DNA of 64,000 nucleotides from Bryoerythrophyllum caledonicum (lineage: Eukaryota > Streptophyta > Bryopsida > Pottiales > Pottiaceae), in contig OZ020522.1 of the NCBI GenBank assembly GCA_963971425.1, positions 2,702,168-2,766,167 of the forward strand, written 5' to 3'. This document shows, one piece after another, positions 1 through 64,000 of this stretch. The position numbers and the translations under genes are program-made. Below the pieces are notes generated by a model, which made no database searches, was not told the DNA's origin, and saw nothing but the letters and a program-made list of their open reading frames with translations. Each line of letters starts with the position of its first letter. Position 1 is the stretch's first letter.

Positions 1-60
1 ACTTCATAAAGTTACAAGGAAAAAAAAAATTTAAAACAAAGCACCAAACCAGAACACATA

Positions 61-108
61 AAACTCCTACTAATTTTAGGAGGAGACATTGAGACTAACC
101 CAAGTCCA
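61..108 (+). other. 2A-like peptide motif at the start of the LINE polyprotein
   Basis: The frame reads LLLILGGDIETNPSP and runs straight into the ATG at 109. It matches the 2A consensus D(V/I)ExNPGP except that the critical Gly is Ser (codon 103-105). 2A peptides cause ribosomal skipping between Gly and Pro, so this copy is probably inactive. LINE copy 2 has GGTCCC then ATG at the matching place near 44492, which suggests the ancestor had Gly-Pro. The frame is open upstream to a stop at 7-9. Confidence 0.75.
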
Positions 109-728
109 ATGCCTAATATACTAAAAATACACTCTTCATCACATAAGAAAAAGGCCAAAATATACATCATACCTAACACCATAAAATTACAACCGGAATA
201 TGAGCACATTGCAAAATCCTTCGCACCTTTTCTAAAAAACACACACATATCTCACCACACACATAACACTACACATCCAAACATTACACGATACGTTCAA
301 CAAAAAAATATGCATCCATCACCCCACATTCTATATGCACTAGTAGTCACCACCCACCCACACATAGATGAATGTAACCATCTCCTAAATCCACATGGAC
401 CAATACACTACTACAAAATATACTAAACTTACAAAACCCACCAGAACGACACATTCACATTCCGCACCCATATATAGAATTCATGGAAAACAACCAAAAC
501 ATCATAAAACATGAAAACTCAATACATAAAAAACTATACGACTTCTTACATAGTCAAACCACACTTCCCTCAAGAGAAACAATAAACCTAAAATTCCCTT
601 ACCTCCCTAACAAACTCATAAATGAATCACTAAATTGTCTAGACCCTATACCAGAATACATCCACCCACCTCCACTTCCTCCCTACACCCCTCCTCAAAA
701 TCAAAACAGTAGATCAAACCAAGAAAAG

Positions 729-1505
729 ACATACATAGTCACATGGAATGCCTCCTCACTAAACACTGCCCTCCCTAGCTTACAAACTTTGATCACACAC
801 ACAGACACACCACCGGCCCTGATAGTTATACAAGAAACAAAGTTAACTGCCACAAAATCTACAAAATATATACAAAATATATTTCAAAACTATAAACTCA
901 TCTTTAATAATACACATGCACTTACCAAATGCATTCAACAACGGAGACCATACACACCGGGCCGCGGTGGCCTTCTTACACTAATACAGAAAAATCATGC
1001 CTTCCGGAGCAACATCAACAAAATCTCTATCCCAATGCACATATCACCATATATCCAAATAATCAAAATCACTAATCACCCACTACAACCGTGGCTAATC
1101 TTTCACATGTATATGCCATCCCATCCCGAAGATAATAGATTTATTTTAGACATACAAAACACTATTACATCCCAAATTAACAATAATCCCAATCATACAT
1201 ACCTATTATGTGGAGACTTCAATAGAGACATAGCGCTAATTGGCCGCCAAAATGGAAACCATCACACCTCCCCCCCAAAACATTGATTACCAATGGCGTC
1301 ACTTCACAGAAAACTTAAACTTCACTTACATCAATACCGATACACAATTCTCTAGACAAGGTGGCTATAATTACAGTGATTGGAGTCTAATAGACGGATT
1401 CTATATAAATACAAACAACAATACACAATACACCTCCACAACAGACAAAGATAGTATTCTCAACTCGGACCACTCACCCGTACAATTGCACATCCCAAAT
1501 AACAC
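729..1505 (+). pseudogene. LINE apurinic/apyrimidinic-type endonuclease domain, frameshifted
   Basis: This is the exonuclease-endonuclease-phosphatase fold used by LINEs to nick target DNA. Visible motifs are VTWNASSLN near the start, VIQETKL, GRGGLL, LLCGDFNRD near 1207-1233, SLIDGFYI near 1383, and the catalytic SDHSPV near 1467-1484. The frame that starts at ATG 483 fails just after the GDFN motif at a run of seven C (1270-1276) and resumes in the frame that runs to 2118. The homopolymer could be a true mutation or a sequencing slip. Confidence 0.85.
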
Positions 1506-2157
1506 ACTAATTAGTAGAACTCCTATAATCCCAAACAAAGACACTATACGCATACTCAACCCCATCTTAAAAACTAACATAGAAAAATTCAACACAAAAT
1601 TCTTCGAAGAAAACTCCGCACAAATAGACTCCCTCATAAACATTCTTGAAAATAATAGTCAATTAACACAAGCACAATGGCAAGAAGCATGCCACACCCT
1701 AGACAAACTCATCAATAAAATCTCTGATACACTAGAACAAACTTGTAGAGCACATCCAATACCTCAAATGACAAACCGAACTTCTCAACAAGGCGGGTAC
1801 CTACCCCGCAAACTTTCAAAAAATTGGAAACAACACTTAATTACATACCATACCATACGCAAAACCATTAGAATTGTAAAAAACAACCCTCAATGGCGTA
1901 ACCACCCCATATACAATGAACTACTAACTCTACAACACATCCAAATCCCTACTCCGCCGCCTCCGGACCTTCCCCACGATACATGGATAAAAGATATCGC
2001 GCAAATTGCAAAAAATGCCAACATACAAGCCCGGAAAGTAATCACAAAACACACCAAAGAAAACATTAAAAAAGCCATCTCAAAGTATAGACAACTATAC
2101 AAAATCAGCCCAAAATAAATTAACAAAAAAGTCTTTAAAAACCTTGAATCCCCGCCA

Positions 2158-3591
2158 ATGGACTGTATCACAGATCAATATAATAATATTCTAACTAGCC
2201 CCGAAGACATTGCGAATGAAATATTTAACCAACAAACAAAAACCAATAGACCAACAATACCAACATGTAATTACCAACCACAACATACAATAGAATGTAC
2301 ATGTGCAGTACGCCAATATCCATGGCATGACCTGGACAGCTATACCCTTGACAAACGGGGCGAATCTGAAATTCCACTTCATAAGTACTTCAACAGAGCC
2401 ACATACGACACATGCCTTCAAAATCTTGGTAATAATAAAGCCCCAGGCCCAGACCGCACACCAAACTCAATACTCAAAAACATGCCTCCAAGATTTCATA
2501 AACTATTATTCCTATTCTTTTTTTACTGCTATAAACAAAAACAAATACCAAACTCATGGAAATCGAGTACAACTATTTCACTATACAAAAAAGGCGACCC
2601 GTCCATGCTACCCAACCATAGGCCAATTGCACTAGCTAACACAATATATAAACTCTTTACTAGTACACTCACCTCCATACTATCCTCATACGGCGAAAAA
2701 TTCAAAATCCTACATGGTAGTCAAGAAGGATTTAGAGCAGAGAAAAGTACCGCACGACAAATACAAACCATAATAGCCGCACTAGAAGACGCAAAATTTA
2801 CTAACCAAGATATATACATACTATACGTGGACTTCAAAAATGCCTTTGGCTCAATTGACCATGCCCGACTTCTAGCAACAATGACGGACCTTGGATACCC
2901 AAAAGACGCAACTACACTTGTTGGAAACATCTATTCTCAATCATCTACTTGCTACACCGGGGAACACTTTGGAAAAACAAAATCTATACCCATCCAAAGA
3001 GGAACTATACAAGGGGAAACCCTCAGTCCATACCTATTCATTATATTTTTAGAACCACTACTTAGATGGCTAGAAAGAGGCAATAACGGAAATACTTTCG
3101 GCACATCACAAGTCACAATAAACTCCGCCGCATACGCGGATGACCTAGCCACCATAACTAACAAAATCAAATCAATCCAAATACAACTCAATAAAATTGA
3201 TAGATATTGTAAATGGGCTGGCATGGATGTGGGAATCCCAAAATGTGCCGCTACCGGATGCCCAAACAAATCTAAATTGAACCCTACCACTTTCAAAGCC
3301 CTACTGCAAACCGCTAACATCAACTACCGCAACCAACCAATTCCTATACTACACCAAAACGAACCATACATATACCTAGGTACAAATCTTGTTCCTTCAC
3401 TAAAATGGAAAATTCAAATTCACACTACAACCATAAAGCTTATCAAACAATGCAAAAAACTAACAACATGTCCGGCCACCATGAAACAAAAAATAAAAAT
3501 GGTTGATACCGTACTACGCCCAAGTGTGGCATACAGTTTTTATGGTGTACCATACTCTATGCCAGCCATAACAAACTTGACCAAAAAATAA
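2158..3591 (+). pseudogene. LINE reverse transcriptase domain
   Basis: A 477-codon open stretch with the ordered RT motifs: NKAPGPD, LYKKGDPS with NHRPIAL, GFRAEKSTARQ, catalytic YVDFKNAF (2824-2847), IQRGTIQGETLSPYLF, catalytic YADD (about 3133-3144) and YLGTNL. It is in the same frame as the preceding APE/linker stretch, separated only by the stop at 2116-2118, so the two were one polyprotein. The C-terminal thumb continues in another frame after about 3585. All RT catalytic aspartates are intact, but the ORF as a whole is not. Confidence 0.92.
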
Positions 3592-4692
3592 TCGCCATAC
3601 AAAAAACCATATGTGGATTACCAAAATGTATATCAAACGCAATAACACAACTCCCACATAACCTATTTGGACTTGAAGCTCTCTCCCTAAAAAATGCATA
3701 TCTCCGATGTATAGGTGAACAACTACAAAATGCCTTAAACAATAAAGGTAGACTTGGGAAAATTTATAATGGATTAACTCATTACATCCTTGCCCAATAC
3801 GGGGGCGCCAAAAACATATCCAAAATTTAAAAAAGTAACTGTATAAGATCACCAATAACACGTACATTCTTCTTATTAAAACATATAGCCAAAGTCCACC
3901 TTAAAAGCACACTCCCAAACTTCCTCATTAACCCTACACCACTTGAAATACTATGGCGGCAAGAAACACTAAACCACAACATACTCAATGCCCAACTATC
4001 CCAAAAGCTCCTACAAAAACTCCTCTCAAAAAATATTTTTGAACTAATCTAAATTACTCTACCTAACGGCACACACATCATAAACTATGAAGACTTCAAA
4101 ATCTACCACTTCACCCCAACCAAACTATTAAAAAGTGCCCTAAATGTTATTATGTTGCTAAACAACTATTTTGCCACCCAACATGCCCCACCACATGTCA
4201 TACTTCTTGTAATATACACCCATACTCGCGTATATTTAAGGATCCATTCATCACCTTCAACAATAACATCATCCCAAGAAATATTCCCACACCAATCAAT
4301 CCCCCTAACCCCACACATACATACCATCCCCGCCCCCCAACACACATCCCCAAAAACCCTACCACATATCCCATTAACAACATAATACACCATAAACATA
4401 TCCAACACATAGACACAAATAACATACAAAACAAATACACAAAATATCTATGCCAATGGCAATACAATGATAACACATACAATAAATGGCTCCCCCAAAG
4501 AGACCTATTTCCAAGACACGACACCAATACCTCCACACATAACACCGAAAAATTAAAACATTACTTCCAAAAAACCCAAAACAAAACATACTCAGATATC
4601 ATCCAAGCCCACCACCCACAAGAACAACTTTCAGACCCAAGATCTGTAACACCACCCATAATTATTCCTCTCTTAAACATTTATACAATAGA

Positions 4693-5763
4693 ATGCAACC
4701 CCGAAAAGATATCCTTACATCCTCAAACACAATTCTAATAGATAACGATCAAGCGCATCTATATGAAGAAAATGGCCTACACTTACACACCATCCCCATT
4801 ACTAGACTCCAGTGGCTATGGAATCAATACAATACAAAATTACAAACCTCCACAAACATCGAACCAACGACCCAATCCTTTGAAACCGAACTAATCTCAG
4901 TATACCAAAGGTATAAATACCAAATACCAAAAACTGTCCCCCTAAAAAATGCACAATACACAATACTCACTCCCATTTTAGACTCACTAATCTCATCCTT
5001 TAACATTGAGCAATCATATTTTTCTTCCTCGGTCACATGTTCTACCAAACTAAAAAAATTCTACTCACCTTATGAAACAGACAAAATATTCGGATCCCTA
5101 GGAAAGGCCTTTGACTATAAATGGACCGACAATGGTATAGCTCACCCTCACAACGAGAAAGATATTGAACAAACAATACATTGGGCTCGACTTGCCGCCA
5201 AACAAGATCCAAATAACACAAATACAATCATCATCACACCGAACAACAATTGGTACCAAAACAACAACCCACACTCAAACCCATTTCTAGATTCCCATAT
5301 CATTACATTATTTGAAGCAGACACAATACCATACGAAGAACCCACTATTCCACCCGAGCTAAAAAAACCCCGAATCGAGCCATCTACACTACAAATACTA
5401 TGTGTCCATCATCAAAATCAAACCCTTGGCTCCCTCGAACAAATTACGGAACTCACCTCCATAACAGACAATCTAGACATACAGAGACCATACACAAAAC
5501 TAGCCCCACCAACACCTACACAAACCCCTGTAAACAAAAGTAAAAAGTGGTCAAAACTAAATTATATCAACAATACAATAAACTACTCCATCACACCCCC
5601 CCTCTTCCAAACTACCCAACTCATACCACACCAAAATTTAACCCCGCACATAGCTATTACATTGATGGCTCCTTTAAACCACCAGAACAAATTAGCCCGG
5701 GCTCCTGGCGCAGAGAAAAAGCTGGATATGGCATATATAACTCTACCAAGGAAATTAAACTAA
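4693..5763 (+). pseudogene. LINE segment between RT and RNase H, possibly methyltransferase-like
   Basis: A 356-codon open stretch between RT and RNase H. Its central part has the pattern FGSLGKAFDYKW, then AHPHNEKDIEQTIHWARLAA, a hydrophobic strand (TIIITPNNNWY) and HIITLFEADTIPYEEP. From memory this resembles the methyltransferase-like inserts of some green-algal retroelements, where the AHPHN position reads like an NPPF motif. Here that motif is degenerate, so activity is doubtful. The last 70 codons overlap the start of RNase H in another frame, showing a frameshift near 5547-5763. LINE copy 2 keeps only the final third of this segment. The domain assignment is inference. Confidence 0.45.
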
Positions 5764-6090
5764 CCAAAAGACTCCATGGATTACAAAATATCCTCAGAGC
5801 AGAACTCATGGCCATTCACAAAACACTACAAATCATCACAACAAAATACAAAAATGAACCCGCACATATATTCACCGATTGTATAAATGCACTTTACCTA
5901 CTAAACACTCAAATAACACACCCTACCCTTCATAATAGCCACCCAATAAAATCATATTAACATCAATGGTCCAAATGTTACAAAACCGTACACAAATCAC
6001 AACCCTCCATAAAGTGAGAGCCCATGCCAACATTGATGGCAACGAACAAGCAGACAAATTAGCTAAAAAAGGCCGTGAAAAAACACACAA
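5650..6090 (+). pseudogene. LINE RNase H domain
   Basis: RNase H removes RNA from the cDNA hybrid during retrotransposition. The four acidic positions are visible: YIDGSF (D about 5664), AELMAI (E about 5803), IFTDC (D about 5877) and GNEQADKLA (D about 6052). The domain is split by a stop at 5958-5960 after IKSY; it resumes from the ATG at 5966. Presence of RNase H places the element among RNH-bearing LINE groups. Confidence 0.85.
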
Positions 6091-6429
6091 AAATGCCAAA
6101 GACCCACACGAGCATGCCCATGCTACCCCATACTACTTTCAAAAAGAAGAATGGCCTTCCAAAGAAGATATCCCTGACAAAGGCCCAATTAGATTTTTGG
6201 GCAAATATCTCAAAAAACAAGACCTCTACAACAACCTAGATACAATCTCAGAAAATATTCCTAACATAGAAAAATGGACTAACAATAACGACATAGACAA
6301 TGAACTCTCTACAAATTTTTGGAAAAACCCCAGCATCTCAGACTTGCAAATAACATGCCTCATCAAATTCCGTACTGGGCAGTATATGGGAAACGCTCGC
6401 AAACAACTCTTCTTTGGAATAGAAAGATT

Positions 6430-7116
6430 CCCATCCATAACATGCCTCATATGTCCCTCAACGGACCCCGACACATGGCTTCATGTTCTACTCAAATGCC
6501 AGAACCACCACATACACTCCCTAATTGTTAAAAGACATAATAAAGCGGTATGGGAAGTCCGAAAACTAATCACCTCCTACTAAAATCGAGATGTTTTATA
6601 CTAATGAACGCCGGCACTTTTAATAACAACCCACAACAAAATACGGTCCCCCCTTGGCTACTCCCATGTTCATGCATGACCCAAAGATGTCATTGCAACG
6701 CTCGGCTCAAACCGGACATTCTTTGTGTTAAAGGTTTACCATATAATGACCCACCACCAAATAACATCAACCAAGATTACACCATTCAATTCATTGAATT
6801 CACATATTGCAACGATAGATTTTCCCTGGAAACAATCCAAAATAAAATTGATAAATACCAACCCCTTATTGATGACATCATTGCTCTTGGGTGGAACATG
6901 GACCCCCTTATTGTAATAACATCTGGCGCTCGTGCCACCTCCTTTATCCCCTCTATGAATACTCTTGAAGATGTCTTCAAAATTCCCATTGAAACAATTA
7001 AAACCACCTTTAAAAACATTAACACCATTGCTATTCAACATGCCATGTCCATTCTTTTGCATAAACGCAAAATCAAAAACAACCAAACCCTCCCCGATAC
7101 ACAGGACCCCCCTTAA
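6430..7116 (+). pseudogene. LINE C-terminus: CCHC-like knuckle, RHN motif and REL-like endonuclease
   Basis: The stretch has CLIC then HVLLKC and KRHNKAV, a pattern of LINE C-termini that precedes an endonuclease-like fold. After a frame change near 6550-6590 it reads LKPDILCVKG, then IEFTYCNDRF, KIDKYQPLIDD, GW and PLIVITSGARA. The PD...ExK...K..Y spacing fits a restriction-like PD-(D/E)xK domain. In LINE copy 2 the middle motif reads IEFKYCND, giving a proper ExK; here K has become T. An element with both APE and REL-like nucleases is unusual. The fold call rests on motifs only. Confidence 0.6.
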
Positions 7117-7312
7117 ACTCTTCCCCCACCTTGACTTTTCCTGACTTGTTTGTTTTAAGGTTTGAGATTGCTTACTTGTTTTGTGGTTGGTTAGTTGGCT
7201 AGTTGCTTTGTTACGGATGGTTGGTTGGTTGGTTGGTCTGTGGTTCTTTGGCTACTTGTTACATAGTGTCTATCCTCAAGAGAGGGGAGTAGTTCCAGCT
7301 TGCTTTCCTTGT

Positions 7313-7400
7313 CCAGTGGGCATGGTCTTAGTAAGTGGAACGAACAGACACTTTATTCACGCCGGCCTCCTTCGGTGGCGGGCGTTATTCTTCTTCTTCT
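7313..7400 (+). other. LINE 3' terminal hairpin and TTC tail
   Basis: The end contains a short GC-rich inverted repeat (CGCCGGCC against GGTGGCGGGCG) followed by TTCTTCTTCTTCT. The same end occurs in the 85-bp insertion at 44629-44713 and in diverged form at the end of LINE copy 2. Such 3' structures are what LINE RTs commonly recognise for priming. Confidence 0.7.
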
Positions 7401-8821
7401 AGTTGATGAAGACTTTGGCTAGCTAATTTAGTTTTCAGTGGTGATTTGGACTTTTGTCCTAGAGATCCTTCCCGGGCATTCTTTTGACGCATCATGATGA
7501 CTCCGCCCCTAAACGAGGCCGTGACGTATTTAAACCGGCTTGTTCGGTACAAAGTGACTTCAAGGAATTTAGTTTCAAGCGCCATGTTTTGCTTAAGTAT
7601 GGCAATGGATCAGACAATGTATTGGGCTGCTTGCACCGCATGCCGCCGTTTGTAGTCAAAGGGCTAGACTACTAGTCTTCTGCTATTGGGGAATCAAAAG
7701 GCATGGCATATATAACTTCCATACAAGAGCATGGCACGAGGTGCTTCAATTGCTAGACACTAGCCTTAGTAAACCATTGGTATAGGACGATGGTTATAGA
7801 CACATCTAAGAGGCCCTATAATTTTCAAGCTTGTTGTAGGCAACACTGTGACGCAAACTCAAATTTATGATTCGACGAGTTGTTCCTGGAATATGACGTC
7901 CTCCATGGAGCTATTCCAAGAAGCTACAGATGCGTTGCATCTACTGAGGTCTTATTTTTGTGTGCGCTACGATGATTGCATATCCATATGTATGAGTACG
8001 GTACATGAGTTTGCACATGGCAGATGGACATGATCCTGGTGATCTCTATCTCTCTATCTCTTCTCTTCTCTCTATATTGTAAAAGGGGTGTGGGTGAGCC
8101 CGGTGATGATATGTGGCAAATACTAGAGAGTGAGACTTAACTAGGCATTTAAGTAGGAGATAATTGGAAGATATTTTCGAGGAGGAGGATGGGGACTTAA
8201 ATTGGGGCGGCAACTCAAGTCTTTTAATTGTACTTTTTACTTTTACAATTTTAGGTAACTTACCTAAACTTACATTATCCATTGGTGACAACAAATCTAT
8301 ATGCTAGTATATTTATAAAATAATATATTTTTTGAACTAGACAAAAGCAAATAAAAAATCAACAAAACATGCATTTATAAGCTAGAAAAATACAGTTACA
8401 AGCACTGAACTAGACTACCCTCCTGCCGAAATTCACCTAAATGATTGCAAGCTTGGGGATAGCCTTACCAATAGAACGTTCTTTGTAAGACATACAATAG
8501 CCCAAAGTATTGTTCCATGTAGCATGGGCACAAAAACCAAAGCTGCCATGAACACTACACTAATAATGACATTTAGTATTACATGAAGATTAGTGTTATG
8601 ACTCCTTTCTACCATGCCATGCTAAATGTAAAGAAAGTGAAGATTGGTGTTGCAAAGAACAGTGCCAGCACCGAAATTTTGAAACCAACCTAAACCACCA
8701 AAATTTTGAAACCAATGTGAACCACCGAAACCCTAAACCTGGTCACCAACACTTCAACCCTAAAAACCATGGCCACCATCTGCCAAACGAGCACCACAAA
8801 TACTGGAATTTAATTGCGGAG
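7401..8821. other. Gene-free stretch with repeat debris
   Basis: No convincing coding region. It holds a CT-rich run near 8045-8080 and, near 8530-8620, fragments with the words ACTACACTAATAATGACATTTAGT. These resemble the terminal repeat of the MITE at 23954-24177. The rest is AT-rich sequence without a pattern I could assign. Confidence 0.6.
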
Positions 8822-9091
8822 ATTTTAGTTTTGGAAGGAGATGTGTCGAAAATCTACACTGGAGTTTATTTGTGACGAGACTATTTAATTCTTGGTGGTG
8901 AAATTTTCTGTTTAGGGGTTTCATTACGAGGTAAGGTGTGTATTTTTTTTTCAAACATTTTAGTTTTGGAAGGAGATGTGTTGGAAATCTACGCTAGAGT
9001 ATATTTGCGAAGAGACTATTCAATTCTTGCTGGAGGAATTTTCGGTTTAGGGGTTTCATTACGAGATAAGGTGTGTATTTTTTTTTCAAAG
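8822..9091. repeat. Two-copy tandem duplication, unit about 135 bp
   Basis: Two adjacent direct copies start at about 8822 and 8957. Each opens with TTTTAGTTTTGGAAGGAGAT and ends with GTAAGGTGTG or GATAAGGTGTG plus a T run. They differ at scattered sites. No function is evident. Confidence 0.8.
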
Positions 9092-9339
9092 ATTTTCTGT
9101 TTGTCTGTATGGAGAGAAGCTGAATCCACAATTGAGCCAAGCTCTAATGAACGATGGAGTAAAATTGATAGTTTTCTCTACAAACACACCCTTGGCAACC
9201 TATCGGGACTGTCTCCTTTCAAATACCTGTCGTTTAACTTGTCTGTAGAGAAGCAAGGGAGAATCTCGCAACCTGAAGAGTGTCTGTCGCTCAATTGTTT
9301 TATGTTTCCTCACGCTTTTCTGTTTCTTCACCTGACCTG

Positions 9340-9600
9340 CGCGAACCCCGCTCTCCCCGTCGTAAACCTACCGCAGTACCTCGGCGTGTGGTACGCGATC
9401 GCCATCACGTCGCGCGCCAAGTCAATCGCCTCGAGCGCCGTCGAGTGCATCACCGCCCGCTACTCGCTCATGACCGACGGCAAGACCATCCGCATCCACA
9501 ACGAGGGGTATAACCAAATCTCGGGCGAGTACACCTCGCTCATCGGCACGGCAACCGTGTTGGGCTGCTCCCTCCTCGTCGCCTTCCAATCGATTTTCTG
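9340..9600 (+). pseudogene. Lipocalin-like N-terminal fragment, isolated
   Basis: About 80 codons with high GC in third positions encode VNLPQYLGVWYAIAIT followed by ARYSLMTDGKTIRIHNEG. This fits the first strand and GxW motif of lipocalins of the bacterial Blc / plant temperature-induced group, which bind small hydrophobic ligands. The remaining two thirds of a lipocalin is missing: the frame runs into a stop at 9599. No donor-acceptor pair completes it nearby. The open frame extends upstream through the tandem duplication, but that part shows no similarity. GC-rich sequence continues to about 9850, then the DDE transposase begins. It may be a gene fragment captured by or trapped next to that transposon. 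Confidence 0.45.
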
Positions 9601-9849
9601 ATTTTCTGTATAAATTTCTTCACATCCTTCGCGCGGGAGTTGCTGTCCTCCTACTACGAGCGGCCTGTCTCCCTGCTACAAGATCGCAGCAGCGGTCCTT
9701 ACCTGCCTCCTGTGAGAATTCTCCTCCTGACTCCCTTTCCCGACATGCCCGACCACGCTCCACTCCAGGAGACCGATTCCAATTGGGCCCGCAATTTACA
9801 GCACGTCTCCACCCTTGTCGTCCGCTTTTTGGTTATCAGCTGGATGATT

Positions 9850-11263
9850 GAGGACGAGACCATCCACTATGTCAGTGGCCTCTATGGCCGGACTATTAGA
9901 GGGTTCCTAGAACATTTTCGCGGCCAAAAATCTGCCAGTGTCGTCCAAGCATCACGATGGTGGCAGGAACGAGATGCCATTGAAAATCACGATATGGCAG
10001 AAACCCCTCTGTCTTGCACCAGGAATTCCCTTGGAAAACGAAAACGAATCTTGACGAAAGCAAGATCTAGCCGTGGTCAAAAACGTTCCGATTGGGTCTC
10101 ATGGCTATATCATATATTATTACAAGCTTTGAATAGTGTAGGACTGCGGGTGTGAAGTTTTCATCCAAAACCCTATGTGATTTGGCTCTAACCATCTTGC
10201 TGGACCCAACTTCTAATTATACAGCTCAATCTTGAGATCCAAAGGATGGTGTACTTCTTACCAAAAAAATTTGTCACAGTTGGGTGCAACAATTTATGAG
10301 CGTTCATAATATTGTTTTATTATGCCAACGGGGTAGATTAACATGCAGGGTAGAAAAACAACTTCAAATTGAGATGCAAACGGTGTAACACTTAGGTGTA
10401 TTGCAAAGGGGGTTTCAAGCGGGTCATTTTCACGAGAATCTTGTGGAAAATTTGGATGAGACCCATTTTATTGTCAATTTGGACAATGGCCGCACGTTAG
10501 GATTTCGAGGGGACACCACCGTCAAATATGCCGACGTGGTTTCCGGTGGGGATTCTATAACTATGGTCGTAAGAATTTCTGGCGGGCATCGATCTATGAT
10601 TGAGGCTCCCATGTTAATTTTTACAAATGCAAGCCGAAACTATCCTATTCGCGGTATGGATGATGATATTCCGGATGTTAGTTATAGAACGGGGCCAAAA
10701 GGATGGATGGACCAATCAATTTTTGCTCAATATTTTGGTGAGCCACGCGCCTTCCAAGCTGATGTGCAAGGGCAAACTAAAATGGTATGGGTGGATAATT
10801 GTCCTAGCCATAGTATGACACCATCTTTGGCGACTATTTTGGCCAAAAAAAACGCTATCATCAAGTATTTGCCACCATGTTCCACTCATTTATGCCAACC
10901 GGCGGATACATTTATCATCTCAAAAATAAAAGATGCTTGGACGGAACGTTGGGAGAGAAAAAATTAGAGTTGATTGAAGCCAATGCTTGGCAAAATACAG
11001 CTCGTGGTGATGGTCAATGGTCGGGGAAATTGACCAATCCCGGGAAGAGATTTTTCCTTCAATTAGCCGTGGATAGTGTTGAAGATGTTAATAGGCAAGT
11101 AGATGGAAGTAATATGTCGTATGCGAGAAAATCCATGATTCGCTCATGAATGGCTTTAGATGTGGATGGTACATGGAACATAAATCAATTATTTCCACAT
11201 CTGCAAGAGCTTGTTCAAAAGCACATGCCATATTTTCAAGGCAAACTTGTGCCTAATTAGGTC
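9850..11263 (+). pseudogene. Broken DDE_1-type (pogo/jerky-like) transposase
   Basis: Pieces in three frames give a collinear transposase: an N-terminal region with RWWQERD and RGQKRSDWV (to 10155), GVKFSSKTLCDLAL (about 10153-10210), then the catalytic core 10401-10967. The core shows NLDETHF with the first acidic residue, GGDSITMVVRISGG, YRTGPKGWMDQ, VWVDNCPSH with the second Asp, and LPPCSTHLCQPAD with the third. A frameshift near 10960 leads to NPGKRFFLQLAVDSVEDVN, and a stop near 11147 precedes LFPHLQEL. This wording matches DDE_1 transposases I know best from oomycetes, so cross-kingdom spread is possible. At least four lesions make it dead. I found no terminal inverted repeats. Confidence 0.75.
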
Positions 11264-12119
11264 CATGTACCTAATTAATATGAATTAATATTATAGTCTT
11301 TTGATTTTTGTGTATGTTGGGAGGTAATGTATGATTAATGTATGCAGTTCTGTGCAATGGGGCTCTCAATCCGTTTCTGCCTGAATCTGCTCGCTGGTCG
11401 CTGTTTGCTGTTTCAGATTAGCACTTGTAACACTAAACTTCAACTTGTAAAACTTCAAGAGCTTGGTAATTGACGATTAGTGTTCAGGTTGGTATTTAGT
11501 GTTGTAACACTATCGATGAAAATGACATTTAGTGTTACAATTCATGATTAGTGTTGCAAACACTAAATGTCATTATTGGTGTACTATATAAATAAATATT
11601 GGGGTTTTTATCAGAGCTTGAATCATCAACCAACTGTTCTTAGAAGCAACAGTCAATTTTGATGTAATTTTGATGTTAGTTCACCATATACGGCAGCCAA
11701 CAATCATGTTCATCATCCATAAATTTTAAAGAACTGCTGCATGTTGGAAGACCATCACCAAAGTTACCAGAGTTCAATGTGTTCAAATTTCAATATAGAT
11801 ATCAACATCCCAATACTATCATGAGCTACATGATACAAAAGGTGGTATGACAAGTTCATACAAGCTGAAAATAATTTTATTAAAAGACTACGATAATTAT
11901 GCTTATCACTGCGAAGTGTGGAACCATTACAGCTCCGAGCTCCGAAAGCAAAGATCTGGAAAATCCTCATATTAACCAAACCTGCACCCAAAAATAATAC
12001 CCAAATTCACCACCACAAATTACAAACATCAAGGAATCGACCCTAAACTGTAATGAAAATTATCTCTACGTCGTGAAAATCATCTCTACTTCCAAAAAGT
12101 AGTTTAAATAATGATAATT
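11264..12119. other. Gene-free stretch with MITE-like short inverted words
   Basis: Between 11410 and 11585 the words ATTTAGTGTT, AACACTAAATGT and TGACATTTAGTG recur in both orientations, resembling the 23954-24177 MITE ends. The rest shows no coding potential or clear repeat. Confidence 0.5.
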
Positions 12120-14258
12120 TATTGATAATATCGTCCCAAACGATCGATAATAGTCAATCTGTACAACCGAGAAAAGTAGATCTCAGTGTTAAATTATAAA
12201 ACAAACTTCAAGCAGGTCACGAGTACGTCCACTTCAAGGACAATGCTTGGGACAATAATGGACAACGAAATCACTATACAAATCGGAAAACTACAGCATG
12301 ATACTAGAATGCATCACACACACACTTCCAACCAAATATATTCTGCCTATGTACAGTACACTACAGTATAAGTTGATCCAGAGCAGGAGCCGGCAAGAAC
12401 TGAGTTGCACTCTTTTCCAACAAACCCTGCTCTCTTGTGATTTTGAAGTTACTGCGTCTGGAATACAGTACTGTGCAAGTTCAACGCCCTTGCTGACAAA
12501 CAGGACAAGGAAACTTTCTGCAAGTGTGGCCACCGTCTCCGAAGGAGGTCAGAAGTGGAGCTGCCTGGTCATGTACAACTCCACCAATTACTTGATGAGG
12601 CTGAAGCAGTTGCAGCATGACTCGTTGGGAGCGGCCTTGGTTGCAAATGGGGCAGGGGAACCTCTTGCACCGATGCCCGTCACCAAAGCTTGCACTCTCT
12701 GGCGATTCTGACTTCACGTTCAGGAGCTCCACATCGGCGTTCTCAACGCGGTCATTGGTGGTGGTGCTCACGGTGTAGTGCGCCATGACTCCAATCGAAT
12801 GTCGATACTTCAGATTCTGATCTGGAGTTAGTACAGGACCAAATTCAGAGCCTGAGGTGTTGTAGTTCGCTTCTGAAACTTTGAAGTGTGTAGAATTGTG
12901 AGGGGAATGAGTAGAGAGAGTGAAGAAGATGGACACTTGAGATGGATCGAATTGCAAGCTGCGAATGTAATCAAACTCATCCATGGCTTGGGATTTATAG
13001 CAGCAGCAGCAGCAGCTCTCCGATTGTCGGAATTCAGAGACAGACAAACGAGGTTGTCAAGTCCGGGAGCATTTGGCCTCCTCCAATTCTCTCACGGGCT
13101 TCCAAGTACTTCAGATCAGCATTCAGGAGGTTCAGGATGTTTGTGCAGACATTGTGAAGCAAGGGACATACCACCAGAGCGACTCCTCCACCATCGTCAC
13201 TTTGCAAGTGAGCGCAGACAGATGCTGGACTGGCGGTAATATTGTTGCTGGCTACCTGGCCACTCATGAACGATAAGTGTCGGTGGCGAGGTGCATTTCA
13301 AAGTGGGTTAAAACTTGGCTTACAGAGTACCACATACATTGCAATTGGCACCCACCTGATCAGGATGAGGAAGGTACACTGCATGTCGGTAAAGTTTACG
13401 GTTTGCTTCATTACAAAACCACCAGCTCAACTTGCGGTTGAATAACTACTTCCGGGTTTCCTGGGAACAGGGGGTGGATTCCAACTTGCCTGAATTATCA
13501 TCACCAGATTCTACCAACACCATTCTGGAATCTGGAGTCTGTCTGTCTGACTCCAGAACGGGCTCCACAATGCTGTTCACAGAGCTCTGAGTCGGTAATA
13601 CTGTCGTCTCCTCAGTCAGACATCTTAAGAATGTAGCGAGCAAAGTCAGCTCACACCGCCGAATGACGAAACATTTCGATTCCTTCAACTGTTTCTGGTG
13701 AGTCTCTTCCATTAGATCTCGTCATCTAGTTGCCAGCCACTCAGATCCACCAGTGTAGCCAATTTGTCTGAAACTTCGCAACACTTCGCACTGGTTTACC
13801 GACTGGTTATCAATCTCCACATGACAACGAACGTGGAGTCCCACATTCTCTACACTTTCCACCGCAACGAACCAGCAACCTTCACAGGTTCACAAGGTCG
13901 ACCATGACCGCCTCAGTATCACCTAGATATCGCCTAGGTATCACCTGACTCCATATGGAGTGGCGATTACCGACAATGGGCACCAATACGGCGGGAAGTG
14001 AGGCTGCGTCGCCAGAATCGACTCTGTTCCACGAGTCGAGTGGCAAGTGGTCAGAGCTGGTGCAGACAAGCGAAGGTGCACCGCCCTCGCCCAATGTCGC
14101 CGCATCTGCTGTCGTGAGCCGTAGCTGGCGAAGTGTTTGTGAAGGAGTGACGTATGGAGTGGATGGCGGTAATTGACATTCCGATTCATCCCCGCAGACT
14201 CGTTGAGTGGAGGACGCGTGCGGAGGGTGTGTTCCATGTGCACAACGTTATGAGTTTA
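12120..14258 (-). repeat. Three-copy repeat, copy A (inverted relative to B and C)
   Basis: On the minus strand this 2.1-kb segment matches 29292-31440 (copy B) and 40484-42360 (copy C) over both coding-like and non-coding parts. It is the most diverged copy. Near 14258 it matches the 5' side of copy B (both contain GTTGTGCACA near the edge), a part that copy C lacks. No terminal repeats or target duplication were found, so the mode of spread is unknown. It carries the ORF 12481-12786 and an 88-codon ORF at 13446-13712 that is also open in copy C. Confidence 0.85.
12481..12786 (-). CDS. Conserved small protein with two HxC...FPCPxCxQGR motifs, copy A
   Basis: A 101-residue ORF from ATG at 12786. 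It contains an internal duplication: SFGDGHRCKRFPCPICNQGR (residues 33-52) and SFGDGGHTCRKFPCPVCQQG (81-100). The His/Cys spacing HxCx4CxxC suggests a small metal-binding knuckle. I do not recognise the family. Here the frame is also open upstream, joining a peptide that begins MDEFDYIRSLQFD at 12984. In copies B and C a 7-bp difference separates that peptide from this ORF. Within the 101-residue ORF the copies differ only by whole codons, and the stop is shared. That argues it has been translated and selected, though a recent common origin would also keep it open. Confidence 0.5.
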   Translation of the reverse strand: MAHYTVSTTTNDRVENADVELLNVKSESPESASFGDGHRCKRFPCPICNQGRSQRVMLQLLQPHQVIGGVVHDQAAPLLTSFGDGGHTCRKFPCPVCQQGR

Positions 14259-14793
14259 TGGTGTTCATAGTTAAGGTAGAAACACGAATTTTTAACCATT
14301 TAAGTGATTGAGGTACAATAGTCATGAATCAGGAGCAGAAGGAAAATTAACGTCTAACGGTAGACTAAGAATTATGAGGAATGGAAGTATTCTGAAAATA
14401 ACTAAGGAAGTTGTTGGGGAAATTATATCTTTGTCTAAACCAACACTTTCCCAATTTCTCAATTGAGGAATTAATGACTGTTCATGGTACAATGGTAGGA
14501 AAGGCTCTCTCATTCTTCCAGGGATTATGCTTTTCACTCTCCCTGTAGTGATAGCATACAAAACAATTACCTTTGAACACAAAACGTTGGCCTGGCAGTC
14601 TATTTATGCAGCGCTCATTTCATGTCCAAATATGTTCATTGTTCTATAGTAACCATGCATCATCCCTTCCATACTCGTTAAATTTTCCTGTAATAGAAAA
14701 TTTTAAAAATTTATTGAAGAAGAGTGTTGTACAAATTGATTCTCTATCTACTATCAAAGAATATTCTATCAAGAATAATTTAAAAGTAGCGTA

Positions 14794-17700
14794 TTACTTG
14801 GCGCTTTTCGTCAACAGCTTCTGGTTTTCGTTTTCCAGGGACTCCCATTCCCGTTCCAGAGCAGCTTTCCTCTGTTCAATGGCTTCCTTCCTCTTGAAGA
14901 TGTCCATAGCCTTGCCCGCATCAGCGCCCGCCTCCAGCATCTCCCGGTCCAGACTCTCCAGCACGATCTCCGCCTTCTCTATCAGCTGCATATTCTTCTT
15001 GATCTGAGACTGAATCTGCACAAACACATGATAGATTATAGGAGACGGTCACAGGAATAGTATCCTCTACCGTAAGAACCTTAAAGGCAAAGTGAGAGCA
15101 ATTTGATATAACAATGCTTACCATGTGGACTCTCTTGGGATCAGGAGCCGCAGCAGGCTTCACATGTGCACTTCCACCGTAGCTTTTGGCGGGTTTCACA
15201 GAAGTTGAGGCTGCTTGCTTCTTTCCCTTTTGAGATGCAGCTTGAGGCTTGCTACCCTTTTGTGGAGTGCGCAGATCATCACCGTCTATGCATAGGCTCA
15301 CTGTGACGTTTCCATTCAAGTCCACTCTAGCTATGTGTGTGGGCTTCATCGCTTCACAAAACTCAATGTCGTGGGAAATCGCAACCATTGCGCCTGCACA
15401 AAACACATATTTCAGCATCCCAGACATTAAATATGCCAAGTTGTGTGAAAAGTCGCCCGAAGTTTGAAATCAGCTCTAAATAGTCCTAAATTAATCTAAA
15501 ATCAGCTCAAAGGAAAGACAGGCGGCTAAAACTTTTAGTATCTCTCGCGAAACTTTCTTCGCTCAAAGACGGCTACAACTACACTTTGACTTGAGTGAGA
15601 CCAAAGCACTTAAATGAGGGATAGACCTCCGAGCTCTTCTGATAATCTAAAAACTATTTAGAGTGAGAAAAAGAGTAGTCTAAAGAGGAGGTATCTAATT
15701 GAAAATTTGGGTGACTTGAGAACGAGCTCGAATGTCAATGATGGTTACCTGTAAATTGGCTCAAACACTTGGCCAAGGCCATGGCCGAGGGACGGTCAAG
15801 ATGGTTGCTGGCTTCGTCCAGCATGAGGCAGTTGTATGGCCGCAGCATGAACACGCCCAAAGCTGCTCTCGCCTTCTCTCCACCTGAATCATTTAGTCAC
15901 AGTCAGAGAAGATCATAAACAGTGACCTCAGAAAGAAGACTCCACTAAATTCAAAATTAAGAAAACTCCACTAAACAACGCTCACCAGAGAGGGCACTGA
16001 TGGGTCGAAGGGCAGCTTCTCCTGTGAGACCAAGAGCACCAAGTGCAGACCGGGCCATTTCGTCTGTGATGCTGATATCTTTCTCTCTTGCTTCCTAAAT
16101 ATCAATACATCAACATACATGAGTTACCATCAACAGTAAGATGACCCCACTAAACGACACCTCTGAACCTGAATCTTCCGATTTAAATCCTCGATGTAGC
16201 AAAAAAATCACATTCTATTAATTTCACCCCAAGAATTTTAGGGGAAAAAAGAAAAATCCACAACTAGGTGAAAGTGGGTTGAAAATTATAAAATCAAGTC
16301 CCTAGGACTGGGATAAAATAGAATCGGCATCTCAATATTTACCTGCAGGACAAAGTTGAGAGCTGAGAGGTGTCCGGGAAGATCCTGTGCCAAGTCTTGA
16401 GTGAAGACACCGATCTCCACTCCATCACCGACTTCGCGAGACCCAGAGAGCACGCCACCTCTGCCCGCCATGGCTCGCATGAGCGTGCTCTTCCCAGCGC
16501 CATTTGGCCCCAGAATCACCAGACGCATGCCGATCTCAAGCTTGATGTCCACATTGTGCAGCATCGGTGCACTCTCATCCCATCCTATCTCCACCTTCTT
16601 CATGCGAAGTGCCTCTCTCTGACAGGGCGGCGCCTTCGGAAAGTACATCTTCACCGTGCGTCTGTCGCCAGTCCCTGGACCCGAATCTGCAATTAATCAT
16701 GAAGTTGTTTATATTGAGACCACCAAGCTCTTGTACTGATCTAATAACTATTTAGAGAGTAGTCAAAAGAGGGGGTATTGATAGTACTGCACCTTCTGGA
16801 GGAGCCTCATCAGGCATTTCTTGCCTGATCTTCTCGATCATCTTCTTCCTGGAGTTTGCAGCTGACGCCTTGGTTGCCTTGGCACCAAACCGGTCCACAA
16901 ACACCTGCAACCTCTCAATTTCGGCTTGCTTCGCTTTGTAGGCTTGCACGGCTTGCAGCTGTCGTGCAGCTCGCGCTCTCAGGAAACTGGAGTAGTTCCC
17001 AACGTAATGGTGCAATTGGCCTCCAGTGATCTGAACAACAGAGCTCATTAATGAGCTCATTACCTCACAAGCACATGAAACATGACCTACAAGAGCAAGA
17101 AAGTACCTCAGCGATGTGGTTGCATGATTTTTCGATGAACTCCTGCTCGTGGCTGACTAGAACCACAGCAGCCGTTACTCCTGTCAAGTACCTGCCCAAC
17201 CATTCCTGCCAAACACAAAAAAAGAGAACATAAGACTCAATAATTCGTAAATTCGACCAAAGTTTCGATAAGATGTACTCTTTCCTCACTCTGAATAGTT
17301 ATCAAATCCATAGAAGCGTTTGATGGTCTCTAAAATCAAATCAAAGTACAGTCAACCAGTGAAAAATAAGTTTCTACCACGAATATTAGCCGCGTCTCTC
17401 TCCGTTGACCTGATTCTAAATCGATTGAGAACTACTTGAACCTATTCAAAGAGAGGCTATCTTACTCAAACTTTGGGTGACTTCATAAACAAATTTTCAA
17501 CCAAGTATATATATGTTTCGTGACTACAATATTGAAGATTACAAATTCACTCTGAGCACTTTGAAGTGAGGATAGAGATGCGAGTGAGTAAACCTTGGCC
17601 TTGGTGTCGAGATGATTGGTGGGCTCGTCCAGCAGAAGCAAGGACTTGCCCATGTGAGAACGCTGCTCCAGCAACAAGCGCGCCAACGCAATGCGCATCT

Positions 17701-18901
17701 GCCATCCTCCAGAGAAATCGGAACACGCTCTGTCCCAATCTTCCTGCTGAAATCCGAGCCCGTTCAACACCCTAACAATGGAAAGAATCCAACAGCAAGG
17801 TCATTAAACCGTTCACAGATTGATTATCTGATGAGGAACCTGACACCTCGAAATTCTAATGCAAGACATGTTCCATACGAAAATTATCTGATGCGGAACC
17901 TCACACCTACAAAGTTGAGGGTGTAGCGATGGGAAAAGAGGAAATTGAGGACAAATTCCTCACCCAGCGATCATCTCATCGACGCGGTATCCGTCAGTGG
18001 CCTCGACCTGCTCCTGCGCACTCGCAAGGCGCGCAATGGCGCCCTCCTCGCCGCGCTCCACCGCCTTCTCCGCCGCCTCCATCTCCTCGAGCGCCGCGTT
18101 GATCGCCACCATGCGCGACCTCGCCTCGTCCCACACGGTGCGCGTCGACCCCGACACCGCCCTGCAGACAGACGACGAAAGCAGCAATTCATCACAACCC
18201 AGTTCACGCAGGGCGATGAAATTATGCAAGAAATAAGGGTAGTGACGTCTGTCTTCTTACGTTTGTTCTAAGTAGGCGAGCTCCGTGTCGAGAGACAAGG
18301 CGACGTAGCCATTGAAGTCGCCGCGGCCCACGAGCGCGCGCAGCAGCGTGGATTTCCCGCATCCATTCACGCCCACCAGGCCCGTTCGTTGTCCAGGAAG
18401 CAGGCGCCATGTCGCGCCTGTCAGCAAGTCGCGCCCTCCAGCGCTCAATGTCACATTCTCCAGCACGAGCACCTGCACTCGAACCGCAAAAAACTCAAGA
18501 AAAACTCTCAAACTTAGAAAAAAAATCCCTCGAAACTCAGACTAAGACCTCGAAAACCCACAAAATTCTCGTTGCGAAAGGGCGAGAAAACGTACTGCGC
18601 CCGCGGTGTTGGCTGCGCGGACGATGGATGCTTTGGCAGGACCAGCAGCAGCAGGAGGCGCGTCAACCGAAGAAGCTCTAGCGGAGACAACGCGCGGGAG
18701 GACGGGCTTCGCGTCGCCCACAGACGACACGGCCACTGAATCGCCCCACAACGCTGAGGAGGCGCTCTGGAGCTTCAACGCACCATGATGCGCAGCAGCT
18801 CCGGAAACGCTCACGACGCCTGCTGGCTTGAAAACTCTTGCGGATATCCCTGCAGCTGCCGCAGAAGCACAACCCAACGCTGCGGCCTCCATCTCTCGCA
18901 A
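14794..18901 (-). CDS. ABC-F family ATPase, probably plastid-targeted (11 exons)
   Basis: Soluble twin-ATPase ABC-F proteins act on ribosomes in translation rather than in transport. Exons, 5' to 3' on the minus strand: 18901-18596, 18472-18261, 18161-17964, 17771-17594, 17205-17107, 17030-16793, 16686-16343, 16094-15986, 15883-15749, 15393-15122, 15015-14794. All junctions are GT-AG and the total is 2313 nt (770 residues). Exon 1 is an Ala/Ser/Val-rich transit-like leader. First ATPase: Walker [10 protein letters not shown] (136-144), signature FSGGW (258-262), Walker [13 protein letters not shown] (to 294), H-loop in VLVSHEQ. Second: GPNGAGKST (470-478), LSGGEKAR (560-567), Walker [12 protein letters not shown] (to 591), H-loop AISHD. 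Thus the usual DEPT reads DEAS. The last exon is a predicted coiled coil. It resembles the Arabidopsis ABCF5 type in layout but orthology is not proven. It is divergent from the ABC1K gene, 716 bp apart. Confidence 0.93.
15450..15717 (-). repeat. Intronic MITE (GTCACCCAAA family), ABC-F intron 9
   Basis: Ends are GTCGCCCGAAGTTT and AAATTTGGGTGAC, an imperfect terminal inverted repeat. It shares CACTCTAAATAG, AAGTCAAAGT and TTTGAGCTGATTTTAG with the copies at 17253, 21251 and 22395. It lies between exons 9 and 10. Confidence 0.75.
16700..16790 (-). repeat. Partial intronic MITE (same family), ABC-F intron 6
   Basis: Contains GAGACCACCAAGCTCTT, CTATTTAGAG and AGTAGTCAAAAGAGGGGGTA, matching one arm of the family. 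The outer end GGGTGAC is missing, and the fragment stops at the exon 6 donor (16792/16793). Confidence 0.6.
17253..17485 (+). repeat. Intronic MITE (same family), ABC-F intron 4
   Basis: Starts GACCAAAGTTTCGATAAGAT and ends AAACTTTGGGTGACTTC, in the antisense orientation relative to the gene. Contains TTAGCCGCG and GACCTGATTCTAAATCG as in other copies. Confidence 0.7.
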
Positions 18902-19617
18902 ACGACGCCGCCCAAACTAGCTCCTCAAAACCCAAACCGCGCTGCAACCATCCTCCAATTCTCGCTCTGAGGTGAACTCGCCAGACAGTTGACACACTTT
19001 GCAGCCAATTGCGAGCAAGTGTTTTGTAAACTGAGCGTTCGTCATCCGTTTAGGGGCGCCAGAGGGGCCACGTTGAGTATCCTCATCTGTTCATCTGAGC
19101 CGCAAACTTCATCCCAGCTGCTCAGGCCACAAGCTCGCTCGAGAGCTCGCGACCTCGAGTCGATGGACGCAGCTTTTTGCCTCCCAATCCATGCTCAGAA
19201 TTTAGGATCAAGCGCAAAATTCTCAGGAATTTCTTAATTTGAGCGTGATTCTATGTCCGCTGCGTTAGGGCGGGTATGGCGCGGGTCTTGCGATCTCACG
19301 GGCTTCCGGTTCACAGAAGGCCACGAAGTTGAGCTCGCGTTGTGGGTCCGAGCCTTCAATTCGCGGTGACATTTGCGGATATTTCTGCTGTCGGCTTCCG
19401 ATTCAGGTGCAATTCGAGGTTTCTGAGGCTTTTGGAGTTGAATTTCGCATCGTGCGTCTTGAGAGTTTGGTTCGCTTCCTCTTTGATTGGTGAGATCAGA
19501 TTTTTCTAAGTTCTGGCAGGTTTAGTTTGTGGGGAGTGAAGCATTTTAGGTCATCTTTCTGAACTTGCAGCATACCCTTTGCGGTTGCAGATTCTTGGAG
19601 CACATTGTGCATCAAGG
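18902..19617. promoter_or_regulatory. Divergent intergenic region between ABC-F and ABC1K
   Basis: 716 bp separate the two start codons, and the genes point away from each other. The span must hold both promoters and 5' leaders, which could allow shared control of two plastid-type genes. It is GC-moderate with no TATA box I would call. A pyrimidine/TTG-rich stretch precedes the ABC1K ATG. Confidence 0.5.
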
Positions 19618-20481
19618 ATGACGGCCAGTAGTAGCGCCACATTGATGTCACTGCGGCTGCCATCATCTTCAATATTTGGTCAGGTCTGTATTATTCTCGA
19701 ACCGTAATAACACCTCTGATGTCAAGGTTTGCAATCTAGCGTCTGATGATGTACAGTTTTCTGGGCTTTCAGGAGAAGCATCATGGTGGATATGGCGTTC
19801 AAGTGGCGCCCGGAAAGCTGTCTGTGCGAGCTCGGTCTGCTTCCACAATTTCCTCACAAGGCGCAGACGCCAGGCGAAATTCAGGTCTGTGGCGCCAAAC
19901 TAGGGTTTATTGACGTTACGACCTGGTTTCTTATTTACAGCTCTGACGTGTGTGTGTTCTGCATCAGATAGAGTGAAGGAGCTGAACAAATTGTTGGAAG
20001 ATGTGGCGAAGATTGCAGTGAGCACTGGGCCTCGAGGTGCCATTCGCTTCGCTCAGGGCGTGGAAGCGTTTGTCACTGTGGGCGGCGAGTATCTATTTCA
20101 GCTCCTCAGAGTATGTCATGTTTTCTACACTGATTTCATGTAAAACATTGTATGCTACTCCGATACATCTTGTTATCTTATTCGCATGGATGTTGATTGC
20201 AGAATCCGGAAGCTTCAACTGCTGGGAGTGTCGTTCCGGGCCTTCGTCTGAGTCCGCCTGGGCCTGCGGAGCTTCGGAAACTGTTTGAGAAGCTTGGCGC
20301 AACCTACATCAAGCTGGGCCAGGTTTGATTTCTAATGGACACTTTACTTCTTTTATGTTTTTCATTACTTAAACTCGGTACTGTTATGTTTGTTTTTGAA
20401 GTTCTGGTTGTTTTTGGACTAGTTGCTCATATCAAAGCCAGATGGAAATTTTGATAAGCTAACCCCTCTTTTTTTCCGTTT

Positions 20482-20534
<53 letters not shown>

Positions 20535-23500
20535 CAGTTCTTTGAGGAGAGAAAAGTGGCTATTATGCATCAGGGTTGATCTCATACAAACTCTTTCTTC
20601 ACTCTCAAAGATGGCTAAAACTACTTTGACTTGAGTTTAGAGACCACCAAGCTCTTCAGTGCAGGATATGATTATCAAGCTCTAACACCTATTTAGAGTG
20701 AGGAAAGAGTAGTAAAAAGAGGGGGTATGCCATTGAAAGTTTGGGTGACTTTACAAGTAACTCTATTATTGTGTTATTCGCAGTGTTTTTGCGGATTCAC
20801 GGTTTGTGTTTTTTGGTGCAGTTGATTGCATCAGCGCCAACGTTGTTTCCAGCTGAGTACGTGAAAGAGTTTCAAAGTTGCCTTGACCAGACGCCACCGG
20901 TGCCATTTGAAGACATCAAAGCGATCATTCGGAAAGAGTTGGGGCGTCCTTTAGAGGAAGTATACGACTTTGTTGACCCGAAGCCTCTTGCTTCTGCATC
21001 CATAGCTCAGGTAATGCCACCAAAACAACGTTACCTGGAAGTAGTTAGTCCACGGAAATAGAGTTTATATTAGAAGAGGAAGAGATTAATGCGTTCAATG
21101 CTCTCTTCAAAGATAAGCTAAAATAAACAGTAGTTGTGTCAGGGAGCATTAATCTTGTGGTAACATGACTTTCTCCCGTAGCTGCTCTTGACTATTCATG
21201 AGTTCTCCAATTCTTAAGTTTATGAATAACTTCATTTGAGTTATTTCCAAAGTCACCCAAAGCTTCAAACAGATACCCCTTTTTTTATTTTTCATACTAC
21301 CATTTTTTCGCTATTAGATCAATAGGAGAGCTTGGGTGGTCTCTGAACTCAAGTTACAAGTAGTATTAGCCGCCTTTGAGAATGCTGGAGAGGTCATGTT
21401 GTACCATGAATCTTACCCTCCTTTTTTTCCTATTTAGCTGATTTTAATTATACTAACGAGAGAAGAGGTCAAACTTATGGTATCTTTGCTTCACTTTACA
21501 AATAACTTCAAAAATAACCAATATCAAATCTGGACCAGATCTTTTGTACAGTAGACACACGCTCTGTACGTATGAATTGGTATCTAACATGTCTTTCTAA
21601 GCCAGGTTCATGCGGCTAGATTGAGAGGAAGCCAGAAGGACGTGGTGATCAAAGTGCTGAAGCCAGGAGTGGAAGACGTCCTGACAACCGACCTCAACTT
21701 CCTGTACGTCACAGCCCGCGTTTTGGAGTTTCTAAACCCACAGCTCGCCCGGACGTCCCTGGTGGCGATTCTGGGGGACATCAGGGCGTCCATGCTGGAA
21801 GAGGTGGACTTCCGGAAGGAGGCGCTCAACATCGAGTCATTTCGGAGCTACGTCGACTCTCTGGGGCTCTCCAACCAGGCCACCGCGCCTTCCGTGTACC
21901 GCCATTGCAGCACCGAGCGCGTGCTCACCATGGAGCGTCTCTATGGTGTTCCTCTCACGGATCTCGACTCCATCCGCTCCATTGTGCCCAATCCGGAAAC
22001 TACCTTGATTACTGCCCTCAACGTCTGGTCAGTGGTCTTATATGTTGGTCTCTTGTCCGTTTTTTGGTGGTTTGTGTATTGCTTACTTCGATAATTGCCC
22101 TTGCCAACGCCTGGTCTTATGTTTCGGTCTCTTGTCTTTTTTCTGTGGTTTGTAGATTGCTTGGTGAGACTGAATCAAGTTCTGTTTGTGTTTATAGTCT
22201 TGTGACGGACGTCTATTCATTTGCAGGTTTGGGAGCTTGTTGGCATGTGAAACGTTCCACGCTGATGTCCATGCTGGAAACTTGCTGGTCCTCCGAGATG
22301 GGCGCGTTGGCTTTATTGACTTTGGTGAGTATTTCTATTCCAAAATTCTGGCATGTAGCAGCGGAATAATTGTGAAAGTAGAAGTTGTATGTAACGTCAC
22401 CCAATTTTTTAATAACATACCCTTTCTTTTTACTACTTTTCCCTCACTCTAAATAGTTGTTTGATCAATAGAAGAGCTTGGTGGCCATTCGATCAAGTAT
22501 GAAAGAACTTGGTGGTCTCTAAACTTAAGTCAAAGTAGATTTAGCCATCACTTAGAGAAAGAGTTTCCATGAGATACTCTGATGACTATTAGCCGCCCTT
22601 CTCTCCTTTGAGCTGATTTTAGCTTAATAAACTATTTGATATTCAAAATGAAAAAGATGGAGTATCTTTTTTAAACTTTGGGTGGCTTTACTAATTCCTC
22701 AATTGAAAGCATTTGAATATCATAATCTGAAGGTTACACTGTTCGGACGTGCTTGTCTTACATAGGTTGCAGCTGCTCTGGATAAGTTTCACTTGGATCT
22801 AATAATAGCCTTGTTGGTGGATCAGGCATAGTTGGGAGGATATCGCCATCTACTTGGGTAGCAGTGGAGACGTTTTTAACGTCCATTGGAAGCGGCCAAT
22901 ACAACGCAATGGCAGCCGCTTTGGTGCAGATGGGTGCAGCTGACTCTGCTGTAGATACAGCCAGCTTTGCAAGGGACTTGGAAAAGATCTTCACAGCTGT
23001 GCAGGTATTTTTACCTTCGAAAGTATGAAACGTACATATACTAGCCAGGAATGCCTAACCCTTTAGTGCCCATTGTCAAAGCTCACTAAACCTCGAATGA
23101 ATCACTGGAAACCTCCAATAAGGGGTTGAATCATCTACCAATGGAAAAATAAAGTTTGGGGTAGTTTGGATACACATAAGAAGTTTGAAGCGCCATTTGT
23201 TATTTTTAGTGTGGGCAGTGAAGAGGCCACTCGCATCCTCTCCAAAACATTCGCTAGAAATCTTGCTATTGACTTTTGCTTTGCAAGACAATCCACCTGA
23301 TTAAAGCTTGCTGTGGCTTCAGGACCTTGATTCCAATGTGATAATCTCAACCACTGGAGGACCGCAAAGCGCCACCATAGCTGCATCGTTAGCAATGGAC
23401 GAGCAGCAAGTGAATAACCTTCTGCTTGATGTGGTATGCATTTTCTAGACTTTATTAGTGGATGTGAATATCTTAAATGGCAGCAGTGAGTTTTGAGAAT

Positions 23501-23742
23501 TCAACACTAGTGTTATCTAGTCTGAGAAATCAATTATCTGAGTGCAGGTGCGTGTGAGTGAGGACTACGGGCTCAAGTTTCCGAGAGAATTTGGGCTCCT
23601 TCTGAAGCAGCTCCTCTACTTCGACCGCTACACCAAGTTGCTTGCGCCCACCTTGAATGTGCTAGAGGACGATCGCATTCGACTCGGTAACCGGCCCTCC
23701 TTCGGGGACTCTCCTTACAACTCTCGGATGTCTGGCTTCTGA
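19618..23742 (+). CDS. ABC1K (UbiB/ADCK-like) atypical protein kinase, probably plastid (10 exons)
   Basis: ABC1 kinases regulate prenylquinone metabolism; many plant members sit in plastoglobules or plastid membranes. Exons: 19618-19683, 19773-19884, 19968-20110, 20203-20322, 20822-21010, 21606-22027, 22227-22324, 22826-23004, 23323-23433, 23548-23742. All are GT-AG and total 1635 nt (544 residues). The Ser/Arg-rich N-terminus fits a transit peptide. Family hallmarks: KLGQ (144-147) replacing the usual glycine loop cover, Ala-rich ASASIAQ (204-210), VVIK with Lys226, LEEVDF (274-279), [11 protein letters not shown] (361-371) and IDFG (381-384). The C-terminal region ends [20 protein letters not shown] plus a tail. 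Length fits the family. No disabling change is seen. The member within the ABC1K set cannot be named from motifs alone. Confidence 0.93.
20484..20534. repeat. (AAT)n microsatellite in ABC1K intron 4
   Basis: About 17 uninterrupted AAT/ATA units. It follows a T-rich stretch. Confidence 0.95.
20580..20755 (-). repeat. Intronic MITE (GTCACCCAAA family), ABC1K intron 4
   Basis: Right end reads GAAAGTTTGGGTGACTTTAC; internal CACCAAGCTCTTC, CTATTTAGAGTGAGG and GTAGTAAAAAGAGGGGGTAT match the family. The left arm is shortened. Confidence 0.7.
21251..21510 (+). repeat. Intronic MITE (same family), ABC1K intron 5
   Basis: Starts AGTCACCCAAAGCTTCAAAC then GATACCCC. Contains AGAGCTTGGGTGGTCTCT and TTTAGCTGATTTTAA. 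The right end is eroded. Confidence 0.65.
22395..22690 (+). repeat. Intronic MITE (same family), ABC1K intron 7
   Basis: The best full-length copy: left CGTCACCCAATTTTTTAATA, right TTTTTTAAACTTTGGGTGGC. Internal CACTCTAAATAG, AAGTCAAAGTAG and CTTTGAGCTGATTTTAG are shared with the ABC-F intron 9 copy. Confidence 0.75.
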
Positions 23743-23953
23743 GATGTACTGTACATGCCACAGGAAGCTGAAACCAACACATGTATTGTACTGTATATTC
23801 ACTGAGAAGGTGCCTCTTTCCCTTCCTTTTAACTGATTGTATTTTTATAATTATGAAAGTTTCTTATTGTACAGGGGTGGTGTATGTTGGCTTGGTATTC
23901 ACAATGCATTAGACATTTAGTTGTATGAATTTGGGGCGGAGTTGTTATTATTA

Positions 23954-24177
23954 ACTACACTAACGATCACATTTAGTGTATGTCACGCTGATTGGTTTAT
24001 AGATGCTTTAACTTTTTACTTTTGGTGAATATTTTTACCGGCAATGTTTACAATCATCGGCCTCTTTGGGTAGCATAGGTAGTTGTGCTCTTAGTAAAAT
24101 ACTCATTAAAGGTAAAAAGTTATAGCATTTGTAAATCAATTAGTGCGACATACACTAAATGTGATCTTTAGTGTAGT
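23954..24177. mobile_element. MITE with long terminal inverted repeats (ACTACACTAA family)
   Basis: Left end ACTACACTAACGATCACATT and the reverse complement of the right end ACTACACTAAAGATCACATT agree over about 65-85 bp with few mismatches. The element is 224 bp with no coding capacity. No clear target duplication is visible. Related pieces are at 31505-31703 and 48537-49830. It lies 211 bp downstream of the ABC1K stop. Confidence 0.85.
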
Positions 24178-26997
24178 GGACCCTGTTGTTTCCAACGCAC
24201 CAGCGCGATCCCTAGACGTATCTATCACATGATCCTGATCCCTGGACGTATCCTGGGGAATGGATTGTCTTGTATCTACCAATAATGTCAGTCTTGTATC
24301 TACCCTGTATCTTTCCATATTTGCCAGTCCTGTATTTGCTAGTAATTTTATTATAATTCAAGTACAAGATATACAACTACTAAGATGCTCCAAGACTTAT
24401 ATAAAAAAGAATGAGGTTTTCCTTATTTTGCCTTCATTGTATATTACCATCATTACCATAAGCATGGTTTGGAAAAAATGTATCTTATCTCTATGATAGG
24501 TTAGTCAATGATTGGCTTGCAACTATGATAAAGGTTGTTGATATTTGCAACTAACCTTTTTAGAAAACAATGAACCACTAAGTATATGGTATGGATATGT
24601 TCTACAAGGCTACAAAATCCAATCCATAAGTTCTGAACCCTTTAACGTTGTGGTATTTCTGGAGAGAGTGCCAGCGTTGAAGAGTTAAGTAAATTTTTTT
24701 AAATTATTCAAAGAATTTAATCTTCAAAAAGGTGATGTAAATTGTATGTCCATGAGGAGAAAAAGATGTAGGGTTTGAGAATTTATTAGTTTATCTACTT
24801 CCTATCAGTATTCTAGGTTTTGTAAAGGAATTTCAATTTAAAGCATGATTCATTAAACTTTGATTACTTATTGTTAGGTGTCATATTTTAGAAACATTTA
24901 AAGATACATTTAGTTATTCTTTTGGGAGTACTCAATCAGTATTTAACAAGATATTTTAATTGAAAAGTTTAAGAACTTGTGAAATAAATGTAAACTGTAA
25001 TTTTAAAACTTTTGAAAAGATTTTTGAAGGACATTTTGAATTTTTTTTAAATACAACTGAATACTTAAAATATAGAAATAAGTTTTTTTTTAAAATCATT
25101 TTTCATTTTCAATTCCTAGTTTATAAAGACCCATTCAAAGATAATTTCATTTTTCATTTTGAAAAATGTTAGAAATGTCTTGTTCAATGATTTTAAAATC
25201 GTGAATTGATATAATTGGAAATGCATGCAACTTAAAGTTGTTATATTACCTTTTATAATTTGGACTATATCTCATAGAATTTACAAGGATTGTTGAAGGG
25301 ACATATAGCAGCAACAAAGTTGAAATTTTTGGATGTCAAATTACAAGGGCAATTAAAAATAAAGTAAAAATAAAATGAAATAGAAATTTCTTATATTAAT
25401 TAGTGGCTAATAATAAAGATAACAAAGTTGTTGCGCCCATAATTTTATGATTTTATGGTGCTATATACAAGGATCTTGTAGATGTAGCAATGACTAATGC
25501 ATTGAATTTGGAATCTTTGGTGTAGGATTACAACAATGAAGTTTAATATATTAAAATGTAGTAAAGATGGATAAACAAATGAAAATTTCTAAATAAATAA
25601 AATTGATTAAATCGTGTGTTGCAACTCACAAACTTACATAAGAAGGTAAATAAAGTGAAACTATGATCATCACAATGCTAGCTTAAAATGTTACTTGTTA
25701 ACAACATTTCTCTTTTGAGGTCAAAGACATTAAATATCCTTGATATTTATATTTCTATAATATATGTTAAATTTTTTGAGGAAGAAGTTTTAAATAATAC
25801 ATTAAAATATAATCATAAGAATAGTTTAGAATTTTGACCTTAAAATGTGAAAAGTAATATCTAAAGTACAAAATTTAGAAATATGAATGCATTTATGTTC
25901 ATTAAAATATGTTTTAATTTAGAAAAATATTCAAAAGGTTCATTTCTCAAATAAATTTTCATTAAGATGTTAAATTATTTAAAACATATCAATAAAGGAA
26001 TTTATCAATTTTTAATTGGCTCATTTTTTCTTAGATTTAAGTAGCGCGAGTGGATCTTCAGTTTTAGACAATGATGATGACATTGTGATGGGCTTGAAAG
26101 TAAACAAGTCAAGTCTTGTTAATTTCAAAGCTAATTTTGAAGGTGGAAATGGACCATTTAGAACAAAGGTGAAGTATGGAGAGTATGCTATGGAGCAAGG
26201 TTGGATTGTAGACAATGTTGTGTTGTTGGGTAAGATAAGTCTTCTACTTTGCATCTTTAATGAAGAAATTATAGATTTGAGGGTTGAAGTGGTACGTGAT
26301 TTTATAAGAGTGTCGATTTCTGATTTGGGTAGCCCTTTGGGTGAAGCTTTTGAGTTCAGATGGACTCTTTAATTTTTAGAGAGGACCATAGTGATAATTT
26401 GAAATTAAGAAGAATTTTAAATTTCTCCCCATATATCCTTGTTTATAAATAAAAAGATGTAATTGGATAGTCACAAACTACCTCTTTTCTTCATCTAAAA
26501 ATGCATCCACTTTTTGTCTAAGTTGGTTTGTCTCTGAATTTTTGGTTTTGGAGGTGCAATGTGGAAAGCCTTAGATGAGACTATGAATAGAACAAAATGA
26601 TGAGTTTTAATTTCTTTGTTGTCACGGCCACGATTAAAAGGGCGTGGAATTTCTTCATTTTTTAAAATTACATGATTTTATTTTGTTGTTTGAAATATAA
26701 ATTGGCTTCCATATGAAGAAGCATGAGAAAAACTCAACTTCAGTCCTTGAGCCAAAGTGTTTTTTATTGAATACCTATAAATATAATTTACTAGAAACCA
26801 TAATATATTAATCAAAATTTAAAAATACGCAAAATTCTATTTTTTATTATTTTCATTATATTTTTTATATTTGATTTTAAATATTAAACTACTAAATATT
26901 TTATTAGATTGATAAATCCCAACAATATTTGATACTATTATTCTTTATAAAATATCAAACTGAAGCGATGAAGTAAAATTTGGTACTACCATGATAT
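24178..26997. other. AT-rich gene-free stretch
   Basis: Very AT-rich sequence without recognisable genes. A 118-codon open frame at 26016-26372 contains FKANFEGGNGPFRTKVKYGEY, which I do not recognise; it has no second copy in the window. It could be an exon of an unknown gene or a chance frame. Confidence 0.5.
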
Positions 26998-29900
26998 TTG
27001 CACATACATGTATATATTTATAAAATGTGTAATGTACACTTGTAAATAGGGTTTGGAATTTTATCACATAGACTTTTGTGTAAGTTTTATGAAGGAAACA
27101 ACATATTGTTAAAGCTTTAAAAAAACTTTCTTAAGATAGAAGATTTTTTTATCTATGATGTATGAATATTGAGTTGCACAACCCATAACCGGGTTCGGAC
27201 TCGCACTTGGGAAACCTTCGGAAATATTACCTCAAGCATCGCCTTTTACTTTGCCTGCAATTATTACAATTTTATTGTTAGACGTGTTATTGATTTTCTT
27301 GGTGGTTTTCTTTTTATAGAAGTTGAGGTAAAGCTTGAAGGTGAAGGTAAAGGTATTGAAAGGGTATTTACTGGTTTCACGTGGGTACCGGGTATTATTG
27401 CTCAGTTATTGGACTAGTATCAAACCATATTGTACAAGTATCAATTAGGATGTGTTGAAGGCATCAGGAGTGTACATTGATGGATTTGCAATGATGACGA
27501 TTTGCCGTCTAAATTGCTAGAGTTGAAATATAGAATGATTATAGAAGCTTATGATGTTGCTATTGCTATAAATTCTGTTGTTGTTGATATCAAAAGGGTG
27601 CAAAGGTCTCAATGTCTAGTAGCCCCTTCTTTGCCAAATTGTAATGTTTCAATTTTCTCAAATAATTTGTGTTTGAAGCTTGTTAATAGTTTGGATTTTT
27701 AAAAAGTCCGTATTTCAATATAAAAATGACATAAATTTATTACAAGTACAAATAACTAAAAATGATAACTGATGATCAAAGCCTTAAAATTATAAATAAC
27801 AAAGTTCCTTTAATTACACTTTGGTAGCAGTATAAAAACTTCATTCTCATTTGCTACATCAATCATTGTTAAATAAGACACTTGTATTGGTAATTCCTTG
27901 GAATAGTAAATAAAATGAATGGCAAAAAAAATTGAATAGGAAAAATTCTACGACCTTACTTTGCTCACTAATTGCTTTATTTGATTTTGTTGTAATTTTA
28001 ATTATTATTAGAAAAATAAGTGAAAATTTAATACACTTCAAAAAGAGTTTTAAAGATAAATCTTAGAATTATTTATTTTCTTGATCTTTGAATTGTGTTT
28101 TTGAGACCTTAAATTTAAAAAATAAAAATAATAGTATTTTAAAATTACTAAATTTATGATCCACGGGATGGCTCGCGCAACTAAGGCTGTCCCACCCGCT
28201 GAAGGTAGGTGGGTGCGCGTGCACTGGGGTGGGCGAGCATATTAAAGCTGGTGCGTGCATATAGAAGGGTTGGTGCGTGCATCGGGACGAGCGCGTGGAT
28301 AGGGAAGGGCACGCGTGCTCAAACTCTAACTGGATTCATACATTGCAAAGTGCTGTAATTTATAGTGTGTTGAAATTCTTATGATGTTTGAGCCTTACAT
28401 TTACGAAGTTTAATTTGATCCCAATGGCTCCTAGTGACACAATCACCAAGATTGCATTGCAACCTAATAACATGCAACTTCTATTGCAGTCTTTGGATGT
28501 CACTTCTAATATATTTGTAGAATCTGCAACACAATGTACGTGGGGGAAGGGGGGACTTACAACCACTAATCAATTTAAATAATGCTTATGGTATCCAAAG
28601 TGGATTTTGCAATGCAATTATTTCATGGAAGAAAATTTTGTTTCAAATGGGTTTTAGGGCAATTTCACAAATATTTCTCAAACATGAGAAAAAATACAAA
28701 TTGAATTGTATCATAGATATGGATTTATGAATTCTCTATTTATTATATTTAAAAATTTGCACATACCAAAACAAATGAGTCATATTCCAATGCTTGTCAC
28801 ATTTGTTGGTCTATGCCAACAATTGCTGGCAAATAATTACATTATTTCTTTCATTTCCTCTTCTCTTATTCCCCTCTCCCCCAAAAAGGACAACTCCTAA
28901 TTTTTTTCGTGATTTAGTCAGGAAACTTTGGAATGCAAACATTTTTTTTGTGCATGATAAGCAAGTGGGAAAAACATATACTTTGGTAATGACTGTGTTT
29001 GTTGAAGATTAGAAGCAGAGTACATTCTCATGGCAAAAACATTAAAACATATAAGGAATGCAACCAAAAATAAAATAATTTTGATTGAAAGCATTAACTG
29101 AAGTTCTTCAATTCATGACAATTATTGAAAATTACTAAATTATTGAAATCTTGGGTTTAGTGATATATCTTCAAAAACTCCCCTTTAGCTCTTCAGTAAT
29201 AGTTGCAACCAACAATTGATATAAAGATTTTAATACTTGGTCTTAGTAGGGGCTCGTAGAAGGATCATATTTGGAGGTGGTATCAACCTAAGTCATGAGC
29301 TCATAGCGTTGTGCACAAGGAATGCATACTTCGCACACACTCTCCACTCCACGAATCTGCGGTGATAAACCGCAAGGTCAATTACCGCCATCCACTCCAT
29401 ACGTGACTCCTTCATAAACACCTCGCCAGCCACGGCCCGCGACAGCAGATGCTGCGCCACTGGACCAGGGCGGTGCACATCGTTAGTCAGCACCAGCTCT
29501 CACCACTTGCCACTCGACCCGTGGAACGAAGTCGATTCTGGCGACGCAGCCTACCATCCCACCTAATCGGTACCCAGTGTCGGTAATCCTCACTGCACAC
29601 GAAGCCCTTCGGATGACACCTAGGCGATACTCAGGTGATGCTAGAATGATACTCAGGCATCATGGTTGCTGTTGTGAACCTGGCAAGGTTGGCGTTGACA
29701 TGGATTGTTTAGAGATCGCGGGACTCCACGTCCGTTGTCATTTGGAGATTGATAACCAGTAGTGTGGCGGAGTTTCAGACAAATTGGCTACAATGGTGGA
29801 TCTGAGTGGTTGGCAACTAGATGACGAGATCTAATGGAAGACTCACCAGAAACAGTTGAAGGAGTCGGAATGTTTCGTCAAGTGGCGGCGTTGGCCGACT

Positions 29901-30772
29901 TTGCTCACTACATTCTTGGGATGCCTGACTGAGGAGACGACAGTAATACCGACTCAGAGCGCTGTGAACAGCATTGTAGAGCCCGTTCTGGAGTCAGACA
30001 CACAGACTCCAGAATGGTGTTGGTTGAATCTGGTGATGATAAATCAGGCAAAATGGAATCCACCGCCTGTCCCCAGGTATCCCGGAAGTAGTTATTCAAC
30101 CGCAAGTTGAGCTGATGGTTTTGTGATGAAGCGAAACGTAAACTTTACCGACATGCAGTGTACCTTCCTCATCCTGATCAGGTGGGTGCCAATTGCAATG
30201 TATGTGGTACTCTGTAAGCCAAGTTTTAACCCACTTTGAAATGCTCCTCGCCACCGACACTTATCGTTCATGAGTCGCCAGGTAGTCAGCATTGAGCAAC
30301 AATATTACCGCCAGTCCAGCATCTGTCTGCGCTCATTTGCAAAGTGACGATGGTGGAGGAGTCGCTCTGGTGGTATGTCCCTTGCTTCACAATGTCTGCA
30401 CAAACATCCTGAACCTCCTGAATGCTGATCTGAAGTACTTGGAAGCCCGTGAGAGAATTGGAGGAGGCCAAATGCTCCCGGACTTGACAACCTCGTCTGT
30501 CTGTCTCTGACAATTCCGACAATCGGAGAGCTGCTGCTGCTGCTGCTGCTGCTATAAATCCCAAGCCATGGATGAGTTTGATTACATTCGCAGCTTGCAA
30601 TTCGATCCATCTCAAGTGTCCATCTTCTTCACTCTCTCTACTCATTCCCCTCACAATTCTACACACTTCAAAGTTTCAGAAGCGAACCACAACACCTCAG
30701 GCTCTGAATTTGGTCCTGTACTACTTTCTGACTCCAGATCAGAATCTGAAGTATCGACATTCGATTGGAGTC

Positions 30773-31081
30773 ATGGCGCACTACACCGTGAACACCACCA
30801 CCAACAATGACCGCGTTGAGAACGCCGATGTGGAGCTCCTGAACGTGAAGTCAGAATCGCCAGAGAGTGCAAGCTTTGGTGACGGGCATCGGTGCAAGAG
30901 GTTCCCGTGCCCCATTTGCAACCAAGGCCGCTCCCAACGAGTCATGCTGCAACTGCTTCAGCCTCATCAAGTAATTGGTGGAGCTGTACATGACCAGGCA
31001 GCTCCACTTCTGACCTCCTTCGGAGACGGTGGCCACACTTGCAGAAAGTTTCCTTGTCCTGTTTGCCAGCAAGGGCGTTGA
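30773..31081 (+). CDS. Conserved small protein with two HxC...FPCPxCxQGR motifs, copy B
   Basis: 102 residues from ATG at 30773, ending in CPVCQQGR. It matches copies A and C; relative to A it has one extra Asn codon (TTTNNDR). Upstream, a peptide beginning MDEFDYIRSLQFD (30568-30810) is in another frame because of seven extra bases near 30726 compared with copy A. A TATA-like CTATAAATCCC lies just before that upstream ATG in all copies, after a CTG/GCT triplet run. Function unknown; the His/Cys pattern suggests metal binding. Confidence 0.5.
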   Translation: MAHYTVNTTTNNDRVENADVELLNVKSESPESASFGDGHRCKRFPCPICNQGRSQRVMLQLLQPHQVIGGAVHDQAAPLLTSFGDGGHTCRKFPCPVCQQGR

Positions 31082-31504
31082 ACTTGCAAAGTACTGTATT
31101 CCAGACGCAGTAACTTCGAAATCACAAGAGAGCAGGGTTTGTTGGAATAAAATGCAACTCTGTTTTCGTCGGCTGCTGTACTTCTGGATCAACTGATACC
31201 GTAGTGTACATGGGCAGGATTATTTCGTTGGAAGTGTGTGTGATGCATTCTAGTATCATGCTGTAGTTTTCCGATTTGTACAGTGATTTCGTGATCCATT
31301 TTTGTCGCTAGCAGTGTCCTTGAAGTGGACATACTCGTGACGTGCTTGAAGCTTGTTTAAAAATTCGATACTGAGATCTACTTTTCTCGGTTGTACAGAT
31401 TGTTTATTATTGTTTGGGACAATATTATCAATAAATTGTGGGCATTGTCCAACACATATAGCTTTCAAATATTTAGCAAAATGAATGAAGTGGTTTTAAC
31501 AGTG

Positions 31505-31703
31505 TAGTGCTCAGTAAATGACTTGTAAATGCGATAAGTTTTTACTCTTGATGCCAATTTTTACCAAGAGCACAACTCTCTACAGTATTCATATAAGAGG
31601 ATCATTATAAACATAGTTGGTAAAAATATTCACTTAAAGTAAAAAATTTATAGCATTTACAAGTCATTTACTGGGCGCAACACTAAATGTCATCTTTAGA
31701 GTA
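31505..31703. mobile_element. MITE insertion (ACTACACTAA family) in copy B
   Basis: Absent at the matching site of copy C (near 42422). Inner arms CAGTAAATGACTTGTAAATG and its complement near 31670 are inverted. The right outer end GCAACACTAAATGTCATCTT is kept; the left outer end is missing. It post-dates the B/C duplication or was lost from C. Confidence 0.7.
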
Positions 31704-32214
31704 GTTCTTAGTGTAATTTGGACGTAAACCATTATTACTCCAATTTCGCTTCGATCCCCTACATTCCAACTGCAGAAGCAGTATCTCTTCAATGACATGG
31801 ACTAGGCACGCATGTACCAGCGTATCACATTTCACGTGTTACGAAGTGGCAATTCTTCCGAATTTGCTCTATCTGGATTTATTCTAGATAAACATCTATT
31901 GAAGCTATTCAAAGAAGGCTTGAAACATGAAAATAATCTCACAGAGATATATATCATAGGGGTTTTGATTTTATTTGGAGCTGCAAGGGCACAATTGATT
32001 CATGAATGAACTTGCTACAAATCGGAGGACAGTAGAACACTACCACGACATAAGAAAATTAGCTTTCTCGAAAGGAACAACTTAAGTAGACAGATAAAGA
32101 AGTTACCATTTGATTGCAGTGCTCACAAGCGCTCCAACCTTGAAGGTTCAGCTGCAACATCTGGCTAGGAACGGCAAGGGAAGCAAAGTAAGAAAAGGTG
32201 AGGCTAAAGACATA

Positions 32215-32758
32215 GATATGGATGCACACAGAAACACAACTAGACATGGATGCCCACAGAAACACATCAAAAACACAACTAGACATGGATGCCCACAGAA
32301 ACACAACTAGACATGGATGCCCACAGAAACACAACTAGACATGGATGCCCACAGAAACACAACTAGACATGGATGCCCACAGAAACACATCAAAAACACA
32401 ACTAGACATGGATGCCCACAGAAACACAACTAGACATGGATGCCCACAGAAACACAACTAGACATGGATGCCCACAGAAACACATCAAAAACACAACTAG
32501 ACATGGATGCCCACAGAAACACATCAAAAACACAACTAGACATGGATGCCCACAGAAACACATCAAAAACACAACTAGACATGGATGCACACAGAAACAC
32601 AACTAGACATGGATGCCCACAGAAACACATCAAAAACACAACTAGACATGGAAGTCCTCAAAAACACAACTAGACATGGAAGTCCTCAAAATCACAACCA
32701 GACGTGGATGCCCTCAAAAACACAACCAGACATGGAAGTCCTCAAAAACACAACTAAA
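32215..32758. repeat. Minisatellite, 28-bp and 39-bp units
   Basis: The core ACATGGATGCCCACAGAAAC alternates with ACAACTAG, and some units carry an extra ATCAAAAACAC (11 bp). About 17 units are present; the last four diverge to ATGGAAGTCCTCAAAAACAC. Long open frames on both strands here are by-products of the repeat. It is not a CRISPR array: there are no unique spacers. Confidence 0.95.
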
Positions 32759-32763
32759 GCAAC

Positions 32764-32767
32764 AAAA
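32764..32767 (-). terminator. Pol III terminator for tRNA-Glu
   Basis: A TTTT run on the minus strand about 21 nt past the tRNA 3' end, the usual RNA polymerase III stop. Confidence 0.6.
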
Positions 32768-32788
32768 CAGTAGTCTGCACTCGGGAGC

Positions 32789-32861
32789 TTCCGTTGCCGG
32801 GACTCGAACCCGGGTCGCTCGGGTGAGAGCCGAGTATCCTAACCATCTAGACTACAACGGA
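32789..32861 (-). tRNA. tRNA-Glu (CTC anticodon)
   Basis: 73 nt. The acceptor arms TCCGTTG and CAACGGA pair, with discriminator A. The D arm reads TAGTCTAGATGGTTAGGATA, the anticodon loop CTCTCAC on a CTCGG/CCGAG stem, and the T arm has GGTTCGAGTCC. Internal A and B boxes are intact, and no intron or encoded CCA is present. It looks functional. Confidence 0.95.
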
Positions 32862-33369
32862 GGCAGGTGACAAGGAAACAAGTACCCCACCGCTGCCAGA
32901 TACAACAGTCAACAGTGTTAAAGTATATATACTTGGCTTGAACATTCGGTTCCTGTCACTCAACAATTAGGTAGCAGTGACCCCCCAACCATTACTCTAT
33001 CGCTACTCGTCTATGCTCCAACTTCACTAACGGCTCCACTACAGTACACACAGCCTGAGTGATTAAGAGAGGTTAGAATATAAGGTGAGATTTGGCTATG
33101 AACTACAAATACAAGGAATAGTCAACTATTAAGGACCATCTAAACCAATATAGATGTCGACAGTGCCTTCAGTATTGTAAAATCTCACCGTATGGAGACT
33201 AACAAACACAATTCACGGATATCTGTTATTACAGGACGACTAACTCAACTTTACATGAATGAGATTCGTATAAACCACATACAAGGAAAGGACGGGGCCA
33301 AGTTACAAGCGCACCCCTAGAACGCTGTTTCCGGCCGCTCATCCAATCGACGTGTAACTGGAAATCCTG

Positions 33370-34661
33370 TCATGAATCTGATGCACTTCCAGGGCCAGAG
33401 TCGACTGGCACCCGCTTCAGGGCTCCCCGGATAGGCCTCATGCTCTCCAACAAGTACGACAACCCTTTCAACACGTGCTTGCGGCTGTACGGGACCCCGG
33501 TCTTGGCCAGCGCTGTTCCTTGCGAGTCCAAAAGCACGAAGCATGGGACGTAGTTTATCTCGTACAAAGATGCCTGCAGAACGAACGAACTAATATCATT
33601 TCATGAGCAAGAAATACATCTGGTACTGTGAAACCTCTACCTGCCTGAAATCTGGGCTAAGAACTCCCTAGCCCTGCATAATGCGAAGCTCAAAGTTCAA
33701 AGGACATACGACATCACATATAATCATCACGCAGTCCTCTACTACGAATAGCAAACGTCAAAGAATATCACTCCCTGACAGAGCATAAAATTCGGCTCCC
33801 TTGCATTCTGAAGCACCTGCTTGCCAGACAAGAAACCAAGCGTAATCTAAGGGCAAAGGCTTCCTCGCTCTGTGCACTGACAAGCTCAAAATAACGGTTG
33901 ACCTCGCAGTCCTAACGTTCAAGTAGCAAATGTCAAAGTATACTGTCAACAAGCGCTTCTCTAAATTCTATGCATCCGATGGGAACACAAGTGCAACTGG
34001 CAACAATGAGTAGGTAAGGACACGTTGGGACAACTAGTCACACTTCAAATGAACTAGGTTTTTCTCGAGGTCTGTTTCTAACCAATCAAAGCTTGCATAT
34101 ACAATTAGTTATCTCAAAAAATAAGAGTACAGCCACCACAATACGCACCTCAGGGAGCCACTTCTTATTCTCCACGTCCGCCATCACAATCCGCAACCAA
34201 TCGCCCTCCTTCCGCTCCACATCCTCCACAACTTTCAACAGAGACTGGCACAAGGTACACCGGGGCGAGTAAAACTCCAATAAAGTTGCCTTCTGCTTCC
34301 CAGACAACGCAATCGCCAGCGCGCGCTCCTCCGCGTCCCCCTGCTCCTCCGCGGACAGCCGGTGCTGCTGCCCGAACCGCGCCGTCAAGGACTCGAACAG
34401 GTGCTGCGGCTCCGAGAGCAAAACCCTAGCGCTCGCAAACCGAAGAGGAGAAGGAGAGGCGCGGGTGCGTGAAGGGAAGTCCTGGAAGGAAGAGAAGAGG
34501 TGGTGGCCGACGGCGTGCAGGGGCTTGAACGGCCACGGGAGCTCTGCCTTGTAGTCGTCGCAGGCGCCGCGGCACCATTGCAGGCCTGGCCATGGCGCAC
34601 TCTGCTTGTTGCGCTCGCGCATCCTGCGAGAAACACAGCTTCGAACCCTAGACGAACTCAA
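33370..34661 (-). CDS. Thioredoxin-like protein with CTLC active site (2 exons)
   Basis: Exons 34661-34149 and 33573-33370 joined by a 575-bp GT-AG intron give 238 residues. The thioredoxin fold has [12 protein letters not shown] (CxxC), a VENKKWLPE strand-turn, and [10 protein letters not shown] with the cis-proline. The VENKKW and EFY...C..C wording recalls HCF164/TxlA-type thioredoxins of plastids, but I see no membrane segment. The N-terminal 60 residues are Arg/Ser-rich and could be a transit peptide. A second Met at residue 14 is an alternative start. The role would be disulfide reduction; the partner is unknown. A Tc1 transposon begins 154 bp upstream of the start codon. Confidence 0.82.
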
Positions 34662-34815
34662 TCCAACTCACGGCAAAGGTTATCAAATACGGACTACATG
34701 TAGTCGTATTCCGAATACGGATACGTGTATACAGTTGTATTCCGAAAACGTTGGAAATGGAGTGTTGCTTATTTGACAAGACATATTTCACGACAGAACA
34801 GTCAAGTGAGACATA

Positions 34816-34842
34816 CAGTGGTCAGCAGAAGTGTTCGGACAG
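34816..34842 (+). repeat. Tc1 left terminal inverted repeat
   Basis: 27 bp, identical to the reverse complement of 36456-36482. Begins CAGTGG directly after TA. Confidence 0.97.
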
Positions 34843-34986
34843 TAATTACAATCTCAATTTAATAGTAACACTTGTCGAGTTTGGTAGGTAGGTGCTGATT
34901 TTTTCAGCTAATTATAACTAAAGAGCCACTTGTAAACTAGAAAGAGTACCATCATTCACATTGAGCCACTTGCATGGGCTGCAGTT

Positions 34987-35024
34987 CATGATGTGTCAAT
35001 CATGGGTGTCCAATTCATTATGCA
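34987..35024 (+). repeat. Tc1 inner inverted repeat, left
   Basis: CATGATGTG, a 9-bp spacer, then GGGTGTCCAATTCATTATGC. The mirror copy at 36275-36306 lacks the spacer. Distances to the two element ends are about equal (188 and 187 bp), as in IR/DR Tc1 elements with two transposase sites per end. Confidence 0.8.
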
Positions 35025-35128
35025 CACAAGTTGTGCATCTGAAAAATCTTGAGAATCGACATGTATTTATGGAGACCTCTTGCATTTCAAGACACATTGT
35101 GATTGAATAAGATTGCTCTTGATTAGCT

Positions 35129-36154
35129 ATGGCTCCTAGAAGGACTCTTGCTGAACGTAAGTTAGTTCTTCAGATGCATGAGAGAGGGAATTCGTACTCC
35201 GAAATTTCAGCGGTTCTAGGCATCTCTCGAAGCACTTGCCATGCTATTGTGCGGAGGTTTACAATGAGAGGTCATTTGAGAGATGCTCCTTCACAAGGGA
35301 GACCTCGAATTCTTGATGAACGTGGTGATCGTGAGGTTGTAAGGTTGTTGAATGCACCATCTAATGGTACAGCTGCAGCAGTGGGTAGAGAAATGCGATC
35401 TCAAGGATTGGATTTGAGTGATGATACAATTAGAAGATGTCTTCAGAGGCAAGGATTGAGAGCACGAGTGAAAACTAAGAAGCCATTCTTGTCAAAGAAA
35501 CACAAAGCACGTCGATATGCATGGGCAAAGAAGTGTAGGCATGCAAGTTGGATGGACTGGAGTTATGTGGTTTTTTCAGATGAGTCAAAATTCAATTTGT
35601 TTGGCTCAGATGGGAGGCAGTATTGTTGGAGGAAAAGAGGAGAGCATCTTTTAGATCAGCATGTGCAACCTACTATCAAATTTGGAGGTGGAAACATTAT
35701 GGTTTGGGGATGTATGACTTGGGAGGGAATTGGCAACCTTCGTCTTATAGAAGGAGACATGGATAAGTTTGTGTATCGTGAAATTTTGGAGATGGAGCTC
35801 ATGAATACTATACACATGTATGATTTAGGAGAGGAGAATGTTATTTTTCAGCACGACAACGATCCCAAACATACTTCTAAGTATGTTACAGATTGGTTGT
35901 TAGCACAGAAGTTTCAACTAATTTGGCATCCGGCTCAATCTCCTGACTTGAATCCTATAGAACACCTTTGGAATGAAGTAGATCGTCGTATGAGAATGTC
36001 AAAGAAGAAACCCACTAACAAGAAGGATTTGTGGGAGAAATTGCAAGAAATTTGGTATAGCATTGAGATTGATACCGTGAGGAAATTGATCATGTCTATG
36101 CCTGAGAGAGCTGCAGATGTTTATCAAGCAAAAGGTGGCTATACACGATGGTAG
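35129..36154 (+). CDS. Tc1 transposase, DD34E
   Basis: 341 residues, intronless, intact. N-terminal paired-like DNA-binding region: a first helix-turn-helix (about residues 10-45, with YSEISAVLGISRSTCHAIVR) and a second (about 65-110), joined by a GRPR hinge (57-60). Catalytic residues: Asp151 in VVFSDESKFNLF, Asp243 in FQHDNDPKHTS, Glu278 in SPDLNPIEHLWNEV; 34 residues separate the last two. The basic stretch KTKKPFLSKKHKARR (115-129) could be a nuclear localisation signal. It catalyses cut-and-paste transposition at TA. The start is the only ATG that precedes the whole domain set. Confidence 0.96.
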   Translation: MAPRRTLAERKLVLQMHERGNSYSEISAVLGISRSTCHAIVRRFTMRGHLRDAPSQGRPRILDERGDREVVRLLNAPSNGTAAAVGREMRSQGLDLSDDTIRRCLQRQGLRARVKTKKPFLSKKHKARRYAWAKKCRHASWMDWSYVVFSDESKFNLFGSDGRQYCWRKRGEHLLDQHVQPTIKFGGGNIMVWGCMTWEGIGNLRLIEGDMDKFVYREILEMELMNTIHMYDLGEENVIFQHDNDPKHTSKYVTDWLLAQKFQLIWHPAQSPDLNPIEHLWNEVDRRMRMSKKKPTNKKDLWEKLQEIWYSIEIDTVRKLIMSMPERAADVYQAKGGYTRW

Positions 36155-36274
36155 TCATTATGATTGTACATTCAAGTTTTTAGGTAGTCCTCATGATTCT
36201 ACATTCAAGTTTTTAGCTTGATTTTGTAGCTCATGGCTTTGTTTCCAATGTAAATAGATAACCACTTCACTTTT

Positions 36275-36306
36275 TGCATAAAGAATTGGACACCCACATC
36301 ATGTGT
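36275..36306 (-). repeat. Tc1 inner inverted repeat, right
   Basis: On the minus strand reads CATGATGTGGGTGTCCAATT then CTTTATGCA, the mirror of 34987-35024. Confidence 0.8.
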
Positions 36307-36455
36307 TTTATTTTTGATTGATTTCTTGATTGACATTTTTTATTATGAATGTTATGTTACATGTTTTTTGTAACTATGTGATTGTATGTTTAAATTTTTA
36401 CAACTTGAATGTGAGTTACGTAAGAAAACTAGCTCATATTGGAAGTGGAAGCGTC

Positions 36456-36482
36456 CTGTCCGAACACTTCTGCTGACCACTG
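36456..36482 (-). repeat. Tc1 right terminal inverted repeat
   Basis: 27 bp ending CTGACCACTG directly before TA; identical to the left repeat in reverse complement. Confidence 0.97.
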
Positions 36483-36849
36483 TACATCCTCAATTGTATT
36501 TGTCATCAAACGTCCTTGGGTCCTCAGGTTTCCCACAATCAATCTCAAAGCGTGTGTAGAAATCACAAAGAAGATCCTTCTTAAACTTCTGCACAAAGGC
36601 ACCCTCGTAAACCAAGGTTATGATTTACATGTATTTAGACAAATGAATACATATATTCAGATATATTTGTTGAAAACAAGTATTTAGATGTATTGGTGCA
36701 CTATTTACTATATTCTAAATACAGCCAAATACATGATTGAGTAAGCCAAAGAGAAGTTGCAATCAACAATAAATGCATCAATTTTTTTGCCATCAACAAC
36801 AACATGTACAGTACCCTCACACAAGTATACGTACTTTTTTGATTTTGTA

Positions 36850-37560
36850 CGTTTCCACAGTATACTGCTGCCAACTTTGGCACCCTCCTGAGGGCTGAAA
36901 ATTTGTCAATTTACCATGAAATTTTTGGCACAAGATCACCTTTATGTTGACAACATGTGTGCTAGATTTCAAGGCCAGAAGATGAATACAAAAAAAGATA
37001 TTCAAAATCTACCAAGATGTGTAGTTGTGAGCCATTCACAGCTAACCAACTTTGTCATCCTCCCAAGGATTGAAAGAATTTTTTTTCCCATGGAAGTTTT
37101 AGCATGAGACCATCTCTATGTTTGTAATAAGTGTGCCAAATTCCAAGGCCACATGATGAATAGAAAAAAAGATATTCAAAATTGTTTCTTGTAGCTACAT
37201 ATTTTGGTAGATTTTGAAGATGGTTTTTTGTATTCATCTTCTGGCCTTGAATTTTGGCACACATGTTATCAACATGAAGGTGATCTTGTGCCAAAAATTT
37301 CATGGTCAATTAACAATTTTTCCGACCTAGGGAGGGTGCCAAAGTTGACAATAGTGAAATGGTTTCACTGATTGTTTCTCACAACTACACATGTTGTTAG
37401 ATTTAGATTTGTTTCTTTTCTTTTATGGGTCTTTTGGACTTGAAATTAAGCACATGTATAACCAACATAGATGTGGTCTTATGTCCAGAATATCATGGGA
37501 AAAAATAAAAAATTGAATCCTTAGGAGGGTGTCAAAGTTGGCAGCAGTGAAGTGATTCTC
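36850..37560. repeat. Palindromic array: two direct units followed by two inverted units
   Basis: A roughly 175-bp unit includes GCCAACTTTGGCACCCTCC, CCATGAAATTTTTGGCACAA, GTGTGC and TTCAAGGCCAGAAGATGAAT. Units 1 (36868-37030) and 2 (37045-37185) are plus; units 3 (37190-37355) and 4 (37395-37550) are minus. Units 1 and 3 are nearly perfect inverted copies. A transcript would fold into a long hairpin. No ORF is meaningful here. Confidence 0.8.
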
Positions 37561-37587
37561 ACAACTATACATGTTGGTAGACTTTAT

Positions 37588-40500
37588 GACTTGCACATAC
37601 ATGTGTATATTTATAAAATGAGTAATGTATACTTGTAAATAGGATTTGGAATTTTATCACATAGACTTTTGTTAAGTTTTATGAAGGAAAAAACATACTA
37701 GTGAAGCTTTTAAAAAACTTTGTTAGAATAGAAGATGTTTTTATATATGATGTATGAATATTGAGTTGCACAAACCATAACCGGGATCGGACTCGCATTT
37801 GAGAAACCTTCGGAAATATTACCTCGAGCATCGCCTCCTACTTTGCCTACAATTGTTACAATTTTATTGTTAGACGTGTTATTGATTTGCTTGGTGGTTT
37901 TCTTTTTATAGAAGTTGAGGTAAAGGTTGAAGGTGAAGGTTAAGGTATTGAAAGGGTATTTATTGATTTCACGTGGGTACCGGGTAGTATTGCTCAGTTA
38001 TTGGACTAGTATCAAACCATTGTACAAGTATCAATTAGGATGTGTTGAAGGCATCAGGAGTGTACTTTGATGGATTTGCAATGATGACGATTTTCCGTCT
38101 AAATTGCTAGAGTTGAAATATAGCATGATTATAGAGGCTTATGATGTTGCTATTGCTATAAGTTCTATTGTTGTTGATATCAAAGGGTGCAAAGGTCTCA
38201 ATGTCTAGTAGCCCCTTCTCCGCCGAATTGTAATGTTTCAATTTTCACAAATAGTTCGTCTTTGAAGCTTGTTAATAGTTTGGATTTTTTCTAAGCTTGC
38301 TAGGGCCAAATGTTTCCATTAGATTTATAATATTTTCAAAATATTTTCAAAATTTACAAAAGCAAGGAACATGTTTTCATTTTATTTAAATGAAAATTTT
38401 AAAAAGTCTGTATTTTAATATAAAAATGACATAAATTTTATTACAGGTTCAAATAAATAAAAATGATAATGATGATCAAAGCCTTATAATTATAAATAAT
38501 AAAGTTCCTTTAATTACACTTTGATAGCAATACAAAAAATTCATTCTCATTTGCTACATCAATCATTGTTAAATGAGCAACTTGTATTAGTAATCCACTT
38601 TGGATACCATAAGCATTATTTAAATTGATTAGTGGTTGTAAGTCCCTCCCCTTCCCAACGTACATGGTGTTGCAAATTCTACAAATATATTAGAAGTGAC
38701 ATCCGAAGACTGCAGTAGAGGTTGCATGATATTAGGTTGCAATGCAATCTTGGTGATCGTGTCACTAGGAGCCATTGGGATCAATTTAAACTTGGTAAAT
38801 GTAAGGCTCTAACTTCATAAGAATTTCAACACACTATAAATTACAGCACTTTGCAATGTATGAATCCAGTTTGAGTTTGAGCGCGCGTGCCCGTCCCTAT
38901 CCATGCGCTTGTCCCGATGCACGCACCAGCCCTTCTATATGCACGCGCGAGCTTTAATATGCTCGCCCGCCCCAGTGCACGCACGCCCGCCTACCTTCAG
39001 CGGGCAGGACAGCCCTGGTCGCGCGAGCCATCCTATGTACGCGCGCGAAACCCTTACCGTATGCGCCTAAAAATGCAAAGTCTTAAACACCAAATGTTTT
39101 TTCTATTTTTAATTTGAAATTGAAGGTTTTTGGAACCTTAAGTGGTATTATTTAACTTTTTTAAAATTCACTTTAAATTTGATCAACATATTCAATCATA
39201 ACTTTCAATCCACATCTTCACTATCCACAAACAATATACTCTTATGAATAACTTGTTTTTATTTTTTCTAAACTTTTAAAAACATTTCATATACTTTAAT
39301 CTTAATTTGACATTGTAAATAAGTATTGGATGCCTTACAAATCCCACCCCAAGATGTTTGAGCATTAGGTATTAAACATATTGATTCTTCCTATTATAAA
39401 ATATACAACCATGTCATTATTCCAAAAGTAAATAAATAACCACAAGATTAACTTGGAATACATGTCAGTGAATTTCAGAGGATAGGTAATTGGTTTCATT
39501 GCCATAGCAGTGAGACCTTTAATCAAAATTTGGGCAATGCCAAATAATTGTTTATAATGTGGTGGCATTTGATGTTATTATTGACAACTTTGACATTTTG
39601 GCACAACCCTTGTAAATACTAACGATTGCTATATGTTATTTGAGTAATTTTTTTGAGAGAAAGTCTATAATATGTTTTATTTATTGCAAAGAATTAATTG
39701 TATCATATATTAGGATATTTTTTCAAAATAAATTTGAAGGCATCATTGAAAAAAACCTAAACTTTATTTAAATTAATAATTACGTTTCTTAAAATGGTTT
39801 AGTTTCTTAAACCAAAAATCTAGAAGGATGTTTTGAAGATGTCTTTCTAATCAGCAAGTATTTTACAATATATCTTCAAAAACTCCTCTTTAGCTCTTCA
39901 GTAATAATTGCAACCAACAATTGATGTAAAGATTTTAATACTTGGTCTTAGTAGGGTCTCATAGAAGGATCATATTTGGAGGTGGAATATATGCACTAAA
40001 GCAAACCAAAAATGTTCATATAGTTTTGATTTAAATCTTTATCCACAATAACATTATGGTAGTAAAGGAAATATGCAATTTCATTTAGATGTTATGAACT
40101 CCACCCGTTCTTAACTTGCTTATATATAAATTAAAAAAGTCGGCTCATTTGAAGATGACTCTATATAAATTTATGGCTCCAAAGCCAATCAAAGTAAATG
40201 CATAACTTTTGAAAGAGTGTTGAAAAAATCTCAAAACATGCACAAAATTGATTTTTGACATAGTAATTCCTTTTATGCATGAAGGACATCTTAAAATCTC
40301 CTAGCCACATAATATAAAATAGAAAAATATATTATGGTCCTAAAAATATCACAAAGATCTATTTGGGGATAGAGCCACTTTGACAGTGCTAAATTATATA
40401 CTCTTTTCCAACCAAACAATAAATACTTGTAGTGGAAAAAGATTCTCTAAAGATAAACGTTAAAGGCACCAAGTAAAACCAGATTGGTAATCGTCACTGA

Positions 40501-42803
40501 ACACGAAGCCCTTCGGATGACACCTAGGCGATACTCAGGTGATGCTAGAGTGATACTCAGGCATCATGGTTGTTGTTGTGAACCTGGGAAGGTTGGTGTT
40601 GACATGGATTGTTTAGAGATCGCGGGACTCCACGTCCGTTGTCATTTGGAGATTGATAACCAGTAGTGTGGCGGAGTTTCAGACAAATTGGCTACAATGG
40701 TGGATCTGAGTGGCTGGCAACTAGATGACGAGATCTAATGGAAGAGACTCACCAGAAACAGTTGAAGGAATCGAAATGTTTCGTCATGTGGCGGCGTTGG
40801 CCGACTTTGCTCACTACGTCATTCTTGAGATGTCTGACTGAGGAGACGACAGTATTACCGACTCAGAGCGCTGTGAACAGCATTGTGGAGCCCGTTCTGG
40901 AGTCAGACAGACAGACTCCAGATTCCAGAATGGTGTTGGTAGAATCTGGTGATGATAAATCAGGCAAGTTCGAATCCACCGCCTGTCCCCAGGTATCCCG
41001 GAAGTAGTTATTCAACCGCAAGTTGAGCTGATGGTTTTGTGATGAAGCGAAACGTAAACTTTACCGACATGCAGTGTACCTTCCTCATCTTGATCAGGTG
41101 GGTGCCAATTGCAATGTATGTGGTACTCTGTAAGCCAAGTTTTAACCCACTTTGAAATGCTCCTCGCCACCGACACTTATCGTTCATGAGTCGCCAGGTA
41201 GTCAGCCTTGAGCAACAATATTACCGCCAGTCCAGCATCTGTCTGCGCTCACTTGCAAAGTGACGATGGTGGGGGAGTCGCTCTGGTGGTATGTCCCTTG
41301 TTTCACTATGTCGACACAAACATCCTGAACCTCCTGAATGCTGATCTGAACTTGGAAACTGGTGAGAGAATTGGAGAAGGCCAAACTCTCCCGGACTTGA
41401 CAACGTCGTCTGTCTGTCTCTAAAGTCCGACAATTCGAAGGCTGTTGCTGCTGCTGCTGCTGCAGCTGCTATAAATCCCAAGCCATGGATGAGGTTGATT
41501 ACATTCGCAGCTTGCAATTCGATCCATCTCAAGTGTCCATCTTCTTCACTCTCTCTGCTCAGTCCCCTCACATTTCTACACACTTCAAAGTTTCAGAAGC
41601 GAACCACAACACCTCAGGCTCTGAATTTGGTCCTGTACTACTTTCTGACTCCAGATCAGAATCTGAAGTATCGACGTTCGATTGGAGTCATGGCGCGCTA
41701 CGTCACCGTGAACACCACCACCAATGACCGCGTTGAGAACGCCGATGTGGAGCTCCTGAACGTGAAGTCAGAATCGCCAGAGAGTGCAAGCTTTGGTGAC
41801 GGGCATCGGTGCAAGAGGTTCCCCTGCCCCATTTGCAACCAAGGCCGCTCCCAACGAGTCATGCTGCAACTGCTTCAGCCTCATCAAGTAATTGGTGGAG
41901 CTGTACATGACCAGGCAGCTCCACTTCTGACCTCCTTCGGAGACGGTGGCCACACTTGCAGAAAGTTTCCTTGTCCTGTTTGCCAGCAAGGGCGTTGAAC
42001 TTGCAAAGTACTGTATTCCAGACGCAGTAACTTCGAAATCACAAGAGAGCAGGGTTTGTTGGAATAAAATGCAACTCTGTTTTCGTCGGCTGCTGTACTT
42101 CTGGATCAACTGATACCGTAGTGTACATGGGCAGGATTATTTCGTTGGAAGTGTGTGTGTGATGCATTCTAGTATCATGCTGTAGTTTTCCGATTGGTAC
42201 AGTGATTTCGTGGTCCATTTTTGTCGCTAGCAGTGTCCTTGAAGTGGACATACTCGTGACGTGCTTGAAGCTTGTTTAAAAATTCGATACTGAGATCTAC
42301 TTTTCTCGGTTGTACAGATTGTTTATTGTTGTTTGGGACAATATTATCAATAAATTGTGGGCATTGTCCAACACATATAGCCTTCAAGTATTTAGCAAAA
42401 TGAATCAAGTGGTTTTAACAGTGCTAGTTCTTTGTGTAATTTGGACGTAAACCATTATTCCTCCAATTTCGCTTCGATCCCCTACTTTCCAACTGCAGAA
42501 GCAGTATCTCTTGACATGGACTAGGCACGCATGTACCCGCGTATCACATTTCACGTGTTACGAAGTAGCAATTCTTCCAAATTTGCTCTATCTGGATTTA
42601 TTCTAGATAAACATCTATTGAAGCTATTCAAAGAAGGCTTGAAACATGAAAATGATCTCACAGAGAGATATATCATAGGGGTTTTGATTTTATTTGGAGC
42701 TGCAAGGGCACAATTGATTCATGAATGAACTTGCTACAAATCGGAGGACAGTAGAACACTACCACGACATAAGAAAATTAGCTTTCTCGAAAGGAACAAC
42801 TGA
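37588..42803 (+). repeat. Segmental duplication, block 2
   Basis: Partner of 26998-32085. Order: direct match to about 38594, inverted piece 38595-39034, unrelated or diverged sequence, a direct match near 39870-39990, then copy C of the three-copy repeat (40484-42803). Copy C lacks the first 290 bp of copy B and the MITE. It ends after GAAAGGAACAACT, exactly where block 1 ends at 32085. Confidence 0.85.
41690..41998 (+). CDS. Conserved small protein with two HxC...FPCPxCxQGR motifs, copy C
   Basis: 102 residues from ATG at 41690 (MARYVTVNTTT), ending in CPVCQQGR. Relative to copy B it has an inserted Val codon and lacks one Asn codon, both in frame. The upstream MDEVDYIRSLQFD peptide (41485-41727) is in another frame, as in copy B. 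Function unknown. Confidence 0.5.
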   Translation: MARYVTVNTTTNDRVENADVELLNVKSESPESASFGDGHRCKRFPCPICNQGRSQRVMLQLLQPHQVIGGAVHDQAAPLLTSFGDGGHTCRKFPCPVCQQGR

Positions 42804-42861
42804 ATAGTCCAGTTAGTGGTCTGTAGTGAGCCTAATACATGATATTTTGGCATTGATATAG

Positions 42862-43059
42862 GCATGGACATCAAACGAGGAAGGAAGACTCTAGAAGCTT
42901 GTTGACCCCACGGTATCATTGCAATCCAATGAAGAGATCGAAGTACACCAAGTCATCATCACTGCTCTTGCATGTGTGTAATTTTTTGCTGATAGGATAC
43001 CAAGCATGGCGCAAGTGGTGGAGATGGTGCAAGGTGACATTGAAATCAGGGAGGCTTAG
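42862..43059 (+). pseudogene. Receptor-like kinase C-terminal fragment
   Basis: One frame reads AWTSNEEGRL, stop, KLVDPTVSLQSNEEIEVHQV, IITALACV, stop, FFADRIPSMAQVVEMVQGD and a terminal TAG. This is the end of a plant receptor-like kinase domain: the LVDP motif, the ACV helix, and the RPSMAQVVEML motif with Arg-Pro changed to Arg-Ile. Two internal stops and the lack of the catalytic core make it a dead fragment. It begins 58 bp after the end of segmental block 2 and has no partner after block 1. Confidence 0.75.
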
Positions 43060-44153
43060 AGGGGTGGGTTGAATGAGAATGGAAACAACCGTGTACTACT
43101 TGGTCTTTAGAGCTTAGCCACCACTCTTAACTTTGTAGAGGAAGAAAGCTAAGTCTTGTTTGAGAAAGAGTGTTAAGTGGGGAATTTAGGAACTAAAAGG
43201 CAACAAGGATCCAAGTATCTTTTTGGCCAATTACAAGGTTGCGGATGAAAATTGTAGAGTTTAGATGAGAACTTGTCGACTGGTTTTTATCTAGTTTAAT
43301 TGGTCCTCATCCATTCAATGACATTGGGGTTTAGAGAAACAAGGAATGACTTTGGCCCGCATGCCTTGAAGCGTCCCTCTCTCTCTATGGATGCTCGGAC
43401 TGTAGGGGTGTGGAGTTAGGGGCACTAGGAATAGTGAGTGGAGACCAAGGAGGGAGCAGGGAGGATAAGGAACAACGAGTGTTAGAGAGAAGTAGGGCCT
43501 CAACATGCAAGATGGCGATTCTATCTAAATACTAGCTTGAACATATTAATATGAACCTATGGTTTTAATCACCCGGCCACAATTGCGTTTCTAAGTAGAT
43601 CTGTGATGATTTATGCAAGGGTTGATGCTATTGAGGTTTAGGGTTATATGAAAGATCAAGTGAAGCGATTTGGTGAATCACCCCTGGATTGTTAAATCCA
43701 ACCTACGCTTGTTTTGTGGATTGTTGAAGTTTTTTGATGAAAACTAATTCTCTAGGTGCAAGTAATTAATTTGTTGTCATATGAGATCGGCTGCTGAAAT
43801 GCTAGTTCCATTTTGTAAAATGACTGCTTAAACCTAAAAAACCCTAAACCCTAACCAAAAGGAATGCACACCAAGGCTAAACATGAATTTTGACTAAGAA
43901 TTGATGTTTATAACGACTGAAGTAAAATATGAGGAGGGAAATCAAAATCTCTATTTAAACAAAGAGAACATTAGTTTGACAGGAAGTTTGAATAGGGGGG
44001 ACCTTCGTTTGAGTTGGGTGCAATTAAAGCCGCGTAAAAGAGATTGCACTACTAGCAACTCTATTGTTTTTCACTCAAGCAGTAGGTGAGTTAATTTGGT
44101 TGCAAAGGAAAAGAAATAGTTATCTTTTTTGCATTCTGTGTGAGTGGAGAGTG
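43060..44153. other. Gene-free stretch
   Basis: No coding region or repeat that I can name. It ends at a (CAA)n run where the A/C-rich LINE-like composition starts. Confidence 0.6.
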
Positions 44154-44154
44154 C

Positions 44155-44210
<56 letters not shown>

Positions 44211-44211
44211 A
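44154..44211. repeat. (CAA)n microsatellite
   Basis: About 19 CAA/AAC units. It sits at the border to A/C-rich sequence that may be the 5' part of LINE copy 2. Confidence 0.95.
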
Positions 44212-44628
44212 CCAAAACCATCAAATACTAAACTAGAAAATAATAGGATTTCAAAAGAAAACCCTATCCAAACCCAATAAACCATTACAAAAAAAAATAA
44301 CGCCACAAAATGCCCTAAACACAAAATTATCCATTGACCCACTAAAAGCAAAATGACTCAATTCATAAAATACGTTAAGTTAAACCTTACAACCAACTGA
44401 CATAAATACCAAACAACAAAAACATATTCAATATACCCAACAAACTTTTTCACTGCATAATTTTGCTTCCTTTGAGTAGACATTAAAAAAAACAAGGTCC
44501 CATGCCAAGCATAGTAAAACACACCCTAAAACACATAAAAAATGCACAAGGACATACTTTATCCCCAATATTATAAAACTTCACCCCAAATACCAACATC
44601 TCACTAGCACATTCGCACCCTTACTAAA

Positions 44629-44713
44629 AGAAGAAGAAGAAGAACGCCGATCTCCGAAGGGGGGCCGGCGTGAGTGAAGTGTCCATTCATTCCACCACTA
44701 AGTCCATGCCCAA
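44629..44713 (-). mobile_element. 85-bp LINE 3'-tail insertion with 13-bp target duplication
   Basis: Read on the minus strand it runs from TTGGGCATGGACTTAGTGG to the hairpin and a TTC tail, matching 7313-7400 of LINE copy 1. It is flanked by CACCCTTACTAAA at 44616-44628 and 44714-44726. On either side, LINE copy 2 aligns to copy 1 without a gap. This is a severely 5'-truncated retrotransposition event, or a SINE that shares the LINE tail. Confidence 0.9.
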
Positions 44714-46100
44714 CACCCTTACTAAACAACTAACACACACTACACAATACACATAACATGACGTTCCCCCATACAACACACTACATCCAACAAAAAAATG
44801 TCATATCCACCACCACATATTCTCTATGTTTAATAGTCACTGTTTACCCTTCATTAGTAGAATGTAACCAAATTTTAGCCCCACAAGACATAAATACAAC
44901 ACAATGGACTAACCTCTTCTTGAACAACCTGGCTGCCTTACCCAACACACTTTTATTATCACACGAGACAATATCTGGTATCAAAACTTTAATTCACACT
45001 CAAGCCCATTCCCAAAATCTCACATCATTGCTCTATTTGAGGCAAATTTGGTACCATATGAAGAACCCACATTACCACCTGAGTTATTAAAAAAACCTAG
45101 ATTCAAGCCATCAACCATACAAATAATATGCATATACCATCAAAATAATATCATTGGTACCACGGAACAACTTGCCACCCTTACATCCATAGCAAATAAC
45201 TACAACATACGCCAACTATATACAAAAATAGCTCCGCCCACACCTTCCCAAACCGTGGTAAATTGCAACAAAATATGGTCCCAACTTAGATATGCCAACA
45301 CAACACAAGACCATCTCACCACAACTCCCCCCTTTCCCACATATCATGACCATATCACCTTAATATTTGAAGTCGCATCTAGTTACTACACATATGGCTC
45401 CTTTAAAGAACCAACATAAATCAAGCATTGAGAAAAAGCAGAATATTGTATATACAACTCCACCAAAGACATAAAAATATCCAAAAGACTCCATGGACTT
45501 CAAAATATACTCAGAGAAAAATGATGGCACTCCATAAAACCCTCCAAATTGTGAGTACACAATACACTAATGAACCCGCGCACATTTGTTTAAATTGTAT
45601 AAACGTGTTGTATCTACCAAACATACAAATAACACACCCTACCCTCTACAATTGCCACCCAACCAAGCCATACTAGCATCTATGGTTCAGATGCTACAAA
45701 ATCGCACCTAAATTACAACCCTTCATAAAGTTAGAGCACATGTCAATGTAAAAGGAAAAAAACAATAGGATAAACTAGCAAAAGAAGGACTAGGAAAATC
45801 CAATAGAACTACCAAACACTTGCATGAACATGTCGGCGCTACCCCATACTACTTCCAAAAAGAAAGTTGGCCTTCTATGGAAGGCACCCCGGACAAAGGC
45901 CCCATCAGATATCTAGACAATTATCTAAAAAATAAAGATCTAATTAACAGCCCCAATCTAATCTTGGAAAGGTTCCCTAACATAGACAAATGGACCGGTA
46001 ACAACAACATTGATAAATACTCTCTACAAATTTATGGGAAACCCCACAAACACAAATTTGCAAAAAACTTGCCTTATCAAATTCCGTACACAGCAATCAC

Positions 46101-46796
46101 ATGAGAAATGCCTGCCAACAACTCTTCTTTGGAATAAAACAATTTTCATCCAGAACATGCCCAATATGCATCTCCACGGACCGGGACACATGGCTACACG
46201 TACTCCTCAAATGCCAAAACCATCACATACATTCCTTAATCGTCAAAAGACACAACAAAGCGGTACAGGAAATCCAAAAACTAAATTTTGTATCCTCGAA
46301 CAAATCTAGATGCTTTAAACTTATGAACGCCAAAACTTTCAACAACAACCGACAAGAAAACACGGTCCCTCCATGGCTACCCCCATGCACATGTAGAATA
46401 CAAAGATATCATTATAATGCCAGACTTAAACCAGACATACTTTGTGTCAAAGGACTCCCATATAAAGACCCCCCAGTGGACCACATGAACACGAATCTTA
46501 CTATCCAATTTATTGAATTCAAATATTGTAATGACAGATTTTCTCCAGAAGCAATCGAAAACAAAATTAATAAATACCAACCGCTTATTAATGACATTGC
46601 AACTCTCGGATGGAAAATTGACCCCCTCATTGTCATTGCCTCTCGAGCTAGAGCTACCACCTTTATCTCCTTTATGAAAAAAGTCTCAAAGAAACATTCG
46701 ATATCCTCATTAACCAAGTTAAAAAGACATTCGCAAAAATCAACATCATCACTATCCAATATGCAATGTTCATACTTCTACACAAACGTAAACTAG
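46101..46796 (+). pseudogene. LINE copy 2 C-terminus with REL-like ExK motif
   Basis: A 231-codon open stretch: CPIC then HVLLKC, KRHNKAV, a Cys/His segment CTCRIQRYH, LKPDILCVKG, IEFKYCNDRF, KINKYQPLI and PLIVIASRAR. The PD and ExK residues of a PD-(D/E)xK nuclease are both present, unlike copy 1 where K is T. The end is frameshifted near 46690 compared with copy 1. Confidence 0.6.
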
Positions 46797-47085
46797 AAAA
46801 TAACCAACCCCTTCCAGAATTACATGATACCCCTTAAAACCTTTCAAAAACAAATATTTAAGTCCTTACAAATCAGTCCTTGGAATGGAGCCTTGTGGCT
46901 CTAGTTGGTCCTTGGTTACTGGTTATTTGTGACTAGTTTTGGTACATAGTGTCTACCCTTGAGATGGGGGAGTAGTTCCATACTACTAAACCTATGTTTG
47001 GAACATGTATTTAGTGGTGGAACAAAGAGACACTTTATTCACTCTCGCTCACTTTGGGGACCGGAGTTCTTCTTTCTTTGAGAAG

Positions 47086-48148
47086 TCTAGGCCTTATTAA
47101 TTGATTATATGAAACTTCATTAAAATTTTGAAACATATTCTTATAAAAGGATGAAGGTATAAGTCATTGATTGTGGGAATGATTCAACAAAAATAAATTC
47201 ATTATTGAAAAATTTGCACCAATTAGAAATTGTTTTTTTAATGGGAAATTATAACTTTAGTCTTTATTACATAAAAAGGCTAATAAATAGAGCATGAGAT
47301 TGATTCATGGATATGATCGACATTTGATAGTCAAAAGCCCCATCCTCTAATATAAGATGTTTTTTTACCTTTAAAAGAGTTTTTGAAGTTATTGTTTTTG
47401 GCTTTACCAAGATTACAAGTAAGAATTCAAAAACTTGTGATATTTTACTCCCAAACAAATTTGATTGTAAGTCTCTTTTTGAAGATTTTAATGTAGTTAG
47501 ATTCATGATTTTTTTTTCAAACAACTAGTATTCTTTATTTGACGTTTGTTTTGATAGTAATATTTGCCCAGAACTACCTCACATTTGACTTCTGAACTTC
47601 ATTTAGATGGAAATTTTTACATATCCATGAAAGTTATACATATCAATACAAAAATGTAGACCAAATCTGACTTTGTCATTAGTGTACCCATACTAAGAAT
47701 TAATTTGTTGCAAATCTTGCTACTTCCCACTTGGACTAGAATTGAGGTACCATGATACCATAGAATGGCTGTTAAAGCAAAGTAAAAAAACAATTCAAAA
47801 TTTGACTTTTCTACAGTGAAGAAACAAAAATAAAAGAAATTGTTTCATACCCTATAGAGATAACTTGTATAGTGTAGAATAATTTATTACGATTTTTTTA
47901 TTATTTCAAATGATTTATTTTTTTGAAATGCGAAATTTACTTTTTCAAAATTAAAAATATATTTAACTCATGTAGCCCTTCATTTCAAGAAGCCCCTCAT
48001 TTTAACATACCTCCATTTGAATGAGTCACATCAAATGCCCAAGATATCATAGAAATAGATCATCAAGAGCAATTTTTTTCTTTTTTTTTCTTTTTGATCT
48101 CAAACACCCAAATCTACACTGAAAATGATGTGTAGTGTATCCACACTA
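47086..48148. other. AT-rich gene-free stretch
   Basis: No gene, tandem repeat or transposon end recognised. Confidence 0.6.
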
Positions 48149-48509
48149 CCGTACTTCAAGGGCAGCTCCGGCAAAAAATAATTAAAATCATGCATGCCAA
48201 AATTTAAAAAAAATTCAAGGTCATAGTTGCCGAAATTTTGTGAAAATATACAACTATAATGTCGAAAACTTAAAAATTGTCATTACTGATTAATTAATGA
48301 TAAGCTGTCACTACCGCTATTACGTTTAAACTAGTACCGGTATATTGTTCCCTTTTCATCCACCCACTAGGATGAATGCCGATTTTTTAAAATTTTTTTT
48401 TCTTAAAAGTCGAAAATTCAAAAATTCCGTTTTTTTATTGCCGAAGGCATATTTTCCACTTTAAATAAATATTCGGCACCAAGGTGCCGAATCTGCCCTT
48501 GAAGTACGG
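48149..48509. mobile_element. MITE with CCGTA ends and TA target duplication, copy 1
   Basis: 361 bp between TA at 48147-48148 and 48510-48511. Terminal inverted repeats begin CCGTACTTCAAGGGCAG (17 bp perfect), then TTCGGCA or TCCGGCA. No coding capacity. Related in layout to 54294-54660. Confidence 0.85.
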
Positions 48510-48536
48510 TATATGATTTGGAAGAGCTATGATTTA

Positions 48537-49040
48537 ATTACTTTTGATGAAGATTTTTACAGAGAGCACCACTTCCAATACTCGAAGAGGTGGATCATTG
48601 TAGACTTAGCTGTTAACCCCTAAAAGCCCAAGTGTACGTACCACGTACGTTTGGGATTTTGGGCATGTACCTTTGAGTGGAAAAAATACTCCGATTCTTA
48701 TGAAAATTTTACACTACATTGTCTTTGATGAAATCTATATGGGGAATTTTTCAAATATGATTTTGGACTTTTGGTTCAAAAGTTATTAGCCTTCAAAGGT
48801 CAAAATGGGGACTCTGGACTATAGGGGCAGCCATGTCAACCAATGCAATTTGAGGAGAAAAAAGGGGCAGAATTTTGGGACAAAAAGGGTGAGGAAAGGA
48901 ATCCAGACTTCTATGCACGAAGTCCAAGTAGAAAAAGCATTGAAAATTATTAAAAGGGTTGTTGAAATAATTTTAAAAAAAACAGCAAACAATCAGCCAT
49001 TAGCTGGCCTGCCAGCACCCCACGCCAGAAGCGCGCCTGC

Positions 49041-49087
<47 letters not shown>

Positions 49088-49830
49088 TTTTTTTTTTTTG
49101 GCGGGCCCCGTCCAGCTGCGGGGGCGGTCAACGACGGGTCAAATTGGCCACCCAATTTCAAGCACTGCCCTTTCCCATAATGCTTTATTTATTCCATATA
49201 TTCATGAAAATTATGGATTTTACTATTTTTAGTCGTTTCTTTTTCTAAAATTAGTGAAAAAATAAACTGAAAGTTTCCACCATTGGGATTCTCAAATGCA
49301 ACAACTTGTATGATACAAACAATTTCATATCACTTACGTAGTAATTGTCAACATTTTGTACCCCCTTTCACTAAAGTGTATATTTCTACATCTATTACCC
49401 CTCGAATTGACCTCAAATTTTGCACACAAATAGCTAACAGCATATAAGTCATATTGGTAAAAGATTTGATCACATTTCAATGTAAAAACTAGAAGATATA
49501 CCTAATCAAAGTAGGCTGACCTTGCCGGGCAAGGGGGGAAAAATACTTTTCTTTGCACTTCAAACGCTATAATCTTCACATCCGTGCGGTGGATTGCAAC
49601 CAAATTTGTACTTTAAGTTCATATACGTGTCTATTTTAAGATTGTACGGTTAAAAGTCTAAAATTAGACTTTAATGTTAAATTTCGTTGCCACTTGTTGA
49701 TGATGGCAGTTTTGGAGTGTTTCATGAGGGAAAATGCCTGGGCTTTTAGGGGTTAAAGAATTAAAACATATAGCATTTATATATCAATTAGTTCGGTTAC
49801 ACCAAACATCATTTCTAGAGTACGGTCAGC
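48537..49830. mobile_element. ACTACACTAA-family MITE split by a later insertion
   Basis: The left part (48537-48616) reads TTACTTTTGATGAAGATTTTT, as inside the 23954 element. The right part (49753-49830) reads ATATAGCATTTATATATCAA and TAGAGTACGG, as in its right arm. The TTAA-flanked element at 48617-49752 lies between them. Outer ends are degraded. Confidence 0.6.
48617..49752. mobile_element. piggyBac-like non-autonomous element (TTAA target)
   Basis: 1136 bp flanked by TTAA at 48613-48616 and 49753-49756. Ends are inverted: CCCCTAAAAGCCCA (14 bp perfect) plus a further G after one mismatch. TTAA duplication and CCC-initial ends are diagnostic of the piggyBac superfamily. There is no transposase. 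Inside is a hairpin of 42 A then 16 T bordered by GCCTGCC and GGCGGGC (49034-49106). No autonomous relative is in the window. Confidence 0.8.
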
Positions 49831-50327
49831 TCCCTTTGCAACACCCATGTTTGTTATGCCAGATGTAAAGGCTGCCTGTTACATTGAAGTTGTTTCATAT
49901 GCTTTTGTAAAGGGAGCTGACTTTAGTGCGACAATAAGGTCCACTTCAGTCTGAAATAAAGAATTTTGCATATTGAGTAGATTATGCAAAACATCATCTA
50001 GGCCACAGGTACAGTAGCTTCCACCTCCCAAAAGTTTGTCATGAGAAATTGAGTGACTGGTTTGGACGACGAGATGATAAGCAAAGGGATAGAACACATC
50101 CATCCAAGAGCAGAGAAGTCCAGTGACGTTCCTGAGTCCACACAACAGCAATCCTTTGGCGCTCCACAGCCACAACTCAACCGCAGCGCTAGAGCTGCTA
50201 ACTGCACCAGCTGCAACCAACCGACCATCCGTCAGGAACGCACTCTCATCTCAACGCAGGCACCACTATCACACGGACTCGCCATCGCAGTAGCACAGCA
50301 TCAGAGACAGTGGAGTAGCTGCTAGCG
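49831..50327. other. Upstream region of the aldolase gene
   Basis: About 500 bp before the aldolase ATG, GC-moderate, with no separate gene. It must include the promoter and 5' leader; no confident core element was found. Confidence 0.5.
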
Positions 50328-52636
50328 ATGGCGACAGTTGCAGCGCGGAGTGCGTTTCTCGGCACTGGTGTGGCCGAGACTACTTCCAGCTTCGTCAAGT
50401 CCACCAGCGGCGTCCGGGCGAGCCGGATTGTCATGACGTCCAATTTCGAGAAGACCAACGCGTATGCCGATGAGCTCAAGCGGACTGCAGCTTTCATCTC
50501 CGCGCCCGGGAAGGGCATCTTGGCCTCCGATGAGAGCAATGCCACCACTGGCAAACGGTAATCCACTTTACAGATTCTTCTCTACACTGCACTGTGACTA
50601 GATTTCAGGTGATTGTGACGTTTGAGTGGTTCGAATTTAGAGATTCTAGAGAAGTGGGGGATTTTGTGACGGAGAGTGGAGAGGATTGCAGGTTGGCGAC
50701 AGTGAGCTTGGACAACACAGTGGAGAACCGACAAGCGTGGCGCGAGCTGCTCTACTCAGCTCCTGGTCTTGGCAATGTAATCCTCTCACACCATAAATTG
50801 CGATTCTCTCCCGTCGCTATCTCGTTGTGAACTTTCGAAATGGCGTCTGCCAATTCGATGCAGGCAATAACGGAATGAGTTGTTTTCCAACACGCAATGT
50901 GAAGGACAGGCTAGAATGTTTACTTATTGGTGGAATTGGTGGGTGCAGTATATCAGTGGTACAATCATGTTCGACGAGACTCTGTTTCAGTCGTCGAGGG
51001 CCGGAGTGCCGTTCGTCGACATTTTGAAGAAACAGGGCATCTTGCCAGGAATCAAAGTGGACACTGGCCTGCAGCCTATCGATGGCTCGGACGGAGAAAC
51101 CGCCACTCAAGGCCTGGACGGTCTCGCAGAGCGTTGCCAAAAGTAGGTTAATCGATCACTCCCCCTGTTCTCACTTGGTAGACTCTGCAACTCAGGCTGC
51201 AGTCATGGCTGACGATTATGTGGTAACTACCTCTTGAAGGTACTACAAGCAGGGAGCTCGATTCGCCAAATGGCGCGCCGTGTTGAGGGTCGACAACGAA
51301 GTGCTCCCCTCCTCCACAGCTATCCTCGAAAACGCTCACGGGCTCGCTCGTTACGCCCAGATCTGTCAGGTATCTTCCAAACTCCAGCTCACGAATCGGA
51401 AAGAAAAGTTCTAGGTTTAGCAGGTAGGGAACATTCGCTTGAACATTTGACAACTAATACGGAGGTTTGAAAATCGAGTGCAGGCTAACGGCCTGGTCCC
51501 CATCGTGGAGCCCGAAGTGACTCTTGGCGATGGTGACTACAGGTACTATTATTTTCCATGGTAGCTTATTTCCAGGGACTGACGCCTGCAGTTACTGAGT
51601 ACTTTTTCTACGTCTTGTTTGCAGCATTGAGCGGACAGCGTACATTTCTGAGAAGGTTAACTCTCACGTCTTCCGGCTGCTGAACGAGTACAAGTAAGCT
51701 TCCAGAGCAATCAAGTATTTTCTAGCAGAGACTAATTGTCGATCTGAAGCAGTGGCGCTTGATCTGACCGCCGTTTGTTGTCTGCAGCGTGATTCTGGAG
51801 GGTATCTTGTTGAAGCCGAACATGATTCTTCCAGGTATGAGACACGACATGAGGTTGCTGCAGACTAGCGAAGGCTGGAAGTGATCATGTGGAACTGATG
51901 TGGAGTGTTGTTGATGAGAGTAGGTCTGGATGTGCCTACACCTGCTCCTGAGGAAGTGGCGCGCTACACTGTGCGCACGATGTTGCGGTCCGTCCCTGGC
52001 GCAGTTCCTGGTATGGTCATGAACTTCACTGTGCAACCAAATGTTGATTTCACATTTAAGCTTCGGCGTCTCAAAGAGCTTGTGCATTCAATTGGTTGAC
52101 AGGGATTCACTTCCTGTCTGGAGGCATGAGTGAAGAGGAGGCGACGTTGAATTTGCAGGCTCTCCAGGTGAAGAACTTTCCTAGTTTTGCAGAGGACCAT
52201 CTTGAGAACTAAAAGTATTGACCTTCACCTTTCGTGTTCCGTGGTCAGGCCTTTGGACCTATGCCGTGGTCTCTAACATTCTCCTACGGACGAGCTCTGC
52301 AATCTAGCACTCTCAAAATGTGGTCAGGAAAGGTACGTATTATTTCCTGACTCCAACTTGTGACACCGATGATGAATATCTGATGTATTCGCCTGCTCAT
52401 GTTTTAGGAGGAGAACTGGGACGCTGCTCAGGAGAGGCTCGTGGCCCTCGCTAAAGCCAACTCCGAAGCACAGGCAAGTCCCTGTCACACTTCAACTCTT
52501 TTTTTATGAAAAACTTCAACTTCTAACGCGGTGATCATTGTGGTTTTTGCAGCTTGGAAAGTACAAAGGTCCGCACCCATCTCCCGGTGGTGAGCGAATT
52601 CTGCAGGCTCTTAGATTAGGTGGTGCTGGCAAGTAA
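50328..52636 (+). CDS. FBA: Class I fructose-bisphosphate aldolase, plastid type (12 exons)
   Basis: Interconverts fructose 1,6-bisphosphate with triose phosphates in the Calvin cycle and glycolysis. Exons: 50328-50557, 50692-50776, 50949-51142, 51240-51369, 51484-51542, 51625-51693, 51788-51834, 51924-52010, 52103-52167, 52249-52332, 52408-52473, 52553-52636; 1200 nt, 399 residues. Introns are GT-AG except the last, which uses GC (CAG|GCAAGT). A roughly 38-residue Ser/Thr-rich leader fits plastid import. Class I landmarks: ASDESN, GIKVD (Lys141), PIVEPE (Glu222, Glu224), the Schiff-base Lys265 in LLKPNM, and LSGG. The C-terminus ends ALRLGGAGK instead of the usual Tyr-terminated tail, which normally touches the active site. 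The rest is full length and undamaged. Confidence 0.96.
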
Positions 52637-52660
52637 AATGTAACAATCCTACTCACCTTG

Positions 52661-52685
52661 CGCGCGCGCACACACACACACACAC
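52661..52685. repeat. (CG)n(CA)n dinucleotide run
   Basis: CGCGCGCG followed by about eight CA units, 25 bp downstream of the aldolase stop, in the 3' UTR. Confidence 0.9.
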
Positions 52686-52689
52686 TATG

Positions 52690-54293
52690 TGGTAATATAT
52701 CAATCCTCATTCTTAGCGTACTTTGGCTTGGCTGGTTAGGAAATGTACACCAATTCAATCAGAACATATAAAAATGTGCTCGTACTTACATGTACCAAAA
52801 TATTTCATTAATTCTACGCATGCATACATATATGTGATTGTTCTTATTTGCAAGAACTAATGTAACTTGTGATGTTGGGCACACTTAGTTTTATCCTTGA
52901 ACGCCTACGAGGCCATGGAAGGGTCGACTTTAGTGCTCTTTGTGTTTGAACTTCTTCCACAGTTGGTTGTTGTTGTCGCGGTCTTCAGAAAGTATTTTGA
53001 GCAAGTTGTTAGCTTTTGCTACGGATCTCTCTGATCTCCAATTGATAAAGGCATTGGCATACTACAGTGGTTTCCGTGAGGTAAGGTTACAATGAAATGT
53101 ATGATTTGTTGTGTAAATGTTCTGCATAATCTATTAAGCTTGTAGATTCTCCTAGGCTCTCGTGTTCCACTTAGGTGCTGAAAGATTAATTGTTGTGGCT
53201 ATTTATTAAACTTAGTAATAAGGGCTTTTCATTGTTTGGGGTTTACAATGAGAAGGTTTGGATTTGTGATGTTGATTCATGCGGGAGTCTGAAACTCCCA
53301 CTTGGTTGCCCCTACCAAAAAAAATGAGTTAAATTGTGATTTTTAGTTTAGATAACCGGCAAAGTAGTTAGTGTTGCATAGAATTGGATTGCATAGCAAA
53401 TAGTGAAAGTAGAAAAATGCTTAATTAGTTAATTAGTTCTATAGTGGTGATAAAACCGGGTCTTAAACCAACCAATTTTTATGCTCAAAAAACTAAAAGA
53501 GAGTGTCTCCGGGAAAATCTCCGGGACAAAGGTCCAAATCACTACTTAGGGCCAAATTAGCTAGTCAAGTTTTCATTAAGTAGATAGACTATTTGTTAGT
53601 TTTTCTTTCTAGCTTAATTGTTTAGGTTTCCTTTCTAGTTTATTTGTTTGTTAAAAACTTAAATTCTTATTCAAAGGATAGGAATTTAATTTTATATGAA
53701 AGGAAAAGATAAAAAGGAGAGAAATAAAAATAAAAGAAAAAATTAAAAAATTAAAAATAAATAAATAAATTGGTTGGTACTCAAGCAAAAACTGGGCATC
53801 GATCGGGTACCGGATATCAACCGGGTATCGGGCTCCCAAGGAGACCATTAGGGAAGAAGAGGAGACCGCAACATAAACGAGAGAGGAGAGAAAAGGAAAG
53901 AGAGAGAGGAGGAGAAGATAAGAGAGAAGCAGAGGGAGAGAAGAGAGAAGCGGAGGGAGAGAAGAGGAGAGAGAAGAGGAATGCGCGACCGCGTGAAGGA
54001 AGGTTTGAAGAAGAGTTGCAGCCACGTAGAAGAAGCCTAGGGTTTGAAGTTGCAAATTAGGCTTTGAAATTGCAAACTAGGGTATGTGAAAGATCGTGGC
54101 GAAGGGGTTTTAGACACAACGGAGGTGGCGATTACTAGGCGTGGAAGTGGTGCAAGGAGGTTCAAGATCGCGGCGAGAAGATTCAGAGACTAAACCACGA
54201 TTGCAAGGAGGTTACGAGTGCAACAAGGAGGTGGCAAGAATTGTGAACAAGGTGCCTCTTGCCAATTGATGGATTTTTCTTGTTTGTAGAATA
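52690..54293. other. Gene-free stretch with purine-rich tract
   Basis: No recognised gene. 53870-53980 is a GA-rich tract whose 96-codon frame is mostly Glu, Arg and Lys; it looks like low-complexity sequence. Confidence 0.55.
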
Positions 54294-54660
54294 CCGTAGG
54301 TGAACCTCTAGTTCGGCACCTCCATGCCGAATAATTAATTAAAGTGACTAAAGGCCATTCGGCATCCAAAATAGAAATAAAAAAATTTTGGGCAAGAAAT
54401 CACAAAATACTGTATTTAGCACATTTGATGACCGTGGGGTTTGAATACAAGACCTTGGGGTTCTAAATCAAAGCCTCCATGCATGCACATCCTTGAAGGG
54501 AGGCTTTTCCAAGCCCTACTCCCCTTTGATGTCTTCCAATGTGACAAAATCTGTAAGTATATAGTTTCTTTAGTTTCGGCAATTTCATAAAATATTTTCC
54601 CACTTAATTCGGCAAGCATTTTTCTAATTAATAAACGCCGAACTAGAGGTTCACCTACGG
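54294..54660. mobile_element. MITE with CCGTA ends and TA target duplication, copy 2
   Basis: 367 bp between TA at 54292-54293 and 54661-54662. The 24-bp inverted ends are identical and start CCGTAGGTGAACCTCTAG, then TTCGGC. Size, TA target, CCGTA start and TTCGGC word match 48149-48509, while the middle of the repeat differs. Confidence 0.88.
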
Positions 54661-54662
54661 TA

Positions 54663-57588
54663 TCCTTGTTTGCGAGCTCTCTTCTTTCACTTGTTTCTCT
54701 CATTTTCCTTTTCCCGGGAAGAATTCCGGTCATCTTCTTTCCGGTCTAGAGAAAGTCTCGTGGTAGACTCTACTTACACCTCGTGCATCCTAGAGTCTTG
54801 AATTCTTGTTACTTGTGCGTCTATCCTTTTTCCGTTTATTTATTTTCTTCCTTTCCATTGTCCCGACCTTGTGGCAAGTAGTCTTTGTGTTCTCCCTATT
54901 CTTTCCTTTTTCCTGGTTTCGCCTAAATTTCCCCTCATTTTTCCAATCTCTCCGGTCTCCCAAAAAAACCATCTACAAAAATTCTTGTTCTCATAGCATA
55001 AGAGTCATTTCTTTCGCTTGAGTGGTCATTTGTTATTTTGTTTCGTCTAATTGTGTTTCTAGATATGTGAGATGTCTACATCCACAATAATCTAGAAAAG
55101 TGTTCCGGAGAAATGTACACCGACTGTCCGGTATACTCATGTGTTTTCCGGGCCGGACCGGAAATTGTGATAAGTCTAGTAGGGTGATTGGTGAAAGTAC
55201 AAGCACATCCCGAAGTTAGTCAATTCCAGACGACATGACTCCACCGATAACACTGACGTTTTTCAAGATTGATCCGAACAAGTAGGAGGGGACGAAGAAA
55301 GGAGGACAATTGGAGGAAGGCTTCATCCGGATGGGTTGCATGGGATTATTCGAGAAACCTTGGGTCTTCCAGAAGAGATGTGTTGCTGCAGAGTTGCTAC
55401 CTCTCGGGATACCTCAGGGAGTCTACCGGGCTAATCTCCCGACATGGACCAGAGAAGTATGGTGTAATGTGTACTATTTTGCAGAAGAGGAGGGATGGAA
55501 GCCCGGGTCAACAGGGCGTTGTTGGCTAAGCACCTATCAAGCTCCTACGACATATCGGAGTCCTATTGCAGTGAACAGGTTATGAATAACCACTTGAGGA
55601 GGGTGGTTGAGTTTTTAAACCCAATCTTCCATCCCAACCGACGTGAGAGAATCACAGCGCGGCTAGCCACAACATGTCTCCAGTAGCTATGCTTGTTGAT
55701 CCGACGGAGACTTCCAATATACCGGTAGATACTCCCCATCTATAGGTAGATCTCCCGGTTAAGATTTCCAACCTTTCGGTGGATCCTCTTGACAATATAT
55801 CCATGGATACTCCCAATCATCTAGTCAATCCTCCCATGGATCTAATTCCCATAGATAATTCCACTCTTTCGAATGATTCTTTCGGATGAGCCTTTGTTAT
55901 ATGTTATTTTGAATTTATCCTATCTGTTAATAGGATGTTGCTAGGTGCGATAGATTAACGCTACGGTAGGAGTAGTGATGTCGATGGGACCCCATTGGGC
56001 ACACAGTCACTACCACTTGAGGGAATTCTCCAGCTACCTACTACTTTCATAGTATATTTTTACCAATCTCGAACCGGGAGTCTTTCAGTTTACTAGTCTA
56101 ACCAGTAATCCGCCAGTGACTAGGCAATCCTCAATTCTAGGATCTAGGTGTTGTTTCCCACCTTTTGTCGATCTAGTTTTTGGAGGGTAGCTAGTGGCCT
56201 TTGTATACTTAAGGAGCCTTGAGCTCTTCTTTTAAATACTCTTATCTTTGTTGCTTTGTTTGTGTCTTGCCTTCATTGCTTGTGTCTAGAGTCATTGTTG
56301 AGCTTGTGTGAGTAAAGAGGGAGAGAGTTGAGTCCTCCTAGTGGATCTTTGCTAGGATGTGCAAGGTTGTAGCCTGTTGAGTGTTATGTGGTTGAATGTA
56401 AGCTAAGGCTTCCGAAGGGAGTAGGATATCCGGGCTGAATGGTGAAGTAAGATCTAGGATCTACTCCAAATTCTACCCAATCCAATCGATTCGACCGGCT
56501 AGATCGGTTGGACCGAGAAGAGTTGCTTATCGGAAGGGATCCGGGAAGCCCACTGTTATTTATGATAGCATCCCTTAAGTGGAAAGTGTTTGGATTGGTG
56601 GGGACGAGGGTGGCATCACCCCTCTTGGTACACCGGAAGAGATTCCGGCTAAGCCTAAGTCTGGAGTATTTCCGGTTTTCTACCTTTACAGTGGATGAGA
56701 TCCCTTGATCCCTGTGGAAAGTTGTCTTGCTTATGTGAATTACATGGCACTAGATTCTTGTGATTCTTGTATCTTCCTTGTTTGATTCACTGGGTGTGGT
56801 TGTAGTTGGAATTCGGCTTTGCGTGATCGATTTACCGGTACTGTTTTCTAGGTTGTTTCCGAGACTATTTTCCCGTAAATTCTGAGGGCCGGTGAACTAG
56901 CTGCAACCTTTTAACTCTTTTATGGTGTAGAGTTAGGTTGTAGAGATTGTGGCCTTTGGACTGCGAGAACGGAGGGCAGTAACTTCTCGGGCACAGCAAG
57001 AACTTCCCGGATTACTACTCTGACGGTCAACAAAGTTTAAATTAAACATTTGTGGTTATTTGTTACCAGTCACTTAAGGTACCGAGGAAGCCATCTTTCC
57101 GGGTGTGCTGAGGTATTGAGTACGTATTGTTCTTAGATTTTGAAAGTTTGACACAATAAAAATCTCTATAAACGATTTGGTTAGGTGGGCTCGCTTAAGG
57201 TTAATTTTGGTTAACTTTGTTAGATACTTTAACCTTGTATCTTGCCTATAGTTTTAACATGGATTATTTTGATGAGGAGTTTCTTTTAATTGTTTAACCC
57301 TTACATGTCAGTTGGATATGGTATATATAGGCATGTATTTGACGCTCTAGAATACAAAAAAATGTATCAAAGTTTGCAAGACTTTCACCTTTGGATTGAA
57401 GTCTATTCTTCAACAAACTTCTGTCATGTGGAGGTCATTTTGATATTTGAACCTCATCATGTTCAAATATGACATTGTACGTTTAGAATATTGTGACAAC
57501 CAGGGGCTTGTTTTGACGTTTGGGGACTACCGTAACCCTTTCATGACAACGGTGACCTTTGCGGTGAGTTTGTCACAAAATATGAAGG
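54663..57588. other. Unassigned repeat-like region
   Basis: Rich in CCGG words. A frame from 55310 encodes GYRANLPTWTREVWCNVYYF-like sequence (residues near 40-60) and continues poorly; further on come repeated Asp-Thr-Pro/Pro-Met-Asp words (55690-55880). I cannot assign a family. It may be remnant retroelement or a decayed gene. Confidence 0.35.
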
Positions 57589-57591
57589 TAA

Positions 57592-57955
57592 GAGCATCTC
57601 CACCCGGAGATAGAGAACCACCAATTTGGAGTTCTGTGAGGACAAAAAGTTGCACCCGACACTTCACAACGGGGAAACTTTATAAAATTTTAGAAGTTTT
57701 GGTGCATGGCACAGAGAAATCTCCTTGGATGGGGGGAGTGCGCCATTTTTTGATGTTGGCGACACACCCATACCTTTGTGACACGTGTCGCCATGTCATT
57801 GGTGGCGGGAGGTGAAAGGTTTTAGCGTCATTTCGGAAAAAAAAATTTGGAGCTTGCGGTGGAGCCAAGCAAATGCCAAACCCTAAACCAGTCCTGGCGT
57901 GGAGAAGATTTTCCGTCCTAGCGTGGAAAATTCTACGCCAGGAGTGGAGATGCTC
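57592..57955. mobile_element. Tourist/PIF-Harbinger-like MITE
   Basis: 364 bp flanked by TAA at 57589-57591 and 57956-57958. Terminal inverted repeat GAGCATCTCCAC at both ends. The 3-bp TAA/TTA duplication and GAGCATCTCC end are typical of PIF/Harbinger MITEs in plants. Confidence 0.8.
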
Positions 57956-57958
57956 TAA

Positions 57959-58910
57959 GGCTAAGTCGTCAGAAGTTGGAAACTAGAAAGACAACAAAAA
58001 GTCATTCCTAGAAGAAGGGTCAAACCTCCATCGTGGTCCTTGAAGGGTTAATTTGAAGGTTTGTAGTTTTGCTGTAAAATTGATCCACTGAATTAATACT
58101 GTGTTTCCAACGTGATTTCCTTAGAAGAGGATGCGTTCTTCAATTACTTGATTATTGCATCTTGTTACAATGAGCTTGGATCCAATCCATTGACCGTGCT
58201 TTGGAGCGATATTTTTAGACTCAAACATTATTGGGAAACCTATTTTGACATATAGTTATAATGCAGGTATTCTCAATCCATCTATGGATTTTTAGCAACT
58301 AAAGGGGGGATTGCTATTTTGCGTGCCTAATTTTGCGAGCTGTGAGCTGCGAGCCTAGGTTTGCGAGCGTAGAAATTAAAAAGTTGTAAAATTTTGGAGA
58401 TAAAGTAAAAGTAATAGAGCGTAGATAAAGTTTTCAGAAACATAAAGAAAAAATTGAAGGGTCGAAAAAAAAATGTGGGAAAAAAATGAAAAATAAAGGA
58501 CAAAAAAGTGAAGATGAAAGTCAAAGAGAAAAGGGGAGGGCCCTATAGCCGTGGAAACCTGTCAACTTGTGGCGTCAATATGAATGAAGTCCAAAACAAT
58601 AAGGCGACCAGGTTTAGGGTGAGGGTGACCTATACAACGGCAATATTGTAGGTACCCTAAGGCCGTGGGATGTGGACCGTTGATTTGGGTGGATTGTGGT
58701 AAATTCAAACGGAGTAAAACTCTACAGTTTCTTGTGGAAGGGAAGCAACTTAAATAAACTAACTACAGAAGAGTAATCTCAGAAATTGAACACAACAAAG
58801 GCACATTGCTAGACTGAGTGTGGTGGTCAATTTAGGATGTGGTAACAGAACTTCGAAACCCAAAGATATACTGAAAAAGATCTAAGACAACATCAAATTT
58901 GTTGATAGAA
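57959..58910. other. Gene-free stretch downstream of the ParB/methyltransferase-like gene
   Basis: AT-rich with a purine-rich run (58380-58540). It should contain the 3' UTR of the minus-strand gene. Nothing else recognised. Confidence 0.55.
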
Positions 58911-61900
58911 CTACGAATCCGTTGAAGCTTCTATGGAAGATGAGTGCGAACAAATCTCAACCTCAGCTTCATCATCAATGAAACAACGAACACAACTGTC
59001 GTAACAAGGAATAGACAAAGTCGGGGATGGAGATTCTGCCATAGCCTGGAGAGTTGCAGTTGCCGCGTCCCAAGGCACCATGTTGAAGTCTCGGTGAGGA
59101 GATAATTGCAGCTCAATTAACCTGTCCATAACAACCACAAAATACTGAATTATGGACTGCATGAAAGAATGCAGTTCTAAGGGGCATCAATGAATGAAAC
59201 TTACTTACTCAATCTAGTTCTTTTTGCGACTCTCCGAATAGAGACGTCCACGTCAATAAGAGGAGGAGCTTGAGCTTGAGAGGGAACACGAGCACTTGGA
59301 GGACGCCCATGAAGAAACGGCCTCAATTTTGCATTGAAAACTGAAATGTCGTCGTCGAGTGCAACGATGTGGCGGCCCGCTGATTTGCAAGCACGTATGG
59401 AATTCCCTGCAAGAGAATAACAGAAGTTCAGTATGGAACTGAAAAAAGTAGATATGAGGAGCCACTGATGGATGGAGAATTTGAAGAAAAAACAAACCAA
59501 CAGAGGCAAAGGCATCGAGGACGAGGGAGCCAGGTTCCGTAAGCGCCTCAATGAACATCTCAATGAAGACTGCGTCCTTCTCACGGGGGCCCCTCCACGG
59601 AATAGAGCCGTTCATGGATTGAGATACATTAGTGGTAAAATTGAAGAGTACATCCGAATCAGCTATTCCCATGCCCAACTCGGTGTGATCTGCATTCCTA
59701 GCAATGTGAAATTGATCCGCTCCAAGCTTCTCATGAATATAAAGTTGAATTTTAAATCGCTTGCTCTGAAATGAAGAAAAGAAGGCAGTGAAAACGAGGA
59801 TCAATATATAAGTGAGGATGAAAACGAGGATTAATATATAAGAGCAAAAGATTAATAAAAAACGTGGACATACCTGAATTCCAGGAGTGAAGAACGACGA
59901 CAAGGGAAGGTCGTTAATGCCCCACCACTCACCGATTGGCTGAAAGCCATAAGCAGCCGCAAAAGAGAGTACATCAGCTTTAATGTTGGGGACGTCGGGG
60001 ACAAACACAAGAACTGCTCCCTTTGCTTGAAGAAAGTACTCGGCGAATTCAAAGAGCGTCTCCGTGTCCTCCACAGCGTACTCATTCCAGATTGGAATTG
60101 TGCTAGAGTTCACGCAAACTCCTAGAACCATCATTCCGTCCTTAAGATCTCCAATAATCAAATCAAAGCCGCTGTGGGGGCAATGAGTAGAAAGTGACAT
60201 TGTCCCAGTCTCATTCTTGACCTGAAAAAAAATGAAGTTTAAACCAAAAAGAGATGGTGAGAGTAGAAAATAGCAGTATAGGATTCAACGGAGGTATGGA
60301 ATAAACGCATAGATGGATGTATGCACTGGAGTTGCTGCCGACATCGGCAATGACAGAGAGGGCGCAAGAAAAGTGAATATAGAACCGAAGTGTATGGAAC
60401 ATGAGAAACTTCACCATGCGTGCAAATAGAAAAAAATTAAAGATTAACACAATCAGAGGCACAACCAACATTCGAAGGAAATACATAAACATCATAATTT
60501 ACAAGAAGGAAACAAAAGAAATAAATCAATTGTGGTGCCAAAATCGAAAGGAAATGAAAGGTAATGATAGTGTTTGTACGGATAAAAGACGGCAACTACA
60601 CCTCTAAAAATTGAACAACGATTGCATGATAACTTGATAAGACTACAATATCAAATTCATGAGAAAAGAAAGTGCAGCTTAAGACGAAAAGAATACCTGA
60701 AGGGCAAAGTCGTTTAGCCCTTGGAGACTGGGATGTACGGATGGAAGAGCCTCCATAATCTTTCTGATGCTGGAGTCCGCAACAAAAACACGTGAATGAA
60801 CAGTGTTGGAAGGGTGGCTCTGTGACTTCTTTGAAGCCGCTCGCCTCTTCAACTTCTCTGAAATGATGGAGATGGGGCTTAAAAGGTCAACTTCAGGATC
60901 AGGTGTCAGTGCCACAGGGCAACGTGGTGGCTGTGAGTCGATGAACTCCGGAGAGGCCTCTAGAACGTCCACATTATAGTCAGTCACCTCAATCAAGGGG
61001 TCTGCCGCTACTTTCTGGCTGGATTCAGCAACGAAAGCCAGGGCTACCTGTTTGATTCTCGCTTCTTCTTCCGCAGCCGCCACTTTGGCCCTTAGAGCTA
61101 CTTCTGCTTCGGTAGCCTTTTTCTTAGCCTCCTCCTCGGCTTTCCGCTTTGAGATCCGTGGTTTTATAGCATTGGGTTTGGCAGGTGAAGATAGAACAAC
61201 CACTTCCGTGCCACTGAAAGCAGGTTGAATCCCGTTCCTCAGTGAAATCTCAAAGGACGGAGGACTACTCACAGGGCAGTCCAAGTACCAACCACAAGTT
61301 GCAAAATGCTCTTCTCCCCACCTCTTCGCAATCTCCTCGGTGATCATGCAATTGTCACTCCTTCTATCGAGGTATCCAGGAAAAAAGGCTAGAGTCTTCG
61401 TTACAACATTCCGAGGGAGAAGGACAAAGTTATAGTACCTGTAGAGTACTCTGGAAACCGCCTCGGCCAAACCAACCTGGTCCTCAGGTTGTTTATTTTT
61501 GTGAGTCTTGTTTGCCTCGAAGTCCTGAACAAATGCCAAATCCCAAAGTTGGATTCGCATCTCTTCGACATAATCAGCAAGACTCTTGACCACAGATTGA
61601 CCCGCTGGATGATAGTCAATGGTGACATTAAGATCGGAAAGGGAGGCTGAAAACAAGTCTTGAACTTCACTTGCAATCTGGGAAAGGAAAATTGAGAATT
61701 GTCAGAGAATTCAATGAAACACATGTGCCCACAACAACAGCAATGCTAACCTGCGCCCACCAAGTCGCCTTGTGCAGCCACTCTGGAAATGAGTGGTCGG
61801 CGAACTTCGAACGCGGAAAGCGAACTGCTGCACGAAGAGATGCAGGCATATTCCAACGCTGCAACCACTTCACCTTTGTAGCGGACTCCATAATTGAAGT

Positions 61901-63534
61901 AGCTAAGTACCAGAGCTTCTCCTGGGACATTTCCGGGTCATCTTCGTGGTTCTCATAATGCCTTCGAATTTCTTCGAGAAAATGAGGCGAGTGCTTTGGA
62001 TCAGCAATAGGTAGCTGCTTCATAACTTCAGACCGTCTGTCCTTCCTTATCTTAGCTACAGCTCTTCCAATGACCTCATGAAGCTTCGCAGCATTCCACT
62101 GGCTTGATTTCTCCGGAAACTCTTCTTTAAACTTCCTTGTCGCATGGGCAACCGCGTCGCCTAAATCTTGCTGCAAGAATTACAGATAAAGAGTTTGATC
62201 AGAAAATGAAAATAATAATAGATGACAGGCAAAGTCAACTGCGAGGAGGCTTATTAAGAACGTTCTCTTACATAACGGAATTTGCGCAATATTTGTTAAT
62301 GGAGGCGCAACAAATTAACGTTCATTCGAGTTAATTGAAGAAAATTCTAGAAGTCAAAGAAATTATCTTGGTCCCTGGGGGAGTCCAAATCGGCACCTCT
62401 GTGGAGGTTCAACAATTAGTGACTAAAGTAACAGAAGTAATCATTCATGGAACAAAAACCATTTCAGGATGTGCTGATGTCGGCACTACTAGCACGGTGC
62501 CTCTTCAAGCGGAAAGTATGCTCGAAGAAGAAGGGGCTGAAGCCGGCACCTCAATCCAAGAGAAGCTAAAATTGTGAGACTGAACGCAAATGGAGATGAA
62601 AAATCTATGCTCTACCTGATAGAGCACACCGATTAGTGCATCCACTGTCAATGTGTACCACGTGTGATGATTAGCAGACTTTTGCTTCTTGTCAGCACTC
62701 GCTAAGTCTTCCTTCGATACTAGATTCTCAAAAAACGTCAACGGTTGACCTGCGATTCCTTGCATGCGGTACAACTTGTGGACAAGGTTAAGTTTAACAT
62801 GCCCAGTTTGATTTCTCCTGCACATCACATAAAAACCAATAAATATCTAGGAAGGCAATGGAAGAGATCTAGACATTGTCGAGTAGCTTACCAATTCACT
62901 TGATGGAGCGCCGTTTGAAGCCTTCCCGCCTGACCATCAACAACAAGAATGATGGACTCCACCGCATAGTGCCATGCTGAATCAGTTGCATGATCTCTGT
63001 TGATTATTGGCAACCATGCTGCAAGACGGTGGTTACCGTCCCAAACAAAGAACATCATTCCAGAGAACTGCTTCCAATCTTCCTCCTTCATTAACTCTAC
63101 TTCAAAGGCATTGTTAGCCTCAACCCAAAACGGGCTCCAATTTGATTTTATATGGTCAGAGACAGCCTTGGATCTGCCTTCGTTATCATGCATCGCAATG
63201 TAGAACACTCTTTGGCCATCCATATATCCGGTGCTTACAAACTGAGCCCCAAGTGCCATAACATCGTTTTTTAAATATGGCCTAACAGCAGCTAAGGGAA
63301 GCATTCGGCACAGAGGAATATTTAGCTTCGACTTGTTCCTTGGTTTGAACCGAAGTTCGTCAAGGACAAGACTTGTATTAGCGGACTCCATAACCACCAA
63401 CTTATCCATTTCTCTACTGAGGTCCTCCGCTGACATCTCTAAACCAAAAACACTATTTTCAAGCACGTCATCTTCACCCGGATAGTCGTTGACCAGAACA
63501 ATAATACGATCAGCTGCCTCCCCAACCTCCGAAC
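58911..63534 (-). CDS. ParB-like domain fused to DNA methyltransferase-like domain (8 exons; 5' end unresolved)
   Basis: Exons on the minus strand: 63534-62892, 62817-62616, 62170-61751, 61677-60697, 60221-59874, 59765-59498, 59406-59205, 59121-58911. They stay in one frame and give about 1091 residues with GT-AG introns. N-terminal part: IPLCRMLPLAAVRPY, LGAQFVSTGY and FFVWDGNHRLAAW (about 63050-63010), the layout of ParB/sulfiredoxin-type domains. The middle is helical; 61050-61180 encodes a Lys/Glu/Ala-rich coiled coil. C-terminal part: FDLIIGDLKDG, then WRGPREKDAVF and LVLDAFASVGNSIRACKSAG, the IV-before-I order of class-beta N4/N6 amino-methyltransferases. The catalytic DPPY position reads DLKD, so methylation is doubtful. 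Upstream coding sequence probably continues to 63690 (GEETASAG-like) but I could not fix the splice or start. The pairing is typical of phage and bacterial proteins; introns show long residence in a nucleus. Confidence 0.75.
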
Positions 63535-63856
63535 CTAATAAAATGAGGTCAGACTACAATTCAGAAATTAATCCAAAATTTAAACACCATCATCAGTACT
63601 TGCCATAAAAATATGCGGTTGTGAGCGTTGAGATGATCCACCATAAGCCCCAGCACTTGCCGTCTCCTCTCCCTCCGAAGCTAATCATCAAAATCCAAGC
63701 AAATGAGAACAAATTATTTGCAAATAAGATCAAAATCAGAAGTCATCACGCAAATTCCAACCAAGAAGCTCATGCAATTGAGCGTCACCGATATCCAAAT
63801 CTTCTCGGAGACAATGTCGATTCAAACAGCTTCACCGGAGCCAGGCACTCAGTATC

Positions 63857-63987
63857 GACAACTCCTCCCGCCGGGGGGCTGCCGACATTGGCAGCTCCGG
63901 AGTGCGGGCACTTTCCTAGCGGGAAGCACCCGCACTCGAGAGCTGCCGATGTCGGTAGCTCCTCGGCAAAGGAGCGGTCGAGACATG
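63857..63987. repeat. GC-rich foldback, arms about 55 bp
   Basis: The left arm CTGCCGACATTGGCAGCT and the right arm (reverse complement CTACCGACATCGGCAGCT) continue through GAGTGCGGG to a short loop near 63918. Mismatches are few. Each arm also contains its own small palindrome (GCCGACATTGGC). It lies upstream of the ParB/methyltransferase-like gene. Confidence 0.8.
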
Positions 63988-64000
63988 GCAAATTGTTAGG

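Follow-up and report, generated by a model that had tools for sequence, protein, structure and literature searches.

A spliced plant gene combining a ParB-type motif with a methyltransferase-like domain lies in a candidate MULE-like transposon rich in its own palindrome

A spliced gene in a 64,000-nucleotide stretch of the Bryoerythrophyllum caledonicum assembly (contig OZ020522.1), hereafter the window, raises the question of what a protein joining a ParB-type motif to a methyltransferase-derived domain does in a plant genome. The initial annotation placed at positions 58911-63534 eight in-frame exons of about 1091 codons and read them as an old transfer that had been retained and is expressed, perhaps for DNA recognition or chromatin marking. 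The exon structure holds: on the minus strand, from 63534 to 58911, eight exons bounded by GT..AG form a single open frame for 1090 amino acids and a stop codon, counted from 63534. That a spliced gene of a nuclear-scale plant assembly joins the two parts also holds. The boundaries given are those of the coding exons; the strand had not been stated, and the surrounding 15-kb mobile element, extending beyond the window, had been missed.

62892..63534, minus strand: exon 1, with the ParB-like DGNHR motif
62616..62817, minus strand: exon 2
61751..62170, minus strand: exon 3
60697..61677, minus strand: exon 4, with a conserved start and an end forming a variable charged linker
59874..60221, minus strand: exon 5, methyltransferase-like domain, its motif IV degenerate (GDLKDG)
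59498..59765, minus strand: exon 6, methyltransferase-like domain with the start of motif I (DAFASV)
59205..59406, minus strand: exon 7, remainder of motif I and the next helix
58911..59121, minus strand: exon 8, stop codon included

The gene is hosted by a DNA transposon of 15,146 bp, which extends from position 58306 beyond the end of the window.

58306..64000, minus strand: in-window part of the transposon, delimited by alignment to nine other copies and by target-site duplications
Window 58306 to L009:9919 (= G000:C10:2775618): whole element, 15,146 bp
58306..58368, minus strand: right terminal inverted repeat, GGGGATTGCTATTTTGCGTGCC... on the plus strand, defined by its inverted match to the left end
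58296..58305, no strand: right copy of the 10-bp target-site duplication, CAACTAAAGG on the plus strand
L009:9920-9929: left copy of the 10-bp target-site duplication

Ten copies of the element, the window's own and nine others, are alignable over much of the 15 kb and have the right terminus in common (within the fetched 10-kb flanks); the nine are mostly 88-98% identical to the window element, with a stretch of 71-82% identity upstream of exon 1 in several of them. Both ends were resolved in eight of the ten, the left ends of copies c4 and c7 not being found, and all eight end in inverted repeats and are flanked by a perfect 10-bp target-site duplication, the sequence of which is different in each copy. 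Terminal inverted repeats (an inverted match of 56 bp at 91% identity between the left and right ends of the window element), together with duplications of fixed length, identify the element as a DNA transposon. The right terminal inverted repeat has 40 scored matches among 418 candidates in the genome, and exon 1 has at least 150 matches spread over the 437 Mb. The element was recently mobile and has spread recently in the plant genome.

The accessory gene is linked to a transposase. Among 122 scored transposase matches, 86 are accompanied within 25 kb by a divergently oriented exon-1 match, three by one in another orientation and 33 by none; 200 draws of random positions on the large contigs yielded 2 pairings on average and 8 at most. 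Both match lists represent the best-scored copies. According to the available text of PMC6446971, MULEs have target-site duplications of 8-11 bp with terminal inverted repeats, and the 10-bp duplications found here fall within this range. Pfam analysis of the transposase pieces of the window element and three spliced relatives gave chance matches only, the MULE-type DDE profile PF10551 being absent; of 384 candidate PF10551 places 150 were listed, and none of these comes within 3 kb of any of the 122 matches to the transposase, and a comparison of the transposase with the PDB gave no meaningful match. The motifs DSTY, FMADSAQANW, CLFH and CNLAE are invariant in all three aligned transposase relatives. 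Their putative roles, as DDE residues with C-x2-H, and the candidate SWIM/WRKY-GCM1-like zinc fingers were assigned by eye. The transposon may be described as MULE-like on the basis of its 10-bp duplications, inverted repeats and motifs recognised by eye.

The eight exons were recovered by a spliced aligner in 14 of 18 family copies, including c4 in a shifted arrangement, with exons of near-equal length and variable introns; six of the 18 are free of stops and frameshifts. The motif alignment comprises 12 of the 18 copies (c3, c4, c6, c7, c8 and c10 were left out), and alignment A2 comprises seven of these 12, without the near-identical c2, c5 and c9 and the broken L037 and L038. dN/dS was calculated for 12 pairs, three of which are saturated overall and five of which are recent, with overall values of 0.21-0.80. 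In the four subfamily pairs with measurable dS, overall dN/dS is 0.13-0.16, with 0.04-0.08 in the middle of the protein, 0.14-0.18 in the methyltransferase part and, for the three of these pairs unsaturated there, 0.07-0.09 in the exon-1 part; the lowest values belong to residues 215-560, encoded by exons 2 to 4. The recent pair of the window's own copy and c2 gave 1.25 in the methyltransferase part and 1.96 in the linker, from few changes. The accessory protein is under purifying selection.

For the N-terminal part, initially proposed as ParB-type from DGNHR, the motif was seen and a significant profile match was not. The heptapeptide WDGNHRL is invariant in all 12 aligned copies and aligns with the GxxR-type box of phage ParB and the beta strand after it, with a profile score lacking statistical significance: hhalign of the N-terminal part against phage ParB gave 16.5 (15.3 in a local run), and 24 of 200 column shuffles scored as high. 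The phage profile was built from 10 diverse ParB regions, with 80 close relatives of the phage ParB-methylase unused. No significant ParB match was obtained with Pfam, PHROGs, NCBIfam, PADLOC or PDB profiles or by phage tblastn, and a viral-contig scan with exon 1 found no relative. For the phage records, nine regions around methyltransferase matches were fetched; in 10 phage records the ParB profile PF02195 gave one match, below the cut-off, which led to the phage ParB-methylase L052. Matches to NCBIfam sat3 (five of nine members, best 0.00068) and PADLOC Csx3 (one of nine, 0.0041) were judged to be due to chance. A single-sequence AlphaFold model of exon 1 (mean pLDDT 34) was too poor for a fold search. 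The designation 'ParB-like' is a putative one, resting on the invariant DGNHR motif.

Profile comparison was more productive for the C-terminal half. The window protein matches Pfam N6_N4_Mtase (PF01555) at 1.8e-4, below the curated cut-off, and this profile matches six of seven family members, at best with 3.5e-7, so that of the two domains to be checked by profile, this one was recovered and ParB was not. The methyltransferase half also matches DpnA from the PDB (0.0017) and phage methyltransferases (1e-5), and a viral-contig scan gave one short match; a single-sequence AlphaFold model covering exons 5-6 together with an in-frame intron reached a mean pLDDT of 51, too poor for a fold search. 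Canonical class-beta motifs are [DNS]PP[YFW] (motif IV) and DPFxGSGTT (motif I). The reported order, IV then I, and a recognisable motif I region were found, with motif IV present by position as FDLIIGDLKDG; the catalytic tetrapeptide [DNS]PP[YFW] is absent from this position in all 12 aligned copies (four of them near-identical), which have [AG]D[LF]KDG or [AG]DIPDG instead. Motif I of the window protein is DAFASVGNS. By these motifs and profiles the C-terminal half is identifiable as a relative of class-beta N6/N4 methyltransferases, the catalytic motif of which has evidently been lost in the accessory protein. The loss of the motif needed for marking DNA speaks against the proposed marking role; a recognition role is plausible, for the transposon's own DNA.

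A candidate target for such recognition is the 16-bp palindrome CTGCCGAYRTCGGCAG, which occurs at 335 exact sites in the genome versus 0 for the reversed control; with GC assumed to be 42%, base composition predicts 0.13 sites. The window's element contains 8 exact sites and 19 sites with up to three mismatches, and elsewhere in the window (58.3 kb) there is none with up to three mismatches. Sites close to the gene are as follows.

60335..60350, no strand: palindromic site in intron 4, TTGCCGATGTCGGCAG in gene sense
63879..63894, no strand: palindromic site upstream of exon 1, one mismatch to CTGCCGAYRTCGGCAG
63943..63958, no strand: palindromic site upstream of exon 1, one mismatch to CTGCCGAYRTCGGCAG

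In the listed stretch of contig C1, 49 of 50 listed CTGCCGAYRTCGGCAG sites have a match to exon 1 or the transposase no more than 5 kb away, and even a 10-kb zone around such matches covers 1% of the genome. Many sites belong to a tandem array with a period of about 127 bp, which in copy c7 is expanded to 110 sites (up to three mismatches) in 7.1 kb; paired sites outside the array have about 100 bp of flanking similarity in common, single palindromes occur in two introns, intron 4 and that of the transposase gene, and none was seen in the terminal repeats. Subfamilies at 69-73% exon-1 identity carry the same palindrome inside tandem repeats, the rest of which gave nothing better than E 0.16 against the window's element. 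A diverged motif, GTGCCGACAGCGGCAC, is represented by 100 genomic sites (0 in the control), 77 of which are within 5 kb of exon-1 or transposase matches and 23 near no listed match. Of 54 exon-1 matches with at most 67% identity, 30 have this motif no more than 5 kb away and the other 24 have no exact copy of it at that distance, versus 0 of 85 with at least 70%; a transposase match that shares 91% identity with the window's kind lies no more than 5 kb from one site, C7:11789818. Along the listed part of C1, judged from 15 of the 50 places (the ends of clusters and the single site), CTGCCGAYRTCGGCAG is near all seven exon-1 matches of at least 73% identity and none of nine of at most 68%. The elements carry element-specific palindromes in noncoding DNA, and the 16-bp palindrome seems to be a new part of the system. 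Since the partition of protein and motif follows lineage, common ancestry could account for it instead of co-adaptation.

The gene is the accessory gene of a large, recently spread MULE-like cut-and-paste transposon, and its protein, we infer, probably binds palindromes on copies of its own element in the manner of VANC. DNA would be contacted through the ParB-like N-terminus, the conserved middle and the methyltransferase fold, no longer catalytic; binding would keep element copies accessible or counter host silencing, as VANC does for VANDAL, and divergence of the protein between subfamilies would be accompanied by divergence of the palindrome. Alternatively, the palindromes may be sites of the transposase or host factors, or hairpin-forming satellite units, the accessory protein acting elsewhere, for example in integration, for which mudrB is apparently required according to the accessible part of PMC6446971. 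The tandem array, its huge expansion in c7 and the flanking similarity of paired sites agree with this possible but doubtful reading; the recurrence of the palindrome in unrelated repeat units, its single occurrences in two introns and its absence from the terminal repeats, where transposase binding is expected, do not.

An active N4-cytosine or N6-adenine methyltransferase marking its own element would be consistent with the class-beta fold and recognisable motif I, with the palindromic sites, which look like methyltransferase targets, and with the same architecture in the brown-algal Sola1 accessory protein, as far as described in PMC12477816. It was rejected as the leading reading for want of the catalytic motif in all aligned copies, motif I also deviating from DPFxGSGTT, and is considered unlikely. 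Least credible, and highly improbable, is one ancient acquisition from bacteria or phages, retained by the host as a gene that recognises DNA or marks chromatin: the gene is spliced, intact and conserved, but its copy number, the linked transposase and the transposon ends with their duplications contradict this reading, and the number of exon-1 matches rules out a single-copy host gene. Returning to binding by the accessory protein, a rather speculative extension is that a eukaryotic transposon has reinvented ParB-parS-like self-recognition, in which a ParB-like and dead-methyltransferase protein would load at palindrome clusters, mark its own copies as self and diversify together with the palindrome between subfamilies. 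With many copies and at least two motif-bearing lineages, each with one candidate binding site, the question of function is directly testable.

The combination of ParB-like and methyltransferase domains in a transposon is already published for brown-algal Sola1, where green and red algal relatives are also mentioned and what the protein binds or does was put forward as a suggestion (PMC12477816, available text). The accessory protein of Sola1-1_Ec32 from Ectocarpus has ParB-like and N4/N6 methyltransferase domains in one protein of 1104 amino acids (1090 here), encoded on the opposite strand to the transposase within a giant DNA transposon of 21.5 kb (15.1 kb here). Compared by description, the superfamily there is Sola1, whereas the plant element has 10-bp duplications and MULE-like features; the catalytic motif is lost here, and the described portion of that work makes no mention of palindromic site clusters. 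Methylation of its own element was suggested there, and the missing catalytic motif argues against this idea, at least in this plant. Among prokaryotic ParB-methylase fusions, another of which is Bce_0392 (PMC5512222, as far as available), the L052 phage protein likewise has a ParB-type N-terminal part and a class-beta methyltransferase C-terminal part with motif IV before motif I, but it is 415 amino acids long and keeps DPPY and DPFGGSGST; the profile comparison of the N-terminal parts was not significant. The anti-silencing VANC proteins of Arabidopsis VANDAL elements bind short motifs in noncoding tandem repeats of their own MULEs (PMC5735166, PMC10398659, accessible parts). No derivation from ParB or methyltransferase is described for them in those parts, and the VANC21 motif is the 9-base YAGTATTAY rather than a 16-bp palindrome; the likeness here is in motif distribution. 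Both VANDAL and the plant element have a MULE-type accessory gene, a short motif concentrated in noncoding tandem repeats of the element and motifs diverged between related families, and the transposon described here is possibly a further case of motif-guided self-recognition next to VANDAL/VANC.

The initial annotation had described a spliced gene of eight in-frame exons and had read it as an old transfer kept by the host. The exon model was confirmed on the minus strand, with a single frame of 1090 codons plus stop and GT..AG borders. The reading as a host gene was not: copy number, inverted-repeat ends and 10-bp duplications identify this accessory gene as a transposon gene. The features are listed below in window positions, unless a contig of the source assembly (G000) or a genomic stretch taken from it (L009) is named.

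Features of the transposon (exons from GT..AG borders and open frame; transposon from aligned copies and ends)
58306 to G000:C10:2775618, whole transposon, 15,146 bp
63534-62892, minus strand, accessory-gene exon 1
62817-62616, minus strand, accessory-gene exon 2
62170-61751, minus strand, accessory-gene exon 3
61677-60697, minus strand, accessory-gene exon 4
60221-59874, minus strand, accessory-gene exon 5
59765-59498, minus strand, accessory-gene exon 6
59406-59205, minus strand, accessory-gene exon 7
59121-58911, minus strand, accessory-gene exon 8
L009, about 4982-8980, beyond the window, transposase-like gene of two exons, divergent from the accessory gene and upstream of it

The 437-Mb genome that includes the window yielded 1,760 first-look candidates for exon 1, from which the best 150 scored matches were taken. 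Nine more copies, each with its flanks, can be aligned with that of the window across a large part of 15 kb, the identity being mostly 88-98% but, in several copies, 71-82% in one stretch upstream of exon 1; the right terminus is common to all ten. The ends are inverted repeats (56 bp, 91%). The left end was located in eight of the ten copies, and in all eight a perfect 10-bp duplication, different in sequence each time, flanks both sides. With a custom spliced aligner, the eight exons were recovered in 14 of 18 genomic copies, exon lengths being near-equal and introns variable; the other four are L035, which ends with its stretch, L037, which aligns up to exon 5, the disrupted c10, and L039, in nine pieces. 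This exon structure is kept even though identity falls to only about 32-44% in parts of the protein in divergent copies, and it provides the strongest evidence at hand for the predicted splicing.

Of 2,554 candidates for the transposase-like gene in the same genome, the best 122 scored matches were analyzed. Among these listed matches, 86 have an exon-1 match within 25 kb in divergent arrangement, 3 have one in another orientation and 33 have none; 200 draws of random positions on large contigs averaged 2, with a maximum of 8. Nine matches with identical score and uninterrupted 757-aa frames (C8:6022924, C2:27750808, C10:15028549 and six more) suggest that one subfamily underwent a burst very recently. 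In the window's element the accessory gene is intact. The element's transposase gene, compared with another copy, has a disrupted frame and an in-frame stop, which probably make this element non-autonomous. Membership of the Mutator-like superfamily, in which TSDs measure 8-11 bp and zinc fingers are frequent (PMC6446971, PMC5225508), is suggested by the motifs DSTY, FMADSAQANW, CLFH and CNLAE, invariant in three transposase relatives, and by the 10-bp duplications. This label is provisional, because a Pfam search gave no meaningful match and none of the 150 listed PF10551 places lies within 3 kb of the 122 listed transposase matches.

Other features were also noted. A LINE-like element with endonuclease-like and reverse-transcriptase-like frames and AYADD (378-3591, perhaps to 5763, plus strand) and an apparently intact Tc1/mariner-type transposase, open over 343 aa, with SDESKF and SPDLNPIEHLW (35123-36154, plus strand), were recognized by eye. 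Strand skew is extreme around the former (GC skew -0.33 to -0.56, AT skew about +0.3 in the first 6 kb). A minisatellite of 28-bp units AAACACAACTAGACATGGATGCCCACAG (32213-32756) adjoins tRNA-Glu (32789-32861), the sole tRNA call in the window. The assembly contains two different rbcL genes, L040 (G000:C821) and L041 (G000:C590), with accD downstream of one; two plastid genomes, and so contamination or a mixed sample, are possible. The presence of rbcL marks the assembly as a plant's; its best solved relatives are RuBisCO large-subunit chains, the top entries being mainly land-plant enzymes.

The C-terminal 270 residues of the accessory protein are related to class-beta N6/N4 methyltransferases, as annotated initially, but motif IV lacks its catalytic tetrapeptide in all 12 aligned copies (four near-identical). 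Motif I is altered as well; a phage relative has DPPY and DPFGGSGST. Four subfamily pairs have a measurable dS; their methyltransferase part, at a dN/dS of 0.14-0.18, is under purifying selection, the ratios being rough at an overall dS of 0.6-1.3. The same pairs gave 0.04-0.08 for the middle part and, in three of them, 0.07-0.09 for the exon-1 part, where the fourth is saturated; three further pairs are saturated. Five recent pairs have overall values of 0.21-0.80, and the closest pair, the window's copy and c2, exceeds 1 in the methyltransferase part and linker on few changes, as is possible after insertion. Loss of the tetrapeptide under purifying selection suggests a non-catalytic, probably DNA-contacting, role for this part. 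In the ParB-like half, WDGNHRL is invariant. Against a phage ParB profile it falls on the ParB box and the strand after it, but an equal or higher score was reached by 24 of 200 column shuffles. Profile-library searches with this half gave no usable match, and the ParB-like label is weaker than the methyltransferase label.

The noncoding DNA of the element contains the 16-bp palindrome CTGCCGAYRTCGGCAG in 8 exact copies and in 19 at up to three mismatches (9 outside the tandem array); none was found in the window's remaining 58.3 kb. The 12 sites listed as best matches occupy the intergenic stretch, the region upstream of exon 1 and intron 4, none falling in an accessory-gene exon, and two further core matches are in the transposase intron. 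Genome-wide, there are 335 exact sites against 0.13 expected by base composition, and the reversed control pattern has none. Of the 50 listed sites, all on contig C1, 49 have an exon-1 or transposase match no more than 5 kb away, although zones of even 10 kb around these matches add up to only 1% of the genome. In copy c7 (L020/L021, G000:C10:15836860-15856859) the palindrome-bearing array has grown to about 6 kb; counted over 7.1 kb, this copy has 5 exact sites and 110 with three mismatches or fewer.

A subfamily of 67% identity (L032, L151, L149) repeats a different palindrome, GTGCCGACAGCGGCAC, with 100 sites genome-wide, 77 of them within 5 kb of a listed exon-1 or transposase match, and no site of its control pattern in the genome. 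Among listed exon-1 matches, GTGCCGACAGCGGCAC is near 30 of 54 at no more than 67% identity and 0 of 85 at 70% or above; one site, C7:11789818, adjoins a transposase match of the window element's kind. In the listed part of C1, CTGCCGAYRTCGGCAG is near all 7 matches at 73% or above and none of the 9 at 68% or below. Shared descent could produce such a partition. However, in subfamilies of 69-73% exon-1 identity CTGCCGAYRTCGGCAG also sits in tandem units, the rest of which has no match below E 0.16 in the window's element, and a palindrome conserved amid unrelated sequence speaks for selection acting on the site as such. By eye, GTGCTGATGTCGGCAC (62471-62486, plus strand, intron 2) resembles both GTGCCGACAGCGGCAC and the element's own motif and is possibly a relic of an older target site.

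VANC proteins of Arabidopsis VANDAL MULEs are described as binding short motifs and inducing methylation loss; the motifs build up in tandem repeats within the noncoding part of each VANC's own element and differ between related VANCs (PMC5735166, PMC10398659). That layout is strikingly parallel to the moss element. By analogy, the accessory protein would bind the palindromes of its own element, a proposal with roughly even chances, and the bound protein might protect element copies from silencing, an outcome we regard as less likely than not. Among the open-access papers listed, no title was found on a land-plant, MULE-like-element or palindromic-target case of such a gene. The 21.5-kb Sola1 element of Ectocarpus encodes a 1104-aa ParB-like and methyltransferase protein opposite its transposase, and green and red algal relatives of this protein are mentioned (PMC12477816).
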